Made by a program: the position numbers and the translations under genes | The notes under the pieces: model-generated | Databases searched by the model: none | What the model was told of the DNA's origin: nothing | The model's input: only the letters and a program-made list of their open reading frames with translations | Source of the DNA: Cupriavidus sp. 2SB | GTDB taxonomy: Bacteria > Pseudomonadota > Gammaproteobacteria > Burkholderiales > Burkholderiaceae | DNA: 64,000 bases | Direction of reading: 5' to 3' | Assembly: GCF_005503625.1 (NCBI RefSeq) | Contig: NZ_SCMX01000034.1 | Coordinates: 1 to 64,000, forward strand | Part shown: positions 1 through 64,000 of the stretch, piece by piece | Numbering within the stretch: the stretch's first letter is position 1 | How the letters are laid out: every line of letters begins with the position of its first letter

Positions 1-36
1 GGGTGGGGTCTACGTGTCCGAGGGCATCGAGCGCCC

Positions 37-68
37 AAAAAAAACGCCCCGCTCGTGAGAGACGGGGC
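37..68 (-). terminator. Intrinsic terminator, minus strand
   Basis: Read on the minus strand, a GC stem (CGGGGC at 63-68 pairing with GCCCCG at 46-51) is followed by a run of eight T (37-44). It lies 118 bases beyond the stop of the rRNA methyltransferase gene and probably ends that leftward transcript. Nothing else recognisable lies between it and that gene. Confidence 0.7.
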
Positions 69-185
69 CATTACCACGAAGACTGATAAGAAGAGACGGT
101 CAGACACCTGCCAATGCCCAACCGTGAGATGAATCTTAGGTGGTCAATATGACCTCCAGAAGTCAGTTCCGAGGCAGTTTCGGAC

Positions 186-1379
186 TCAGACTTTTTCGAG
201 CAGCAGGCCCTTGAGGTATTCGCCTTCGGGGAATGCTGCCGACATCGGATGGTCGGTGCCGGCCGAGAGACGACGCAGGATGCGGGCGTCGGCGCGGGCA
301 TCGGTGACGGCGCCGGCCACGATCTTGTGGAACAGCTCCATGCCGATGGCGCCGGAGCACGAGTACGTGAACAGCAGGCCGCCCGGGCGCAGCAGTTGCA
401 TGCCGACCAGGTTGATTTCCTTGTAGGCACGCGCGGCGCGGTCGATATGCGCAGCGGAGGGTGCGAACTTGGGCGGGTCCAGCACGATCAGGTCGAACTG
501 GCGGCCTTCGGCGCGGAACTCGCGCAGCATCTTGAACACGTCGGCGTCGAGCCACGTAGCGCGGTCGGCATCGAAGCCGTTCAGCGTTACGTTGTTCGCG
601 GCGGTCTTGAGGGCTTCGCCCGACGAATCGATCGACGTCACCGATGTGGCACCGCCGCGCAGCGCGGCCAGCGAGAAGCCACCCGTGTAGCAGAAGCAGT
701 TCAGCACCTCGCGGCCTTCGGCCAGATCGCCGACGAGCTTGCGGTTGTCGCGCTGATCGACATAGAAACCGGTCTTGTGGCCGTTGCGCACGTCCACGTA
801 GTACTTCACGCCGTGCTCGGTCACCGACAGTTCCGGATCGGGCTCGGCACCGGCCAGCACGCCGGTCACGAGTTCCAGGCCCTCGCGCTGGCGCACTGCT
901 GCGTCCGATCGTTCGTAGACGTTCGGGCAGCCGGTTTCGCGGATCAGCGCCTGTACCAGCGCGTCCTTCCACTGCTCCACACCCGCCGAGTTGAACTGGC
1001 AGACCAGTTGGCCGCGCTCGCCTTCGCCGTAGTAGTCCACAACGAGTCCGGGAATGCGGTCGGCTTCGCCAAAGATCAGGCGCACGGCACTGGTGTCGCG
1101 CACCCACTGCTTGCGATGGGCCACGGCAGCGGCCACGCGGCGCTTGAAGAGCGCGTGGTCCACGGGCTCGTTCTCGTCGAACGTCCACACGCGCACGCGG
1201 ATCTGCGATTCGGGACTGTAGGCGCCGCGCGCCAGGAAGCGGCCATCGGCGGCCCGGACGACCACGGTCGATCCCGACTCGCAGCGGCCTTCGGTCGAGG
1301 CGATACCCGTGGCGTAGATCCACGGATGGCGGCGCAGCAGGGATTTTTCCTTGCCCGGCTTGAGGGTAATGACGTTCAT
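186..1379 (-). CDS. rlmI: 23S rRNA (cytosine-C5) methyltransferase, RlmI family
   Basis: This 397-residue protein is a class I SAM-dependent RNA methyltransferase of the RlmI family, which in E. coli makes m5C1962 in 23S rRNA. An N-terminal PUA-like RNA-binding domain spans about residues 1-75. The SAM-binding loop is at NCFCYTGGFS (227-236), the substrate motif DPPKF at 301-305, and the expected catalytic cysteine lies in TYSCS (C341). The length fits the family. The ATG at 1377-1379 lies only 5 bases after the DUF493 stop, so the two genes are probably cotranscribed. The exact target base is inferred from the family. Confidence 0.88.
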   Translation of the reverse strand: MNVITLKPGKEKSLLRRHPWIYATGIASTEGRCESGSTVVVRAADGRFLARGAYSPESQIRVRVWTFDENEPVDHALFKRRVAAAVAHRKQWVRDTSAVRLIFGEADRIPGLVVDYYGEGERGQLVCQFNSAGVEQWKDALVQALIRETGCPNVYERSDAAVRQREGLELVTGVLAGAEPDPELSVTEHGVKYYVDVRNGHKTGFYVDQRDNRKLVGDLAEGREVLNCFCYTGGFSLAALRGGATSVTSIDSSGEALKTAANNVTLNGFDADRATWLDADVFKMLREFRAEGRQFDLIVLDPPKFAPSAAHIDRAARAYKEINLVGMQLLRPGGLLFTYSCSGAIGMELFHKIVAGAVTDARADARILRRLSAGTDHPMSAAFPEGEYLKGLLLEKV

Positions 1380-1383
1380 GCGG

Positions 1384-1692
1384 TTACAGCACCACCTTGA
1401 CCATCGGGTGCGACGTCAGCGTGCGATACAGCTCGTCGAGCTGCTCGCGGCTGGTGACCCACACGGTCACGGTCAGGCCCAGGTAGTTGCCGTTGCGCGA
1501 CGGACGCATCTCCATCTTGCCGGCGTGGAAGTTCGGGTCGAATTCCTGGATCAGCGTCACGATGGCTTCGGCAAAGCCGTCCTGCATCGCGCCCATCACC
1601 TTGATCGGGAAATCGCTCGGGTATTCGATCAGCGACTGCTCGGGCGGGATATCGCCCGGGATCAGCGGACCGTCTTTCGGATCTGTCGTCAT
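1384..1692 (-). CDS. DUF493 family protein (YbeD-like)
   Basis: A 102-residue small cytosolic protein of the DUF493/YbeD family, which has a ferredoxin-like ACT-type fold. Its biochemical role is not established. The segment IPPEQSLIEYPSDFPIKVMG and the C-terminal hydrophobic strand VKVVL fit the family. I chose the ATG at 1690-1692 (MTTDPKDG). A longer reading begins inside the dacC 3' end and adds 16 residues unlike the family. In many proteobacteria a ybeD-type gene follows a dacA/dacC-type gene, and the same order is seen here on the minus strand, 11 bases after dacC. Confidence 0.8.
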   Translation of the reverse strand: MTTDPKDGPLIPGDIPPEQSLIEYPSDFPIKVMGAMQDGFAEAIVTLIQEFDPNFHAGKMEMRPSRNGNYLGLTVTVWVTSREQLDELYRTLTSHPMVKVVL

Positions 1693-1703
1693 TGAGAGCC
1701 TTC

Positions 1704-2909
1704 TTACTTGCGCTTGAACCAGAGGCGGATCGTATCCCACAGGCGGCCGAAGAAGCCGGCTTCCGGCACTTCTTCCAGCGCCACTACCGGGAACTCGCCC
1801 ACCTTGCTGTTGCCGTCCATCAGCTTGACCGTGCCTACCTGCTGGCCGGCCGAGATCGGCGCGAGCAGCAGTTCCTGGCGCTCCAGCACCGGCTTCAGGC
1901 GGCCGCCCGTGCCCTTGGGCACCGTGACGAACGTCTCGTTGGCCACGCCGATCTTGACCGTGCCGGACTTGCCCTTGTAGATCTCGGGCGTGGCCAGGAC
2001 CTGGCCCTTGTCGTACAGGCGCAGCGTGTCGAAGAACTGGAAGCCGTAGTTCAGCACCTTCAGGCTTTCCTGCGTACGCACCTGGTCGGACGCCGTGCCG
2101 ATCATGATCGAGATCAGGCGGCGCTGGCCGTTCGGCACATTGGCCAGCGGACGCTGGGCCGACGAGATCAGGCAGTAGCCGGCAGACTTGGTGTGGCCGG
2201 TCTTCACGCCATCGACGGTCGGGTCGATGTACAGCAGGCGGTTGCGGTTAGGCTGCTTGATCTTGTTATAGGTGAACTCCTTCTGCGAGTACATCGCGTA
2301 GTACTCGGGGAAGTCCTTGATCAGGCGCGTGGTCAGCGTGGCCAGGTCCACGGCCGTGGTGTAGTGCTCCGGGTCGGGCACGCCATCGGTGTTCGTGAAG
2401 TGCGTGTTCTTCATGCCCATGCGCTGCGCTTCGCGATTCATCATCGCCACGAAGCCTTCCTCGGAGCCGCCCACGGCCTCGGCCAGCGCCAGCGCCGCGT
2501 CGTTGCCCGACTGGACGATCAGGCCCATCAGCAGGTCCTGCACCTTCACCGGCTTGCCAGCCTCGATGAACATGCGCGACTCATCGCTTTTCACCTTCCG
2601 CACGATGTCCGTGGGGGTGACGATCTGGTCCAGCGTCAGGCGCTTTTCCTTGAGCGCCTCGAACGCCAGGTAGGCGGTCATGATCTTGGTCAGCGATGCG
2701 GGTTCGATGCGCAGATCGGCGTTTTGCGACGCCAGGGCCTGGCCACTGGTCACGTCGAACAGCATCCAGGACTTGGCGGCAACCTGCGGCATCGGCACGC
2801 CTTGCGCCATTACGGCGGCGGGGGCGGCGGCAAGCGCGGTGGCAATCGTCGCGGCAATGGCGACCGGGGCAAAGGCGGATGCAAAGTGCGGCGTGGCTCT
2901 GTTCAGCAT
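1704..2909 (-). CDS. dacC: D-alanyl-D-alanine carboxypeptidase (PBP5/6 type)
   Basis: A low-molecular-mass penicillin-binding protein of 401 residues that trims the terminal D-Ala from peptidoglycan pentapeptides in the periplasm. All three active-site motifs are present: SLTK (S72-K75), SGN (134-136) and KTG (237-239). Residues 1-35 form a signal peptide ending near AVMAQ. A PBP5-type C-terminal domain and an amphipathic tail (WDTIRLWFKRK) would hold it on the outer face of the inner membrane. The start at 2907-2909 is chosen because it gives a proper signal peptide. An in-frame upstream start would put 23 charged residues before it. It is followed by the DUF493 gene. Confidence 0.9.
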   Translation of the reverse strand: MLNRATPHFASAFAPVAIAATIATALAAAPAAVMAQGVPMPQVAAKSWMLFDVTSGQALASQNADLRIEPASLTKIMTAYLAFEALKEKRLTLDQIVTPTDIVRKVKSDESRMFIEAGKPVKVQDLLMGLIVQSGNDAALALAEAVGGSEEGFVAMMNREAQRMGMKNTHFTNTDGVPDPEHYTTAVDLATLTTRLIKDFPEYYAMYSQKEFTYNKIKQPNRNRLLYIDPTVDGVKTGHTKSAGYCLISSAQRPLANVPNGQRRLISIMIGTASDQVRTQESLKVLNYGFQFFDTLRLYDKGQVLATPEIYKGKSGTVKIGVANETFVTVPKGTGGRLKPVLERQELLLAPISAGQQVGTVKLMDGNSKVGEFPVVALEEVPEAGFFGRLWDTIRLWFKRK

Positions 2910-2955
2910 GTGCGGATATCCAACGAAAAAAAGGTTGCTGCGCGGACGGGACGAA

Positions 2956-3600
2956 TCACCGTACCCACGCGTTGACAACGAGCTGCTTGATCAGGTGCAG
3001 CTTGCGATGAAAGAAATGGTCGGCGCCGGGAATGACGATGACCGGCAGTTCCTGTGGCCGCGCCCAGTCCAGCACGCTGGCCAGTGCCACGGTCTCGTCC
3101 TGCTCGCCATGGATCACGATGGTGTCGGCCGGCACGGTAGCCACCTCCCAGCGGCTCGTGGCCGTGCCCACCAGCACCAGCCGCTGTGCGGGCGTGCCCG
3201 CTTCGGCCAGGCGGCGCCCCACGTGCGTCTGCACGAAGCTGCCGAAGGAGAAACCGCCCAGCGCCAACGGCAGCGAAGCCACGTCTGCGGACCACGCGGT
3301 CTGCGTGCGCATCCAGTCGATCACGGCCAACAGGTCGTCCTGCTCGCCGATGCCCTTGTCATGCTCGCCCTCGGTATTGCCCACGCCACGGAAGTTCGGA
3401 CGCACCGTGGCATATCCGAGCGCGACGAAGGTGCGCGCCAGCGTCTGCGCCACCTTGTTGTCCTTGGTGCCGGCAAACAGCGGATGCGGATGCGCCACGA
3501 GCGCCAGCCCGCGCACGGGTTCGTTCTGCGGCAGATCGATCGAGATATCGATGGCGCCGACGGGGCCGGCGATGGTGGTGACCTGGGTATGCGCGTTCAT
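2956..3600 (-). CDS. Alpha/beta hydrolase (dienelactone-hydrolase-like)
   Basis: A 214-residue cytosolic alpha/beta hydrolase with no signal peptide. The nucleophile elbow GGFSFGS places the serine at S118. D168 (HGEQDE) and H195 (GADHFFH) complete the triad. The HPHP motif near residue 38 and the NFRGVG loop near 69-74 are typical of the small YfhR/CocE-related group often annotated only as alpha/beta hydrolase. The substrate is unknown. It lies upstream of dacC in the same direction (46 bases to the dacC start). Confidence 0.8.
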   Translation of the reverse strand: MNAHTQVTTIAGPVGAIDISIDLPQNEPVRGLALVAHPHPLFAGTKDNKVAQTLARTFVALGYATVRPNFRGVGNTEGEHDKGIGEQDDLLAVIDWMRTQTAWSADVASLPLALGGFSFGSFVQTHVGRRLAEAGTPAQRLVLVGTATSRWEVATVPADTIVIHGEQDETVALASVLDWARPQELPVIVIPGADHFFHRKLHLIKQLVVNAWVR

Positions 3601-3661
3601 GGTGGCAGGGGCAGGGGGCTACGGATCTACGGAACGACTGGACGACAGGCAGCGGCACAAC

Positions 3662-3684
3662 AAAAAACCGGGCTTTGGACCCGG
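3662..3684 (-). terminator. Intrinsic terminator after the 2Fe-2S protein gene
   Basis: On the minus strand a CCGGG (3680-3684) / CCCGG (3668-3672) stem with a 7-base loop is followed by six T (3662-3667). It lies 20 bases past the stop of the gene at 3704-4024. Confidence 0.65.
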
Positions 3685-3703
3685 CGCGGGCGCGTGGTGC
3701 GGA

Positions 3704-4024
3704 TCAGTGATCCACCATCAGTCGTTCGACGGGGACGCCGTTGACCAGATGGCTGTCGATGATCTCGTCGATGTCCTGCTCGTCGACGAACGTGTACCAG
3801 ACGGCCTCGGGGTAGACCACCAGCACCGGGCCGAGTTCACAACGGTTCAGGCAACCCGCCTTGTTGATGCGCACGCGGCCTTCGGCCCCGGCAATGCCCA
3901 GTTGCTTGCAGCGCTTCTTGGCGTACTCCTGCATGGCCTTGGCATTGTGGTCGGCACAGCAGGCCTTGCCGTCGTCGCGCTCGTTCAGGCAGAAGAAGAC
4001 GTGGTGTTTGTAGTAGCTGCTCAT
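3704..4024 (-). CDS. (2Fe-2S) ferredoxin domain protein, thioredoxin-like fold
   Basis: A 106-residue protein of the thioredoxin-like [2Fe-2S] ferredoxin family, related to the NuoE C-terminal domain. Cysteines at 12, 22, 23, 39, 58 and 62 include the expected pair near the N terminus and the CLNRC pair (58 and 62). The sequence KHHVFFCLNER at the N terminus is characteristic. The electron partner is unknown. The ATG at 4022-4024 is preferred: the upstream in-frame extension of 55 residues is basic and unlike the family, and it would run into the dctA regulatory region. Confidence 0.8.
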   Translation of the reverse strand: MSSYYKHHVFFCLNERDDGKACCADHNAKAMQEYAKKRCKQLGIAGAEGRVRINKAGCLNRCELGPVLVVYPEAVWYTFVDEQDIDEIIDSHLVNGVPVERLMVDH

Positions 4025-4141
4025 GACGGCGAGCCGGCAATCGAGGCACCAGCGGCATGAGGCTGGCAGCCGCGCGCGGCGGAATCGGGAAAGGTCGGAA
4101 TTATACGTGTTCGTGCCGGCGCATCCGCATGCGGACGGCGA

Positions 4142-4306
4142 CCGGAATTCCGGAATCGACGATGTGCGCATGGCACCCGGGACCGGCATTTGCGCGCGGA
4201 AACCTGGCTTTCATGGCGATTTCATGCCCGATGCGCCACTTTTTGGGGCATCGATAGCATTGTCACTGTCCGAATCTCCGGAAGCCCCGATTCCGGAATT
4301 CCGGAA
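4142..4306 (+). promoter_or_regulatory. Palindromic CCGGAATTCCGG sites, candidate DctD upstream activator sites
   Basis: Two perfect palindromes lie in the 456-base gap before dctA: CCGGAATTCCGG at 4142-4153 and TTCCGGAATTCCGGAA at 4291-4306. A related half-palindrome, CTCCGG, lies at 4276-4281. Their position about 70-240 bases upstream of the -24/-12 promoter suits enhancer sites for a sigma-54 activator. The DctD encoded two genes downstream is the obvious candidate. The binding assignment is inference. Confidence 0.45.
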
Positions 4307-4377
4307 CGCCGGAGAGGCTGCGCGGGCGTTGAAAAGGGTTTTCCTTTGAAATCAAGGGCTTGTGGATTCGCCGGGCG

Positions 4378-4394
4378 TTGGCATGGCCGTTGCA
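4378..4394 (+). promoter_or_regulatory. Sigma-54 (-24/-12) promoter of dctA
   Basis: TTGGCATGGCCGTTGCA matches the RpoN consensus YTGGCAYGRNNNTTGCW at every fixed position, with the invariant GG and GC elements ten bases apart. It lies about 85 bases before the dctA start codon. dctA is a classic RpoN-dependent gene activated by DctD. Confidence 0.8.
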
Positions 4395-4480
4395 ATTAGT
4401 TACAGCAGACGCGCCCGAGGCGCGCGACGTGGGCGCCTTCCGAGCGCCCGGCACCGGTCAAACACACCGAGGAAGACACC

Positions 4481-5767
4481 ATGAGGAAACCCTTCTACAA
4501 GATCCTGTACGTCCAGGTTCTGTTCGCGATTGCCGTGGGCATCATGCTCGGCCATTTCGCGCCGCAGACCGGCGTGGAAATGAAGCCGCTCGGCGATGCC
4601 TTCATCAAGCTGATCAAGATGATCATCGGCCCGATCATTTTCTGTACCGTGGTGTCCGGCATTGCCGGCATGCGCGACATGAAGAAGGTAGGGCGCGTGG
4701 GAGGCAAGGCGCTGCTCTATTTCGAGATCGTCTCGTCGTTCGCGCTGGTGATCGGCCTGCTGGCGTCGCACCTGCTGAAGCCGGGCGTCGGCTTCAACAT
4801 CGATCCGGCCACGCTGGACACCAAGTCGATCTCGCAATACGTGTCGAAGGCCCACGGCCAGAGCACGGTCGAGTTCTTCATGCACATCATCCCCGACACG
4901 ATCTTCAGCGCGTTCGCCAACGGCGACATCCTGCAGATCCTGCTGGTCTCGCTGTTCTTCGGTTCGGCGCTGGCCATCGTGGGTGACCGCGCGCGCGTGA
5001 TCCACGAGATGGTGGATCAGGTGTCGAAGGTGTTCTTCCACATCGTCCATGTGATCACCAAGGTGGCACCGATCGGTGCTTTCGGTGCCATGGCATTCAC
5101 CATCGGCAAGTACGGCCTGGGCTCGCTGGTGCCGCTGCTGAAGCTGATCGGCACGTTCTACTTCACGGCCATCGTGTTCGTGCTGGTGGTGCTGGGCACC
5201 GTGGCACGGCTGACGGGTTTCTCGATCATCCGCTTCATCGCGTACATCAAGGAAGAGCTGCTGATCGTGCTGGGCACGAGCTCGTCTGAAGCCGCGCTGC
5301 CGCACCTGATGGAGAAGATGGAGAAGCTGGGCTGCTCGAAGTCCGTGGTGGGCCTGGTTGTGCCGACCGGTTACTCGTTCAATCTCGACGGCACCAACAT
5401 CTACATGACGATGGCGGTGATCTTCATCGCGCAGGCCACCAATATCGAGCTGACGCTGCTGCAGCAACTGACGATCCTCGGTGTGGCCATGATCACGTCC
5501 AAGGGCGCCAGCGGCGTGACCGGCTCGGGCTTCATCACGCTGGCGGCCACGCTGGCCGTGGTGCCGACGATTCCGGTGGCGGGCATGGTGCTGATCCTTG
5601 GTATCGACCGCTTCATGAGCGAGTGCCGCGCGCTGACCAACATCGTCGGCAACGGCGTGGCCACCGTGGTGGTGTCTGCCTGGGAACGCGAACTCGACCG
5701 TGCGCGCCTGAACCGCGTGCTGCAGGGTGGCGACGATGACAGCGTCGCGCTCGCCGACGCTCGCTGA
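4481..5767 (+). CDS. dctA: C4-dicarboxylate:proton/cation symporter DctA
   Basis: A 428-residue inner-membrane transporter of the DAACS (glutamate/dicarboxylate symporter) family that imports succinate, fumarate and malate. The re-entrant serine-rich motif TSSSEAALP (266-274) and the substrate/cation motif NLDGTNIY (301-308) are intact. The N terminus [14 protein letters not shown] is typical of DctA rather than glutamate carriers. It starts behind a consensus sigma-54 promoter, and dctB/dctD follow directly. The SD-like AGGAAG before the ATG supports the start. Confidence 0.95.
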
Positions 5768-5888
5768 CGTGACGCTGGCCGCGCCCCCTGGGGAGGCGGC
5801 CTCTCCCGCGGGCAGCGGGGAAGCCGGGCCGGGCGGCGGTCAGTCCGGCCAGCGGGTATCATCGGCGCGAGAGCTTCCGCGCCCATCG

Positions 5889-7892
5889 ATGCCCCATTCC
5901 GACGACTTCCTCGCCGTGCACGACCCCACCGCCCCCGACGCACTGCACGCGCCGGAGAACGGCTCGCGCTGGTGGGGATTCGCCGTCGCGCTGCTGGCGG
6001 GGCTGCTGATCCTCTGCTCGCTGACGTGGCTGCTGTCGGTGCAGCGTGGCATTGCGGCGCTGCAACAGTCCACCGCCATGCGCGCGGATCGCTACGCCGC
6101 CACGCTCGAATCCACGCTCGACCGCTACGAATTCCTGCCAGCGCTGGTGTCGCTGCACCCCTCGGTGCGCGCATTGCTGGCCTCGCCGCAGGACCCCGCG
6201 CGCATTGCCGCGGTCAACGACTACCTTGTCGATGTCAATCGGCGCGCACGCGCCTCGGCCACCTATGTGATCGCCGCCAATGGCATCGCGCTGGCCGCCA
6301 GCAATCACGGGGAGCCCGGCAGTTTCGTGGGCACCGACTATCGCTTCCGTCCGTACTTCCAGCGCGCCGCGCGTGGCGAGATCGGGCGTTTCTACGCCAT
6401 CGGCATCACCAGCGACGAACCGGGCTACTACATCGCCCAGCCGATCGAGGCAGGTGGAAAGTTCATCGGCGTCACGGTCGTGAAGCTGAACCTGGAGTGG
6501 TTCCAGCGCGCCGGATCGGGACGTGGCGAGCCGCTGCTGGTCTCCGACGATCACGGCGTGATCTTCCTCTCATCGGTGCCCGGATGGCAGTACCGCACGC
6601 TGCGTCCGCTGCCGCGCGACCTGCAGGCGGAGATCGTCAACAGCCGCCAGTATCACGATGTGGATGTGCGCCCGTTGCCGCTGCAGCCGCTCGATTCGCC
6701 GGTCACGCGCTGGCTGGCCAATGCCACGCTGAGCGATGGCGAGCGGCTGGTGCGCGTAGGCAACGCCGAACGCGGCGCGCCCGATGTACCCGATGGCATC
6801 GACGAGGCAGGCATGCGCTTCGGACTCTCTGCGGACGGCGCGGACCGCTATCTCGAAATCAACCGCTCGGTGGGGCCGGCCGGCTGGAACATGCAGGTCA
6901 TGGCGCCGCTCGACCCGGTGCTGGCCAATGCGCGTGGCGCCACCATCGGCGCGGCGCTCGCCTATGCGTGCGTGTGCCTGCTGCTGGTGAACCTGCGCCA
7001 GCGCCGCCAGCGCGCGCGGGACATGCAGTACAGCCGACGCCTGCTCGAAGCGGCCTATGACGAACTGGAGCGTCGCGTGGAGGCGCGTACCGCCGACCTC
7101 ATGGCCATCAACGAACAACTCGAAGGCGAAGTGGCCGAACGCACGCGCGCCGAGAGCGAACTGCGCGCCACGCAGGACGAACTCGTACAGGCCAGCAAGC
7201 TCGCGGCACTGGGACAGATGGCGGCCGGCATCACGCATGAACTGAACCAGCCGCTGGCGGCGCTGCGCACGTTCTCGGATAACACGCGCGTGCTGCTGGA
7301 GCGCGGGCAGCTCGACGCGGCCACAGGCAATCTCACGGCCATCGCCGGACTCACCGAGCGCATGGGCAAGATCACCAGCCAGCTCAAGCTGTTCGCAGGC
7401 AAGGCACGGCAGCGGCGCAATGCGGTGCAGGTCCGCGCGGCCATCGATCATGTGCTGCAACTGATTGCGCCCCGGCTCGGCACCACCACGCTGGCCGTGC
7501 ATGGTCTGGAAGACTGCCCGGACCTCGGCGTCTGGGCCGATGAATTGAAGCTCGAACAAGTACTGCTCAACCTCGTTGGCAACGCGCTCGACGCCATTGC
7601 TGGCGAAGGCCGGCCCGATGGTCACATCGACGTGACCGTGGAAGCGGCGGAAGAGCGCGTGCGCATTGCCGTGCGCGACAACGGCCCGGGCATCGCACCG
7701 GAAGCCTTGCCGCGCCTGTTCGAACCGTTTTTCACGACCAAGGAGATCGGCCAGGGGCTGGGTCTTGGGCTCGCCATCTCGTCGTCGATCGTGCGGGAGT
7801 TCAGCGGTCAATTGACGGCCGGCAACCTGGCAGAGGGCGGGGCGGAGTTCGTAGTGACGCTGCGGCGGGCGCGGCAGCCGGTGGCCGCATGA
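5889..7892 (+). CDS. dctB: C4-dicarboxylate sensor histidine kinase DctB
   Basis: A 667-residue sensor kinase. It has a transmembrane helix at about 29-50, a periplasmic double-Cache (PAS-like) ligand domain of about 290 residues, a second helix at about 350-370, and a coiled coil. The HisKA box ITHELNQPL follows (phospho-acceptor H450), then an HATPase domain with N box NLVGNALDAI near 561, G1 DNGPGI, FEPFFTTKE and GLGLGLAIS. It should sense periplasmic dicarboxylates and phosphorylate DctD. The ATG at 5889 is chosen because an earlier in-frame start would overlap the dctA end and add 54 low-complexity residues. No strong SD is visible, so the start is less certain than the gene. Confidence 0.92.
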   Translation: MPHSDDFLAVHDPTAPDALHAPENGSRWWGFAVALLAGLLILCSLTWLLSVQRGIAALQQSTAMRADRYAATLESTLDRYEFLPALVSLHPSVRALLASPQDPARIAAVNDYLVDVNRRARASATYVIAANGIALAASNHGEPGSFVGTDYRFRPYFQRAARGEIGRFYAIGITSDEPGYYIAQPIEAGGKFIGVTVVKLNLEWFQRAGSGRGEPLLVSDDHGVIFLSSVPGWQYRTLRPLPRDLQAEIVNSRQYHDVDVRPLPLQPLDSPVTRWLANATLSDGERLVRVGNAERGAPDVPDGIDEAGMRFGLSADGADRYLEINRSVGPAGWNMQVMAPLDPVLANARGATIGAALAYACVCLLLVNLRQRRQRARDMQYSRRLLEAAYDELERRVEARTADLMAINEQLEGEVAERTRAESELRATQDELVQASKLAALGQMAAGITHELNQPLAALRTFSDNTRVLLERGQLDAATGNLTAIAGLTERMGKITSQLKLFAGKARQRRNAVQVRAAIDHVLQLIAPRLGTTTLAVHGLEDCPDLGVWADELKLEQVLLNLVGNALDAIAGEGRPDGHIDVTVEAAEERVRIAVRDNGPGIAPEALPRLFEPFFTTKEIGQGLGLGLAISSSIVREFSGQLTAGNLAEGGAEFVVTLRRARQPVAA

Positions 7893-7922
7893 GATCGACA
7901 TGCGCATGACGAGGACAGGGAC

Positions 7923-9254
7923 ATGATGGCGATGCAAGACGGACTGCGCGTGCTGTTCGTGGAAGACGAACCCCTGGTGCGCCAGGCCACGGCGCAGAGC
8001 CTGGAACTGGCCGGGTTTGCGGTATTGGCGCTGCCATCGGCGGAAGCGGCCATGCCGCATCTGAGTGCGGATTTCCCCGGCGTCCTGGTGACCGATGTGC
8101 GGCTCGGTGGCGCATCGGGACTCGACTTGCTCCAGCACAGCCGCAACGTGGCGCCCGGTGTGCCCGTGATCCTCGTCACCGGCCATGGCGATATCACGAT
8201 GGCCGTGCAGGCCATGCGCGAAGGCGCCTACGACTTCATCGAGAAGCCATTCGGCGCCGACCGGTTGACCGAGACGGTACGCCGCGCACTGGAGCGCCGC
8301 GCGCTGGAACTCGAAAACCTCGCCCTGCGCCGCGAACTGGCAGGCCAGGCCGCCGGCACGCGCATCATCGGCCGCTCCCCCGCCATGGGGCAGGTGCGTG
8401 ACCTGATTGCCAACGTGGCAGCCACCGATGTGCCGGTGATGATCAACGGCGAGACTGGTACGGGCAAGGAACTGGTGGCACGCAGCCTGCACGCGTTGTC
8501 AACGCGCCGCGATGCACCGTTCATCGCGCTGAATTGCGGCGCGGTGCCCGAAGCGATTTTCGAGTCCGAGATGTTCGGCCACGAGCCGGGCGCCTTCACG
8601 GGCGCGGGCAAGCGCCGCATCGGCAAGCTCGAACATGCATCGGGCGGTACGCTGTTCCTCGACGAGATCGAGAGCATGCCGCTGGCATTGCAGGTCAAGC
8701 TGTTGCGCGTGTTGCAGGAGGGCACGCTGGAGCGGCTGGGATCGAATGCATCGGTGCCGATCGACGTGCGCATCGTGGCCGCCGCCAAGGGCGACATGGA
8801 AGCGCTGGTGGCGCAAGGCGCCTTCCGGCAGGATCTGCTGTACCGGCTCAACGTGGTGACGATTCCGCTACCGCCGCTGCGCGATCGCCGCGAAGACATC
8901 GTGCCGCTGTTCGAGCATTTCACGCTGGTGGCGGCCGTGCGCTACCAGCGCCCAGCGCCGATCCTCTCGGAGTCTCAACGCCAGCAACTGATGCAGCGGC
9001 CCTGGCCGGGCAATGTGCGCGAGCTGCGCAATGCCGCCGACCGCTTCGTGCTGGGCGTGCCCGAGGGCGGGTCCGCAGCGAAGGCGGAATCCGTCGATGA
9101 CACCACACCGCTGCGCGAGCGTATGGAGCGTTACGAGCGCGCGGTGATCGCGGACACGCTCGCGCACACCGGTGGGGCCGTGAGCCAGGCGGCCGATCTG
9201 CTGCAGGTGGGCAAGGCCACGCTGTACGACAAGATCAAGCGCTACGGACTGTAG
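7923..9254 (+). CDS. dctD: C4-dicarboxylate response regulator DctD (sigma-54 activator)
   Basis: A 443-residue NtrC-family regulator. The receiver domain (1-125) has the acidic pair E14/D15 and phospho-acceptor D58. The AAA+ domain has Walker A GETGTGKE near 176-183 and the sigma-54 contact loop GAFTGA near 223-228. A Fis-type helix-turn-helix lies at about 400-443. It should open transcription at the RpoN promoter of dctA. A good SD (GAGGACAGG) precedes the start. A second in-frame ATG directly follows the first, so the start could be 3 bases later. It lies 30 bases after dctB, cotranscribed. Confidence 0.93.
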   Translation: MMAMQDGLRVLFVEDEPLVRQATAQSLELAGFAVLALPSAEAAMPHLSADFPGVLVTDVRLGGASGLDLLQHSRNVAPGVPVILVTGHGDITMAVQAMREGAYDFIEKPFGADRLTETVRRALERRALELENLALRRELAGQAAGTRIIGRSPAMGQVRDLIANVAATDVPVMINGETGTGKELVARSLHALSTRRDAPFIALNCGAVPEAIFESEMFGHEPGAFTGAGKRRIGKLEHASGGTLFLDEIESMPLALQVKLLRVLQEGTLERLGSNASVPIDVRIVAAAKGDMEALVAQGAFRQDLLYRLNVVTIPLPPLRDRREDIVPLFEHFTLVAAVRYQRPAPILSESQRQQLMQRPWPGNVRELRNAADRFVLGVPEGGSAAKAESVDDTTPLRERMERYERAVIADTLAHTGGAVSQAADLLQVGKATLYDKIKRYGL

Positions 9255-9267
9255 TTCGACTACGCTT

Positions 9268-9302
9268 TCTTCCCCCCTCGCCCGTGAAGCGGAAGAGGGG
9301 AG
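9268..9302 (+). repeat. Imperfect hairpin, degenerate REP-like unit or dctD terminator
   Basis: CCCCTC and GAGGGG arms (about 9275-9300) flank a short loop just after the dctD stop. The arms resemble the CCCCTCTCCCGC units found near 12.3 and 43.7 kb but are degenerate. It may serve as a dctD terminator. No T tract follows, so its role is unclear. Confidence 0.35.
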
Positions 9303-9312
9303 AAAGCCCCTC

Positions 9313-9406
9313 CCTACTTCCACATATTCCGCATCCGCCCCGCCAGATCCACCTGCGGCAGTGCGGGCTTGACCGGTGCGTCACCGGGCATGGGCGGTCC
9401 GAGCGG
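9313..9406 (-). pseudogene. Duplicated 3' end of the UvrD-type helicase gene
   Basis: These 94 bases are a near copy of the last 101 bases of the helicase gene (10099-10199). They have the same stop codon (minus strand, 9314-9316) and the same C-terminal coding for a LAGRMRNMWK tail, with a few substitutions and about 7 bases of gap near the inner end. No upstream helicase coding is present, so this is a fragment. Together with the true gene end it brackets the Tae4-like remnant and the Tai4-like gene. Confidence 0.8.
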
Positions 9407-9426
9407 ACAAGCTAAACGATGACTGA

Positions 9427-9627
9427 CGACAAAATGCTGTCGATGCTCTGCTGCTAGATTTCGTCGCCAAGAGTCGCTGTGGCACTAAACACTGCACTGG
9501 GGAATGTGCGAATGACTCGACCTCATTTCATTGGTTCAACGGTAATGTCTGCTACGACAACTGTTACTTCAACGAGCCAGAGGCAAGATATCGCACTGAC
9601 CGTGCGAACTTCTGGAGTCTTTCATGA
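9427..9627 (+). pseudogene. 3' remnant of a Tae4-like type VI secretion amidase effector gene
   Basis: The frame ending at the TGA 9625-9627 is open back to a stop at 9424-9426 and has no start codon with an SD. Its translation ends in HWFNGNVCYDNCYFNEPEA, then ANFWSLS. This resembles the C-terminal part of Tae4 amidases (a histidine before a WNG-like turn, a C-x2-CYF segment, and an F/YWSL end). The N-terminal catalytic part with the Cys is absent. The TGA overlaps the ATG of the next gene as ATGA, the coupling typical of effector-immunity pairs. The family call rests on motif memory and was not checked by alignment. Confidence 0.55.
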
Positions 9628-10085
9628 AGAAGTTTTGGGTCGGTGTCCTGACCGCTTCAGCTTTCGTTTCCTGCGCGTCGGTGGTCTATGCCAAGGACGA
9701 ACGACGCGCGTCTCCACAATCGGGGACTCGTACCCACAGGCAGAACTACAAGGACATGGTGCTGGCGACCTGTATCGCGAACGCTTACCGGCACGACAAG
9801 GATGCCGCCATTGACGCGGGAAGCAGCGTCAGCGCATTGCGGGACTGGACTGCTTACGATCTGGAGAAAGCTCCAGACGAAATCAAGTCACTGGTGGATC
9901 GTTACCTGGCGCGCGATTATCACAACCCGCTCGTTGACGCTGAAATCAAGGGCGTCCGCTTCGACTTGCTGAAGTGCATGGATCTCTATCACAGCGCGGA
10001 ACTGGACGCACAGGTCAAACGTCTGGTCATCCATCCCAAGCGCACCTACAGACAAGACAATCCGCCACCAGCCAAGTCAAGGTAA
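9624..10085 (+). CDS. Periplasmic Tai4-like T6SS amidase immunity protein
   Basis: A 153-residue protein with a signal peptide at 1-23 (ending SVVYA-K) and a helical mature domain. It shows the pattern YKDMVLATCIANAY (42-55), DAGSSVSA (64-71), LVDRYLARDY (90-99) and LLKCMDLYHS (115-124). Cysteines at 50 and 118 could form a disulfide. I recognise this as the Tai4 family, which neutralises the Tae4 amidase in the periplasm. Its start overlaps the end of a Tae4-like remnant, so it is an orphan immunity gene here. The orientation is opposite to the flanking helicase, and local G+C is visibly lower than in neighbours, suggesting transfer. Confidence 0.7.
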   Translation: MKKFWVGVLTASAFVSCASVVYAKDERRASPQSGTRTHRQNYKDMVLATCIANAYRHDKDAAIDAGSSVSALRDWTAYDLEKAPDEIKSLVDRYLARDYHNPLVDAEIKGVRFDLLKCMDLYHSAELDAQVKRLVIHPKRTYRQDNPPPAKSR

Positions 10086-10099
10086 CTCTGCGACGCCGC

Positions 10100-12196
10100 C
10101 TACTTCCACATATTCCGCATCCGTCCCGCCAGATCCACCTGCGGCAGTGCGGGCTTGGGCGGTGCGTCGCCGGGCATGGGTGGGGGCGGCCACGAGCGGC
10201 TGTAGAAATTCGGCATCACGCGGTTGGGCAGGAAGCGCGTGCGCGATGCATAGACGTGGCGGTCACCAAAGCCCACCTGGTTATGCACGTAGAAGCGCTG
10301 CGGCACGATGACGTCGAGGTGATCGCGAGCGCGGGTCATCGCCACGTAGAGCAGGCGGCGCTCTTCCTCGATTTCCTCGGTGGTGCCCGTGGCGAGGTCC
10401 GATGGCATGCAGCCATCCACCGCATTGAGCACGTAGACTGCTTTCCACTCCTGACCCTTGGCCGAGTGGATTGTAGAGAGAATCAGATAGTCTTCGTCGC
10501 GCGACGGTACGCCGGATTCGTCGCTCGACGCGCTCGGCGGATCGAGCGTCAATTCAGTCAGAAAACGTTCGCGCGAGCCATACGTGGCTGCGATGCGCTC
10601 GATCTGCTGCAGGTCGGCCTGCCGCGCGGGCGCATCGTCATGCATGCGTTCCAGATGCGGCAGATACCACGCCACCACCTGCTCGAATTCCGAAGGCCAC
10701 GGCGAGGTGGGCGCCATCAACGTGCGCGCCAGCGAGAGCAGGTCATCCCATGCAGGCGCGGCGGCGGGCGGTGCTTCGAACGCTTCGAGTGCGAGCAGCG
10801 GCTCGGTGGCGGCCTCCAGTCCTTCGAGCACGCGCGCAGCGGTCTTCGGCCCGACGCCGGGCAGTAACTGCAGCGTGCGGAAGCCGGCCATGCGATCGCG
10901 CGGATTTTCGAGCCAGCGCACCACGGCCATCACATCCTTTACGTGGGTCGATTCCAGAAACTTCAGCCCGCCGAATTTCACGAACGGAATGTTGCGACGT
11001 GCGAGTTCGATCTCGACTTGCGCACTGTGATCGGCCGCGCGGAACAGCACGGCCTGCTGCATCAGTGCGAGCCCCGACTCGCGCCGTGCCAGCACCTGTT
11101 CCACGACGAAGCGCGCCTGATCGGCCTCGTCATTGACCACCACCACGCCGGGCTTCTCCGCCGATTCGCGCAGCGACCAGAGGTCCTTGGTGAAGCGTTC
11201 GGCAGCGAGACCAATCACCGCATTCGCGGCGTGCAGGATCGGCTGCGTGGATCGATAGTTTTGCGACAGCGTGACCTGCTGCGCGGCGGGCGTGAACTGC
11301 GCGGGGAAGTCGAGGATGTTCCGCACGGTGGCGCCACGGAATGCGTAGATCGATTGCGCGTCGTCGCCGACGACGGTCAAGCCACGCCCCTGCGGCTTGA
11401 GTGCCAGCAGGATCGACGCCTGCAGCGCGTTGGTGTCCTGGTACTCGTCGACGAGCACGTGATCGAAACGCGCGCCCATGTCTTGCGCGATGCTGGGCTC
11501 AGTCAAAGCCTGCGCCCAATAGAGCAGCAGATCGTCGTAGTCGAGCACCTGCTGCTTCTGCTTGGCCTCCACGTAGCCGGCGAAGAGCGTCTTCAGCGCA
11601 TCGGCCCACATTGCATAGCGCGGAAACTGCGTTTTCAGCACCACTTCGAGCGGCAACTGCGTGTTGACCACGCGCGAGTAGATCGCGAGGCAAGTTTCCT
11701 TGCGCGGAAAGCGCGACGTCTGCTCGGACATACCGAGGTCGTGCCGCACCACATGCATCAGATCGGCCGCATCGCCGCGGTCGCTGATCGTGAACGTTGG
11801 GGCCAGCCCGAGTGTCTCGGCATATTCGCGCAACAGCCGTGCGCCGATGGCGTGGAACGTGCCCGACCACTGCAACGCGGCGCGCCCCGCACCCGTCTGT
11901 GTGCCCAGCGCCTGATCGACAATCCGTTCGACCCGTCGCCCCATCTCGGCGGCGGCCCGCCGCGAGAACGTCAGCAGCAGGATGCGACGCGGATCGGCAC
12001 CGCCCACCACCAGATGCGCCACGCGATGCGCCAGCGTATTGGTCTTGCCCGATCCGGCGCCAGCAATGATCAGCAACGGCGCATCACCGTCGTACTCCAC
12101 GGCAGCACGCTGCTCCGGATTCAATCGGGCGAGATAGGCGGGGGCGTCAGATGCCGGATCGGCAACATCGGCGTCGGGGGCAAGATCCGGCAGCAC
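10100..12196 (-). CDS. ATP-dependent DNA helicase, UvrD/Rep/PcrA superfamily 1
   Basis: A large superfamily 1A helicase of about 698 residues. It has a Q motif (LNPEQRAAV), Walker A AGAGSGKT, Walker B DEYQDTN, motif III GDDAQSIYAFRGA, and the C-terminal motifs STIHSAKGQEW and VAMTRARD. It is shorter than UvrD and has its own C-terminal tail ending RMRNMWK. It may act in repair or replication restart. The start is uncertain: I use the GTG at 12194-12196, about 20 codons before the Q motif. The only in-frame ATG further up (12340) lies inside a REP-like repeat and gives an implausible N terminus. Its 3' end is duplicated at 9313-9406. Confidence 0.85.
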   Translation of the reverse strand: MLPDLAPDADVADPASDAPAYLARLNPEQRAAVEYDGDAPLLIIAGAGSGKTNTLAHRVAHLVVGGADPRRILLLTFSRRAAAEMGRRVERIVDQALGTQTGAGRAALQWSGTFHAIGARLLREYAETLGLAPTFTISDRGDAADLMHVVRHDLGMSEQTSRFPRKETCLAIYSRVVNTQLPLEVVLKTQFPRYAMWADALKTLFAGYVEAKQKQQVLDYDDLLLYWAQALTEPSIAQDMGARFDHVLVDEYQDTNALQASILLALKPQGRGLTVVGDDAQSIYAFRGATVRNILDFPAQFTPAAQQVTLSQNYRSTQPILHAANAVIGLAAERFTKDLWSLRESAEKPGVVVVNDEADQARFVVEQVLARRESGLALMQQAVLFRAADHSAQVEIELARRNIPFVKFGGLKFLESTHVKDVMAVVRWLENPRDRMAGFRTLQLLPGVGPKTAARVLEGLEAATEPLLALEAFEAPPAAAPAWDDLLSLARTLMAPTSPWPSEFEQVVAWYLPHLERMHDDAPARQADLQQIERIAATYGSRERFLTELTLDPPSASSDESGVPSRDEDYLILSTIHSAKGQEWKAVYVLNAVDGCMPSDLATGTTEEIEEERRLLYVAMTRARDHLDVIVPQRFYVHNQVGFGDRHVYASRTRFLPNRVMPNFYSRSWPPPPMPGDAPPKPALPQVDLAGRMRNMWK

Positions 12197-12290
12197 GGGG
12201 GATGAGGGCAGGAATAAAAAAATCTGGCGCCCACTGTATATCCATACAGCTTGGGATGGCAAGGCTCGTGATCGCAAACGGCAGTCTGCT

Positions 12291-12494
12291 CCCCTCTCCC
12301 GCCTGCGGGAGAGGGGCCGGGGAGAGGGTAAGCGGTGCAATCACCACACGTCGCAATTTGGACGCCATGCCCTCACCCCCACCCCTCTCCCACAAAAGTG
12401 GGCGAGGGGAGCGCATAGCTAGTGGCGTTAGTCCTGTCTCACACGCCGGTTTGCTCCCCTCTCCCGCTTGCGGGAGAGGGGCCGGGGGAGAGGG
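12291..12494. repeat. Cluster of three REP-like palindromic units
   Basis: Three units share the palindrome CCCCTCTCCCGC-N2-GCGGGAGAGGGG and an asymmetric GGGGAGAGGG tail. The first (12291-12327) and third (12456-12494) have the tail on the right. The middle one (about 12370-12400) is degenerate and inverted, with its tail on the left. The alternating orientation resembles BIME-type REP arrays. The cluster lies between the helicase and tlpA-like genes, two minus-strand genes. A second cluster is at 43.7 kb. Confidence 0.75.
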
Positions 12495-12544
12495 CCAGCG
12501 GTACAAATTCAGACAAGTTGTACCAAATGCGGTCGAAGCACAGA

Positions 12545-12570
12545 ACAAAAAAGGTGCCACATGGGCACCT
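12545..12570 (-). terminator. Intrinsic terminator of the tlpA-like gene
   Basis: On the minus strand a GGTGCC/GGCACC stem (12564-12569 and 12553-12558) with a short loop is followed by a T run (12547-12552). It lies 74 bases beyond the thioredoxin gene stop. Confidence 0.7.
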
Positions 12571-12643
12571 TTAACTTGGTGAGGCCGTCCAGTATTCCAT
12601 GCAAAACAAGCGATTCTGTCCAGAATATTGAACATCTGAAGAA

Positions 12644-13171
12644 CTACGCCGCCCCCAGCGCCCCTTCCAGCAGCTTGTGCAGCGCATCCCACTCCGGCTC
12701 GCCGACATAGCGCTTGAGGATCTTGCCGTTCTTGTCCACGACAAAGGTGGTAGGTGTCAGTTGCACGTCGCCGAATGCCTTGGCGTTGGTGCCATCGGAA
12801 TCCATTGCCACCTTGAACGGCAGCTCCCGCGTCTTGGCGTAGTTCGCTACGTACATGGGTGGGTCATAGTTCATGGCGACGGCCACGAAGTCGAGTCCCT
12901 TGTCCTTGAACTGCTTGTAGGTATCGATCATCTGCGGCATTTCCTTGACGCAGGTGACGCAGCTCGTGGCCCAGAAATTGACCAGGTACACCTTGCCCTT
13001 GAGGTCTCCGGTGCTGACCTTCTGACCGGACAGCAGCGTGAACGTGGCGTCGGGCACGCTGCTGGTGGGCGTCATGGCGCGATAGCCGAAGAAGCCGAGC
13101 AGTGCGATGACGATGACGGCGGCGGCGATGGGCCAGCGCTTGCGGGAAGTTGCGGGTGTAGTGGCGGACAT
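12644..13171 (-). CDS. Membrane-anchored TlpA-family thioredoxin
   Basis: A 175-residue protein with an uncleaved N-terminal helix (about 13-30) and a periplasmic thioredoxin fold. The active site is C71-V-T-C74 in FWATSCVTCVKE, and the cis-proline loop is near QLTPTTFVVD. TlpA/ResA-type proteins reduce disulfides in periplasmic targets such as apocytochromes and Cu-centre assembly proteins. The exact partner cannot be read from the sequence. A second thioredoxin-fold gene lies directly upstream on the same strand. Confidence 0.85.
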   Translation of the reverse strand: MSATTPATSRKRWPIAAAVIVIALLGFFGYRAMTPTSSVPDATFTLLSGQKVSTGDLKGKVYLVNFWATSCVTCVKEMPQMIDTYKQFKDKGLDFVAVAMNYDPPMYVANYAKTRELPFKVAMDSDGTNAKAFGDVQLTPTTFVVDKNGKILKRYVGEPEWDALHKLLEGALGAA

Positions 13172-13281
13172 GGATACAGCCTTTTGGAAATCAGCACGCG
13201 GCGGACTGCGGCTATTCTACTGCCGCGCGCGGATGTGGGGGCTGCGGCGCCTCAACTGGCCTGAATCGGCATCAGGTGACC

Positions 13282-13773
13282 TCATCGTGCTGCGGACCGC
13301 GCCGATACGCGCGCGCGTGCCTCGTCGAGCGCTTGCTCCAGGTATGCGCCGTAGAAATCGGCCTGCATGCCGCGCAGCGGATTGGCCAGATTGCGGCCCT
13401 GGCGGTCGAGGAACAGTACAGTCGGGGCCATCGAAATATTGCGGGCCTGCGCCCAACGCTTGGCCGTGGTCATCGTGCCATCGACATCGCGAATCGGCGT
13501 ATCGGCTGTCATGTCGATTTCCCGCGCGGCGATTTCCCCGGCGGCAAGCTGGGGGCCGAGGTAGTTGCGGCGCACAGTCTCGCAATAGGAGCAGCCCGGC
13601 AGCGTGACCAGCACGACGAGAGGTTCTCCGTCCCTGGCTGCGGCGGCCGATTGGGCCGCGATATCGGTGACGGGCGGCAGATGGGCCGCAGCGCTAGCCA
13701 CGCCGATACCACCAGCCAGCAGCATAGTGCCAAGCATGGACCGGACGGCGGGGAGCAGGGGGCGAACTGGCAT
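13282..13773 (-). CDS. Periplasmic thioredoxin-fold protein (SoxW-like)
   Basis: A 163-residue protein with a signal peptide (about 1-30, ending ASAAA) and a thioredoxin fold carrying CSYC (C61, C64) after VTLPG. The motif MAPTVLFLDRQG contains the expected cis-proline. It resembles SoxW/DsbC-like thioredoxins. The ATG at 13771-13773 is chosen since the longer reading frame upstream lacks a signal peptide and overlaps the divergent lipoprotein promoter region. It lies 110 bases upstream of the TlpA-like gene and is probably in the same transcript. Confidence 0.8.
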   Translation of the reverse strand: MPVRPLLPAVRSMLGTMLLAGGIGVASAAAHLPPVTDIAAQSAAAARDGEPLVVLVTLPGCSYCETVRRNYLGPQLAAGEIAAREIDMTADTPIRDVDGTMTTAKRWAQARNISMAPTVLFLDRQGRNLANPLRGMQADFYGAYLEQALDEARARVSARSAAR

Positions 13774-13873
13774 AGGGGGCCTCACAAAATGCGACGCCGG
13801 CGACAGGCAGGGGATGCGTGGCCGCGCGGCTTCCCGGATAATAGCGGCTTGCGCCAGAATGCGCCGCCCCCCA

Positions 13874-14464
13874 ATGCCCGCACCCGCACACATCCGCCCC
13901 CGGAAGTCCTTCCTGCTGTTGTTCACCCTGCTCTGGCTTGTGCTGGCGGGCTGCTCGCCGCGTTACGACTGGCGCACGATTGTGTCCAACGATGGCAAGT
14001 ACGCCGCGATGTATCCCGCCAAGCCGACCAACGCCGCACGTGATGTCTCCATCGCGGGGCGCAAGCTGCCCATGACGATGGAAGCCGCGAATATCGGCGG
14101 CACACTGTTTGCCGTTGGCGTGGTGACGCTGCCGGTTGACGATCCGGCATTGCGGCGCGAGGCCATCGATGCCATGCAGGCGGGACTGGTAGCCAACCTC
14201 GGCGCGCATCCCGATACGCCAGCGCGCGCGAGGCAGGTGACCGTCATGTCGGCTACGCAACCGCCAGTGCCGCTGGAGGGCATCGAGGTTTCAGTGGCCG
14301 GCGTCTCGCCGCAGGACCAGTCGCCGCGCCGGCTGACCGCGCGGCTCGTGGCAACCGGAATACACGCTTATCAGGCCGTGGTGCTCGAAGCCGGCGATGC
14401 CGCGCGCGATACGCGCCAGGCCGAGCAGGTCGAACAGTTCCTCACGGGCTTTCATCCGTTCTAG
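13874..14464 (+). CDS. Putative lipoprotein of unknown function
   Basis: A 196-residue protein with a lipoprotein signal: basic start, hydrophobic stretch 13-25 and lipobox LAGC (C27). The mature part is a single alpha/beta domain with conserved-looking segments MYPAKPTNAARD and EQFLTGFHPF. I do not recognise a named family. It is divergent from the SoxW-like gene with 100 bases between starts and precedes the LysE gene by 36 bases. The start at 13874 gives a correct type II signal peptide. Confidence 0.75.
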   Translation: MPAPAHIRPRKSFLLLFTLLWLVLAGCSPRYDWRTIVSNDGKYAAMYPAKPTNAARDVSIAGRKLPMTMEAANIGGTLFAVGVVTLPVDDPALRREAIDAMQAGLVANLGAHPDTPARARQVTVMSATQPPVPLEGIEVSVAGVSPQDQSPRRLTARLVATGIHAYQAVVLEAGDAARDTRQAEQVEQFLTGFHPF

Positions 14465-14500
14465 ATTCGTTTCGTCGTCGTATCCATCAGGGAGTGCAGT

Positions 14501-15142
14501 ATGCGTTGGGAAGTTTGGTTGGCCTATTTTGCGGCGTGCTGGGTGATCGCTGTATCGCCGGGTTCCGGTGCCGTACTGTCGATGAGCCACGGCCTGTCCT
14601 ACGGACTGCGCAAGACGTCGACCACGATCCTCGGTCTGCAGACCGGGCTGGTCATCATCCTGCTGATTGCCGGGGGCGGACTCGGCGCGCTGCTGCTGGC
14701 ATCGGAAGATGCATTCCTCGTCGTGAAGACGATTGGCGCGATGTACCTGATCTATCTGGGCGTGCAGCAGTGGCGCTCGAAGGTGGAGACCGATGCCGAG
14801 GCAGCGCCGGGCGCGGTGCGCGTGGCCGTGATGAGCCGTCGTCGCCGCTTTGCCACGGGCCTGCTGACGAACGTGACCAACCCCAAGGGCATCATCTTCA
14901 TGGTGGCAGTGCTGCCGCAGTTCATCGACCCGGCCCACGCGCTGGGGCCGCAACTCGCGATCCTGGCCGCCACGATGTGCTTTGTCGATCTGATCGTGAT
15001 GCATGGCTACGCGCTGCTGGCGTCGCGGATGCAGGGCCTGTTCCGCAACGCGCGCGCCGTGCGCTGGCAGAACCGTTTCTTCGGCAGTGTGCTGATGGCC
15101 GTGGGCGCCGCGCTGTTCTTCGTCCGGCGCCATCACGCCTGA
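14501..15142 (+). CDS. LysE/RhtB family amino-acid exporter
   Basis: A 213-residue inner-membrane protein with about six hydrophobic segments. The LysE/RhtB family signature is near the N terminus (VSPGSGAVLSMSHGLSYG, about 18-35), and the conserved NPKGIIFM motif lies in the middle. Members export amino acids such as threonine, homoserine lactone or leucine; the substrate here is unknown. An SD-like AGGGAG precedes the ATG. Confidence 0.87.
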   Translation: MRWEVWLAYFAACWVIAVSPGSGAVLSMSHGLSYGLRKTSTTILGLQTGLVIILLIAGGGLGALLLASEDAFLVVKTIGAMYLIYLGVQQWRSKVETDAEAAPGAVRVAVMSRRRRFATGLLTNVTNPKGIIFMVAVLPQFIDPAHALGPQLAILAATMCFVDLIVMHGYALLASRMQGLFRNARAVRWQNRFFGSVLMAVGAALFFVRRHHA

Positions 15143-15221
15143 GCGGCCACCTTGCCCGGGGTGGCACATCGCGTCCGGGTTTGCTTCAATGGGAGTGACC
15201 CCGTTCACCATGGAGACCCCG

Positions 15222-15371
15222 ATGCTCATCGCCCGCGCCCAGACCATTCCGATGGGCCGCTACCATGCGCACCGCGAACCCGGCCCCGGCGATCCGCCGC
15301 CACCCGGCTTCCCACCCGACCAGGATCCCATCGAGGAACCGCCGCCGCCTCCGCTGGAGCCGCCGGTCTGA
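15222..15371 (+). CDS. Small proline-rich protein, 49 residues
   Basis: A short frame whose C-terminal half is dominated by Pro, Glu and Asp (GDPPPPGFPPDQDPIEEPPP). An SD-like GGAGA at 15212 sits about six bases before the ATG at 15222, and a clear intrinsic terminator begins 10 bases after the stop. That framing suggests a real expressed small gene rather than a chance frame. An earlier in-frame ATG at 15189 is possible. No family is recognised and no function is proposed. Confidence 0.5.
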   Translation: MLIARAQTIPMGRYHAHREPGPGDPPPPGFPPDQDPIEEPPPPPLEPPV

Positions 15372-15380
15372 AGGGAGAAG

Positions 15381-15406
15381 GCCCGCCGAATGTTGGCGGG
15401 CTTTTT
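15381..15406 (+). terminator. Intrinsic terminator after the proline-rich small gene
   Basis: GCCCGCC (15381-15387) pairs with GGCGGGC (15395-15401) and is followed by five T. It separates the rightward small gene from the convergent comM gene. Confidence 0.8.
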
Positions 15407-15414
15407 CGTTGGCG

Positions 15415-16953
15415 CTAACCCGTTCGCAACACCCTTCGATACTGGATCGCCTCGGCCACATGCTTCGCATTGAGAACTTCCGCGCCGTCCAGGTCCGCGA
15501 TCGTGCGGGCTACTTTCAGGACGCGGAAGTACGCGCGGGCAGACCAGCCCAGTTTTTCCATCGCGCCGCGCAGCAGCGATTGCGCTTCGGTGTTCAGCGG
15601 ACAGTGCGTGTCGATGGCACGGCCCGACAGGTCGCTGTTCGGCATGCCCTGGCGGGCCAGTTGGCGGTCGCGTGCGATGACGGCGCGGGCACGCACCGTT
15701 TCGCTCGGTTCGCCGGGTGGGCCGTCGAGCATGTCGCGCTGGTTTTGCGCGGGGACTTCTATCTGCAGGTCCACGCGGTCGAGCAGCGGGCCCGAGATGC
15801 GCGACTGGTAGCGCTGGATCTGATCTGGCGTGCAGCGACACATTCGGGTGGGATGACCAAGGTAGCCGCACGGGCACGGGTTCATCGCGGCCACGAACTG
15901 GAACCGGGCGGGGAAGTCCGTCTGCGCGGCGGCGCGCGAGATCGTGATGTGGCCGGTCTCCAGCGGTTCGCGCAGGACCTCCAGCACGCGGCGCTCGAAT
16001 TCAGGAAGCTCGTCGAGGAATAGCACGCCGAGATGTGCCAGCGAGATTTCGCCGGGACGAGGATTGCCGCCGCCGCCGACCATCGCCGGTCCGCTGGCGG
16101 TGTGGTGCGGGCTGCGAAACGGCCGCTGGCCCCATCGCGCAGGATGAAAGCCGCCCGGGGTCAGACTCAGCACGGCGGCGGCTTCGAGCGCTTCGGCCTC
16201 GGTCATCGGCGGTAGCAGCCCGGGAAAGCGCTGCGCCAGCATCGACTTGCCCGTGCCCGGCGGGCCGACCAGCAGCACCGAATGCTGACCCGCCGCCGCA
16301 ACCTCCATGGCCCGCCGGGCCTGTATCTGTCCGCGCACGTCGCGCAGGTCGGGGACATCGGCCGGTACCTCGCTGCGCAAGGGGGGCCGCGCGCGGGGCA
16401 GCCGGCATTCCGGCAGCAGCCCGGCGTGATGGCACACCGCGCGCAGCGTCTTGCCCGCGTACACCGCCAGGCCCTCTACCAGCGCTGCCTCCGCGCCATT
16501 CTCGGCGGCCACGAGGAAATCGCGCGGCGGCAGATCGTCGGCCGCGCGCGCCTGGTTGTCGCGCGCCAGTCCCATCGCCATGGCCAAGGCGCCGCGCACC
16601 GGACGCAGGTCGCCAGCCAGCGACAGCTCCCCTGCAAATTCGAAGCGGTCGAGGGCATCGACCGGCAACTGGCCACTGGCGGCCAGGATGCCCATGGCGA
16701 TGGCGAGATCGAATCGGCCCGATTCCTTGGGCAGGTCGGCGGGCGCCAGATTGACTGTGATGCGGCGATTGGGGAACTCGAAATCGCTGTTGAGCAGGGC
16801 GGCGCGTACGCGCTCCCGGCTTTCGCGTACCTCGGTGTCGGCCAGCCCGACGATGTTGAACGCGGGCAACCCGTTGGCGAGGTGGATTTCGACGGATACC
16901 GGTGGCGCTTCGATGCCGGTCAGCGCGCGGCTGCGGAGGACGGCGAGACTCAT
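15415..16953 (-). CDS. comM: ComM/YifB-type AAA+ ATPase, branch-migration helicase
   Basis: A 512-residue Mg-chelatase-like AAA+ ATPase. An N-terminal Lon-protease-like S5 fold covers about 1-170. The AAA domain carries Walker A GPPGTGKS and Walker B LFLDELPEF, with the HHTASGPAMVGGG loop between them. A C-terminal Mg_chelatase domain has the CPCGYLGHPTRMCRC cysteine cluster. ComM drives branch migration during integration of transformed DNA. The length and N terminus MSLAVLRSRALTG fit the family. It lies downstream of ubiK on the same strand with a terminator between. Confidence 0.92.
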   Translation of the reverse strand: MSLAVLRSRALTGIEAPPVSVEIHLANGLPAFNIVGLADTEVRESRERVRAALLNSDFEFPNRRITVNLAPADLPKESGRFDLAIAMGILAASGQLPVDALDRFEFAGELSLAGDLRPVRGALAMAMGLARDNQARAADDLPPRDFLVAAENGAEAALVEGLAVYAGKTLRAVCHHAGLLPECRLPRARPPLRSEVPADVPDLRDVRGQIQARRAMEVAAAGQHSVLLVGPPGTGKSMLAQRFPGLLPPMTEAEALEAAAVLSLTPGGFHPARWGQRPFRSPHHTASGPAMVGGGGNPRPGEISLAHLGVLFLDELPEFERRVLEVLREPLETGHITISRAAAQTDFPARFQFVAAMNPCPCGYLGHPTRMCRCTPDQIQRYQSRISGPLLDRVDLQIEVPAQNQRDMLDGPPGEPSETVRARAVIARDRQLARQGMPNSDLSGRAIDTHCPLNTEAQSLLRGAMEKLGWSARAYFRVLKVARTIADLDGAEVLNAKHVAEAIQYRRVLRTG

Positions 16954-16984
16954 ACCGTGGCGAATACCTTTTCGGAAGTGTTAA

Positions 16985-17017
16985 AGAAAAAGGCCACCGG
17001 AATCCGGTGGCCTTTCT
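16985..17017 (-). terminator. Intrinsic terminator after ubiK
   Basis: A 9-base stem GGCCACCGG/CCGGTGGCC around a 3-base loop. On the minus strand it is followed by TTTTTCTTT. It lies between the ubiK stop and the comM start, so comM probably has its own promoter. Confidence 0.75.
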
Positions 17018-17047
17018 GGCGAAGCAGGGAGAGGAGAGCGCTCGGGC

Positions 17048-17311
17048 TCATACCCCCGGTGTCGGCGGCGTGCCGGCGCCAGCGCGGGCCTCCAGCGCCG
17101 CGACCCGTGCCTCCAGTTCTTCCAGTCGCGCGCGCGTACGGGCCAGCACCTGCGACTGGACGTCGAATTCCTCGCGCGTGACGAGGTCCAGCCGCGCAAA
17201 GCCCTGGGTCATCATGCTGCGGACATTTTTCTCGATGTCCTTGGCCGGCGAGTTGCGCAGCGCTTCGCTGACCTTGCTCTGCAGGTCGTTGAACAGATCG
17301 GTCGGTTTCAT
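17048..17311 (-). CDS. ubiK: Ubiquinone biosynthesis accessory factor UbiK (YqiC family)
   Basis: An 87-residue protein of the UbiK/BMFP family, a trimeric coiled coil that helps ubiquinone synthesis enzymes at the membrane. The N terminus MKPTDLFNDLQSKVSEAL is characteristic. The C-terminal half (about 45-75) is a coiled coil rich in Arg, Leu and Glu. The ATG at 17309-17311 has a clear SD (GGAG) nine bases upstream; a longer reading frame starting near 17590 has no family match. Confidence 0.87.
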   Translation of the reverse strand: MKPTDLFNDLQSKVSEALRNSPAKDIEKNVRSMMTQGFARLDLVTREEFDVQSQVLARTRARLEELEARVAALEARAGAGTPPTPGV

Positions 17312-17397
17312 GGTGACGCTCCTTAGGTGACCCGATTCGGATAAGGCCCGTGCCGCGTGGCCCCGAGGCGTGCATGCCATGGCGCATCGGCCACGTT

Positions 17398-17470
17398 CGC
17401 ACCGAAATGGGGAAGCCAACCCGGGCATCACGCCCTCGCTTTCCGCCTTCCGATGCACCGCCTTGGGGCG
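17398..17470 (+). promoter_or_regulatory. Candidate NtrC-type sites upstream of the porin-glnK-amtB operon
   Basis: Two GCACC-N5-GGGG motifs (17399-17412 and 17455-17468) resemble the NtrC consensus TGCACC-N5-GGTGCA. The left half of the second is perfect (TGCACC) and the right half weak. They lie about 255-325 bases before the sigma-54 promoter, a workable enhancer distance. The assignment is tentative. The rest of 17312-17722 shows nothing I recognise. Confidence 0.3.
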
Positions 17471-17722
17471 CGCGCTTGCTTGGGCGATCCCGGGCATGCG
17501 TTCTCCACCTCCGGACGCCAAGCGCGCAGCACTTGACCCTTCATGACGCGGATTATGGCGCTTCAGCGCCCGCCATGAAAGCTCCAGCAAGGCTTGCCCC
17601 CGATTTTTTGCCAGATCCAGGACATTTCGTAGCCCGCTGCTGGCGCGTCATATGTGCCTCTTGCATATCTTCGACACATTGTTTCGGACGTTTCTTAAGC
17701 AGGGCGGCCCCGCCCGACATGG

Positions 17723-17739
17723 CTGGCATGGCAGTTGCA
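17723..17739 (+). promoter_or_regulatory. Sigma-54 promoter of the porin-glnK-amtB operon
   Basis: CTGGCATGGCAGTTGCA matches the RpoN consensus YTGGCAYGRNNNTTGCW at all fixed positions. It lies 94 bases before the porin start. glnK-amtB operons are typically RpoN/NtrC-dependent under nitrogen limitation. Confidence 0.85.
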
Positions 17740-17832
17740 GTAATGGTGGTCAGGAGCGTCACCCTAAAAGCAATAAAGCAGCAGATCCCTCAAAACGAGC
17801 CCGCTAAGACTTTAGGAAATGGAGGAAACCCG

Positions 17833-18633
17833 ATGAAGACGTCGAGCCTTGCAGCCAGCGCCGCTGCGGTACTGTTCAGCCTGGCCGCTCCGGTCGCGTT
17901 CGCGCAGACCGCCCCGGACGCCGCTACGCCCGCCGCACCCGCCGCCGAGCCGGCATCGCCCCACACGTTCACGGCCAACGTGTCGCTGGTGTCCGACTAC
18001 CGCTATCGCGGTATCAGCCAGACCAACCTGCGTCCGGCCATCCAGGGCGGGTTCGACTACGCGCACGAAAGTGGCTTCTACCTCGGCAACTGGAACTCGA
18101 GCATCAGCTGGCTCGAGGATTCGGACGGTTCGGTGTCCGCACCGGTCGAGATGGACTTCTACGGCGGTTTCAAGAACACGTTCAAGGTCTCCGAACTCGA
18201 GTTCAACTACGACCTGGGCGTGCTCCAGTACTTCTACCCGGGCGGCTACACGACCACCCGTCCGTACACGACCGAACTCTACGCCGGCATTGGCTATGGC
18301 CCCGTGTTCCTGAAGTACTCGCACTCGGTCACGAACCTCTTCGGCATTCCGGACAGCAAGAACAGCTACTACGTGGACCTGACCGCCAACGTGCCGCTGA
18401 ACTTCTGGGACCTGACCTTCAATGCCCACGTGGGCTACCAGCGTGTGGACGGCAACAGCGATGCCTCGTACACGGACTGGAAGGTGGGCCTGACCAAGGA
18501 TCTGGGCAAGGGTTTCTCGCTGGCCGTGGCCTATGTGGATACCAACGCCCGCGAGTCGTTCTACACGAGCGCCAACCGTGGCCGCTATCTCGGCAAGGCC
18601 GCCGCCTGGGCATCGATCACCAAGACTTTCTAA
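17833..18633 (+). CDS. TorF-family putative outer-membrane porin
   Basis: A 266-residue protein with a signal peptide (cleaved near PVAFA-Q, about 24) and an Ala/Pro-rich linker. The mature part is a beta-rich barrel with alternating aromatic strands, beginning VSLVSDYRYRGISQT, the signature of the TorF putative porin family (TIGR02001 type), and ending in a C-terminal phenylalanine. SD GGAGGAAA precedes the ATG. As first gene of a sigma-54 operon with glnK and amtB it probably admits ammonium or small nitrogen compounds across the outer membrane. That role is inferred from context. Confidence 0.85.
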   Translation: MKTSSLAASAAAVLFSLAAPVAFAQTAPDAATPAAPAAEPASPHTFTANVSLVSDYRYRGISQTNLRPAIQGGFDYAHESGFYLGNWNSSISWLEDSDGSVSAPVEMDFYGGFKNTFKVSELEFNYDLGVLQYFYPGGYTTTRPYTTELYAGIGYGPVFLKYSHSVTNLFGIPDSKNSYYVDLTANVPLNFWDLTFNAHVGYQRVDGNSDASYTDWKVGLTKDLGKGFSLAVAYVDTNARESFYTSANRGRYLGKAAAWASITKTF

Positions 18634-19029
<396 letters not shown>

Positions 19030-19061
19030 CACCAGAGAGACAAGAGACAGAGGCAACGGAA

Positions 19062-20621
19062 ATGAAAACCTGGATCAAGCGATTCCTGACGGCCGGCGCG
19101 GTGACGCTGGCACTCGGCACAGCCGGCCTTGGCCTGTCCACCCACGCGGTGGCACAGGACAAGCCCGCCGCCGAAGCCTCGGCACCTGCAGCGGCAGCCG
19201 CCGCTCCGGCCGCTGCCGCTGCCGCTGCAGCCCCTGCCGCGCCCGCCGCGCCCGCCGCAGCGCCGGCAGCGCCGGCAGCCGAAGCCGCACCGGCCGCTGC
19301 CCCCGCACCGGTTCCCAACAAGGGTGACACCGCCTGGCTGCTGGTGGCCACGGCCTTCGTGATCCTGATGACGCTGCCGGGCCTGGCGCTGTTCTACGGC
19401 GGCCTGGTCCGCTCGAAGAACATGCTGTCGGTGCTGATGCAGTGCCTGGTGATCTTCTCGGTCGTGGCGCTGCTGTGGGCCATCTACGGCTACAGCTTCG
19501 CGTTCACCGAGGGCAACGCATTCTTCGGCGGCGTGGATCGGCTGTTCATGAAGGGCCTGACGCCCGATGCGGTGACGGCCACGTTCAGCAAGGGCGTGGT
19601 GATTCCGGAACTGGGCTTCTTCGCCTTCCAGTGCGCCTTTGCCTGCATCACCTGCGGCCTGATCATCGGCGCCTTCGCCGAGCGCGCCAAGTTCTCGGCC
19701 GTGCTGGTCTTCGTGGTGCTGTGGTTCACGTTCGCCTACATCCCCATGGCCCACATGGTCTGGTTCTGGCCGGGTCCGGATGCGTACACCGACGCCGCTG
19801 CCGCTACGGCTGCCACGGCCAAGTCCGGCTGGCTGTTCCAGAAGGGCGCGCTCGACTACGCAGGCGGCACCGTGGTGCACATCAACGCCGCTGTGGCGGG
19901 TCTGGTCGGTGCGTTCATGATGGGCAAGCGTATCGGCTTCGGCCGCGAAGCGATCCGTCCGCACAGCCTGACCTTCACGATGGTGGGTGCGTCGCTGCTG
20001 TGGTTCGGCTGGTTTGGCTTTAACGCCGGTTCGGGCCTGGAAGCCAACGGCGGCGCTGCACTGGCCTTCGTCAACACGCTGCTGGCAACTTGCGCAGCAG
20101 TGCTGTCGTGGACGTTCGGTGAGTGGATCGGCAAGGGCAAGCCGTCGATGCTGGGCGGTGCCTCGGGTGCGGTGGCTGGCCTGGTGGCCATCACCCCGGC
20201 AGCCGGTTTCGTCGGTCCGATGGGTTCGATCGTGATGGGCCTGGTGGCCGGCCTGGTGTGCCTGTGGGGCGTGAGTGGCCTGAAGCGCATGCTGGGTGTG
20301 GACGATTCGCTGGACGTGTTCGGCGTGCACGGCGTGGGCGGTATCGTCGGCGCGTTGCTGACCGGCGTGTTCGCAGCCCCGAGCCTGGGCGGCGTGGGCA
20401 TCTACGACTATGTGGCGAACAAGGTTGCCGACGACTACTCGATCGCCGGTCAACTGTGGATCCAGTTCGAAGGCGTACTGACCACGATCGTGTGGTCCGG
20501 CGTGGTGGCCCTGGTGGCCTTCAAGCTGGTGGACATGCTGATTGGCCTGCGCGTGCCGGAAGAGGAAGAGCGCGAAGGCCTGGACATCACCTCGCACGGC
20601 GAGACCGCCTACGAAGGCTGA
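19062..20621 (+). CDS. amtB: Ammonium channel AmtB with long Ala/Pro N-terminal linker
   Basis: A 519-residue Amt/Rh channel. After a signal peptide (1-31) comes an Ala/Pro low-complexity segment (about 32-86). Then follow eleven transmembrane helices, including the twin-histidine regions GGTVVHINAAVAG and VFGVHGVGGIVG, and the GlnK-binding C-terminal tail. The ATG at 19062 yields the signal peptide; a GTG at 19026 that overlaps the glnK stop is an alternative. The extra-long linker is unusual compared with the roughly 430-residue E. coli protein. Confidence 0.92.
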   Translation: MKTWIKRFLTAGAVTLALGTAGLGLSTHAVAQDKPAAEASAPAAAAAAPAAAAAAAAPAAPAAPAAAPAAPAAEAAPAAAPAPVPNKGDTAWLLVATAFVILMTLPGLALFYGGLVRSKNMLSVLMQCLVIFSVVALLWAIYGYSFAFTEGNAFFGGVDRLFMKGLTPDAVTATFSKGVVIPELGFFAFQCAFACITCGLIIGAFAERAKFSAVLVFVVLWFTFAYIPMAHMVWFWPGPDAYTDAAAATAATAKSGWLFQKGALDYAGGTVVHINAAVAGLVGAFMMGKRIGFGREAIRPHSLTFTMVGASLLWFGWFGFNAGSGLEANGGAALAFVNTLLATCAAVLSWTFGEWIGKGKPSMLGGASGAVAGLVAITPAAGFVGPMGSIVMGLVAGLVCLWGVSGLKRMLGVDDSLDVFGVHGVGGIVGALLTGVFAAPSLGGVGIYDYVANKVADDYSIAGQLWIQFEGVLTTIVWSGVVALVAFKLVDMLIGLRVPEEEEREGLDITSHGETAYEG

Positions 20622-20679
20622 TGCCCGACAACAGAGTTGTGCTGGAGAGCTGATTGGGAATCTTCTCTCAGGAGTTTGA

Positions 20680-20705
20680 CCCCGGCCTTGCGCCGGGGTT
20701 TTTTT
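20680..20705 (+). terminator. Intrinsic terminator after amtB
   Basis: CCCCGGC (20680-20686) pairs with GCCGGGG (20692-20698) and is followed by seven T. It ends the porin-glnK-amtB operon. The following 365 bases up to 21070 hold no gene I can support and no clear promoter. Confidence 0.85.
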
Positions 20706-21070
20706 ATGCCCATTTTTCCCGAAGCGTCACGAGGCCGAGTGCATTGCCACGTTACTGGAACGATCCCCTGTCGTTGGCATGGGAGTCGTTCCCGCCTTTG
20801 ATTTCGGGCAGCGCGATGGCAGTTGCCGGTCTTTACTATCGCCGGATTGGTTTTGACGCTGACGCAGCCACGGATGCGTCGGGGCAGAGAGGGGTTTGAT
20901 GCCTGGCGGACTCAGAATTTGCAAACGCGATGCGCGCCACCGTTTCGCCATTTCTGAACTAGATTTCCTAAGGCGTCCCAATCGGGACACCAGGCCGTCC
21001 CGCCCAGTATCCGGCGCGATAACAACGTCTTTTCCGGATCGACAAATTCTGATGTGAAAGGAGTGCTATC

Positions 21071-22699
21071 GTGAGCCAGACTTCTTCGGAAGCGCAGTCG
21101 TCGCCGTCTACCGAGATGCATCCGCGATTGTGGGTGGCAGGGGACCTCAACGCCTTTTTCGGCCTGTTCACAAACGTGCTGCTGAACGTGCTGGTGTTGT
21201 CGAGCCTCGCGTTGTACGTGGTGCAGATGCCGAACGATACGGTCTATGGACGCATCCTTCCGGCGCTCGGCATCGCGTTGCCGCTCGGCAACCTGTTCTA
21301 TGCCTACCTGGCGTGGCAACTCGCAAAGAAGGAAGGGCGCAACAACGTCACCGCCATGCCTTATGGGCCCAGCGTGCCGCACATGTTCATCGTGGTGTTC
21401 GTGGTCATGCTCCCGACGTATCTCGCAACGAAGGATCCGATCCTGGCCTGGAAGCTCGGCCTCGTGTGGGCACTGATCGTCGGCATCATCGTGCTGCTCG
21501 GCGCCTTCGTGGGCCCCACCATCCGCAAGTACACGCCGCGCGCCGCCATGCTCGGCACACTGGCCGGTATCTCGATCGCGTTCATCTCGATGCGCCCGGC
21601 GTACCAGATGTTCGACGGTGCGTGGATCGGGCTGGTCTGCTTCATGATCATCCTGCTCGCATGGATCGGCAACGTCCGGCTGCCATTCAACATACCGGGT
21701 GGGCTGGCTGTCGTGGTGGTGGGCTCGGCGATGGCGTGGATTGCCACGGCACTGGGCTGGAGCGACATGATGCAGCCCACAGCCGTCGGCGAGGCCATGC
21801 AGCACTTCTCTCTGTATCTGCCGGTGGTCAGCGGCGATGTCCTGTCGATACCGCTCAAGCAGATTTGGCCGTTGCTGGTCACGGCGATTCCGCTCGGCAT
21901 CTACAACTTCACAGAAGGCATCAACAACGTCGAATCGGCCAGCGTCGGTGGTGACAACTACAACCTGCGCGCCATCCTGACGGCCGATGGCCTGGGCGCC
22001 ATCGTGGGCGCCTTCCTCGGCTCCCCCTTCCCTCCAGCGGTCTATATCGGGCATCCGGGCTGGAAAGCGATGGGCGGCCGCATCGGCTACTCGTTGGCCA
22101 CCGGCATCGGTGTCGGGCTGCTCTGTTTCCTCGGGTTGACCGCATTGCTGCTGTCTGTGATTCCGCTGGTGTCGATCGTGCCCATCCTGCTGTTCATCGG
22201 ACTCGTGATCGGCGCGCAGGCATTCCAGGCATCGCCCAAGCGCCATGCCCCGGCCATCGTGCTGGCGCTCGTGCCGAACATTGCCGAATGGGCGAAGACG
22301 CAGGTCGATGGTGCGCTCGGAGCGAACGGCGTCAACATCGCGGCCATTCCCGAAGCCATCCACAACAACATGGCGAATGCCGGCGTGCTCTACCACGGCA
22401 TGGAACTGACCGGCGGCGGCGCCGTGCTGGCCGGGCTGATGATCGGCGCCATCGCGGTGTTCGTGATCGACAAGCGCTTCAACTGGGCGGCCGTCTATGC
22501 CAGCGCCGCCACCGTTCTCTCATTCTTCGGCTTCATCCACGGTTCGCAACTGGCGATCAACGCATCGCCCAGTGTGTCGTTCGGTTACGGCGTGGCAACG
22601 CTGATCTTCGTGGGGCTGGCCTGGCAGCAGCAGCGAAACGGCGAGCGCATCAGCTGGGCACCATCCAATGATGACGAGGAAGAACCCTCACACGTTTGA
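21071..22699 (+). CDS. NCS2-family (xanthine/uracil type) permease
   Basis: A 542-residue membrane protein with about 12-13 hydrophobic helices and a short charged N terminus. It resembles the AzgA/xanthine-uracil-vitamin C branch of the nucleobase transporters: YGPSVPHM near 100, the [22 protein letters not shown] region in the middle (the scaffold helix region preceding substrate-binding TM8-like Glu/Asn), and a helix-breaking [14 protein letters not shown] segment. It starts at a GTG with a strong SD (AAAGGAG at 21057-21063). It heads an operon of amide and carbamoyl enzymes, so its cargo is probably a purine breakdown product, ureide or related cyclic amide. Confidence 0.82.
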
Positions 22700-22716
22700 A
22701 CAGGAGCAGATCCATC

Positions 22717-23763
22717 ATGGCGAAAACGCTATTCGTGAACGGTACTCTCATGCGCGGCCTGGCGCTGCACGGCAACCTTGCCGGTGCCGAATTCCTGGGT
22801 GAGTTCCGCACCAAGCCGGTGTACCGCATTCACTCGATCCACGACATTCATCCTGGCATGTACCGGGTGGAGCAAGGCGGCGTGGCGGTGGCCGGCGAGA
22901 TGTATTGCATGAGCGATGAAACCTGGGCGCGTGTGGAGGCGGGAGAGCCGCCGCACTTGTATTGCGGCCCGGTGGAGCTTGAGGATGGCCGCGTGGTGGA
23001 CGGCATCCTCTATCCGCAGAAGGAAATCACGGCGGCGCACACCGATATCTCGGGCTTCGGCGACTGGCGCGCCTACATGGCATCGCGGACGAAGACGATC
23101 GAAGCGGAGCCGTACGCGTTGTCCTTCACGCCGGCGACGACCGCGCTGGTCATCATCGACATGCAGCGGGATTTCCTGGAACCCGGCGGATTCGGTGAGA
23201 TGCTTGGCAACGACGTGTCGCTGCTGCGTGGCGCGATTGCCCCGTGCAAGGCGTTGCTGGAAGCTGCCCGCGCGCGGGGAATGCTGGTGGTGCACACGCG
23301 GGAAGGCCACAGCCCTGACCTGGGCGACTGTCCGCCGACCAAGCTGGCGCGCGGACAATTGCAGACAGGCATCGGCGATGTCGGCCCGATGGGCCGTATC
23401 CTGGTCCGCGGGCAGGCTGGACACGACATCATTCCCGAGCTGTATCCCATCGCGGGCGAGCCGGTGATCGACAAGCCGGGCAAGGGCGCCTTCTACGCGA
23501 CCGATTTCGAAGCCCGGCTGCGCAATCGCGGCATCAAGACGCTGATCGTGTGCGGCGTGACCACCGAGGTGTGCGTCAACACGACGGTGCGCGAAGGGAA
23601 CGACCGGGGCTTCGAATGCCTCGTGGTGTCCGATGCCACCGGATCGTACTTTCCGGAGTTCCAGCGCGTGGGTCTCGAAATGATCAAGGCACAGGGCGGG
23701 ATCTTTGGCTGGGTGGCGTCATCCGCCGCCGTCGTGGCCGCGCTGGAGGGGAGGCCGGCATGA
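22717..23763 (+). CDS. Fusion: AtzF-C-like domain plus isochorismatase (biuret-hydrolase-like) amidohydrolase
   Basis: A 348-residue two-domain protein. Residues 1-120 resemble the C-terminal domain of allophanate hydrolase AtzF and gamma-glutamylcyclotransferase-like folds ([35 protein letters not shown]). Residues 138-345 are an isochorismatase-family cysteine hydrolase with D148 (IIDMQRDF), K253 (IDKPGKG) and nucleophile C286 (VTTEVCV). The D-K-C spacing matches the biuret hydrolase/N-carbamoylsarcosine amidase group. It should hydrolyse an amide or ureido bond releasing ammonia or carbamate. Its stop overlaps the next start as ATGA. SD AGGAG supports the ATG at 22717. Confidence 0.8.
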
Positions 23764-25349
23764 GCACCACGACCTGCCAGTATTTCCCGAATCTGTATCG
23801 CGATTCCGTGGCGTTGATGCAGTTGTCCGCGCGGCTCGGCAAGTTGCCGGGCGTGGCGACGGCATCGGCGCAAATGGCGACTCGCGCCAATCTCGAACAG
23901 ATGGCCGGCGCGGGCTTGCTCGATGCGGTGCCCGAGCCACGCCCGAACGACATCCTGCTCGTGCTGCGCGGCGATGCCGCTGCATTGGAAGGCGCGTTGG
24001 AACAGGCCGCCGCACTGCTCGACGAGAAAGCCGCATCTGGTTCGTCCGAGGACACGCAACGCGAGCCGCTGCGCAGCGTGCAGATGGCGCACGACGCCAG
24101 CGACGGACACGCGAATCTCGTGCTGATCTCTACGCCGGGCGACTACGCCGCTGCGGAAGCCATGAAGGCGCTGCGACTCGGCATGAATGTCATGCTGTTT
24201 TCGGACAACGTCAGCGTGGCGTCCGAGATCGCGCTGAAGCGCTACGCACAGTCCCGCAACTTGCTCGTCATGGGACCTGACTGTGGTACCGCCATCATCG
24301 ACGGCTTGCCGCTGGCCTTTGCCAACGTGGTGGCGCGGGGCGATATCGGCGTCATTGCCGCATCGGGCACGGGACTGCAACAGGTGACCTGCCTGATCGA
24401 TCAGTACGGTTGCGGTATCACGCATGCCATCGGCACGGGCGGACATGACCTGTCCGAAGCAGTGGGCGGCATCACCATGCTGACTGCGTTGCAGCAACTC
24501 GCGGAAGACCCTGCGACACGCGTCATCGTGCTGATTTCCAAACCGCCAGCCGCAACGGTGGCCGACAAGGTGCTGGCCGCCGCGCGCGAGACTGGCAAGC
24601 CGGTGGTGGTGTGCTTCCTCGGTGCCAATCCGGATACGCTGCGCGCGGCCGGCGTGGTGCCGGCCAGCACGCTGGAGGAAGCCGCGCAGCGAGCCACCGA
24701 GCTATCTACCGGGAAGCCATCGCGGCAGGATGATGGCGCCGAAGCATTGCAGGAACGCGCTGCCGCACTGGCCGCGCGGTTGAAGCCGGAGCAGACGATG
24801 CTGCGTGGCCTCTACTGCGGCGGTACGTTCTGCTATGAAGCGTTGCTGATGCTGCAGGACGTTCTGCCAGACCTTCGATCGAACACGCCTACCGGCAAGG
24901 TCGCGCGCGTCGAAGACCTGTGGAACAGCGTCGGCAACACGATTCTCGATCTTGGTGACGACGATTTCACGCGCGGTCGGCCACACCCGATGATCGATCC
25001 CGGATTGCGCAACGAACGGATCGTGACCGAGGCGGCGGTCCCCGGCATTGGCATCATCCTGCTCGATTTCGTGCTGGGTTATGGCGCGCATGAAGACCCG
25101 GCGGGAGACATCGTGCCGTCGATCCAGGCGGCGCGCGAAGCAGCCGCCGCCGCGGGCCATGAAGTGCTCTTCATCGGCCACGTCTGTGGCACGCGCAACG
25201 ATCCGCAACAACTGGACGCACAGCGCGCCACGCTGGTGGGCGCCGGTGTGGAATTGGCAGAGAGCAATGCGCAGGCGATCCGGCTGTGCCGCGCAGTACT
25301 GGAGGCTGGCAAGGCTTCCAAGGCAACGGACAAGGGAGCCCAGGCATGA
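23760..25349 (+). CDS. fdrA: FdrA-like protein (AllF-type oxamate carbamoyltransferase subunit)
   Basis: A 529-residue protein of the FdrA/acyl-CoA-synthetase-like family, with two CoA-ligase-type Rossmann domains. The signatures [32 protein letters not shown] and GIGHDLS-type [14 protein letters not shown] are those of FdrA. In E. coli FdrA (AllF) works with YlbE (AllG) and YlbF (AllH) as oxamate carbamoyltransferase, converting oxalurate plus phosphate to oxamate and carbamoyl phosphate. Here it is followed with an ATGA overlap by the YlbE-like gene and then carbamate kinase, which supports carbamoyl phosphate as product. The natural substrate is inference. Confidence 0.82.
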
Positions 25350-26758
25350 CACCGTTGATCAAGCAGAAACCCGTGGTCATCAACGTCGGCCTGGCAGCCT
25401 TTGCCGACAACCTGCGCCAATGCGGCGGCGAAGTACAGACACTGCAATGGCAGCCGCCTGCCGAAGGCGATGTGACCGCTGGCTGGGCCCTGGCGCAACT
25501 GCTGGCCCATCCCCGCGTCGAGGAAGCCAACCGGATCGCCTATTCCCGCTACCTTGCCGCGCAGCCTGTGCTGAGCGGCGTGTCGACTGCCGCGCAGGTG
25601 CTCCCCGGCATGACGGAAAAGCGCATCCTGCATTCCGGCCCGCCGATCGAATGGGCGCGCATGTGCGGACCGCAGCAGGGCGCGGTGCTAGGCGCGATCC
25701 TGTTCGAAGGTTGGGCGCCGTCGCTGGAGGATGCGCGCAAGCTGGTGGAAGCGGGCGCGGTCGAGTTGTCGCCGTGCCATCACCATGGTGCGGTCGGGCC
25801 GATGGCCGGCATCATCAGCCCGTCGATGCCGGTCTGGATCGTGCGGAATGCGGCCGGGGAGAACGTGGCCTACTGCAACCTGAACGAGGGCCTGGGCAAG
25901 GTGCTGCGATTCGGCGCCAACAGCGAGGAAGTGGTCCAGCGGCTGCGCTGGATGGCGCAGACGCTGGGGCCGACACTCGCCACGCTGGTCGAGGAGATTG
26001 GCGGCATCGAACTGAAGCCGTTGATGGCGCAGGCGCTGCATATGGGCGATGAAGTCCACAACCGCAATGCGGCGGCCAGCGCGCTGCTGTTCCGCAAGCT
26101 GACCGTGGCGGCGCTCGCATCCACCCGGCTCGATGCGCGGGCGGTGTCCGAGTCACTGGCGTTCATCGCCAGCAACGACCATTTCTTCCTGAACCTGTCG
26201 ATGGCAGCCTGCAAGGTCATGCTCGACGCCGCGCACGGCGTACCGCATGCGTCGATGGTGACCGTCATGGCGCGCAATGGCGTCGACTTCGGTATCCGGC
26301 TGTCCGGACTTGATCAATGGTTCGTGGCACCTGCCGCGATCATCGACGGGTTGTTCTTTCCCGGCTTCGGCACGGAAGATGCCGCACGGGATCTGGGCGA
26401 CAGTGCCATCACGGAGACGGCTGGGGTAGGCGGCTTCGCCATGGCGGCGTCCCCGGCCATCGTGCAGTTCATTGGCGGCACGCCGCGCGATGCGGTGGCC
26501 AACACGCGCCGCATGCTCCATATCACGCTGGGACAGAACGGCGCGTTCACGCTGCCGGCGCTTGATTTCACCGGCACGCCGGCGGGCATCGATGCCCGGC
26601 GCGTGCTCGATACCGGCATCCAGCCCGTCATCAATACGGGTATCGCACACAAGGATGCAGGGGTCGGCCAGATCGGCGCGGGGATCACGCATGCGCCACT
26701 GGCGTGCTTCAGCCAGGCAATCGAGGCTCTGGCAGCCACGCTGCCGGCCCCCCAGTAA
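25346..26758 (+). CDS. DUF1116 protein (YlbE/AllG-like carbamoyltransferase subunit)
   Basis: A 470-residue DUF1116 protein, the partner of FdrA. Recognisable segments are GPPIEWARMCGPQQGA, ELSPCHHHGAVGPMAG, NLNEGLGKVLRFGAN and GDEVHNRNAAAS. The translation start (ATG 25346) overlaps the fdrA stop. An upstream in-frame start would add 20 residues inside fdrA. E. coli AllG is about 420 residues; this protein is longer. The third E. coli subunit, AllH (DUF2877), is not found in the window. Nine bases of gap then SD AAGGAG lead to carbamate kinase. Confidence 0.82.
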   Translation: MTPLIKQKPVVINVGLAAFADNLRQCGGEVQTLQWQPPAEGDVTAGWALAQLLAHPRVEEANRIAYSRYLAAQPVLSGVSTAAQVLPGMTEKRILHSGPPIEWARMCGPQQGAVLGAILFEGWAPSLEDARKLVEAGAVELSPCHHHGAVGPMAGIISPSMPVWIVRNAAGENVAYCNLNEGLGKVLRFGANSEEVVQRLRWMAQTLGPTLATLVEEIGGIELKPLMAQALHMGDEVHNRNAAASALLFRKLTVAALASTRLDARAVSESLAFIASNDHFFLNLSMAACKVMLDAAHGVPHASMVTVMARNGVDFGIRLSGLDQWFVAPAAIIDGLFFPGFGTEDAARDLGDSAITETAGVGGFAMAASPAIVQFIGGTPRDAVANTRRMLHITLGQNGAFTLPALDFTGTPAGIDARRVLDTGIQPVINTGIAHKDAGVGQIGAGITHAPLACFSQAIEALAATLPAPQ

Positions 26759-26768
26759 GGAGTCGAGC

Positions 26769-27734
26769 ATGCATAACGTTGCGGACAAGGACGCGCCCAT
26801 CGCGGTGATTGCGGTCGGCGGCAATGCACTGGCCCCCGAGGGCGGCGGCACGAGCCTGCACGACCAGGCGCGCGCGGCGGCCGACGCGGCCAGCCATATC
26901 GTCGATGTGGCGGAGCAGGGGTGGCGCATCGTGCTGACGCATGGCAACGGGCCGCAGGTGGGCTACATCCTGCGCCGGTCGGAACTGGCGATGGGGGAGG
27001 TGCCCCCGGTGCCGATGGACTATGCCACCGCCGATACGCAGGGCGCGATCGGCGACATGTTCCAGCGCAGCCTCTACAACACCTTGCACTGCCGGGGGGT
27101 TTCCACGCGCGTGGTGACGGTGGTGACCCAGGTGGTGGTCGATGAACATGACCCGGCCTTCCTGAACCCGACCAAGCCAATCGGATCGGTCATGGACGAG
27201 GCCACGGCGCGCCAGCGGGCACAGGCCAATGGCTGGAGCATCATGGAGGAAGCCGGTCGCGGCTGGCGCCGGTGCGTGGCGTCGCCACAGCCCAAAACCG
27301 TGGTGGAAACGGACACGATCCAGACGTTGCTGGCGCAGAACCACATCGTCATCGCCTGCGGCGGCGGCGGGATTCCGGTCACGATGGCCGAGGACGGCAC
27401 GCTATGCAATCGCGAGGCGGTGATCGACAAGGACCTGGCGTCCGCGCTGCTGGCACGCCAGTTGGGGGCGCAACGCCTGCTGATCGTCACGGCGGTGCCC
27501 AAGGTGGCGATCAATTTCGGCAAGCCCGAACAGCGCTGGCTGGATCATCTGACTGTGGCGGAGGCCGAGCGGTACATGCAGGAGGGGCATTTCGGCAAGG
27601 GATCGATGGGGCCGAAGATCGAGGCAGTGCTCGACTATGTGCGCGCCAACCCGCAGGGGGAGGGGATCGTGACCGACATTTCCAACATGGGCGCCGCACT
27701 GGCTGGCGCTGGCGGCACGCGAATCAGCGGCTGA
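26769..27734 (+). CDS. arcC: Carbamate kinase
   Basis: A 321-residue amino-acid-kinase-family enzyme that converts carbamoyl phosphate and ADP to ATP and carbamate. Motifs: IAVGGNAL (13-20), LTHGNGPQVGYI, GGGGIPV and VIDKDLASALLA. The last gene of the operon, with a good SD (AAGGAG). No arginine deiminase pathway genes are adjacent, so it most likely takes carbamoyl phosphate made by the FdrA/DUF1116 pair, as AllK does in E. coli allantoin fermentation. A terminator follows about 150 bases downstream. Confidence 0.9.
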   Translation: MHNVADKDAPIAVIAVGGNALAPEGGGTSLHDQARAAADAASHIVDVAEQGWRIVLTHGNGPQVGYILRRSELAMGEVPPVPMDYATADTQGAIGDMFQRSLYNTLHCRGVSTRVVTVVTQVVVDEHDPAFLNPTKPIGSVMDEATARQRAQANGWSIMEEAGRGWRRCVASPQPKTVVETDTIQTLLAQNHIVIACGGGGIPVTMAEDGTLCNREAVIDKDLASALLARQLGAQRLLIVTAVPKVAINFGKPEQRWLDHLTVAEAERYMQEGHFGKGSMGPKIEAVLDYVRANPQGEGIVTDISNMGAALAGAGGTRISG

Positions 27735-27880
27735 ATGGGCGTGGATGCAGTATTCGCAGAGTGCTTAAATCGGATCTTAAAAAGTCTCAATTGTCTTTAG
27801 GTGAGCGCGGGCATAGAGTGCCAGTGAGGCAGTTTCCTCCACCTGCAGAACGCTCCCCGTATCTGTCAGGCCATTTGAAA

Positions 27881-27906
27881 GCGCGGCGCCAGCCGCGCTT
27901 TTTTTT
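27881..27906 (+). terminator. Intrinsic terminator of the permease-to-carbamate-kinase operon
   Basis: GCGCGGC (27881-27887) pairs with GCCGCGC (27892-27898) and is followed by eight T. It lies about 150 bases after the carbamate kinase stop. Confidence 0.85.
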
Positions 27907-27931
27907 GTCTGCTTTTTCCCCTGCCCCTGGC

Positions 27932-27962
27932 GGGCGAGCCGCATGCCGCATGCGGCTCGCCC
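27932..27962. repeat. Strong inverted repeat before gshA
   Basis: GGGCGAGCCGCA (27932-27943) is the perfect complement of TGCGGCTCGCCC (27951-27962) around a 7-base loop. It has no T tract on either side that would make it a normal terminator. The remaining 143 bases to gshA show only a -10-like TACAAT at 28070-28075. Confidence 0.7.
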
Positions 27963-28105
27963 GCCGCCGCGGGGTTTGAAATAGGCGGATCGGCCCAATA
28001 TCTTCCTCCCTCAAGCTGGCTCCGCATAAGGTTATTTGTTGTGGGCCAGCAGCCCCTTGGCCGTTCCCTTACAATCGGGGCGGACAATAAAGCTGAAAAT
28101 TTAGG

Positions 28106-29407
28106 ATGGATATGGTCCCGCACCTCATCACCGCGCTGAACGGTCCACTGCTCGAGCTGGAAAAGAAGATCCTGGACGCCACACCGTCCATCGAGCGCTG
28201 GTTCAGGCTGGAATGGCAGGAACATACCCCGCCGTTCTATTGTTCCGTCGATCTGCGCAATGCCGGCTTCAAGCTGGCCCCGGTGGACACGAACCTGTTC
28301 CCGGGCGGTTTCAACAACCTGGCGCCCGAAATGCTGCCGCTGGCCGTGCAGGCCGCCATGGCCGCGATCGAGAAGATCTGCCCGGATGCCAAGAACCTGC
28401 TGCTGATCCCCGAACGCCACACTCGCAACATGTTCTACCTGCAGAACGTGGCGCGACTGTCGCTGATCATGCGCCAGGCCGGCCTCAACGTGCGCCTGGG
28501 TTCGCTGTCCGAGGAAATCACCGAGCCCACCCCGATCGAACTGCCCGACGGCCAGACACTGGTCGTGGAGCCGTTGGCGCGCCTGGGTTCGAAGGGCCGC
28601 CGCCTGGGGCTCAAGGACTTCGATCCCTGCTCGATCCTGCTGAATAACGACCTCTCGGCCGGCATCCCGCCGATCCTGGAGAATATCAACGAGCAATACC
28701 TGCTGCCGCCGCTGCATGCGGGCTGGTCCACGCGCCGCAAGAGCAGCCACTTCGCAGCCTATGACGAGGTGGCCAAGAAGTTCGCCAAGCTGATCGACGT
28801 CGATCCGTGGATGGTGAACCCTTACTTTGCCCGCGCCACTGGCGTGAACTTCCATGAGCGCATCGGCGAGGAAGAACTGGCCGATTCCGTGGAAGGCGTG
28901 CTCAAGAAGATTGCCAAGAAGTACCGCGAATACGGCATCAAGGAGACCCCCTACGTGGTGGTCAAGGCCGATGCGGGCACCTACGGCATGGGCATCATGA
29001 CCGTGCGCGATCCGTCCGAGATCAAGGGCCTGAACCGCAAGGAACGCAACAAGATGAGCGTGGTGAAGGAGGGGCTGGAAGTCTCCGACGTCATCATCCA
29101 GGAAGGCGTTCACACGTTCGAGAAGGTCAACGAGGCCGTGGCGGAACCCGTGGTCTACATGATCGACCGTTACGTGGTGGGTGGCTTCTATCGCGTGCAC
29201 ACGGGCCGGGGCAACGACGAGAACCTGAATGCGCCGGGCATGCATTTCGTGCCGCTGGCGTTTGCGCCGAACGGCATTCCGGACAGCCACGCCAAGCCGG
29301 GCGCGGCCGTGCCGAACCGTTTCTATATGTACGGCGTGGTGGCGCGGCTGGCATTGCTGGCCGCTTCGGTGGAACTCGAGAAGACCGACCCGAATCCGAT
29401 CCTTTGA
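28106..29407 (+). CDS. gshA: Glutamate-cysteine ligase
   Basis: A 433-residue cytosolic enzyme for the first step of glutathione synthesis, of the proteobacterial type found next to gshB in Burkholderiaceae and unrelated in length to the 518-residue E. coli GshA. Motifs include VDTNLFPGGFNNL, IPERHTRNMFYLQN and VVKADAGTYGMGIMTV, the last an ATP-binding glycine-rich loop. A second ATG at 28112 is possible. gshB follows by 102 bases. Confidence 0.9.
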   Translation: MDMVPHLITALNGPLLELEKKILDATPSIERWFRLEWQEHTPPFYCSVDLRNAGFKLAPVDTNLFPGGFNNLAPEMLPLAVQAAMAAIEKICPDAKNLLLIPERHTRNMFYLQNVARLSLIMRQAGLNVRLGSLSEEITEPTPIELPDGQTLVVEPLARLGSKGRRLGLKDFDPCSILLNNDLSAGIPPILENINEQYLLPPLHAGWSTRRKSSHFAAYDEVAKKFAKLIDVDPWMVNPYFARATGVNFHERIGEEELADSVEGVLKKIAKKYREYGIKETPYVVVKADAGTYGMGIMTVRDPSEIKGLNRKERNKMSVVKEGLEVSDVIIQEGVHTFEKVNEAVAEPVVYMIDRYVVGGFYRVHTGRGNDENLNAPGMHFVPLAFAPNGIPDSHAKPGAAVPNRFYMYGVVARLALLAASVELEKTDPNPIL

Positions 29408-29509
29408 TGCGAGGCGCGGTCTCCACGGGCCGCCCGCCTCCCTGTCCGCCCCCGGTCCGGCTCGGCTGAGCCGGATGTTCATTTCCTGACGCGAACGCGA
29501 CACCCCATC

Positions 29510-30463
29510 ATGCGCATCCTCTTCATTACCGATCCGCTGGAATCCTTCAAGACTTACAAGGATTCCACCTACGCCATGATGAAGGAGGCCGCGGCGCGCG
29601 GCCACGAACTGGCGTTCTGCCTGCAGTCGCAACTCTCGCTGTCGGCAGGCGTAGTCGAGGCCGTGACGCGTCCGCTGGACCTGACCGACGACGCGCACGA
29701 CTGGTTCCGCCTGGGCGATGCCGCCCTGACGCCCCTGGCCACGTTCGACGCCGTGCTGATGCGCAAGGACCCGCCGTTCGACATGGAATACGTGACCAGC
29801 ACCTGGCTGCTGGAGCTGGCCGAGAAGCAGGGCGCCCGCGTGTTCAACAAGCCGCAGGCGATCCGCGACCATTCCGAGAAGCTGGCGATCGGCCAGTTTC
29901 CGCAGTTCATCACGCCGACGCTGGTCACGCGCGATGCCGACCGGATTCGCGCCTTCCACGCCGAGCATCAGGACATCATCGTCAAACCGCTCGATGGGAT
30001 GGGCGGCATGGGCATTTTCCGGGTGGGCCCGGACGCGCTGAACCTGGGTGCCATCGTCGAGACGCTGGGCGACAACGGGGCGCGGACGCTGATGATCCAG
30101 CGCTACATCCCCGAGATCAAGGCGGGCGACAAGCGCATCCTGCTGATCGGCGGCAAGCCAGTGCCGTATTCGCTGGCTCGTATTCCGCAGGGCAGCGAGA
30201 TCCGGGGCAACCTGGCCGCAGGCGGCCTGGGCCGTGCGCAGGAACTGAGCGCGCGTGACCTGGAGATTGCCGAAACCCTGGCGCCGGGCCTGTGGAAGCA
30301 GGGCTTGCTGCTGGTGGGACTGGATGTGATCGGCGACTACCTCACCGAAGTCAATGTGACGAGTCCAACGTGTTTCCAGGAAATCGCGCAGCAGACCGGT
30401 TTCAATGTGGCGGGGATGTTCGTGGATGCGCTGGAAGCCGCGGTGGCAGCCGAGCGGCGCTGA
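29510..30463 (+). CDS. gshB: Glutathione synthetase
   Basis: A 317-residue ATP-grasp ligase that joins glycine to gamma-glutamylcysteine. The N terminus [24 protein letters not shown]-type pre-ATP-grasp domain, [13 protein letters not shown] loop (ATP lid), [21 protein letters not shown] and the metal-binding [12 protein letters not shown] motif are intact. Its length matches E. coli GshB. It lies between gshA and the PTS genes in the order seen in related beta-proteobacteria. Confidence 0.94.
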
Positions 30464-30584
30464 GTTATCCACGAAATTTGGCAATCCGATGCGGAAGTGC
30501 CACAGTGGGGATCTCAGCCATAAAGACGGGAAGGGGCCGTAAGGCTGCCTGCTACAATTCGCAGCAGTCCAACGGATTCACATC

Positions 30585-31040
30585 ATGGCCGGAATTCTGA
30601 TCATCGCGCATGCGCCGCTAGCCTCGGCGCTGCGCGATTGTGCTGCCCACGTGTACTGCGGCCAGCCACCCCGGCTCGCAGCCATCGACGTGGCCGCCGA
30701 CGCCGACCCGGCAGCCGTGCTGGCCGAGGCGCGCCGCGGCCTGGAAGCCGTCTGCGAAGAAAACGGCGCGCTGGTGTTGACCGACATCTTCGGTGCCACG
30801 CCCGCCAACATCGCCGCCAAGCTGGCCGAGTCAGGCCGGGTCAAGGTATTGGCAGGCGTGAATCTGCCGATGCTCGTGCGCGCGATCTGCTATCGCACCG
30901 AAAAACTCGACCAGCTGGCCACCAAGGCCCTCGCCGGTGGCGCCCAGGGGGTGCTGCAGGTGGGTACCACCTCAGTCCAGAACCAAACCGCAAATCATCC
31001 CGACAAATATGCTGCAGAGGGACACAACCATCATCAATAA
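30585..31040 (+). CDS. PTS EIIA component, mannose type (regulatory)
   Basis: A 151-residue EIIA(Man)-type protein. The phospho-accepting histidine is H9 in IIAHAPLA, and the signature LTDIFGATPANIAAKL lies in the middle. No EIIB or EIIC gene is present. Together with HPr and EI this forms a truncated PTS that probably regulates carbon/nitrogen or polyhydroxybutyrate metabolism rather than transporting sugar. Its coding end overlaps the HPr start by 32 bases. Confidence 0.85.
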   Translation: MAGILIIAHAPLASALRDCAAHVYCGQPPRLAAIDVAADADPAAVLAEARRGLEAVCEENGALVLTDIFGATPANIAAKLAESGRVKVLAGVNLPMLVRAICYRTEKLDQLATKALAGGAQGVLQVGTTSVQNQTANHPDKYAAEGHNHHQ

Positions 31041-31278
31041 GCTCGGGCTGCATGCCCGTGCGTCCGCCAAGCTGACACAGCTCGCCGGAAAGTTTACAAG
31101 CCAGGTCAAAATGTCGCGAAACGGTCGCCAGGTTGACGCCAAGAGCATCATGGGCGTCATGATGCTGGCCGCCGGCATCGGCTCGACGGTTTCTATCGAG
31201 ACCGATGGCCCCGACGAGCAGGAAGCGATGGATGCGCTGCTGGCGCTGATCGCCAACCGGTTCGGCGAGGGCGAGTGA
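31009..31278 (+). CDS. ptsH: PTS phosphocarrier HPr
   Basis: An 89-residue HPr. H15 in GLHARASA is the PEP-dependent site, and S46 in AKSIMGVM is the position used by HPr kinase/phosphorylase. The ATG at 31009 lies inside the 3' end of the EIIA gene (32-base overlap) with an in-frame alternative not seen downstream before the HARAS motif, so the overlap appears genuine. EI follows 47 bases downstream. Confidence 0.9.
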   Translation: MLQRDTTIINKLGLHARASAKLTQLAGKFTSQVKMSRNGRQVDAKSIMGVMMLAAGIGSTVSIETDGPDEQEAMDALLALIANRFGEGE

Positions 31279-31325
31279 GTGTCGCCACAATAAAAATTTC
31301 TTAAACGTTCCTGACGGAGCGGGTC

Positions 31326-33083
31326 ATGCCCTTTGCCTTGCACGGCATTCCGGTTTCGCGTGGGGTCGCCATCGGGCGCGCCCACATCCTGGCGCCCGCG
31401 GCGCTCGATGTTTCGCATTACCTGGTCGATGAGGATCGGCTCGATGCGGAAGTAGAGCGATTGCGCGCGGCGCGTGCCGCCGTGCGCGCCGAGCTTGTCA
31501 CGTTGAAGCGCGACCTGCCGCGCGATGCGCCCGAGGAGATGGGCGCGTTCCTGGATGTCCACGCGATGATCCTCGACGACGAAGCCCTGTCGCGCGAACC
31601 CGAACAGTTGATCCTGACTCGCCGCTACAACGCGGAGTGGGCGCTGACCACGCGGCTCGAAGAGCTGATGCGCCAGTTCGACGAAATCGAGGACGAATAC
31701 CTGCGCGAGCGCAAGGCCGACATCCAGCAGGTGGTGGAGCGGATCCTGAAGGTGCTGGCCGGCGCGCCTGTGCTGGCCCCGGCGCCTGTACCGGCGCTGG
31801 CGCCCGATGGCGAGGCGGCACCGGGCGTGATCGTCGTGGCCCACGATATCGGCCCCGCCGACATGCTCCAGTTCAAGCACACGATGTTCCACGGCTTCGT
31901 GACCGACCTGGGCGGGCGCACCTCGCACACGGCCATCGTCGCGCGGAGCCTGGATATCCCGGCCGCTGTCGGCGTCAAGAGCGCCAGCGAGCTGATCCGG
32001 CAGGACGACTGGGTGATCATCGACGGCGATGCCGGCCTGGTGATCGTGGATCCGTCGGCCATCATCCTCGAGGAATACCGCCACCGCCAGAGCGAACGCG
32101 CGCTGGAGAAGAAGCGGCTGCAGCGCCTGCGCCATATGCCGGCGGTGACGCTGGACGGGCTGGAAATCGAACTGCTGGCCAATATCGAACTGGCGGAGGA
32201 CGCCGGCGCAGCGCTGTCCGCCGGTGCCGTGGGCGTGGGTCTGTTCCGTTCCGAATTCCTGTTCATGAACCGGCGCAGCGAGATGCCGGACGAGGAAGAG
32301 CAGTTCCTGGCCTATCGCAACGCCGTGGAGGCGATGCACGGCTTGCCGGTGACGATCCGCACCATCGACGTGGGCGCCGACAAGCCGCTGGACGGACTGA
32401 GCGATGATTTCGAGACGGCACTGAACCCGGCTCTGGGACTGCGCGCCATCCGCTGGTCGCTGTCGGAGCCCGGGATGTTCCTGACGCAGTTGCGCGCGCT
32501 GCTGCGGGCGTCGGCCTTCGGACCGGTTCGCCTGCTGATTCCGATGCTGGCCCATGCCAGTGAGATCGATCAGACCCTGGACCTGATTGCGCAGGCCAAG
32601 CGCCAGTTGGACCAGCGCGGCCTGCCGTACGACCCTGGCATCAAGATCGGCGCCATGATCGAGATTCCGGCCGCCGTGCTGATGCTGCCACTGTTCCTCA
32701 AGCGCATGGATTTCCTGTCGATCGGCACAAACGACCTGATCCAGTACACGCTGGCCATTGATCGCGCCGACAACGCCGTGGCGCATCTCTATGACCCGCT
32801 GCATCCGGCCGTGCTGCAACTGATCGCCCGCACCATCCGCGAAGCCAACCACGCCGGCGTGCCTGTGGCGGTCTGCGGCGAAATGGCAGGAGACCCTGTC
32901 ATGACGCGACTGCTGCTGGGCATGGGTCTGCGCGAGTTCTCGATGCACCCGGCGCAATTGCTCCGCGTGAAGCAAGAGATCATCCACGCCGACTGCGAGC
33001 GCCTGTGCAAGGTCGTGGATCAGATCCTGAACTGCTACGAACCCGACGAACTGGCCAGCGCCCTGAAGCAGCTGGCAGCGTGA
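31326..33083 (+). CDS. ptsI: PTS enzyme I (phosphoenolpyruvate-protein phosphotransferase)
   Basis: A 585-residue EI. The phosphohistidine is H201 in GGRTSHTAIVARS. The PEP-binding TIM barrel carries GLFRSEFLFMNR, TIDVGADKPL and the CGEMAGDP loop with the active-site cysteine. It phosphorylates HPr using PEP. The gene ends with a strong terminator, closing the EIIA-ptsH-ptsI unit. Confidence 0.94.
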   Translation: MPFALHGIPVSRGVAIGRAHILAPAALDVSHYLVDEDRLDAEVERLRAARAAVRAELVTLKRDLPRDAPEEMGAFLDVHAMILDDEALSREPEQLILTRRYNAEWALTTRLEELMRQFDEIEDEYLRERKADIQQVVERILKVLAGAPVLAPAPVPALAPDGEAAPGVIVVAHDIGPADMLQFKHTMFHGFVTDLGGRTSHTAIVARSLDIPAAVGVKSASELIRQDDWVIIDGDAGLVIVDPSAIILEEYRHRQSERALEKKRLQRLRHMPAVTLDGLEIELLANIELAEDAGAALSAGAVGVGLFRSEFLFMNRRSEMPDEEEQFLAYRNAVEAMHGLPVTIRTIDVGADKPLDGLSDDFETALNPALGLRAIRWSLSEPGMFLTQLRALLRASAFGPVRLLIPMLAHASEIDQTLDLIAQAKRQLDQRGLPYDPGIKIGAMIEIPAAVLMLPLFLKRMDFLSIGTNDLIQYTLAIDRADNAVAHLYDPLHPAVLQLIARTIREANHAGVPVAVCGEMAGDPVMTRLLLGMGLREFSMHPAQLLRVKQEIIHADCERLCKVVDQILNCYEPDELASALKQLAA

Positions 33084-33101
33084 AGGCGGCCGAGCCAACC
33101 A

Positions 33102-33126
33102 ACCCTTCCTTGTGAAGGGTTTTTTT
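33102..33126 (+). terminator. Intrinsic terminator after ptsI
   Basis: ACCCTTC (33102-33108) pairs with GAAGGGT (33114-33120) and is followed by a run of T. It lies 18 bases after the ptsI stop. Confidence 0.85.
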
Positions 33127-33234
33127 ACGTTGGCGTTTTACCGATTGCGCCACTTTTCATCAGTGAAAGTGCGGCAATCGATCCTTGAAATTGTCCAGGC
33201 AATGCGTCGCGTGCACGGCAGTTCTCATTCGTTT

Positions 33235-33253
33235 AATGGGAATTGTTATCATT
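33235..33253. promoter_or_regulatory. Fur-box-like operator before bfd
   Basis: AATGGGAATTGTTATCATT reads on the other strand as AATGATAACAATTCCCATT. This is close to the classic Fur consensus AATGATAATNATTCTCATT (mismatches at only a few positions). It lies about 73 bases before the bfd start, so iron repression of bfd is likely. Confidence 0.65.
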
Positions 33254-33325
33254 TTGGTTCTCTGTTATTCTGCCTCTCATCGCGTTCGGCATGCCGGTGC
33301 CGACGCTGCTCCGCAGGAGGCTTTT

Positions 33326-33631
33326 GTGTACGTTTGCATTTGCAACCAGGTTACCGACCGTGAGATTCACGGCGCTGTGCATCTTGGCGTGACCACGATG
33401 GACGAGCTTGCCGAAACGCTTGGCGTAGGAACCTGCTGTGGCCGTTGCCGCGATTGCGCGAAGCAAGTGCTGTGCGAAGGCGTGGCCGCCGTACAGGATA
33501 TGAAGGTCTCCAGCCTCTCGGCCATCAAGGTCGTGGAAATTTCCGTTTGTTCGACTGCTTCGTCACATGCCATAATCGAGGCTCGTGACCCGGCAGTTGC
33601 GAACGATCAGCGCACGGCGCTGGTTGCCTGA
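33326..33631 (+). CDS. bfd: Bacterioferritin-associated ferredoxin
   Basis: A 101-residue protein whose N-terminal half is a Bfd-type [2Fe-2S] domain: C4-I-C6 and C38-G-R-C41 are the expected ligands. Bfd docks on bacterioferritin and reduces its stored iron for release. The GTG start at 33326 has an ideal SD (AGGAGG, five bases away); no ATG gives the conserved start. The C-terminal 45 residues are longer than the 64-residue E. coli Bfd and have no obvious motif. A Fur-like box precedes it and bfr follows. Confidence 0.87.
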   Translation: MYVCICNQVTDREIHGAVHLGVTTMDELAETLGVGTCCGRCRDCAKQVLCEGVAAVQDMKVSSLSAIKVVEISVCSTASSHAIIEARDPAVANDQRTALVA

Positions 33632-33700
33632 AGCCTTTTTGGCTGAGTTAGCTCACTTAGCACAGCGAGACTGTTCACAGAACAAAGCGTGAATTGAGAA

Positions 33701-33733
33701 GCGCGCCCACGGAGGATATCCGCGGCGCGCTTT
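33701..33733 (+). terminator. Possible terminator between bfd and bfr
   Basis: GCGCGC (33701-33706) and GCGCGC (33725-33730) with an inner GGATATCC palindrome can form a stem-loop followed by TTTGTT. The T run is weak. Confidence 0.4.
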
Positions 33734-33809
33734 GTTGCTTGCGTGTTTTGTCGTGCTGGCCTTCGTGGAAGCCGGGTTCATTGTTGTCTGCAATCCAACA
33801 GGAGCCCCC

Positions 33810-34289
33810 ATGAAAGGTGACAAGAAGGTCATCCAGCATCTGAACGCCCAGCTCAAGAACGAGCTGACCGCGATCAACCAGTATTTCCTCCACGCACGTA
33901 TCTATCGCCACTGGGGCCTGAAGAAGCTCGGTGATGTCGAGTACAAGGAATCGATCGGCGAAATGAAGCACGCCGACCGCCTGATCGACCGCATCCTGAT
34001 GCTCGACGGCCTGCCGAACCTGCAGGACCTGCACAAGGTGATGATCGGCGAAGACACGCCCGAGATCCTCAAGTGCGATCTGAAGCTCGAGCAGACTGCG
34101 CACGGCACGGTCAAGGAAGGTATTGCGTATTGCGAGTCGGTCGGTGACTACGTCAGCCGCGAACTCCTGGTCGATATCCTCACGGACACCGAGGAACATA
34201 TCGAATACCTGGAAACGCAACTGGACCTGATCGACAAGGTTGGACTGCAGAACTACCTGCAGTCCCAGATGGAGCCGGGCGCGCAATAA
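33810..34289 (+). CDS. bfr: Bacterioferritin
   Basis: A 159-residue heme-containing ferritin subunit. Ferroxidase residues E18, E51 and H54 and the heme ligand M52 are all at their standard positions ([19 protein letters not shown]). E94 and E127/H130 equivalents are in LKLEQ and TEEHIEY. It stores iron as a ferric mineral in a 24-mer shell. SD AGGAG precedes the ATG. It lies 178 bases after bfd. The following 225 bases to the next gene hold nothing I recognise. Confidence 0.95.
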
Positions 34290-34514
34290 GCGCGCCGGTC
34301 CACGGCCGGCCGCCTCCGGAAACGGGGTGGCGGGTCAGGCGCGTGGCGCAGGATGGCGCCGCGCCCGAGTGTGAAGCGGTGCAATAACCTTTCTCATTCG
34401 GATTCTTGTCTTCATCCAGTCGTTCGTCTTCTGCGACGCATCGCGCCAGTCACGGCGACCCAACGGGGAGGGGGCTCCACCGACGGGTCGCCGGCAGCAC
34501 CGGCGCCGACCCTC

Positions 34515-35276
34515 TCAAATCCCCTCGGTTTTTCCGCTACAGACCTCGCAGCCCGGGGTGCGTGCCAGCCGCATCGTGGTCCATTCCATCGACAGTGCAT
34601 TGACCATCAGCAGCCGTCCCGAGAGGGTCTGACCGACGCCGGTCAGCAGCTTCAAAGCCTCGGCGGCCTGGACCGTACCGACCATGCCGACCAGCGGCGC
34701 GAAGACGCCCATCGTGGCGCACGCGGCTTCGGGAGCGGGTTCCGATGGCGGGAACAGGCAGGCGTAGCAGGGCGCGTCGGGCTGGCGGAGGTCGTACACA
34801 CTGACCTGGCCGTCGAACCGCAACGCGGCGCCGGACACCAGCGGTTTTCGATGTGTCAGGCAGGCGCGGTTCACAGCCTGTCGCGTTGCAAAATTGTCAC
34901 AGCAGTCCAGCACGACATCGGCCTGCGCCACAAGGGCGTCCAGTTCGGCATCGCCCACGCGTTGCGGCACCAGGCGGATGTCGATATCGGGATTGATCCG
35001 CAGCAGGCCCTCACGCGCTGACTCCACCTTGGGACGGCCGACGTTGGCCATGGTGTGCAGGATCTGGCGCTGGAGGTTGGTCAGGTCCACCTCGTCATCA
35101 TCGACGATGGTGATCCGTCCCACGCCAGCCGAGGCCAGGAAGGGTAGTGCCGCAGCGCCCAGGCCTCCCGCGCCGATGACCAGCGCGTGGCCGGCCAGCA
35201 GCCGTTGCTGGCCTTCGATGCCCAGTTCGTCCAGCAGGATGTGGCGCGAGTAGCGCAGCAACTGATCGTCATTCAT
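34515..35276 (-). CDS. ThiF/MoeB/HesA-family adenylyltransferase
   Basis: A 253-residue E1-like enzyme that adenylates the C-terminal Gly-Gly of a ubiquitin-like sulfur carrier (ThiS or MoaD). The N terminus DQLLRYSRHILLDELG, nucleotide loop GAGGLGAAALPF, Arg finger LQRQILH and the zinc-binding CxxC pairs (CYACLFP, CEVCSG) are present. No thiS or moaD gene is adjacent, so whether it serves thiamine or molybdopterin synthesis is open. It lies downstream of ctpA on the same strand. Confidence 0.87.
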   Translation of the reverse strand: MNDDQLLRYSRHILLDELGIEGQQRLLAGHALVIGAGGLGAAALPFLASAGVGRITIVDDDEVDLTNLQRQILHTMANVGRPKVESAREGLLRINPDIDIRLVPQRVGDAELDALVAQADVVLDCCDNFATRQAVNRACLTHRKPLVSGAALRFDGQVSVYDLRQPDAPCYACLFPPSEPAPEAACATMGVFAPLVGMVGTVQAAEALKLLTGVGQTLSGRLLMVNALSMEWTTMRLARTPGCEVCSGKTEGI

Positions 35277-35290
35277 GGCTCGATACCAAT

Positions 35291-35322
35291 GAAAACGGCC
35301 CGACGGTGCGATACCGTGGGCC
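35291..35322 (-). terminator. Possible terminator of ctpA
   Basis: On the minus strand an imperfect stem (GGCCCACGGT with ACCGTCGGGCC, 35297-35322) is followed by GTTTTC. It lies between the ctpA stop and the ThiF-family start. The short T run makes it a modest candidate. Confidence 0.5.
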
Positions 35323-35367
35323 GTGAATATGGGCGAAAACGCGCCGCCGCAGCCGCGCGCCTTCTGC

Positions 35368-36975
35368 TTACTTCTTGCCGGTAGGCGTGCCCAGCGGCTG
35401 GCCGATCGGCGCGCTGGCAGGCGGCTGGCTGGCCGGTGCCGCAGGCTTGGCGGGCGCCGGCTTGGCAGCGGGCTTCGCGGCCTTGCCGTCCTGCTTTTCT
35501 TCCTTGGTGTCCGGCTTGCCGGCGGTGCCAGTGGCTTCCAGGCGTGACTTCGAGCGTTGCACGGGCTTGCCGTCGAGCTGCGCGATGGCCTGCTGCAACA
35601 TGAAGTCCTCCGGCGAGCCGAACTCCACCGGCTTCTTCTTGCGTTCCTTTTCGCGCTCTTCAGCCGTCTTCTTCGAGTTTTCTTCTTCCAGGCGACGCAG
35701 TTCGTCCACGCGGCGACGCTCGCGTTCGTTCATTTCCGGCTCTTCCGATTCCTGCTTGTTGTGCAGGTGGCGCTCGGTGTCGATCTCGCGCGTGATCAGT
35801 GCGTCATCCGGATCGCCTTCGGGATTCTGGTCGACCGGGATGTCAGGACGGATGCCCTTGGCCTGGATCGACTTGCCCGACGGCGTGTAGTAGTACGCGA
35901 TCGTCAGCTTGATGCCGGTGTCGTTGGTCAGCGGACGCACGGTCTGGACCGAGCCCTTGCCGAACGTGGTCTTGCCCATGATCAGCGCGCGCTTGTGATC
36001 CTGCAGCGCGCCGGCCACGATTTCCGAAGCCGATGCCGAGTAGGCGTTGGTCAGCACCACCATCGGCAGCTTCTTGAACTGCGGCGGCAGATCCTTGAGC
36101 GGATCATCCTCGAGCGACGAGAGGCGATAGTTGTTGAACGTTGCCTTGTAGACGCGCTTGGCGTCGGGCACCTGGCCGTTGGTGGACACCACCGTGGAAT
36201 CGTCGGGCAGGAACGCCGCGGCCACGCCGACCGCGCCCTGCAGCACGCCGCCACCGTTATTGCGCAGGTCCAGGATGATGCCCTTCAGGTTCGGGTTCTT
36301 CTCCGCCATTTCCTTGAGGCGGCGGCCCAGGTCGGCCACGGTGCGCTCCTGGAAGCTCGTCAGGCGTACCCAGCCGATGGTGTTGTTGTCGAGCATCTTG
36401 GTCTTGACCGACTGCACGCGGATCTCGGCGCGCGTGATCGAGACCGGGAACGTGCGTTCCTCGCTCTTGCGATAGATGGTCAGCGTAACCTTGGTGCCCG
36501 GCTCGCCCCGCATGCGCTTGACCGCTTGCTCCAGCGGCAGGCCGCGCACCGGCTTGTCGTCGATACGGGTAATCAGGTCGCCCGGCTGGATGCCAGCGCG
36601 GAAGGCCGGCGTGTCCTCGATCGGGTTGATGACCTTGACCAGGCCCTCTTCCTGCGAAATCTCGATACCGAGGCCGGCAAAGCGGCCGCGCGTGCCTTCC
36701 TGCAGTTCCTTGAAATCCTTCTCGTCGAGATAGGCCGAATGCGGATCGAGGCTGGCGACCATGCCCTTGATGGCTTCGGTCAGCAGCTTCTTGTCGTCCA
36801 CGGGCTCCACATATTCGCGTTTGATTTGCCCGAAGATGTCGGACATCAGCCGCAACTGGTCGAGTGGCAGTGGCCCGGAGGAATTCTGGGCCGTGGCCGA
36901 GATTTGCAGCGTGGCCAGCACGCCGGCAACGACGCCGACCGAGACGAGGCTAATGTTCTTGAGCGTCTTACGCAT
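35368..36975 (-). CDS. ctpA: C-terminal processing protease CtpA (S41 family)
   Basis: A 535-residue periplasmic serine protease. An N-terminal hydrophobic signal/anchor covers 8-28. A PDZ domain lies at about 95-175 (GRFAGLGIEI, IEDTPAFRAGIQPGDLI). The S41 catalytic domain has SASASEIVAG and FGKG with S315 and K340 25 residues apart, as in E. coli Tsp. The C terminus is a long Lys/Glu then Pro/Ala-rich tail. The ATG at 36975 is chosen for the signal segment. It lies downstream of gpmA on the same strand and may share its transcript. Confidence 0.9.
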   Translation of the reverse strand: MRKTLKNISLVSVGVVAGVLATLQISATAQNSSGPLPLDQLRLMSDIFGQIKREYVEPVDDKKLLTEAIKGMVASLDPHSAYLDEKDFKELQEGTRGRFAGLGIEISQEEGLVKVINPIEDTPAFRAGIQPGDLITRIDDKPVRGLPLEQAVKRMRGEPGTKVTLTIYRKSEERTFPVSITRAEIRVQSVKTKMLDNNTIGWVRLTSFQERTVADLGRRLKEMAEKNPNLKGIILDLRNNGGGVLQGAVGVAAAFLPDDSTVVSTNGQVPDAKRVYKATFNNYRLSSLEDDPLKDLPPQFKKLPMVVLTNAYSASASEIVAGALQDHKRALIMGKTTFGKGSVQTVRPLTNDTGIKLTIAYYYTPSGKSIQAKGIRPDIPVDQNPEGDPDDALITREIDTERHLHNKQESEEPEMNERERRRVDELRRLEEENSKKTAEEREKERKKKPVEFGSPEDFMLQQAIAQLDGKPVQRSKSRLEATGTAGKPDTKEEKQDGKAAKPAAKPAPAKPAAPASQPPASAPIGQPLGTPTGKK

Positions 36976-37177
36976 GAGGGCAGCCTGAACGTGTGAGGAT
37001 TTTTGCAAGGTGAAATCCAGCCGAAGGCGGAGGGCGACCGGCGCGGATTTGACCGACAGTATAAGAGCGTGCGCAGAAAAAGGCCTGCGGGCCACCAGAC
37101 CACGGTGGGGGTGGCCACACAACGGGTGCAGCGCCTACCCGGACGCAGTCCGGGCCGGCGCTGCGGCGCACCGGTTG

Positions 37178-37924
37178 TCAGCGGGCCTTGCCCTGGTTGG
37201 CCACGGCGGCCAGCGACGCGGCGATGGCCGCCTGGTCACCCAGGTAGTAATGGCGCAGGGGGCGCAGGTCGGCGTCCAGCTCGTACACGAGCGGGGTACC
37301 GTTGGGAATATTGAGGCCGACGATGTCGTCATCCGAAATCTGATCGAGGTATTTCACCAGCGCGCGGATGCTGTTGCCATGGGCGGCAATCACCACGCGC
37401 TTGCCCGCTTTGATGTCCGGAGCGATGGATTCGTTCCACAACGGCATCACGCGGGCCACGGTGTCCTTCAGGCATTCCGTCAGCGGGATCTGCTCGCGCG
37501 GCACATTGGCATAGCGGGGATCGTCGAACGAGGCGCGCTCGTCGGTCGGCTCCAGTGCGGGAGGCGGCGTGTCGTAGCTGCGGCGCCACACCAGCACCTG
37601 GTCGTCGCCGTATTGCTTGGCGGTTTCCGCCTTGTTGAGGCCGGACAGGGCGCCGTAGTGGCGCTCGTTCAGGCGCCATTCATTGCGCACCGGAATCCAC
37701 ATCTGGTCCATTTCGTCCTGGACGTGCCACAGCGTGCGGATGGCGCGCTTGAGCACTGACGTATAGGCCACATCGAAGCCGAAACCGGCTTCCTTGAGGA
37801 GTTGGCCGCCCTGCTTGGCCTGGGCCACGCCGGTATCGGTCAGGTCGACGTCGACCCAGCCGGTAAAGCGGTTTTCGAGGTTCCACGTGGATTCGCCGTG
37901 GCGGATGAGGACGAGCTTGTACAT
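37178..37924 (-). CDS. gpmA: 2,3-bisphosphoglycerate-dependent phosphoglycerate mutase
   Basis: A 248-residue glycolytic enzyme that interconverts 3- and 2-phosphoglycerate. The phosphohistidine motif [10 protein letters not shown] (H9), [13 protein letters not shown] and the second histidine in [14 protein letters not shown] are present. Length and sequence fit bacterial GpmA. It is divergent from the rhodanese gene with 163 bases between starts. Confidence 0.95.
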
Positions 37925-38051
37925 TGCAGCTTCCAGGGTAGTAGGTAACCTGTGGCGCCATCGAGGCTATCGAGGCTCTGGGCCGGCGGGTCGGCGCGGG
38001 TGCGCGAAACACGACCTGCAAATATCGGCGCTGGCGCGAAACCGCGTATTT

Positions 38052-38057
38052 TATAAT
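38052..38057 (+). promoter_or_regulatory. Consensus -10 box of the rhodanese-grxC-secB-gpsA unit
   Basis: A perfect TATAAT lies 31 bases before the rhodanese start codon. No convincing -35 hexamer is found 16-18 bases upstream, so the promoter call is tentative. Confidence 0.4.
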
Positions 38058-38087
38058 GCCGCCGACCCAACCCAACGGAATGCCAAC

Positions 38088-38501
38088 GTGAATTTCTTCG
38101 CCGATTACAACAACCTGGCCCTGATCGCGATCGCCGTGGTCTCGGGCGGCCTGCTGGCCTGGCCGCAAATCAAGGCCGGTACGGGCGGCAAGCGTCTGAA
38201 TACGGCTGCCGCGACGCAGCTGATCAACCGTCGCAATGCGGTGGTCGTGGATATCCGCGACGCCGCCGATTTTGCCAAGGGTCACCTGCCCCAGGCCAAG
38301 AGCGCGCCACTTGCCGACCTGCCTGGCCGCGCTGCCGGCCTTGCAAAGGACAAGGCGGTCCCCATCATCGTGGTGTGCCAGACGGGCCAGCGCTCAAGCA
38401 AGGCCCAAGCAGCGTTGAAGGAAGCCGGTTACAGTGAGGTCTACGCGCTGGAGGGCGGCCTGGCTGCCTGGCAGCAGGCCGGCCTGCCGGTCGTCAAGTA
38501 A
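38088..38501 (+). CDS. Membrane-anchored rhodanese-domain protein
   Basis: A 137-residue protein with an N-terminal transmembrane helix (about 8-25) and a rhodanese domain whose active-site cysteine is C97 in VVCQTGQRSS. A sulfurtransferase role is likely; E. coli GlpE/YibN is similar, and yibN-grxC-secB-gpsA is a conserved gene order also seen here. The start is GTG at 38088; the nearby ATG at 38080 is out of frame. Confidence 0.87.
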   Translation: MNFFADYNNLALIAIAVVSGGLLAWPQIKAGTGGKRLNTAAATQLINRRNAVVVDIRDAADFAKGHLPQAKSAPLADLPGRAAGLAKDKAVPIIVVCQTGQRSSKAQAALKEAGYSEVYALEGGLAAWQQAGLPVVK

Positions 38502-38605
38502 GCACGAAAGCAAAGCCCCATTTTCGAACGCAGTCGCGGCGCGGTATTGCCCGGGGTGCCCTGGGTGGTCCGCGCCGTTGTTTTTTTAGTCAAAGGAGAA
38601 CCCGC

Positions 38606-38863
38606 ATGGCCCGCGTCGTCATGTACAGCACGGTTGTGTGCCCGTATTGCCAGATGGCAGAGCGCCTGCTCAAGCAGCGTGGCGTGCAAGAGATCGAGAA
38701 AGTGCTGATCGACCGTGAACCCGGCCGCCGCGAGGAAATGATGACCCGCACCGGCCGGCGCACCGTACCGCAGATCTACATCGACGATACCCATGTGGGC
38801 GGCTTCGACGACCTGTCGGCGCTCGACCGCCAGGGCGGACTCGTGCCCCTGCTCGCGGCCTGA
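38606..38863 (+). CDS. grxC: Glutaredoxin 3
   Basis: An 85-residue monothiol-reducing glutaredoxin with CPYC (C12, C15), the cis-proline loop RRTVPQIYID and GGFDDL glutathione-binding motif. SD AAAGGAG precedes the ATG. In the conserved gene order the next gene would be secB, but here a group II intron of about 2.95 kb lies between. Confidence 0.93.
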   Translation: MARVVMYSTVVCPYCQMAERLLKQRGVQEIEKVLIDREPGRREEMMTRTGRRTVPQIYIDDTHVGGFDDLSALDRQGGLVPLLAA

Positions 38864-38887
38864 GGTTGCTCCGACCCACGCGGCATG

Positions 38888-38935
38888 CCGTGCGGCGGCA
38901 AATCAATAGACGATTCTGATTCTGCCGCCGTACGG
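38888..38935. repeat. Inverted repeat after grxC
   Basis: CCGTGCGGCGGCA (38888-38900) and TGCCGCCGTACGG (38923-38935) are complementary except one position, with a 22-base loop. It sits between grxC and the intron 5' end and may be a transcript-stabilising or terminating hairpin. No T tract follows. Confidence 0.55.
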
Positions 38936-40121
38936 TGAATTCGACATCGGCGTCATGTACCATATGCGCTTTCGTGCGACACGCACTTTCGTGTCCGGCA
39001 GCTCTACGTTAAGAGCATCGACCTTTGTTGAGACAAGGGAAAGGCTTCGGCCAGAACCGTCCAATCTCAACCATTTCTTGCTTTGACAAGCCCAGCCGTA
39101 AGGTTGGAGCGAGTCCATGTGTTGTGGGAAGGCCAGACCATCGGCTGACTCGCAGCTTGCTATTTGCTGGATATATGTCCAGCCATTGCCCAAAGGCGGG
39201 GACGCTTGCCTTTGGGCAAGTTCTCTTTAAACGCCCTACTTCGGTAGGTGCGGGTGGGTTTGCAACTGTAGTTTTCGTTGCATCTCCGCTACATAGCATT
39301 CAAACCGGCCCGGTTGGGTCGGCGCTACGTTCTTTGGGACGGGTCTGCGCTCGAAAGAGACCGCCGCCGTCAAGCGCCTGCCACTATGGAGGCACTGAAG
39401 TAATGAAGTGAGGTTTCCCGGAGCGTCTAGCTCTGCGCGTTATGGTTCGGTCGAACACACCCGCGAGGGTACCTCGATAGAGAACCTGTCATGCGACTGA
39501 CAGTAGCCTAGGGAGACATGCGTCACTGACAACGGTGGGGTGTGAAGCTTTCCTGACAACGTAGCCCCCGCAAGGGTGCGTCATTATCGTGAGATAAGGG
39601 CGCAGAGACTCCGAGCAGCAATGGGGTCAAGGAGCCAGGCTGGCTGGTATGGGTAATGTAAGTGAACTGCTGATAAACGCCGTGAATATGACGGTGCCTA
39701 AGCTGCTGCGTGGCACTAACCAAAAGGTACGTGGTCGGTTATTCCGCTGGAAGCTCGGAATACGTCGCTGTAAGACCACCGGCGAAGAGGCAGGCCCTAA
39801 CCCGGTCTTGTAACGTGCAGGGAACGTGGTAAGCCCGTATGGCTGCCGGGGCGCTGTATGGCTCTGGCAAGCGAACCGCAAGGAACGCTGTTGGCTGTGC
39901 GGGTATGGGAGGTTGGAGAAAGCGAACGTCGGGCTGTAATGGTCCGGATAGGGGTTGAAACATCATCCCACGCGAAAGCGGGCAGACTTCCAACTGGTCT
40001 TTCGTCGCAAGACGGCTGACTGAACTCGCTTGTTTAATTTTCTTCCCTTGGGGGGTGACATACCCCGCAAGGGGCATGTTGTCTCTGCTAGTTGGGGAAG
40101 TCCTCAAGATAGGAGAGCAGC

Positions 40122-41837
40122 ATGGAAGCATTGATCCGCGAGGATGAATCTGCGCCCTCCGGCATTCCGCAGCGATGGGGCGACATCAATTGGCGCCGCG
40201 TCGAACAGAATGTTCGAGCAATGCAGATTCGAATTGCGAAGGCGACACAGGAACGGGACTGGCGCAGGGTGAAAGCTCTGCAGCGGTCTCTGACCCGCTC
40301 GTTTTCCGCCAAGGCATCGGCGGTGCGACGAGTGACGGAGAACCAAGGTAAACGGACGGCAGGTGTCGACCGCGAACTCTGGGACTCGCCTGAAGTTCGA
40401 TGGGTAGCCATTGGACGGTTGAGACGCCGGGGGTATCGGCCCATGCCATTACGGAGGGTCTTCATCCCCAAAGCCAACGGAAAGGAACGCCCTCTGGGTA
40501 TCCCGACCATGTTGGACCGGGCCATGCAGGCGCTATATCTGCTGGCGCTGGAACCGGTATCCGAAGGGACGAGCGATCCGAACTCTTATGGGTTCAGGTC
40601 CAATCGTTCTACTGCGGATGCTATGTCCCAGCTATTCGTCAACTTATCCAGAAAGGTCTCGGCCTCATGGATATTGGAGGCGGACATCCGCGGGTGTTTT
40701 GACCATATCAGTCACGACTGGCTGGAGCGCAATGTCCCTATGGACAAAGCGATCCTTCGGAAGTGGTTGAAAGCTGGCGTGGTATTTCAGGGCCAGTTTC
40801 AGGCGACCGAAGCCGGTACGCCACAGGGGGGCATCATCTCCCCGACCTTAGCCAATGTGGCGCTGAACGGACTGGAACAACAGCTAGCTCGGTTTCTCGA
40901 AACCACGCTGGGTGTCAACCAGACCCGGAAGCTCAAAGTAAATGTTGTGCGCTATGCGGACGATTTCGTGATCACCGGCAGCACGCCGGAAGTTTTGGAA
41001 CACGAGGTGAAGCCGTGGGTGGAACAGTTCCTCGCAATTCGAGGATTGTCCCTGTCCACGGAGAAAACGCGGATCGTGAGCATTGACGAGGGTTTTGACT
41101 TCCTTGGGTGGAATTTCCGGAAGTATTCCGGAACGCTGCTCATTAAGCCAAGCAGGAAAAACGCGCAAGCGTTCTATCGCAAGGTTAAGGAGGTTATCAG
41201 TGCTAACAAGACGGTAAAGCAGGAGGTCATCATTCGCCTGCTGAACCCGATGCTGAGAGGCTGGGCGCAGTATCACAGCCCGGTAGTGGCAAAAGAAGCG
41301 TTCAGCAAGATGCAGAGCCGAGTTTTCCGGGCGCTGCTCTGGTGGACAAAACGGCGACACAGAGGGAAGAACGCCGAATGGGTGCGGAAGAAATACTTCG
41401 CTTCGTTTGGTGATCGAAACTGGGTGTTCGGGACTGAGTTTGTGGAAGACGATGGGGAACGGCGCTGGCAGGAGTTGTATTCGCTTGCTAGCACGCCCAT
41501 CAGACGGCACAAGAAGATTCGGGGGGACTTCAATCCTTTCGATCCAGCGCAAGAGATGTATGGCGAAAATCTACGCCGGGACCGCATGCTGGAAAGCATG
41601 TCTCACCGGAAACAGTGGATCAGGCTATATGTCGATCAGCGGGGCTTATGCGCGGTGTGTCAGTGCAAGATAACCAAAGAGACCGGGTGGGATGACCATC
41701 ACATCGTCTACAGAACCCACGGAGGTTCAGACGCTCTAGGAAATCGCGTATTGCTGCATCCCAACTGCCACGTCCAAGTACACCATCATGGTCGAACCGT
41801 TGTGAAACCGGTGCTGGAGATGTCCAGCATTTTGTAA
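40122..41837 (+). CDS. ltrA: Group II intron reverse transcriptase/maturase with HNH endonuclease
   Basis: A 571-residue intron-encoded protein in domain IV. The RT domain has the catalytic YADD in [11 protein letters not shown], preceded by [16 protein letters not shown]. The maturase (X) domain follows ([12 protein letters not shown]). A C-terminal HNH endonuclease has C-x2-C (CAVCQC), [12 protein letters not shown] and HPNCH zinc/catalytic residues. All domains look intact, so the intron is probably splicing- and mobility-competent. G+C and codon use are lower than in flanking genes, as expected for acquired DNA. Confidence 0.93.
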
Positions 41838-41843
41838 GGGCTT

Positions 41844-41877
41844 GAGCCGTATGCGGGGAAACTCGCACGTACGGTTC
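41844..41877 (+). ncRNA. Group II intron domain V
   Basis: A 34-base helix with the canonical ends GAGCCGT and ACGGTTC and a GAAA-type terminal loop. Domain V is the catalytic core of the ribozyme, and its intact form supports splicing activity. Confidence 0.85.
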
Positions 41878-41996
41878 TTAGGGGGGAGCAAACCAGCAAT
41901 GGTATGCTCCTACCCTCCCAACCGCCGGCCGGCGGATCTAGACCGCCGGCAGCGCATGGCGCAGCGCGCCCAAACCGATCCATCCGGAAGCCTTTC

Positions 41997-42515
41997 ATGA
42001 GCGACCAGCAACAAGCTACCCAGCAGGACGACCAGCCCTTCTTCAACATCCAGCGCGTGTACCTGAAGGACATGTCGCTCGAGCAGCCGAACTCGCCGGG
42101 CATCTTCCTCGAATCGGAAGCGCCGTCCGTCGAGGTGCAGGTCAATGTGGGTGCCGCCCAGCTGCAGGAAGGCATTTTCGAAGTCGTGGTGACCGGCACC
42201 GTGACGACCAAGGTGCAGGACAAGGTTGCCTTCCTCGTGGAAGCACACCAGGCCGGTATCTTCGATATCCGCAACGTGCCCGCCGAGCAGCTCGACCCGC
42301 TGCTGGGCATCGCCTGCCCGACCATCCTGTACCCGTACCTGCGCGGCAACATCGCCGACGTGATCACGCGTGCCGGCTTCCAGGCTATCCACCTGTCGGA
42401 AATCAACTTCCAGGCGCTGTACGAGCAACGCCTGCAAGCCGCGATGGAAGAAGCACAAGGCCAGGGCGCAGAGTCGGGCATCGTGCTGCCGGACGGCAGC
42501 CAGGCTCGCCACTGA
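41997..42515 (+). CDS. secB: Protein-export chaperone SecB
   Basis: A 172-residue cytosolic chaperone that keeps preproteins unfolded and delivers them to SecA. Family motifs [19 protein letters not shown] and [15 protein letters not shown] are intact. The ATG at 41997 with SD GGAAG is chosen; an upstream frame begins within the intron end. In relatives it follows grxC directly, but here the intron separates them, so secB expression through the shared transcript depends on read-through or splicing. Confidence 0.95.
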
Positions 42516-42566
42516 TTGCGTCACTGATCAGGCGCGTGATCCGAATCGCATTCGGATTTCGGCAAA

Positions 42567-42586
42567 CGGGGCTTCGGCCCCGTTTT
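42567..42586 (+). terminator. Intrinsic terminator after secB
   Basis: CGGGGC and GCCCCG arms close a TTCG tetraloop (42573-42576), followed by TTTT. It lies 51 bases after the secB stop and 80 before gpsA, which may therefore have its own promoter or depend on read-through. Confidence 0.75.
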
Positions 42587-42666
42587 GCTTTGTCGGGCGC
42601 TGATCGATCCGTTGGCGTCCATACTGTCGCCATGACACTGCCCACCGCCAATCTCGCGGAACAGCC

Positions 42667-43692
42667 ATGAAAATCACGATACTCGGTGCAGGCGCCTGGG
42701 GCACCGCGCTGGCCAGCCACGCCGCTGCCGATACCCGCCACGATGTGGTGCTCTGGGGCCGCGACGCGGACCAGTTGGCCGCTATCTTCGCCACCGGCAT
42801 CAACGCGGCCTACCTGCCGGGCGTACCACTGTCCGGACGTCTTGCTTACGATCCCGATTTCGACCGCGCCGTAGACCATGCGGTGTCGGATGCCAATGGC
42901 CTGTTGATCGTCGCCACGCCCGTGTCGGGCCTGCGCGAGATGACGCGGCGACTGGCTGCGCGTCGCAAGGGGACGTTGGCCATGCTCTGGCTCTGCAAGG
43001 GGTTTGAAGCGGAGACACACGCGTTGCCGCACCAGATGGTCCGCGAGGAACTGGACGCGCTTGGCGTGGCACCCGGCGAGATCGAGTACGGCGTGCTGAC
43101 CGGTCCGAGCTTTGCCCGCGAAGTGGCACAGGGCCTGCCGTGCGCGCTGACCGTGGCAGGCACGACGCACGCGCTGACCGATCGCGCGCAGGCGGCCTTC
43201 CACCATCACGCGATGCGGATCTATGGCAGCGATGACCTGACGGGCGTCGAGGTCGGCGGCGCGGTCAAGAACGTGCTGGCGATTGCCACGGGCGCGAGCG
43301 ATGGTTTGGGTCTTGGGCTCAACGCACGCGCGGCGCTGGTGACGCGTGGACTTGCCGAGATGACGCGCCTCGGGCTGGCGCTCGGTGGGCGTACCGAAAC
43401 CTTCATGGGTCTCGCCGGCATGGGCGACCTGATCCTGACCGCCACGGGCGACCTCTCGCGCAATCGCAAGGTCGGCCAGCAACTGGCGGGCGGCAAGACG
43501 CTTGAGCAGATTCTGGCGGATCTTGGTCATGTGGCCGAAGGCGTGCGTTGCGCGCAGGCCGTGGCCGCGCTGGCGGGACGATTGGGTGTGGAGATGCCGA
43601 TCACGCGGGCTGTGTGTGCGGTGCTGTTTGAGGGATTGCCTGTGGCGGATGCCGTGGCGAGGTTGTTGCAGCGGGATGCGCGGGATGAGTGA
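42667..43692 (+). CDS. gpsA: Glycerol-3-phosphate dehydrogenase [NAD(P)+]
   Basis: A 341-residue enzyme that reduces dihydroxyacetone phosphate to sn-glycerol-3-phosphate for phospholipid synthesis. The Rossmann motif [10 protein letters not shown] (7-16), [13 protein letters not shown] and the catalytic lysine region [12 protein letters not shown] are present. The N terminus [12 protein letters not shown] supports the start at 42667. Last gene of the grxC-secB-gpsA group. Confidence 0.94.
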
Positions 43693-43723
43693 AATCCCTG
43701 CGCTGTCTCTGTTGAACTGCTAG

Positions 43724-43836
43724 CCCTCTCCCCCGCCCCTCTCCCGCAGGCGGGAGAGGGGAGCAAACCGATTGGGTTCGATATGCCCGTGGTTTCTCCC
43801 CTCTCCCGCGACGCGGGAGAGGGGCTGGGGAGAGGG
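43724..43836. repeat. Inverted pair of REP-like palindromic units
   Basis: Two units of the same family as at 12.3 kb, in opposite orientation: left unit 43724-43761 (tail to the left) and right unit 43798-43836 (tail to the right). Each contains CCCCTCTCCCGC-N2-GCGGGAGAGGGG. The intervening sequence includes GAGCAAACCG, whose complement CGGTTTGCTC precedes the third unit of the first cluster. The pair ends 22 bases before the tctC-like start codon. Confidence 0.8.
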
Positions 43837-43858
43837 CAGGCGCATCTCTTTCGAAAAC

Positions 43859-44839
43859 ATGCCAACCCGCCGCCAATCCCTTCAAGCCCTGCTCGCCGTC
43901 ACCACTGCGACAGCTTTCCCCGCCTTCGCCAACGACACCTGGCCCACCCGCCCGATCCGCATGATCGTGCCGTTTCCTGCCGGGTCTTCCCCCGACCTGA
44001 TTGCACGCATCGTCACGGAGAAACTGGCGCATGTGCTGGGCCAGCCGGTCGTCGTGGAGAATCGGCCCGGGGCGGGCGGCAATATCGGCACGGGACTCGT
44101 CGCCAAGGCAGCCCCCGATGGCTACACGCTGCTGTTCACGATCAATGGGCCGCTGGTCACCGCGCCGTCGCTGTACCGGAACCTGAGCTACGATCCGATG
44201 AAGCAGCTGGCGCCGATCACACTGGTGGCCACGTCACCCAATGTGTTGGTGGTGGATGCAAAGCTGCCGGTGCATAACCTGCGCGAGTTCGTGGCGCTGG
44301 CGAAGTCGAAGCCGGGCGCGCTGAACTATGGGTCGGTCGGCAATGGCAGCGCCGCGCATCTGGCGATGGAGCAGTTGAAGGCCATGGCCGGGATCGATCT
44401 GGCGCATGTACCGTATCCCGGCTTTCCGCAGATCACCACGGCCATCGTGGGCGGGCAGGTGCAGGCGGGTTTCATGGTGCCAGCGATTGCGATGCCGATG
44501 GTCAATGCGGGAAAGTTGCGGCTGCTGGCCGTGACGACCACGGGACGCACGGCACTGTTGCCGTCGGTGCCGACCGTTGCGGAATCGGGCTATCCGGGAT
44601 TCGAGGCGATCTCGTGGCAGGCCATTCTTGCGCCAGCGGGTACGCCGGTATCGATCGTGGATCGGCTCTATCGGGAACTGGTGAAGATCATCGGCAGCGA
44701 GGACGTGCGCGAGCGGATGCGGGCGCAGTACTTCTCGCCAGCCGGCACGGCGCCTGCGTCATTGCGACAGATGATGGCGCTGGAGAAAGCGCGCTGGGAG
44801 CGCGTGATCCGCGCGGCGGGCGTCACGCCCGAGAACTGA
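43859..44839 (+). CDS. Tripartite-tricarboxylate (Bug/TctC-type) periplasmic binding protein
   Basis: A 326-residue Bug-family solute receptor with a signal peptide (1-24, ending PAFA-N). Signatures: WPTRPIRMIVPFPAGSSPD, VVVENRPGAGGNIGTG and NYGSVGNGSAAHLAME. Members bind carboxylates or aromatic acids for TctAB transporters, but no tctA/tctB is adjacent, so it is an orphan receptor as is common in Burkholderiales. The ATG at 43859 is chosen for the signal peptide. Its stop abuts the convergent trmL stop with no gap. Confidence 0.88.
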   Translation: MPTRRQSLQALLAVTTATAFPAFANDTWPTRPIRMIVPFPAGSSPDLIARIVTEKLAHVLGQPVVVENRPGAGGNIGTGLVAKAAPDGYTLLFTINGPLVTAPSLYRNLSYDPMKQLAPITLVATSPNVLVVDAKLPVHNLREFVALAKSKPGALNYGSVGNGSAAHLAMEQLKAMAGIDLAHVPYPGFPQITTAIVGGQVQAGFMVPAIAMPMVNAGKLRLLAVTTTGRTALLPSVPTVAESGYPGFEAISWQAILAPAGTPVSIVDRLYRELVKIIGSEDVRERMRAQYFSPAGTAPASLRQMMALEKARWERVIRAAGVTPEN

Positions 44840-45310
44840 TCAGGCGCCGCCTGCGTAGCCGTTCTGGCGCCAGGCTTCGAAGACCACCACGGCCACCGTG
44901 TTCGACAGGTTCAGGCTGCGGTTGTCGGGGCGCATCGGCAGGCGGATGCGCTGCGCAGCAGGAAACCACTCGCGGCGTTCCGGCGCCAGGCCGCGTGTTT
45001 CCGAACCGAACACGAACCAGTCGCCCGGCTGGAAGCTCATCTGCGCGAAAGGCGTGGAGCCATGCGTGGTCAGCGCGAACATGCGCGACGGGTCGGGTTG
45101 CTCGGTAGCCATCAGCGCCTCCCAGTTCTCATGCACGCGCATCGGCGCGAACTCGTGATAGTCGAGTCCGGCGCGGCGCATGCGCGCATCTTCCAGCGGG
45201 AATCCCAATGGCTTGACCAGATGCAGCTGCGCGCCGGTATTGGCGCACAGGCGGATCACATTGCCGGTGTTCGGCGGGATTTCGGGTTCGACCAGGACGA
45301 CGTTGAACAT
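44840..45310 (-). CDS. trmL: tRNA (cytidine/uridine-34-2'-O)-methyltransferase TrmL
   Basis: A 156-residue SPOUT methyltransferase that 2'-O-methylates the wobble base of tRNA-Leu species. Motifs: N-terminal MFNVVLVEPEIPPNTGNVIRLCANTG (motif 1), FGSETRGL (motif 2) and RLPMRPDNRSLNLSNTVAV (motif 3, forming the trefoil knot). The ATG at 45308-45310 gives the conserved N terminus. It is transcribed toward the Bug-type gene and follows comF on the same strand. Confidence 0.92.
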   Translation of the reverse strand: MFNVVLVEPEIPPNTGNVIRLCANTGAQLHLVKPLGFPLEDARMRRAGLDYHEFAPMRVHENWEALMATEQPDPSRMFALTTHGSTPFAQMSFQPGDWFVFGSETRGLAPERREWFPAAQRIRLPMRPDNRSLNLSNTVAVVVFEAWRQNGYAGGA

Positions 45311-45360
45311 GGGATGGACTCGGGAAACGGGGCGCAGCTTACCGCTTACCGGCGCGGGTG

Positions 45361-46116
45361 TCACGGCGTGCGCAGTGCCGCGATGGCCGTGACGCGCGCC
45401 GCGCCGTGCGCTTTCAGCAATCTGGCGGCTTCGCGCAGCGTGGCGCCGGTTGTCATCACATCGTCAATCAGGCCGACATGGGTGCCAGATACGGCCCCGG
45501 CATCGCTCAGCCCAAACGCATCGCGCAGGTTGGCATGCCGGGACGCGAGATCGAGTGCACGCTGGCTTGGCGTGTCGCGGTCGCGGACCAGCTGGGTTGC
45601 AGAACTGGCGATGCCGAGCTGCCGGGCCAGCGGCCGGGTGATCTCCCATGCCTGATTGAATCCGCGTTCTGCCAGGCGGTGCGATGAAAGCGGGATGGGC
45701 AGCAGCAGGTCGGGGAGGGGCGTCGCGCGAAGCTGGCTGGCCAGTTGCACAGCGATCCACCCGGCGGCGGGCAGCCGGGCGCCGAACTTGAGCCGCAGGA
45801 TCAATCGGTCGAATGGAGCGGCGTAGTCGCCAAGCGTCAGCGTGGCGTCGATCGGATCGTCGTCGGCACAAGTGCCACACAGGCCCACACTATCGGGCAT
45901 GGCGCATCGGGGGCAGCGTGGCACGGGCCGCAGCAGCGCGTCCGCGCAAGCGGTGCAGACCACTTCACGCTGGACCTGCTCGCAGATCAGGCACGCCGAC
46001 GGCAGCAGATCTGGCCACAGGCTTGTCACGTGATCGACGAGGGCCGCTCCGGCAGCCTTCCATCCGCGCGCGTATACTTCGGGGCCTGCCCGGCCGCCTC
46101 GCGCGGCCTCGTCCAT
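45361..46116 (-). CDS. comF: ComF-family phosphoribosyltransferase-like competence protein
   Basis: A 251-residue ComF protein. An N-terminal double zinc-ribbon (CLIC, CTAC, CPRC, CGTC) is followed by a PRT fold with the PRPP-type loop VGLIDDVMTTGATL. ComF is needed for handling incoming DNA in transformable bacteria. comM is in the same window. The ATG at 46114-46116 is chosen because it gives a typical length; the longer reading frame further upstream runs through the divergent methyltransferase gene and is not credible. Confidence 0.85.
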   Translation of the reverse strand: MDEAARGGRAGPEVYARGWKAAGAALVDHVTSLWPDLLPSACLICEQVQREVVCTACADALLRPVPRCPRCAMPDSVGLCGTCADDDPIDATLTLGDYAAPFDRLILRLKFGARLPAAGWIAVQLASQLRATPLPDLLLPIPLSSHRLAERGFNQAWEITRPLARQLGIASSATQLVRDRDTPSQRALDLASRHANLRDAFGLSDAGAVSGTHVGLIDDVMTTGATLREAARLLKAHGAARVTAIAALRTP

Positions 46117-46182
46117 GGAAGGTGCGACAGTTTGTCGCATCGCCCGCCGATCCCCATCCGTTTCTTGCTGCCCTGTCCGTCC

Positions 46183-47121
46183 GTGTCCCTGCATGCTTCT
46201 GAATCCCCCGATGCCTGGTTGCCGCCCGCGCGGCTGACCCGGCTTGCCTTCGACCGCCGCAGCCCGCGCTTCGGCCAACTCGATTTCCTGCTTGGCGAGA
46301 TTGGCCAGCGCATGCAGGAGCGGATGGAGGTGGTCAAGCTGCAACCGCGCCGCGCGCTCGATATCGGCTGCGGCCACGGGCAGGGTCTGGCGGGTTTGCG
46401 TGCACGCTTTCCCGACGCGCAGATTGCCGGGCTCGATATCTCCGGCGCGATGTTGCAACAGGCCGGGCAGCGCGATCCGCAGCGCCGGCCCGGCTGGATC
46501 GGCCGCATGCTGGGCAAGCGGCCGATGTTCGATCTGGTGCAGGGCGATCTTGCCACATTGCCCTTCGGCGCCGCCAGCTTCGACCTGCTGTGGTCGAACC
46601 TCGCGCTGCACTGGCACCCGGAGCCGCATCGCGTCATGCCCGAGTGGCACCGCGTGACGGCCGATGAGGGCCTTGTCATGTTTTCGCTGTTCGGGCCCGA
46701 TACGCTGAAAGAACTGCGCAACGCGTTTGCCGATGTCGATCTGGACGCGCACACGCTGCGTTTCGTCGATATGCACGATATCGGCGACATGCTCGTGCAC
46801 AGCGGCTGGTCCACACCCGTGATGGACATGGAGACGCTGACCGTCACCTACGAATCCCCGGAGAAGCTGTTGCAGGAAGTGCAGGCGTTCGGTGGCTTCC
46901 GTCGTCCGGGCAACCCCGGGCTACGGGGCCGCCGCTGGCATCGCGCCGTGCTGGCCGCGCTCGATCGGCAACGTAACGCGGATGGCGTGATCCCGCTGAC
47001 ATTCGAGATTGTCTACGGCCACGCATGGAAAATTCCCCCGCGTGGCAAACAGGCGACTGACGATCAGGGGCGTGCCATCATCCCGGTCGACAAGATCGGC
47101 CGCGCACCTCGCCCCCGCTGA
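46183..47121 (+). CDS. SAM-dependent methyltransferase, BioC-like
   Basis: A 312-residue class I methyltransferase with SAM motif I ALDIGCGHGQGLAGL and post-motifs FDLLWSNLALHW and FSLFGPDTLKELR. This matches the malonyl-ACP O-methyltransferase (BioC) family used in biotin synthesis. No other biotin gene is nearby, so the role is inferred. The GTG at 46183 (SLHASESPDAW) gives the usual beta-proteobacterial start; it is divergent from comF with 66 bases between starts. Confidence 0.78.
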   Translation: MSLHASESPDAWLPPARLTRLAFDRRSPRFGQLDFLLGEIGQRMQERMEVVKLQPRRALDIGCGHGQGLAGLRARFPDAQIAGLDISGAMLQQAGQRDPQRRPGWIGRMLGKRPMFDLVQGDLATLPFGAASFDLLWSNLALHWHPEPHRVMPEWHRVTADEGLVMFSLFGPDTLKELRNAFADVDLDAHTLRFVDMHDIGDMLVHSGWSTPVMDMETLTVTYESPEKLLQEVQAFGGFRRPGNPGLRGRRWHRAVLAALDRQRNADGVIPLTFEIVYGHAWKIPPRGKQATDDQGRAIIPVDKIGRAPRPR

Positions 47122-47240
47122 CGCGCGGGGGGCACCACGGTTGCCCGACAATCGGACCGCATCGTTTGTGTTGCCTATCGGGGCCTGTGGTGTCATGCAC
47201 AAAAATGCGCACGAGGCAAGCACTTCGGTCAAATCCTAAG

Positions 47241-47269
47241 TTGTTCGAGTATGCGAAGGGTCATATAAT
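47241..47269 (+). promoter_or_regulatory. Sigma-70-type promoter before the DUF2244 gene
   Basis: TTGTTC (47241-47246), a 17-base spacer and a perfect TATAAT (47264-47269). It would give a 5' leader of about 110 bases before the DUF2244 start and could also feed the cox operon. Confidence 0.65.
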
Positions 47270-47386
47270 GGCCCGGTTTGTCGCAGTGGTCCCCTGGCAC
47301 AAGAACGCTTCTGGAATGCACTTCGCACGTGCTCTCCTTGTGGCGCCTTTCGTCCCGGGTGTGCATCCGATGCAGAGTGGTTGGCG

Positions 47387-47950
47387 ATGCAAGACTTGGG
47401 TATCGCATTCCAGACGGCAGTAGGTGACTCCGGCGGAAATCTCGACGGACGCACCCCCTTGCCGAGCAACTGGCTGATGAAGCGGAATTGCTCGCTCTCT
47501 CCCCGCCAGGTTGCCTGGTTCTACTTCTCCATCGCATGTTTCTCGATTGCCGTCGCGGCGTTTGTCACCGTGTGGCATGGGGCCTGGCTCGTGTTGCCGT
47601 TTGCGAGCCTGGAACTCGCGGGGCTGGGGATTGCCCTGCTGGCGTATGCGCGCCATGCGACGGATTATGAACGCGTGTGTGTAACCGACGGCATGCTGGT
47701 CGTGGAGACAGCCAGCGCCAGCCGGATCACGCGGGAAGTCTTCAATCCGCACTGGGTGCGGGTTGAACTGGGTGAATCGTTCCGGGCGCTGGTGGTCTTG
47801 CGGTCGGACAAGCGCACGGTACGGGTGGGGTCGTATCTGGACCCGTATCGGCGGCGCAAGTTCGCGCAGGAACTCGTGGCGGCCCTGCATGGCATCCGGA
47901 CCGGATGCGACGCAGGGCAGGGCGGGGACAGATTTGAATCTGCAGATTAG
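47387..47950 (+). CDS. DUF2244 integral membrane protein
   Basis: A 187-residue protein with two adjacent transmembrane helices (about 43-62 and 66-88) and a C-terminal cytosolic beta-rich region (RVELGESFRALVVLRSDKRTVRVGSYLDPYRRRKFAQEL). It fits the DUF2244 family, often found directly upstream of cytochrome c oxidase genes. Its function is unknown, though the location suggests a role with the oxidase. A TTG six bases upstream is an alternative start; I use the ATG at 47387. coxB begins 11 bases after the stop. Confidence 0.78.
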   Translation: MQDLGIAFQTAVGDSGGNLDGRTPLPSNWLMKRNCSLSPRQVAWFYFSIACFSIAVAAFVTVWHGAWLVLPFASLELAGLGIALLAYARHATDYERVCVTDGMLVVETASASRITREVFNPHWVRVELGESFRALVVLRSDKRTVRVGSYLDPYRRRKFAQELVAALHGIRTGCDAGQGGDRFESAD

Positions 47951-47961
47951 GTAGATAAACA

Positions 47962-49230
47962 ATGAAAATGTGGAAGAAGGCATCCGCAGCATGTCTGGCG
48001 GGGGCATCCCTGCTCGTCAGCCAGGCGGCCTCTGCTGTCAGCGACATGCCAGGCGGTCCCGCCGTACGGCAGCTGAACCTGACCGAACCCGTTACAAAAA
48101 TCGCCGAACAGATTCACTGGCTGAACTGGATGATGCTCATCATGTGCACGGTGATCTTCATCGCCGTGTTCGGCGTGATGTTCTATTCCATCTTCAAGCA
48201 CCGGAAGAGCAAGGGCGCCAAGTCAGCCTCGTTCCACGAAAGCATCACCGTGGAAGTGGTCTGGACCGTCATCCCGTTCCTGATCGTGATCGCAATGGCG
48301 CTGCCTGCCACCAAGACCGTGGTGGCCATGAAGGACACCACCAACTCGGACATCACGATCAAAGCCACCGGCTACCAGTGGAAGTGGGGGTACGACTACC
48401 TCAAGGGGCCGGGCGAGGGCATCTCGTTCGTGTCCACGCTGACCACGCCGCGCGAGCAGATCAACAACCAGCAGGAAAAATCGAACACCTACCTGATGGA
48501 GGTGGACAACGAGCTGGTGGTCCCGGTCAACAAGAAGGTCCGTATCGTCACGACGGCCAATGACGTGATCCACGCCTGGATGGTGCCGGCCTTCGGCGTC
48601 AAGCAGGACGCGATCCCCGGCTTCGTGCGCGACACGTGGTTCCGCGCCGAGAAGACCGGCGTGTACCGTGGCCAGTGCGCCGAGCTGTGCGGCAAGGAAC
48701 ACGCGTTCATGCCCATCGTGGTGCGCGTGGTGTCCGACGCCGAGTACACGAAGTGGGTCGACGATCGCAAGAAGGCCATGGCCGCTGCCGCCGACGATCC
48801 CAACAAGACGTGGACGATGGACGAGATCAAGGTGCGCGGCGAGAAGGTCTACGCCGCCAACTGCGCGGTCTGCCACCAGCCCAACGGCAAGGGCGCCGGC
48901 GCATTCCCGGCGCTGGACGGCTCGAAGGTGGTCACCGGCCCGAAGGCCGGCCAGATGCACATCCTGCTGGAAGGCAAGGCGGGCATGCCGTCGTGGAAGC
49001 AACTGTCCGATACCGAGCTGGCTGCCGTGATGACGTACACGCGCAACAGCTGGAGCAACAAGACCGGCGAAGTGATTCAGCCGGCGGACTTCGTGAACGC
49101 CCGTGCGGGCAAGTTCCCGGAAGGCGGCGGCGCACAAGCCGGCGCTGGCGATGCAGCCCCCAAGGCCGCAACGCCGACCGAGTCCAAAGACAAGCAGGCC
49201 AGCCTCGCGGGCAACCGCGTCGCAGGCTGA
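47962..49230 (+). CDS. coxB: Cytochrome c oxidase subunit II with fused cytochrome c domain
   Basis: A 422-residue caa3/aa3-type subunit II. It has a signal peptide, two transmembrane helices (about 50-75 and 95-115), and a CuA cupredoxin domain with the CuA loop C239-AEL-C243-GKEH. A cytochrome c domain has CAVCH (C301, C304, H305) and a distal methionine. It takes electrons from cytochrome c and passes them via CuA to heme a in CoxA. The fused heme domain marks the Burkholderiales-type enzyme. It heads the oxidase operon. Confidence 0.94.
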   Translation: MKMWKKASAACLAGASLLVSQAASAVSDMPGGPAVRQLNLTEPVTKIAEQIHWLNWMMLIMCTVIFIAVFGVMFYSIFKHRKSKGAKSASFHESITVEVVWTVIPFLIVIAMALPATKTVVAMKDTTNSDITIKATGYQWKWGYDYLKGPGEGISFVSTLTTPREQINNQQEKSNTYLMEVDNELVVPVNKKVRIVTTANDVIHAWMVPAFGVKQDAIPGFVRDTWFRAEKTGVYRGQCAELCGKEHAFMPIVVRVVSDAEYTKWVDDRKKAMAAAADDPNKTWTMDEIKVRGEKVYAANCAVCHQPNGKGAGAFPALDGSKVVTGPKAGQMHILLEGKAGMPSWKQLSDTELAAVMTYTRNSWSNKTGEVIQPADFVNARAGKFPEGGGAQAGAGDAAPKAATPTESKDKQASLAGNRVAG

Positions 49231-49269
49231 CCCGCGGCTGCCCCGCATTCAGCAATTGGAGTCATTGCG

Positions 49270-50910
49270 ATGAGTACCGTTACCCCGGAGACACTGGGCC
49301 ATCCGCACGACCACGCGCACGATCAAGGGCATGGCCACGGCCATGACCACGATCACGACCACGCGCACGATCATCCGCATGGCTGGCGCCGGTGGCTGTT
49401 TGCCACCAACCACAAGGACATCGGCACGCTGTACCTGCTGTTCTCGTTCACGATGCTGCTGTCAGGCGGCGCGCTGGCACTGCTGATCCGCCTGGAGCTG
49501 TTCGAGCCGGGCCTGCAGTTCTTCCGCCCCGAACTGTTCAACCAGTTCACCACGATGCACGGCCTGATCATGGTGTTCGGCGCGATCATGCCTGCGTTCG
49601 TGGGCTTCGCGAACTGGATGATCCCGCTGCAGATCGGCGCATCGGACATGGCGTTCGCGCGCATGAACAACTTCAGCTTCTGGCTGATGCCGCCGGCCGC
49701 GCTGCTGCTGGTGGGTTCGTTCTTCGTGCCGGGCGGCGCCACCGCCGCGGGCTGGACGCTCTACGCGCCGCTGTCGGTGCAGATGGGCCCCGGCATGGAC
49801 ATGGCGATCTTCGCCATGCACATCATGGGCGCGTCGTCGATCATGGGCTCGATCAACATCATCGTCACCATCCTCAACATGCGCGCCCCCGGCATGACGC
49901 TGATGAAGATGCCGATGTTCTGCTGGACGTGGCTGATCACCGCCTACCTGCTGATCGCCGTGATGCCGGTGCTGGCTGGCGCCATCACGATGGTGCTGAC
50001 CGATCGCCATTTCGGCACGAGCTTCTTCTCGGCAGCCGGTGGTGGTGACCCCGTGATGTACCAGCACATCTTCTGGTTCTTCGGGCACCCCGAGGTCTAC
50101 ATCATGATCTTGCCCGCGTTCGGCATCGTGTCGCACGTGGTGCCGGCCTTCGCGCGCAAGCGTCTGTTCGGCTATAGCTCGATGGTGTACGCCACGGCGT
50201 CGATCGCGATCCTGTCGTTCATCGTCTGGGCGCACCACATGTTCACCACGGGCATGCCGGTGACGGGCCAGCTGTTCTTCATGTACGCGACGATGCTGAT
50301 CGCGGTGCCTACGGCCGTGAAGATCTTCAACTGGATTGCCACGATGTGGCGCGGCTCGATGACGTTCGAGACGCCGATGCTGTTCGCCATCGGCTTCATC
50401 TTCGTGTTCACGATTGGCGGCTTCACGGGCCTGATGCCCGCCGTGGCACCGATCGACATCCAGTTGCAGGACACATACTTCATCGTGGCCCACTTCCACT
50501 ATGTGCTGGTGGCGGGCTCGCTGTTCGCGCTGTTCGCCGGCTTCTACTACTGGGGGCCGAAGTGGAGCGGGTTCATGTACGACGAGATGCGCGGCAAGAT
50601 CCATTTCTGGGGCTCGCTGATCTTCTTCAACGTGACCTTCTTCCCGATGCACTTCCTGGGCCTGGCCGGCATGCCGCGCCGCTACGCGGACTACCCGACG
50701 CAGTTCACGGACTTCAACGCCGTGGCCTCGCTGGGTGCGCTGGGCTTCGGTCTGATGCAGGTGTACTTCTTCTTCGCCGTGGTGCTGCCGTCGTACCGTG
50801 GCGGCGAACCCGCTGGTGACAAGCCGTGGGATGGCGCCGAAGGTCTGGAGTGGACCGTGCCGTCGCCGGCACCGTTCCACACCTTCGAAGAACCGCCGCA
50901 CGTTCGGTAA
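49270..50910 (+). CDS. coxA: Cytochrome c oxidase subunit I with His-rich N terminus
   Basis: A 546-residue heme-copper oxidase subunit with 12 helices. CuB and heme ligands are in the HPEVY and AHHMFTTGM-type motifs, and the cross-linked His-Tyr region is WFFGHPEVYIMILPAFG. Oxygen-reduction and proton-pump residues follow the aa3 pattern. The N terminus carries an unusual metal-binding-like segment with 13 histidines between residues 11 and 37, before the conserved NHKDIGTLY. SD-like GGAG precedes the ATG. Confidence 0.95.
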   Translation: MSTVTPETLGHPHDHAHDQGHGHGHDHDHDHAHDHPHGWRRWLFATNHKDIGTLYLLFSFTMLLSGGALALLIRLELFEPGLQFFRPELFNQFTTMHGLIMVFGAIMPAFVGFANWMIPLQIGASDMAFARMNNFSFWLMPPAALLLVGSFFVPGGATAAGWTLYAPLSVQMGPGMDMAIFAMHIMGASSIMGSINIIVTILNMRAPGMTLMKMPMFCWTWLITAYLLIAVMPVLAGAITMVLTDRHFGTSFFSAAGGGDPVMYQHIFWFFGHPEVYIMILPAFGIVSHVVPAFARKRLFGYSSMVYATASIAILSFIVWAHHMFTTGMPVTGQLFFMYATMLIAVPTAVKIFNWIATMWRGSMTFETPMLFAIGFIFVFTIGGFTGLMPAVAPIDIQLQDTYFIVAHFHYVLVAGSLFALFAGFYYWGPKWSGFMYDEMRGKIHFWGSLIFFNVTFFPMHFLGLAGMPRRYADYPTQFTDFNAVASLGALGFGLMQVYFFFAVVLPSYRGGEPAGDKPWDGAEGLEWTVPSPAPFHTFEEPPHVR

Positions 50911-50974
50911 CAGGTATTTGCAGCAGGGCCGGATGCCTCGCGCATCCGGCCACTCAGTTGAAAACACGAGAATC

Positions 50975-51121
50975 ATGCAGACCCCAGCAAAAAGCCCGTC
51001 GCACACCGAAAGACAAGCCAGCCAGAAAGCCGCCAACCGGCGCCTGGGCCTGATCCTGCTGTCGATCGTGGCGGTCTTCTTCCTGGGGTTCTTCGCCAAG
51101 ATGGTTTTCCTTGGCGGCTGA
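50975..51121 (+). CDS. Cytochrome oxidase small assembly protein
   Basis: A 48-residue single-helix protein: a basic N-terminal part (KSPSHTERQASQKAANRRL) followed by a hydrophobic helix (about 25-43). It sits exactly where the small assembly protein is found between coxA and cox11 in beta-proteobacteria. It has no motif beyond the helix, so the call relies on position and shape. Confidence 0.72.
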   Translation: MQTPAKSPSHTERQASQKAANRRLGLILLSIVAVFFLGFFAKMVFLGG

Positions 51122-51157
51122 ACCCAGAAAAGAAAAATGACATAGCAGGAGACAGGC

Positions 51158-51751
51158 GTGGATGCGCAGGACAAAGCCCTAGAAAAGCGTTTCAACCGCG
51201 GCATGCTGATGCGGCTGCTGGTGCTGGTGACGCTCATGTTCGGCTTTGGCTACGCGCTTGTGCCGCTGTACAAGGCGATCTGCGATATCACCGGGTTGAA
51301 CGTGGTCACCACGCGCGACCTGCACGGCGCCGGATCGCTGAAGAATACGCAGGTGGACAAGAGCCGCACGATTACCGTGGAGTTCGATTCCAACGCGCGT
51401 GGACCGTTTGCGTTCCGGCCGGTGAAGCACTCGATGGAAGTGCATCCGGGCGAGCTGACGACGATCGTGTACGAAGTGGCGAACGGCCAGACGCGCGATA
51501 TCTCGGCGCAGGCCATTCCGAGCTACGCGCCGAAGCAGGCGACCGAGTATTTCAGGAAGGTGGAGTGTTTCTGCTTCAAGCAGCAGACGCTGAAGGCGAA
51601 CGAGGCGCGCGAGATGCCGGTGGTGTTCGTGATCGATCCGAAGCTGCCGAAGGATGTGAAGAACATCACGCTGTCGTACACGTTCTTCGAGGTTGGCACC
51701 CCGGTGGCACAGGCCCCGGCGGAACCGGCCACCGAGCAGAAGGGGAGTTGA
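51158..51751 (+). CDS. ctaG: Cytochrome c oxidase assembly protein CtaG/Cox11
   Basis: A 197-residue copper chaperone that delivers Cu to the CuB site of subunit I. One N-terminal transmembrane helix (about 13-34) anchors an Ig-like periplasmic domain with the copper-binding CFCFKQQTL motif. GTG start at 51158 with SD AGGAG. The next gene begins one base after its stop. Confidence 0.93.
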   Translation: MDAQDKALEKRFNRGMLMRLLVLVTLMFGFGYALVPLYKAICDITGLNVVTTRDLHGAGSLKNTQVDKSRTITVEFDSNARGPFAFRPVKHSMEVHPGELTTIVYEVANGQTRDISAQAIPSYAPKQATEYFRKVECFCFKQQTLKANEAREMPVVFVIDPKLPKDVKNITLSYTFFEVGTPVAQAPAEPATEQKGS

Positions 51752-51752
51752 G

Positions 51753-51968
51753 ATGCCGACGAACGATCCCGTCAATCGCAAGCTGTCTTTCGGGCAGACG
51801 ATACGCGCGGTGCTGTGGTCGTTCATCGGGTTGCGCAAGGGATCGGAGCACGAGTCTGATATGGCGCGGCTCAATCCGATTCACGTGATCATCGCAGGGC
51901 TGATTGCGGCGGCGGCATTCGTGGCGATCCTGATCGTCATCGTGAAGATCGTAGTCAGCCAGGCATAG
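51753..51968 (+). CDS. DUF2970 small membrane protein
   Basis: A 71-residue protein with a charged N-terminal part (SFGQTIRAVLWSFIGLRKGSEHE) and one C-terminal helix (about 46-67). The DUF2970 family is found between cox11 and coxC in beta-proteobacteria and is presumed to help oxidase assembly; no function is known. It begins one base after ctaG. Confidence 0.75.
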   Translation: MPTNDPVNRKLSFGQTIRAVLWSFIGLRKGSEHESDMARLNPIHVIIAGLIAAAAFVAILIVIVKIVVSQA

Positions 51969-52066
51969 CAGGGCAGCAGATACAAAGCGAGCACGCCACC
52001 GGCAGACGTCTGGGGCCGGATGGGCGGAAAACCATGAAATCGAGACTTTGAGCTGGAGATAGAAGA

Positions 52067-52927
52067 ATGAGTGCGAATCGCGCAAACGCCCCGTACTACT
52101 TCGTGCCGGGCCCGTCGCGCCATCCGATCACGGCGGCTTTCGGCCTGCTGCTGACCGGTGCCGGCGCGGCCGGCTGGGTCAACGGGCAGCCCTGGGCGCC
52201 CTATGTTTGCGGCTTCGGGCTGATCTGGTTCCTGTTCGTGCTCAAGAGCTGGTTCGGCGACGCCATCGGCGAATCCGAAGGCGGGCTGTACGGCAAGAAC
52301 ATCGACGTGTCGTTCCGCTGGTCGATGGGCTGGTTCATCTTCTCCGAGGTGATGTTTTTCGCGGCGTTCTTCGGCGCACTGTTCTACGCGCGGACCATCG
52401 CCATGCCGTGGCTCGGTGACCTGAACAACAAGATCATCTGGCCGGACTTTGCCGCCGTGTGGCCCAACACCGGCCCGGCGGGCGTGGTGGAAGACTTCCG
52501 CACGATGGGTCCGTGGCCGATCCCCACGATCAACACGGCACTGCTGCTGACATCGGGCGTGACGCTGACCTGGGCGCACCACGCACTGCTGGCCGGCAAG
52601 CGTAGCCAGGTGATCCAGGGCCTGGCGCTGACGGTGCTGCTGGGTGCGATCTTCATGGGGCTGCAGGCGTACGAGTACATCCACGCTTACCGCGACCTGA
52701 ACCTGAAGCTGACCTCGGGTGTCTATGGTTCGACGTTCTTCCTGCTGACCGGCTTCCACGGCTTCCACGTGACGATGGGCGCGATCATGCTGGCGGTGGT
52801 GCTGGGCCGCGTGCTCAAGGGCCACTTCACGCCGGATCACCACTTCGCGTTCGAAGGCGCCGCCTGGTACTGGCACTTCGTGGACGTGGTGTGGCTGGGT
52901 CTCTACGTGGTGGTGTACTGGCTGTAA
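52067..52927 (+). CDS. coxC: Cytochrome c oxidase subunit III
   Basis: A 286-residue subunit with seven predicted helices. The conserved EVMFF region (FSEVMFFAAFFGALFYA) and C-terminal WHFVDVVWLGLYVVVYW are characteristic. It stabilises subunits I and II and proton uptake. A hairpin terminator lies about 50 bases after the stop. Confidence 0.94.
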   Translation: MSANRANAPYYFVPGPSRHPITAAFGLLLTGAGAAGWVNGQPWAPYVCGFGLIWFLFVLKSWFGDAIGESEGGLYGKNIDVSFRWSMGWFIFSEVMFFAAFFGALFYARTIAMPWLGDLNNKIIWPDFAAVWPNTGPAGVVEDFRTMGPWPIPTINTALLLTSGVTLTWAHHALLAGKRSQVIQGLALTVLLGAIFMGLQAYEYIHAYRDLNLKLTSGVYGSTFFLLTGFHGFHVTMGAIMLAVVLGRVLKGHFTPDHHFAFEGAAWYWHFVDVVWLGLYVVVYWL

Positions 52928-52973
52928 GCGCGGCCGCCCGCGTGGCGGCTTGCCGTACCGATGCAGAGTCGAA

Positions 52974-53010
52974 GCGCCGCGAGGGCCAGGGGTCCGGCGG
53001 CGCTTCTGTT
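52974..53010 (+). terminator. Terminator after coxC
   Basis: GCGCCGC (52974-52980) pairs with GCGGCGC (52997-53003), followed by TTCTGTTTTTG. It also lies before the opposite-strand twin-transmembrane gene. Confidence 0.6.
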
Positions 53011-53032
53011 TTTGTCGGGGAAGGTTGCTCGC

Positions 53033-53242
53033 TCAGGGCGACATCTGGATGCCGGTGCTGTGAATCCAGCCCATCCAGTTGGCAAACAGGATAAACAGGA
53101 ACAGCGCCACCGAGAAGCCCACGCGCAGCATCAGCGAGCGCATCATGTTGGGCGTGCGGCCCCGGTCGCGCATCATGAAGAACAGCGCGGAGGCCAGGCT
53201 GCCGATGATCAGGATGAAGGCAACAATGATGACAAAGCGCAT
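53033..53242 (-). CDS. Twin-transmembrane protein (DUF2909-like)
   Basis: A 69-residue protein with two helices (about 2-24 and 43-62) joined by a basic loop (RDRGRTPNMMRSLM). It resembles the DUF2909/twin-transmembrane family found in cox clusters. It is encoded on the minus strand, inside an otherwise plus-strand gene cluster. Role unknown. Confidence 0.72.
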   Translation of the reverse strand: MRFVIIVAFILIIGSLASALFFMMRDRGRTPNMMRSLMLRVGFSVALFLFILFANWMGWIHSTGIQMSP

Positions 53243-53299
53243 GGCGGGGCCTGTTCTGGGAAGCGCCCATTATGGCATCGCATCGCAGCGGGAAAACCC

Positions 53300-54088
53300 G
53301 TGACGACCCGTACGAAGCGCGTGTTGTGGCGCTCACCCGGTGCGGTGCCGATCATCGCGGCGCTGGTGGTGATTGCCGTGACCTGTGCGCTCGGCAACTG
53401 GCAACTGCGTCGCGCGCACGAGAAGATCGATCGCGCGGAGCGGCTGACATCGCTGGCGGCACAGCCGCCGGTGGAACTTGCTGCAGGCAGCGACGCGCAA
53501 CTCGTCGATCGCAAGGTCCGCGCATGGGGCACGTTCGACGCGGCGCATACCGTGCTGCTCGACAACCGTCCGCATGGCAACGGCACGGACACGCGCGCGG
53601 GATTTCTGGTTCTGACGCCGTTGCGTCTGGCCGATGGTGCCGCGGTGCTGGTGCTGCGGGGCTGGCTGCCGCGCAATGTACAGGACCGCACGCGGATCGC
53701 GCCTTTTTCGACGCCATCCGATGAGGTGCAGATCGACGGCACGGCACTTGCCGGTGTGCCGCGTGTCTACAGCATGGGCCGTGACCCGGCGGCAGAAGCC
53801 GGGCAGAAGATCCGCCAGAATGTGGACCTCGCCGCGTTGTCGCGCGAGATCGGCGCACCACTGCTGCCTTTGGTACTGGAGCAATCCAGCGATAACGCCG
53901 ACGGCCTGGCGCGCGACTGGGCGCCGGCCGACCTCGGCGCCGATCGTCACTATGGCTACGCCGCGCAGTGGTTCGGGCTGGCCGCCCTGACGCTGGTGCT
54001 GCTGGCCGTGCTCGGCTGGCGCCGCGCCCGACTCGAACGCCGGGAGGGGCCGCAGGCCGCATCGGCACAGAACCTAACCGAACGATGA
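53300..54088 (+). CDS. SURF1 family oxidase assembly protein
   Basis: A 262-residue protein with two transmembrane helices (about 12-30 and 234-252) bracketing a periplasmic domain. Family motifs include LGNWQLRRAHEK, VLLDNRPHGNG and GWLPRN. SURF1 helps insert heme a into subunit I. The GTG at 53300 is my choice; no ATG gives a plausible N terminus. The stop overlaps the next start as ATGA. Confidence 0.87.
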   Translation: MTTRTKRVLWRSPGAVPIIAALVVIAVTCALGNWQLRRAHEKIDRAERLTSLAAQPPVELAAGSDAQLVDRKVRAWGTFDAAHTVLLDNRPHGNGTDTRAGFLVLTPLRLADGAAVLVLRGWLPRNVQDRTRIAPFSTPSDEVQIDGTALAGVPRVYSMGRDPAAEAGQKIRQNVDLAALSREIGAPLLPLVLEQSSDNADGLARDWAPADLGADRHYGYAAQWFGLAALTLVLLAVLGWRRARLERREGPQAASAQNLTER

Positions 54089-54753
54089 ACGTACAGACCG
54101 AACCCATGTCGCAGCAAGATCCTTCGGCCACGCCCCAGCCACCTGCCGACGCCCGCATCGATGCGCGCACACGCCGTGGCCGCCTGCAGATGCTCATGCT
54201 GCTGCTGGTCTGCGCCTCGCCGGTGCTGTTCTCGTACTTCACGTACTACGTGATCAAGCCCGAGGGCGGCAGCACCAACTACGGCGCCCTGATCGATCCG
54301 CAACGTCCCATGCCGGCCGTCACGCTGACCGACGAGCGCGGCCAGCCAATGCCGCTGGCGCAACTGCGCGGCAAGTGGGTGATGCTGATGACCGATCCGT
54401 CGGCCTGCGGCGAAGCCTGCGCGCGCAAGCTGTTCACGATGCGTCAGATCCGGGCGGGGCAAGGCGAGAACCGCGAGCGGATCGTGCCGGTCTGGCTGAT
54501 CCAGGATGCGGGCGAGGTGGACGGACGGCTCGCCGCCGCCTACAACGAACCCTATGCGGGGGTGCGATTCCTGCGCATGGACGCCGGGGCCATCGCAAAA
54601 TGGCTGCCGGCCCGCGAGGGTGGCCGCGTCGAGGACACGATCTTCCTGGTGGACCCGCTCGGCAACCTGATGATGCGCTGGCCCGCCGATCCCGATCCGG
54701 CCAAGGTCAGCAGCGACCTCAAGAAGCTGCTCAAGTACTCGCGTATCGGATAA
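54085..54753 (+). CDS. Thioredoxin-like oxidase assembly membrane protein
   Basis: A 222-residue protein with one N-terminal helix (about 37-56) and a periplasmic SCO/thioredoxin-like domain. In place of the SCO CxxxC it has DPSACGEACARKL, which also has a C-x3-C arrangement. It lies between surf1 and ctaA in many Burkholderiales and probably handles copper or thiol redox for CuA. An in-frame ATG at 54106 is an alternative start. Confidence 0.72.
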   Translation: MNVQTEPMSQQDPSATPQPPADARIDARTRRGRLQMLMLLLVCASPVLFSYFTYYVIKPEGGSTNYGALIDPQRPMPAVTLTDERGQPMPLAQLRGKWVMLMTDPSACGEACARKLFTMRQIRAGQGENRERIVPVWLIQDAGEVDGRLAAAYNEPYAGVRFLRMDAGAIAKWLPAREGGRVEDTIFLVDPLGNLMMRWPADPDPAKVSSDLKKLLKYSRIG

Positions 54754-54797
54754 TGGTCGGCTTCTAAGGTTTTTACGATTTCACCGGTTGTATCGCA

Positions 54798-55901
54798 ATG
54801 CTGCTCCAGCTCGCCATCATTGGCATCCTGATCGCCCTGCTGCCACTGTCCTATGTGATGGTGCGCGGCAGCCGTGACAAATACCGCAAGCTCGTGTGGA
54901 TCACGGCGTTCCTGACGCTGGACCTGATCATGTTCGGCAGTTTCACGCGGCTGACCGATTCCGGGCTGGGTTGCCCGGACTGGCCCGGCTGCTACGGCCA
55001 CTCCAATCCCCATTCGGCAATGGAGCCGATCCGCGCTGCCGAGACCGCGCTGCCCAGCGGCCCGGTCACGCTCATGAAGGCGTGGATCGAAATGATCCAT
55101 CGCTACTTCGCCATGGCGGTGGGCGTGCTGATCATCTCGCTGATGGTGCTGGCCTGGGTCAAGCGGCGCGAACTGCGGCAATCGCCGTGGTTCTCCACGG
55201 GCGTATTCGTGCTGGTCTGCGTGCAGGGGCTGTTCGGCGCGCTGACCGTGACGATGAAGCTGCAGCCGATCATCGTGGTCACGCACCTGATGCTGGCGAT
55301 GCTGCTGCTCGCGTCGCTGATCTGGCTCGGTTCGCGCAACGATCCGCCGCATCCGGTGGCGCCGCAGGCGGCGTCGCTGCGCCGGGCCGGCGTGCTGGCC
55401 GTGGTGCTGCTCGTCATCCAGATCTTCCTGGGCGGATGGGTGAGCACCAACTACGCGGTGCTGGCCTGTACCGATTTCCCGCTCTGCAACGGCCAGTTGG
55501 TGCCCGAGATGGACTTCCGGCACGGCTTCACGCTGTGGCGACAACTCGGGATGACGGCGGATGGCGACTACATCCCGCACGCGGCGCTGGTGGCCATTCA
55601 CTGGGTGCATCGCGGCTTCGCATTCGTGGTGCTCGGCTACCTGCTCTGGTTCGGCCTGCGGACGATGCGGCTGGAGGGTCTGGCGCGCCACGGCAAATGG
55701 TTGCTGGCGGTGCTGGCGCTGCAATTGGCGACGGGTTTGTCGAACATCGTGTTCGACTGGCCGCTCGGCGCGGCGGTGTTACACAATGGTGGAGCAGCCC
55801 TGCTTTTGATACTGTTACTCCGTCTCAACTACAATATCGGCCTCGCGACCCGCTCCGCAGGCGCCGCCGCTCCTACCCGGATAGCCGCGCGCGTCACATG
55901 A
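54798..55901 (+). CDS. ctaA: Heme A synthase CtaA (COX15)
   Basis: A 367-residue eight-helix membrane enzyme that oxidises the methyl group at C8 of heme O to a formyl group, giving heme A. Heme ligands are in the EMIHRYFA and HWVHRGFA motifs, and the [19 protein letters not shown] loop is present. The stop overlaps the ctaB start as ATGA. Confidence 0.93.
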
Positions 55902-56842
55902 AGGACAAGATGCCCCCCGCCGTTTCCGCCACCGCTGCCCATCCCCGTTCCCCGGTGGGCCGATTCGTCCACCTGGCCCGCCAGTACGCCGCGCTGACCA
56001 AGCCGCGCGTGACGCAACTGGCCGTGTTCTGCGCCGTCATCGGCATGTTCCTGGCCACGCCGGGCATGGTGCCGTGGCCGGTGCTGATCGGCGGCGCAGC
56101 GGGTATCTGGCTGCTGGCCGGCGCGGCATTCGCCATCAACTGCCTGGTGGAACAGAAGATCGACGCGCGGATGCGCCGTACGGCGTGGCGCCCCTCGGCC
56201 ACCGGCGAGATCACCACCGTCCAGACGCTGATCTTCTCGGCCGTGCTGGGCGGCGCGGGCATGTGGTTGCTGCACGCGTACGCCAATGACCTGACGATGT
56301 GGCTGACCTTCGCCACATTCCTCGGTTACGCGGTCATCTACACGATCCTGCTGAAGCCGGCCACGCCGCAGAACATCGTCATCGGCGGGCTGTCGGGCGC
56401 CATGCCGCCTGCGCTGGGCTGGGCCGCCGTGGCAGGCACCGTGCCAGCCGAGGGCTGGTTCCTGGTGCTGATCATCTTTACGTGGACGCCGCCGCACTTC
56501 TGGGCGCTGGCGCTCTATCGCCGGGCCGACTACGAGAAGTCCGGCCTGCCGATGCTGCCAATCACCCATGGCGAGCGCTACACGCTGCTCCACATCCTGC
56601 TCTATACGCTGGTGATGATCGCCGCCACGCTGCTGCCGTTCGTCTACGGCATGAGCGGCTACATCTATCTGGCCGCCGCGCTGGGGTTGGGGCTGGTTTT
56701 CCTGGGCTACGCCTGGGCGCTGTTCCGCAACTATTCGGACCAGCTGGCGCAGAAGACCTTCCGCTACTCGATCCTGTACCTCTCGCTGCTGTTCGCGGCG
56801 CTGCTGGTGGATCACTACTTCAAGTTCGTGCCGCAGATCTGA
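55898..56842 (+). CDS. ctaB: Protoheme IX farnesyltransferase (heme O synthase) CtaB
   Basis: A 314-residue UbiA-family prenyltransferase that adds a farnesyl group to heme B, making heme O for CtaA. The aspartate-rich-like motif [15 protein letters not shown] and the second motif [14 protein letters not shown] are conserved. Nine helices. The ATG at 55898 overlaps ctaA. Confidence 0.93.
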
Positions 56843-56937
56843 CGCACCTGCCTGCGGCATCTTGACGCGCCCGGGAGCCAGCGCCGATGTGATCGGCGAT
56901 ACTTTCGGGCGTCTCTCCCCCTTCCTCCCACTGCCGC

Positions 56938-57552
56938 ATGCCGAATTTCTCCACGAGTTTCTCCCTGTTGCGCCGCCTCTGCCTGCTCGCGCTCTGCACG
57001 CTGTTCCTCGCCGCGTGCGGCCAGCCGAAGCCTTCGTTCAAGAATGTCGATATCTCGGGCGCGTCCGATTTCGGCAAGGACTTCGCGCTCCAGGACCCCA
57101 CGGGCAAGACGCGCACGATGGCGGACTTCAAGGGCAAGGTCGTGCTGATGTTCTTCGGCTACACCCACTGCCCCGACGTGTGCCCGACCACCATGGTCGA
57201 ACTCAAGCAGGTCATGGAACAGATGGGCGCCGATGCCGACAAGGTGCAGGTGCTGTTCATCACCGTGGACCCGGAGCGCGACACGGCGCAGTTGATGGGG
57301 CAGTACGTGCCGGCCTTCGACTCGCGGTTCATCGGCCTGCGTCCCGCTGACGAAGTCGCGCTGAAGAAGGTGGCGAAGGACTTCAAGGTCTACTACGCCA
57401 AGGTGCCGGGGACGTCACCCCTGAACTACACGATGGACCACTCGGCCGGCAGCTACGTGTTCGACCAGAACGGCCAGCTGCGCCTGTTCATCCGGCATGG
57501 ACAGGGCCCGGAACCCATCGCGCATGATTTGAAGGCGCTGATGGCCTCCTGA
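56938..57552 (+). CDS. SCO1/SenC family copper chaperone (lipoprotein)
   Basis: A 204-residue protein with a lipoprotein signal (LAAC, C27) and a thioredoxin-like SCO domain. The copper ligands are C78 and C82 in HCPDVCP and H167 in TMDHSAGS. It inserts copper in CuA of subunit II. Last gene of the oxidase cluster. Confidence 0.9.
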   Translation: MPNFSTSFSLLRRLCLLALCTLFLAACGQPKPSFKNVDISGASDFGKDFALQDPTGKTRTMADFKGKVVLMFFGYTHCPDVCPTTMVELKQVMEQMGADADKVQVLFITVDPERDTAQLMGQYVPAFDSRFIGLRPADEVALKKVAKDFKVYYAKVPGTSPLNYTMDHSAGSYVFDQNGQLRLFIRHGQGPEPIAHDLKALMAS

Positions 57553-57576
57553 GCGTTCCACGGGGCATGAAAACAA

Positions 57577-57603
57577 AAAGGCCGGTCAGTTGACCGGCCT
57601 TTC
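57577..57603. terminator. Bidirectional terminator between sco and rpoH
   Basis: A 10-base stem GGCCGGTCA/TGACCGGCC with flanking AAAAA and TTT. It can end both the rightward cox cluster and the leftward rpoH transcript. Confidence 0.75.
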
Positions 57604-57623
57604 GTACTTTCGGGGAGCGAGAG

Positions 57624-58559
57624 TCAGGCGAAAGCCGCCAGCGCACCCTTCATCTTCTTCATCGCCGCCGATTCGATCTGGCGGATACGCTCGGCCGATA
57701 CACCAAACTCGTCAGCCAGTTCGTGCAGCGTGGAGCCACCCGAGCCGTCATCGTTCACGTCGAGCCAGCGCGCCTCGATGATGCGGCGGCTGCGCGGATC
57801 GAGCTTGGTCAGGGCTTCTTCCAGACCCTCGACCTGCAGGCGGTCCTGACGCTTGGCTTCCAGCACCTTGGTCGGCTCGTTGTGGTTGTCCGCGAGGTAG
57901 GCGATGGGCGCGAAGTCTTCTTCGCCATCGTCGACCTGGCCTTCCAGCGCCAGATCACCGCCTGCCATGCGGGTTTCCATCTCCATCACTTCCTCGGGCT
58001 TCACGTTGAGCTCGCGCGCAACGGCTTCCACCTGTTCGGGCGTGAAGGTGTGCAGGCCGGTCTTGTGGCTGCGCAGGTTGAAGAACAGCTTGCGCTGGGC
58101 CTTGGTGGTCGCCACCTTGACCATGCGCCAGTTCTTCAGCACGTATTCGTGGATCTCGGCCTTGATCCAGTGCATCGCATACGACACCAGCCGCACACCC
58201 TGCTCGGGGTCGTAGCGCTTCACGGCCTTCATCAGGCCGATGTTGCCTTCCTGGATCAGGTCGGCGTGGGGCAGGCCATAGCCCAGGTACTGGCGGGCAA
58301 TGGACACCACCAGGCGCAGGTGCGACATGACCATGCGACGCGCGGCGTCGACAGATTCGTTGTCGCGCAGGTCGCGCGCCAGCCGAAGCTCTTCCTCGGG
58401 GGTGAGCATCGGAATACGGTGGACGGCCTGGATATAGCTTTCCAGATTGCCCAGCGTGCCCGGGAACGTCAGCGCGAAAGCGTTCGCAGCAGCGTTCTGG
58501 GGCGCCGTCGGCAGACGGCGGGAAACTTGGTTTTGATCGGCAGACAGGACTGCGTTCAC
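57624..58559 (-). CDS. rpoH: RNA polymerase heat-shock sigma factor RpoH (sigma-32)
   Basis: A 311-residue sigma-70-family factor. Region 2 has RLVVSIARQYLGYGLPHADLIQEG (2.1-2.3) and the -10 recognition region YAMHWIKAEIHEYVLKNWR. The RpoH box (QRKLFFNLR) is diagnostic. Region 4 ends with FGVSAERIRQIE. It directs heat-shock gene transcription. The GTG start at 58559 has a strong SD (AAAGGAG). A perfect CIRCE operator lies about 70 bases upstream. Confidence 0.95.
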   Translation of the reverse strand: MNAVLSADQNQVSRRLPTAPQNAAANAFALTFPGTLGNLESYIQAVHRIPMLTPEEELRLARDLRDNESVDAARRMVMSHLRLVVSIARQYLGYGLPHADLIQEGNIGLMKAVKRYDPEQGVRLVSYAMHWIKAEIHEYVLKNWRMVKVATTKAQRKLFFNLRSHKTGLHTFTPEQVEAVARELNVKPEEVMEMETRMAGGDLALEGQVDDGEEDFAPIAYLADNHNEPTKVLEAKRQDRLQVEGLEEALTKLDPRSRRIIEARWLDVNDDGSGGSTLHELADEFGVSAERIRQIESAAMKKMKGALAAFA

Positions 58560-58628
58560 TTTGACTCCTTTCGCATCCGGCTGGCAGTTGCCGGTGTGTC
58601 CCGGTGGGACACCGCATTGCAACGCATA

Positions 58629-58655
58629 TTAGCACTCGAACCGGACGAGTGCTAA
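58629..58655. promoter_or_regulatory. Perfect CIRCE (HrcA operator) upstream of rpoH
   Basis: TTAGCACTC (58629-58637), nine bases, then GAGTGCTAA (58647-58655): the full consensus without mismatch. HrcA should bind it and repress rpoH, linking the HrcA regulon to sigma-32. HrcA control of rpoH has been predicted in beta-proteobacteria. The rest of the 342-base gap between rpoH and the pirin gene (to 58901) shows nothing else I recognise. Confidence 0.92.
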
Positions 58656-58901
58656 GTTTGAGGTCTTATGGGAATGATAGTTCCAGACGATCAGAAGCTA
58701 TTTTCAAATAGGCACAAAACTTTGCTCCGGTGCCCCGGATCCGCGACTGGCAAGGGTTTGACGGGCCGCGCTTCCTCAACAGGAATGTTAGAGGGCGTTC
58801 TTGTCCATCGGTTTCCTACGAATTCTGAGGAATTCTGGGATGGTCTATTGCTGGATTCGCTACACTGGAAGTTGTTTTTCAGCCCCTTTCCGGAGCCATC
58901 C

Positions 58902-59774
58902 ATGTCTGCTATCGAACACTTGCTGAAACCCCACGTCCGGGACATCGGCGAGTTCACAGTGCGCCGCCTGCTGCCGGCCGCTACCACCCAGACTGTGGGA
59001 CCTTTCATCTTCTTCGATCACATGGGGCCTGTGGAGATGGCGCCCGGCCAGGGCATGGATGTGCGTCCGCATCCGCATATCGGGCTCGCCACCGTGACTT
59101 ACTTGTTCGAGGGCGAGATCATGCATCGCGATAGCCTGGGCAGTGAACAGGTCATCCGCCCTGGCGACGTGAACTGGATGACGGCCGGACGCGGGATCGC
59201 ACACTCAGAACGGTCGCCGGACGCCGCGCGCGAGGCCGGGCCGCGCCTGCATGGCATCCAGACCTGGGTGGCGCTGCCGAAGGCGCACGAGAACGATCCG
59301 CCCTCGTTCCACCATCACCCCGGCGCCACGCTGCCCAAGCTGGAACTGCCTGGCGTGCGCATGACCGTGATCGCTGGCGATGCGTTCGGCGCCGAGTCGC
59401 CCGTGCGTGTCTATAGCCGCACCTTGTATGTAGCCATCGAAATGGAGGCGGGCGCCAGTCTCGTGATTCCGGCGGAGCACGTACAGCGCGGAATCTATCC
59501 GGTGGACGGCAATGTGGAACTGGATGGCGAGACGCTGCCGGCCGAGCACCTCGTGACGCTGACGCCGGGCGAGCCTGTCACGGTGACCGCCACAATCCCG
59601 TCGCGCCTGATGCTGCTGGGCGGCGATCCCACTGACGGCCGGCGCTTCATCTTCTGGAACTTCGTGGCCAGCAGCAAGGACGCCATCGAGGAAGCCAGCC
59701 AGCGCTGGCAGGACGACCAGTTCCCGCACGTGCCGGGCGAGACCGAACGCATCCCGCTGCCGACACGGCGCTAG
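58902..59774 (+). CDS. Pirin family protein
   Basis: A 290-residue bicupin. Metal-binding histidines are in DVRPHPHIGLATVTY and the GRGIAHSE motif of the first cupin. Pirins may have quercetinase or redox-regulatory roles; the substrate is not known. The ATG at 58902 with SD CGGAG is chosen because the upstream reading frame of 78 codons has no homology pattern. Confidence 0.87.
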   Translation: MSAIEHLLKPHVRDIGEFTVRRLLPAATTQTVGPFIFFDHMGPVEMAPGQGMDVRPHPHIGLATVTYLFEGEIMHRDSLGSEQVIRPGDVNWMTAGRGIAHSERSPDAAREAGPRLHGIQTWVALPKAHENDPPSFHHHPGATLPKLELPGVRMTVIAGDAFGAESPVRVYSRTLYVAIEMEAGASLVIPAEHVQRGIYPVDGNVELDGETLPAEHLVTLTPGEPVTVTATIPSRLMLLGGDPTDGRRFIFWNFVASSKDAIEEASQRWQDDQFPHVPGETERIPLPTRR

Positions 59775-59792
59775 GCGCCCTTTACCTGTTCG

Positions 59793-60776
59793 TCAGACCG
59801 GGCTGGCCCAGGCCACCCGGGTGGCCTGCTTCAGGCATTCCTTGATCGTCTCGACCTGGGTGGCGATCGGGGCCGGCACGGGTGCCGCACCGTCGAGCAC
59901 CTGCCGGATCCACGCAGCGGTGGCCGCCACATCGGTGCCCGGTGGCAGTTCGGGTACGTCGCCAATCGAGCCTGTAACCGGATCGATCATCGTCTGCTGA
60001 TGGCCATCGTGCATCCAGTCGATGCGCGTACTGCGCCGCGCGTCGGCCACCACCTCGCCCTCCGTCCCGCGTCCCAGCAATACATTGGCCGGTTCGTGCG
60101 AGAAGTAGTCGGTCAGCGTCTCGCGGTACTCGGGGTGAGTGTAGCTGTAGAGTCGCAGCGCCTCGCCCGGTGTGTGCTGGCCCACCGGCTGCAGCATCTT
60201 GACGATGGTGTGCGACGAATTGCGCAGGCCGATGATCGAACGCTTGTCGAGCAGCGCCGAGATTGCGGGCGACAGCACGTCGATGGGCAACACCGCCAGC
60301 GGATGCGATGATGCGGCCAACTGATCCTGTGCGGCCTGCGTGCTGGAAGCCAGCGGCACGCCCAGTGCTTCGAACAGTTCGAGGCTGGTCACCCGGCCTG
60401 CAAATGCGCGCACGCCATGCACCAGCGTCGGCACGCCATCGCGCGCCAGCAGAAGGGCCAGCAGCGGCACCAGGTTCGGTTGCTTGCGCGCGCCGTTGTA
60501 ACTGGGGATGACCACGACGGGTTTGTCGGCGGGCGCTGCCAGCGGCTGGCAGTGCGCGTGCGCGGCTTCGAGCATGCCGGCCAGTTCGTGCGGGGCCTCG
60601 CCCTTGATGCGGTAGGCCATGAGCACCGCGCCCAGTTCGATATCGGAAACACGGCCGGCCAGCATGGCATCGAAGAGTGCCTGCGCGTCTTCGCGCGGCA
60701 GGGCACGGGCGCCATTGACGCCTCGGCCGATCTCCTTGATGTAGCGGGCGGCAGAAAACGGAGATGCAGAAGTCAT
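59793..60776 (-). CDS. ybiB: TrpD2/YbiB-type nucleic-acid-binding protein
   Basis: A 327-residue protein of the anthranilate-phosphoribosyltransferase fold, TrpD2/YbiB subfamily. An N-terminal helical domain (YIKEIGRGVNGARALPREDAQALFDAML) is followed by the large alpha/beta domain. It lacks the tryptophan-pathway PRPP context, and E. coli YbiB binds DNA in the LexA regulon. The ATG at 60774-60776 gives the conserved N terminus. It follows nrtD by 80 bases on the same strand and may be cotranscribed. Confidence 0.85.
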   Translation of the reverse strand: MTSASPFSAARYIKEIGRGVNGARALPREDAQALFDAMLAGRVSDIELGAVLMAYRIKGEAPHELAGMLEAAHAHCQPLAAPADKPVVVIPSYNGARKQPNLVPLLALLLARDGVPTLVHGVRAFAGRVTSLELFEALGVPLASSTQAAQDQLAASSHPLAVLPIDVLSPAISALLDKRSIIGLRNSSHTIVKMLQPVGQHTPGEALRLYSYTHPEYRETLTDYFSHEPANVLLGRGTEGEVVADARRSTRIDWMHDGHQQTMIDPVTGSIGDVPELPPGTDVAATAAWIRQVLDGAAPVPAPIATQVETIKECLKQATRVAWASPV

Positions 60777-60856
60777 GATGACTGCGGAATCGTGGGGGTG
60801 GCGTTCATGATAGCCCACGATTCCTGCTCGATCTGCACCATGACGCCACGGTTTGC

Positions 60857-61660
60857 TCAGGCAGCCTGTTGCAGCGCCGGATTGCGCTGCTTGCGGTACA
60901 GGAAGTCGAGCACGGCGGTACGGCAGGCGTGATAGGTGCGGTCGTCAGCCAGCGCCACGCGATCGCGCGGGCGCGGGATATCGACATGCAGGATTTCGCC
61001 AATCGTCGCTGCCGGGCCGTTGGTCATCATGACGATGCGGTCGGCCAGCAGCACGGCTTCGTCCACGTCGTGCGTGACCATGACCACAGTGCTCTTCGTC
61101 CGTTCGACGATCTTGATCAACTCGTCCTGCAGATGGGCACGCGTCAGCGCATCGAGCGCACCGAACGGCTCGTCCATCAGCAACACCTTGGGCTGGATGG
61201 CGAGCGCGCGGGCAATGCCTACGCGCTGCTTCATGCCGCCCGAAATTTCATGCGGATACTTTGCCTCGGCGTGAGTGAGTCCCACAAGCGCCAGCGTCTC
61301 GTGCGTGCGCGCCTTGCGTTGTGCGGCGTTCTCCGTGGCACCGAACACGCGGTCCACGCCGAGCAGCACATTCTCGAAGCACGTCAGCCAGGGCAGCAGC
61401 GAGTGGTTCTGAAATACCACGCCGCGCTCCGGGCCGGGCCCCGCGATCTCGCGCCCCGCGCAGATCAGTGCGCCGGTCGTGGGCGTGGTCAGGCCGGCAA
61501 TCAGGTTCAGTAGCGTGGACTTGCCGCAACCCGAGTGGCCGATCAGCGTGATGAACTCGCCTTCGGCAATCGACAGGTCGATATCGCGCAGCGCCACGAA
61601 AGGTCCCTTGCGCGTCTTGAAGGTCTGTCCCACGCCTTCGATGCTGACGAATTTTTCCAT
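60857..61660 (-). CDS. nrtD: Nitrate-type ABC transporter ATP-binding protein
   Basis: A 267-residue ABC ATPase. Walker A is GHSGCGKST, the signature is ISGGMKQRVGIARAL and Walker B is LLMDEPFGALD. The HVD/His switch is VTHDVDEAV. It belongs to the NrtD/SsuB/TauB group; the substrate is assigned from the NrtA partner upstream. nrtB stops ten bases upstream. Confidence 0.88.
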   Translation of the reverse strand: MEKFVSIEGVGQTFKTRKGPFVALRDIDLSIAEGEFITLIGHSGCGKSTLLNLIAGLTTPTTGALICAGREIAGPGPERGVVFQNHSLLPWLTCFENVLLGVDRVFGATENAAQRKARTHETLALVGLTHAEAKYPHEISGGMKQRVGIARALAIQPKVLLMDEPFGALDALTRAHLQDELIKIVERTKSTVVMVTHDVDEAVLLADRIVMMTNGPAATIGEILHVDIPRPRDRVALADDRTYHACRTAVLDFLYRKQRNPALQQAA

Positions 61661-61670
61661 GACGTCGCTC

Positions 61671-62549
61671 CTAGGTATTGCCGTAGCTGAAGCGGCGCGC
61701 CAGGGCCAGCAGCAGGTGCTCCAGCACCAGGCCCACCACGCCGATGATGAAGATGGCGATGACGATGTGTTCGACCTTGAGGTTGTTCCACTCGTCCCAC
61801 AGCCAGAAGCCGATGCCGGTGCCGCCCGTCAGCATCTCGGCGGCCACGATCACGAGCCACGCGGTGCCGATGGAAAGCCGCACGCCCGTGAGCATGTAAG
61901 GCAGCACGGCCGGAAACAGCACGCGGCGGAAGATCGTCCATTCGGAAAGATCGAGCACACGCGCCACGTTCAGGTAATCCTGCGGCACGCGCGTCACGCC
62001 CACTGCCGTGTTGATGATCATCGGCCAGATCGAGCAGATGAAGATCGCCCAGATGGCTGCGGGGTTGGCTGCCTTGAACAGCAGCAGTCCGATGGGCAGC
62101 CACGCCAGCGGCGACACCGGCCGCAGCAGGCTGGTCACGGGCGCTGCCATCGCATTGAGAAACGCGAATCGTCCGAGCAGGAAGCCAGCCGGAATGCCGA
62201 TGACCGCGGCGAGCCCGAAGCCCGTTGCCACGCGTGCCAGCGATGCCAGGATGTTCCAGCCGATGCCCTGGTCGTTCGGGCCATTGCGATAGAACGGATC
62301 GGAGAACAGCGGCACGGCTGCATTCCATGTGGCACCCGGCGTGGGCAGCGACGGAATCATCGTGGCGATGCCGTGCCAGACGAGCACGAACAGCACGAAG
62401 CCCACCAGCGGCGGCACACACTTGAGCGTCAATGCGGAGATCGCCTCGCGCCGCGCGGCCTCCTTCTCCTGCGCGGCGATCTCCAGCGCACGGCGGCGCG
62501 TGTGCTCTTTCATGTCGGATTCCGCAGCGGTCTGAACGATGGTATTCAC
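61671..62549 (-). CDS. nrtB: Nitrate-type ABC transporter permease
   Basis: A 292-residue inner-membrane permease with about six helices. The EAA loop lies near LDLSEWTIFRRVLFPAVLPYMLTGVR, followed by GTAWLVIVAAEML. GTG start at 62549 with SD GGGAG. It matches the NrtB/SsuC group. It lies 31 bases after nrtA and 10 before nrtD. Confidence 0.87.
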   Translation of the reverse strand: MNTIVQTAAESDMKEHTRRRALEIAAQEKEAARREAISALTLKCVPPLVGFVLFVLVWHGIATMIPSLPTPGATWNAAVPLFSDPFYRNGPNDQGIGWNILASLARVATGFGLAAVIGIPAGFLLGRFAFLNAMAAPVTSLLRPVSPLAWLPIGLLLFKAANPAAIWAIFICSIWPMIINTAVGVTRVPQDYLNVARVLDLSEWTIFRRVLFPAVLPYMLTGVRLSIGTAWLVIVAAEMLTGGTGIGFWLWDEWNNLKVEHIVIAIFIIGVVGLVLEHLLLALARRFSYGNT

Positions 62550-62580
62550 GGCAATCTCCCGGGCAGAGGCGTCAGAGCGG

Positions 62581-63873
62581 TCAGAGCGCCGACGCCTTGA
62601 TCTTGAAGCCGTCGGCATACGCCTTCGGGTCCTTGGTGGCGTCCCACGTCACGCCGTCGATCAGCTTGGCGGTACGGAAATCGCTCTTCGGCAGCGGCAC
62701 CTGCGCGGCGGCTGCGCCTTGCTTGTAGATGTCGATTCGATTCACCTTTTTCGCCACGGCGAGGTAGTCAGGATGGTCCTTGAGCAGGCCCCAGCGCTTG
62801 TGTTGCGTCAGGAACCACATGCCATCGGACAGGAACGGATAATTCGCGGCGCCATCCGAGTAGAACTTCATCGAATCCGGGTCATCCCACGTCTTGCCCA
62901 GCCCGTTGCTGTAGCGGCCCAGCATGCGGTCCAGGATGATGTCCATGTCGGTGTTGACATAGGACTTCGCGGCGATGGTCTCGGCGGTCTTGCGGCGGTT
63001 CGACGTGGAGGCGTCGATGTACTTCGACGCTTCGAGAATCGCCGCCACCATGGCGCGCGCCGTGTTCGGATGCTTCTGCACGAAATCCGAGGTGGTGCCG
63101 AGCACCTTCTCGGGATGATCCTTCCAGATGGCCTGCGTGGTCTCGGCCGTGAAGCCGATCTTGTCGGCGATGGCGCGCGCACCCCATGGCTCGCCCACGC
63201 AGTATCCATCCATGTTGCCCACGCGCATGTTGGCCACCATCTGCGGCGGCGGCACGGTGATGGCCTTGGCATCCTGCATCGGATGGATACCGTTGGCGGC
63301 CAGCCAGTAGTAGATCCACATCGCGTGCGTGCCGGTGGGGAAGGTCTGCGCGAACACGTACTCGCGCTTCTCCTTCATCATCAATGCCTTCAGGCTCGCG
63401 CCATCCTTCACGCCCTTCTCGGCCAGCTTTTGCGAGAGCGTGATGGCCTGTCCGTTGTGGTTCAGGTTCATCAGCACCGCCATGTCTTTCTTCGGCCCGC
63501 CGATGCCGAGTTGCACGCCGTAGATGAGTCCGTACAGCACGTGCGCGGCATCGAGCTCGCCGTTGACGAGCTTGTCGCGCACGCTGGCCCAGTTGGCTTC
63601 CTTGCTCGGCGTGATCTTGATGCCGTATTTCTTGTCGAGGCCCAGCGTCGAGGCCATGACTACCGACGCGCAATCCGTCAGCGGAATGAAGCCGATTTTC
63701 ACCTCGGCCTTCTCCGGGGCATCGGAGCCGGCGGCCCATGCGCCGCTGCGCACCAGCGGGTCTACCAGCGTCATCACGCTGGCGCCGGCGATGCCAGCCA
63801 GTACGCGACGGCGCGTGGGGCTGGAAGGGGGATCGAGCAAGACAGGTGCGGCAGCTTCAGGGCGGGGTGGCAT
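62581..63873 (-). CDS. nrtA: CmpA/NrtA-type nitrate-binding protein with Tat signal
   Basis: A 430-residue periplasmic solute receptor. The signal has a twin-arginine motif (TRRRVLAGIAG, about 20-30) and a hydrophobic stretch, suggesting Tat export. The mature domain shows KIGFIPLTDCASVVMA and NMDGYCVGEPWGARA, signatures of the NrtA/CmpA nitrate/bicarbonate receptors. Nitrate is the most likely ligand; bicarbonate or nitrite cannot be excluded. The ATG at 63871-63873 begins the Tat signal; an extended frame upstream runs into the leader terminator. Confidence 0.85.
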   Translation of the reverse strand: MPPRPEAAAPVLLDPPSSPTRRRVLAGIAGASVMTLVDPLVRSGAWAAGSDAPEKAEVKIGFIPLTDCASVVMASTLGLDKKYGIKITPSKEANWASVRDKLVNGELDAAHVLYGLIYGVQLGIGGPKKDMAVLMNLNHNGQAITLSQKLAEKGVKDGASLKALMMKEKREYVFAQTFPTGTHAMWIYYWLAANGIHPMQDAKAITVPPPQMVANMRVGNMDGYCVGEPWGARAIADKIGFTAETTQAIWKDHPEKVLGTTSDFVQKHPNTARAMVAAILEASKYIDASTSNRRKTAETIAAKSYVNTDMDIILDRMLGRYSNGLGKTWDDPDSMKFYSDGAANYPFLSDGMWFLTQHKRWGLLKDHPDYLAVAKKVNRIDIYKQGAAAAQVPLPKSDFRTAKLIDGVTWDATKDPKAYADGFKIKASAL

Positions 63874-63890
63874 CGCGATGGCTCCGAAAG

Positions 63891-63948
63891 AAAAAAAAGC
63901 GTCCCCACTGCAGCCGTCTCGCAAAAAACGGATTGCAATGCAGGACGC
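63891..63948 (-). terminator. Attenuator-like terminator in the nrtA leader
   Basis: On the minus strand GCGTCC (63943-63948) pairs with GGACGC (63899-63904), with inner TGCA/TGCA and CCGT/ACGG helices, and is followed by eight T (63891-63898). The T tract ends only 17 bases before the nrtA start codon, so transcription must pass it to express the operon. This layout fits an antitermination leader of the NasT/ANTAR type seen before nitrate assimilation genes. The promoter would lie beyond the window end. Confidence 0.65.
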
Positions 63949-64000
63949 CGTTGTCCGGTGGCGCGCTGAAATCTGAAAGGCGCACACACGCAAGTTGTGG

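Follow-up and report, generated by a model that had tools for sequence, protein, structure and literature searches.

A group II intron lies in the sense direction between grxC and secB in the stretch of Cupriavidus sp. 2SB DNA that we analysed (64,000 nucleotides of contig NZ_SCMX01000034.1, hereafter the window). Does it merely split a conserved gene pair, or was it placed by a rule that can be read from the DNA around it? The first-pass annotation of the window proposed that the intron splits the pair and that secB, and possibly gpsA, may depend on read-through or splicing. Comparison of the insertion point with related sites points to another answer: we consider it quite likely that the intron belongs to a mobile group II lineage directed to the -10/start region of promoters, commonly those of housekeeping genes, and is left there as a spliceable 5' leader.

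Judged by its RNA and protein parts, the window element is a complete mobile group II intron of 2945 nt (38974..41918; all features are given on the + strand). Its 5' end, GTGCGAC, had been correctly placed at 38974. The 3' end had been put at 41922, which is 4 nt too long: empty sites in relatives, a comparison that the annotation had itself proposed, read CGNTTTC/CAA across the insertion point, so that CAAC at 41919-41922 is exon and the intron ends at 41918, where the match to Rfam family RF00029 also ends. The final dinucleotide is CC; sibling introns end in AC or CC. The conserved domain I region (39485..39634) matches RF02012 at 120.4 bits (cut-off 34), with scores of 110-124 bits in the 11 sibling introns scanned, so the degenerate domain I that had been named as an argument against the element is not the case. 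Domains V and VI (41842..41918) match RF00029 at 68.2 bits (cut-off 40); the D5/D6 fold has a z of -6.0 and holds a bulged, unpaired A at 41912, seventh from the intron 3' end, the presumed branch point. An open frame at 40122..41837 encodes an intron-encoded protein (IEP) of 571 amino acids with reverse transcriptase, maturase and HNH endonuclease parts. It matches RVT_N, RVT_1, GIIM and HNH, the last three above cut-offs, scores 368 bits against TIGR04416 (group II RT-maturase equivalog, cut-off 300) and 28 bits against the HNH family PF01844 (cut-off 21.4), and carries the YADD motif at residues 278-281. The reported full maturase with YADD and HNH and the intact domain V are thus borne out, and with D1, D5-D6 and IEP all complete the intron appears intact, as had been claimed.

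The flanking genes, both on the + strand, confirm the sense orientation: grxC (glutaredoxin 3) lies upstream at 38606..38863 (TIGR02181, 108 bits, cut-off 90) and secB downstream at 41997..42515, the single DNA match to secB found in this genome. The next gene, gpsA (42667..43692), starts 151 nt past secB, and we found nothing that links it to the intron. Directly before the insertion point there is a -10-like hexamer, TACCAT (38958..38963, 4/6 match), which ends 10 nt before the intron; a possible but weak -35 hexamer, GTGAAT (38935..38940, 3/6), stands 17 nt upstream of it at the start of a conserved block that runs GTGAAT, 17 nt, TACCAT, 10 nt, insertion point. Among 35 secB loci of Cupriavidus, that of the window included, four are filled at this point, 29 are empty and two lack the site motif; two more filled secB loci (L043 and L095), outside the 35, turned up in the intron search. 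In the 29 empty relatives a stretch of 42 bases leading up to the insertion point is kept, and the DNA on either side has diverged. Conservation reaches at least 90% at 23 of the last 24 positions before the insertion point, a figure that is partly built in over -16 to -1, where a motif was used to pick the 29 sites; it averages 0.90 over the preceding 18 bases, is about 0.5 further out and is 0.56 past +3.

A strict sigma-70 consensus scan called no promoter at the window site before the intron, TACCAT and GTGAAT included. As the box matches at only 4/6 and goes uncalled, conservation is the better evidence for a secB promoter, and by that measure the conserved block looks like one. The intron would then adjoin the apparent secB promoter directly, on its downstream side, in which case read-through from grxC is not required for secB. 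Instead, secB would depend on transcription from its own putative promoter through 2.9 kb of intron, spliced or unspliced. The idea that the intron merely splits a grxC-secB transcription unit and leaves secB to read-through or splicing draws on an intact-looking intron in sense and on the lack of a consensus promoter between the intron and secB: the separate promoter that had been named as counting against it does not appear there (0 called), in a scan that misses the presumed upstream promoter too. This idea leaves unexplained why a promoter-like block, conserved across 29 empty sites, should stop at the insertion point, and why the same arrangement recurs before unrelated genes; we think it improbable. 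What stands of the proposed splitting is therefore the position between the two genes, and of the proposed dependence that secB lies downstream in sense; the simple division of one unit and a need for read-through from grxC are not supported.

The window intron also looks recently mobile. A copy at the secB site of another species (genome G030) is 99.6% identical to it (12 differences in 2945), while their flanks, compared over 250 nt upstream and 555 nt downstream, are 82-92% identical. Near-identical introns amid diverged flanks are a signature of recent homing; recombination of the whole secB region between the two genomes was rejected as the cause, since identity falls right at the intron ends. 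In an intron tree (FastTree), the six secB-site introns occupy three places, which indicates that the site has been invaded at least three times, and introns from different branches also occupy the ahcY, rpiA and ribF sites.

We asked how general the arrangement is by collecting insertion sites across relatives of the intron. Eighty loci were taken from named genomes, with the 5' end located in 68 and not recognisable in 12. Five of 53 same-genus copies (L060, L061, L080, L084 and L085), in which no 5' end of the form GTGCGAC could be located, were excluded, and the distant copies L062, L063 and L089 were skipped along with loci repeating a copy. The 116 entries kept (108 distinct by sequence) fell into 54 site classes, defined by 5' flank similarity of at least 19/26 bases, a rule under which distinct sites have probably been pooled in places (L087 with L036 and L082 with L057, for instance). 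In a tree of 74 IEP rows, with at most two rows per class and with L082 and L142 left out for their short frames, a branch with support 100/99 sets 58 rows apart from the rest (midpoint root). We refer to these as the clade; it comprises 92 entries in 40 site classes.

In 30 of the 40 in-clade classes a TATAAT-like box matching at 5/6 or better has its end 10-12 nt upstream of the intron (20 at 10 nt, seven at 11 and three at 12), and in 37 there is one matching at 4/6 or better. In 1000 dinucleotide shuffles, which were allowed the same best-of-three choice of gap, the corresponding numbers averaged 0.5 (maximum 4) and 3.7 (maximum 10) classes, and at no other single distance from 0 to 49 were there more than two in-clade boxes at 5/6. 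Outside the clade, none of 14 classes has a 5/6 box at 10-12 nt and two have a 4/6 box; counted by IEP tree rows, boxes at 4/6 or better occur in 54/58 rows inside and 3/16 outside, where copies occupy other positions, such as the end of groEL. The majority sequence of the box is TA(T/C)AAT. Place 2 is A and place 6 is T in 40/40 classes, place 1 is T in 38/40, and A occupies place 4 in 25/40 and place 5 in 32/40, position counts that are inflated by taking the register as the best of three gaps (L176 was set by hand at 9 for the pairing counts below). Sigma-70 -10 elements have the same bases, T, A and T, at places 1, 2 and 6. Taken as a sequence pattern, the 10-12 nt spacing of the box in this clade is a rule, no accident.

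The clade-wide pattern was spotted and first counted on one and the same data. Four copies with an IEP at least 64% identical to a query were found after it had been stated; one (L203) is a fragment that lacks the 5' end, and the three that have it (L194, L195 and L197) all fit, representing two new sites and one known site. Weak or off-by-one boxes do occur within the clade (L111, L156 and L176). One site class, L118 with L119, falls on the stop codon of an OmpA-like frame. The orientation of L081 relative to a coding region is probably antisense, as is that of L208, which occupies the L081 site on a C. taiwanensis plasmid. Boxes at -35, expected at 16-18 nt, were not enriched over the 40 classes (2.70 versus 2.64 by chance); with other settings, over 37 classes, the value was 2.51 versus 2.29 +- 0.14, and a control with other TATAAT words was also flat (2.34 versus 2.39), so we count the -35 test neither for nor against a promoter.

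The target code of the introns meets the same box. We searched for the exon-binding sites in 900 nt of aligned introns, 750 nt having proved too short for the longer ones, and located EBS2 (ATATGA, 39686..39691) and EBS1 (GGAAGC, 39749..39754) of the window intron by covariation over the 40 classes. EBS1 pairs at 6/6 positions, with one G-U, with IBS1 (GCTTTC, 38968..38973), the last six bases of the 5' exon; EBS2 pairs at 5/6 positions with IBS2 (CCATAT, 38960..38965), which takes in the latter part of the -10 hexamer and the two following nucleotides. Across the clade, EBS1 pairs fully with exon bases -6 to -1 in 34/40 classes and EBS2 fully with -13 to -9 in 27/40, G-U allowed in both. Where the box lies at 11 or 12 nt, the EBS2 register tracks the box, not the splice site. 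Read in the register of the box, EBS2 faces places 3-6 of the -10 hexamer plus the two bases that follow and pairs at five or six of six positions in 39/40 classes (G-U allowed), at all six in 24; the exception, L109, pairs at 6/6 in the ordinary register. The fit of introns to their own sites far exceeded that obtained when sites were permuted between introns, both for EBS1 (223.5 versus a mean of 107.9 and a maximum of 133 in 2000) and for EBS2 (177 versus a mean of 116.5 and a maximum of 133). The 40 classes carry 28 different EBS2 hexamers, all with an A opposite box place 6. These results imply that the intron retargets, yet nearly always to a -10-like box.

Downstream of the introns, a gene of known family or a tRNA follows in sense within 5 to about 230 nt in 34 of the 40 classes (distances are approximate, a gene start being taken as the first start codon of a long frame). 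Many of these are housekeeping genes, among them secB, secA, tig, ahcY, glnS, gltX, efp and ribF. In Cupriavidus they are secB, argC, gltX, the genes for octaprenyl diphosphate synthase and an aminotransferase, erpA, ribF, genes for an MFS transporter and a DctP-type binding protein, ahcY, an FKBP gene, hflK and rpiA. Elsewhere they comprise genes for phosphatidylserine decarboxylase, squalene/phytoene synthase, a ribonuclease, cytochrome c, glutaredoxin and a tetrapyrrole methylase, PglL-like and lptD-like genes, secA, tig, mrcA, amgK, ahcY (in Pseudomonas), ndk, ppsA, argH, tRNA-Leu, glnS (twice), efp and hemB. The other six classes have nothing named downstream, with no family in five (L077, L081, L113, L118 and L176) and a contig end in L125. 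In three Cupriavidus copies (L053, L086 and L088) an SAH riboswitch aptamer starts at the intron 3' end, and in Acidovorax a tRNA-Leu starts 5 nt past the intron (L126), both as expected of an intron placed at the very beginning of the transcript. An SAH riboswitch also starts about 40 nt past the intron in Pseudomonas (L121).

The anatomy, the spacing, the EBS/IBS covariation, the clade-wide pattern and the repeated invasion of one site are read from the sequences; the activity of the boxes as promoters, the points at which transcription starts, splicing and the chemistry of insertion are inferred. The intron ribonucleoprotein (RNP) would recognise the sense strand through two pairings, one between EBS2 and the second part of the -10 box, the other between EBS1 and the six bases before the insertion point, and insertion would proceed by target-primed reverse transcription, the known chemistry of group II introns that bear an HNH domain. 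The promoter would be left whole and the intron would come to lie in sense from about +5 of the host transcript. A transcript generally begins about 7 nt past its -10 box. By this rule the 5' exon would be 4-6 nt long and IBS2 would be absent from the RNA. A single long RNA made from the promoter would then carry, in this order, the 5' exon of some 4-6 nt, the IEP-encoding intron and secB; splicing would rest on IBS1-EBS1 alone and would restore a near-native 5' leader.

A bolder version of this scheme, which we put forward only tentatively, is that the RNP hunts active promoters and enters the strand opened by RNA polymerase. EBS2 would bind those bases of the -10 box that melt when the open complex forms, and EBS1 would bind the start region. 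IBS2, lying upstream of the transcription start, would be present in DNA only, so that two pairings would serve insertion and IBS1 alone would serve splicing from the 4-6 nt 5' exon. The intron would ride constitutive core-gene promoters as a removable 5' leader and could set expression by slow splicing.

The strongest competitor is plain homing to a fixed motif, a serious possibility that nonetheless falls short of our favour. Here the RNP, through its IEP and EBS2, simply prefers TAnnnT at this distance, and AT-rich words in GC-rich genomes happen to fall in promoters, so that the promoter position is a by-product without function. This is compatible with promoter targeting, with which it has the anatomy in common; what differs is the cause. 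The invariance of A2 and T6, and of the EBS2 base A opposite place 6, is what such homing would give, and L118 keeps A and T at places 2 and 6 at a stop codon where there is no promoter, which suggests that part of TAnnnT may be an intrinsic preference of the RNP. The lack of clear -35 enrichment points the same way. A fixed motif does not, however, explain why places 3-5 match the -10 consensus while EBS2 varies there over its 28 hexamers, why the gap varies from 10 to 12 with the EBS2 register tracking the box, or why a gene or tRNA should follow shortly in sense in so many classes.

Promoter targeting can also be set against survivorship, in which insertion is broad and only those copies persist that spare a housekeeping promoter and add a removable 5' leader, the others being purged. 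Bacterial group II introns seldom interrupt housekeeping genes and are possibly deleterious to host gene expression, according to an excerpt of one report (PMC6003770), which would give such purging a basis; and a single open IEP frame, the state of young, active elements, is present in 50 of the 53 same-genus copies. Yet selection against harm would tolerate many places in a 5' leader, as well as dispensable DNA, and it predicts neither the 10-12 nt spacing nor the pairing of EBS2 with the -10 box. We therefore hold survivorship to be unlikely as the source of the pattern.

How does promoter targeting compare with known habits of group II introns? The nearest known systems are group IIB or chloroplast-like (CL) mobile introns with an RT-maturase-HNH protein, such as the introns at the groEL stop codon. 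The clade shares with them the RNA domains, the architecture of the IEP, the recognition of the 5' exon by EBS1 and EBS2 and the form of the 3' end, TACCCnMC. CL introns home into genes or mobile elements, whereas the present clade targets a -10-like box with IBS2 inside it. In the excerpt available of one study, CL1-type (CL1A/CL1B) is used as the name of an IEP lineage (PMC8919778). Group IIC introns, which insert behind intrinsic terminators or into attC, resemble the clade in using a generic, gene-independent landmark that spares coding sequence, as far as excerpts of two sources describe them (PMC4424553, PMC8919778). Their landmark is a terminator and that of the present clade a promoter/start region; the clade differs further in having HNH and in being placed for transcription, not shielded from it. 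Membership of the window intron in the terminator-directed group IIC was rejected on the HNH domain (PF01844) and on the -10-like box common to the clade. A terminator scan of 38800-39060, at the window site alone, found as its sole terminator-like site the intron's own first 13 nt.

Some CL and mitochondria-like-class (ML) introns in housekeeping genes are on record in the part of a review that we consulted (PMC4424553), and like the clade they are inserted in sense in core genes, where splicing is presumably needed; the clade differs from them in occupying the 5' leader of many genes at one spacing from a promoter-like box. The same part of that review distinguishes three kinds of target for bacterial group II introns: homing sites, terminators and attC (PMC4424553). 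Among the matches listed in a search of the open-licence literature, none announced promoter-directed group II intron insertion in its title or the start of its abstract. Together these comparisons point to an intron that is ordinary in its parts and has an unusual, well-supported target, with an insertion habit outside those usually listed.

If promoter targeting is true, the clade offers a natural system in which to study how a 2.9-kb ribozyme is tolerated in the leader of secA, secB, ahcY or glnS, and the reasons why bacteria tolerate core-gene introns become testable in comparisons of intron-bearing and intron-free strains. The clade could further serve to ask if a 5' exon of about five bases suffices for splicing and if the transcription bubble can admit a retroelement, and it would suggest tools for promoter-directed insertion.

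Among copies less than 60% identical to a query, a 5/6 box at a gap of 10-12 does not occur; L202 has a 4/6 match at gap 10, and in the single copy listed as L182/L200 a 5/6 match lies at gap 9. Within its own genome (6.98 Mb) the window intron is the only copy of its family that we found. A second intron there, C22, is distant, with an IEP 53% identical over the aligned part, and falls outside the clade by sequence; it has no box 9-12 nt upstream and is preceded at 2 nt by TAGAAT. Some intron match was present in 40 of 100 relatives, including many long copies at 79-88% identity and one at 99.6%. In class- and order-wide searches, genomes with matches at the cut-off, its own included, numbered 12/369 and 11/399, and members of the clade were seen in both Beta- and Gammaproteobacteria.

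Introns related to the one between grxC and secB also lie in or next to tRNA genes. At two loci, L126 (intron at 6849) and L128 (intron at 4556), the intron follows a -10-like box and precedes a tRNA-Leu(CAG) gene, behind which both loci have a second tRNA-Leu copy. Judged by this arrangement, the intron would occupy the leader of the precursor tRNA. A third locus, L197, has the same upstream site and is known from its upstream side alone. In a more distant relative, L183 (intron start at 610), the intron interrupts a tRNA-Gly gene adjacent to the anticodon, and the joined exons were recognized by ARAGORN as tRNA-Gly(CCC); the cell would therefore require splicing to make that tRNA. The introns of L180, L191 and L206, read from their 5' flanks alone, likely interrupt tRNA-Gly at the same place. 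Intron-encoded proteins of all four loci are 53-58% identical to those used as search queries.

Sister introns L136, L157, L159-L163, L166, L169 and L173 are inserted at the extreme end of groEL, where the exon reads ..ggcggcatgatgta and is followed directly by GTGCGAC, the intron 5' end. The frame upstream of L136 translates as the GroEL C-terminus including its GGM repeats. At L156, L176 and L182, an ATG closes the 5' exon immediately ahead of the intron and a -10-like box lies at a gap of 9-10 nt; the three may be start-codon insertions.

A circular Pseudomonas aeruginosa "plasmid" of 2837 bp (L209; CP075775.1, 1-2837) consists entirely of a single group II intron related to the clade, its intron-encoded protein being 82% identical to that of the Pseudomonas intron L121. 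The intron 3' end abuts its own 5' end exactly, and the record either represents intron DNA in circular form or was produced by the assembly of tandem copies.

At secB itself, an ATG within intron domain VI starts a frame that continues in frame into secB (41904-42515; 203 aa in total), probably by chance. In several species among the relatives, the conserved upstream block carries a dyad, GCGGGTG-n7-CACCCGC; it overlaps the presumed -35 element (GTGAAT, at 38935-38940 in the window) and could possibly be an operator or a hairpin.
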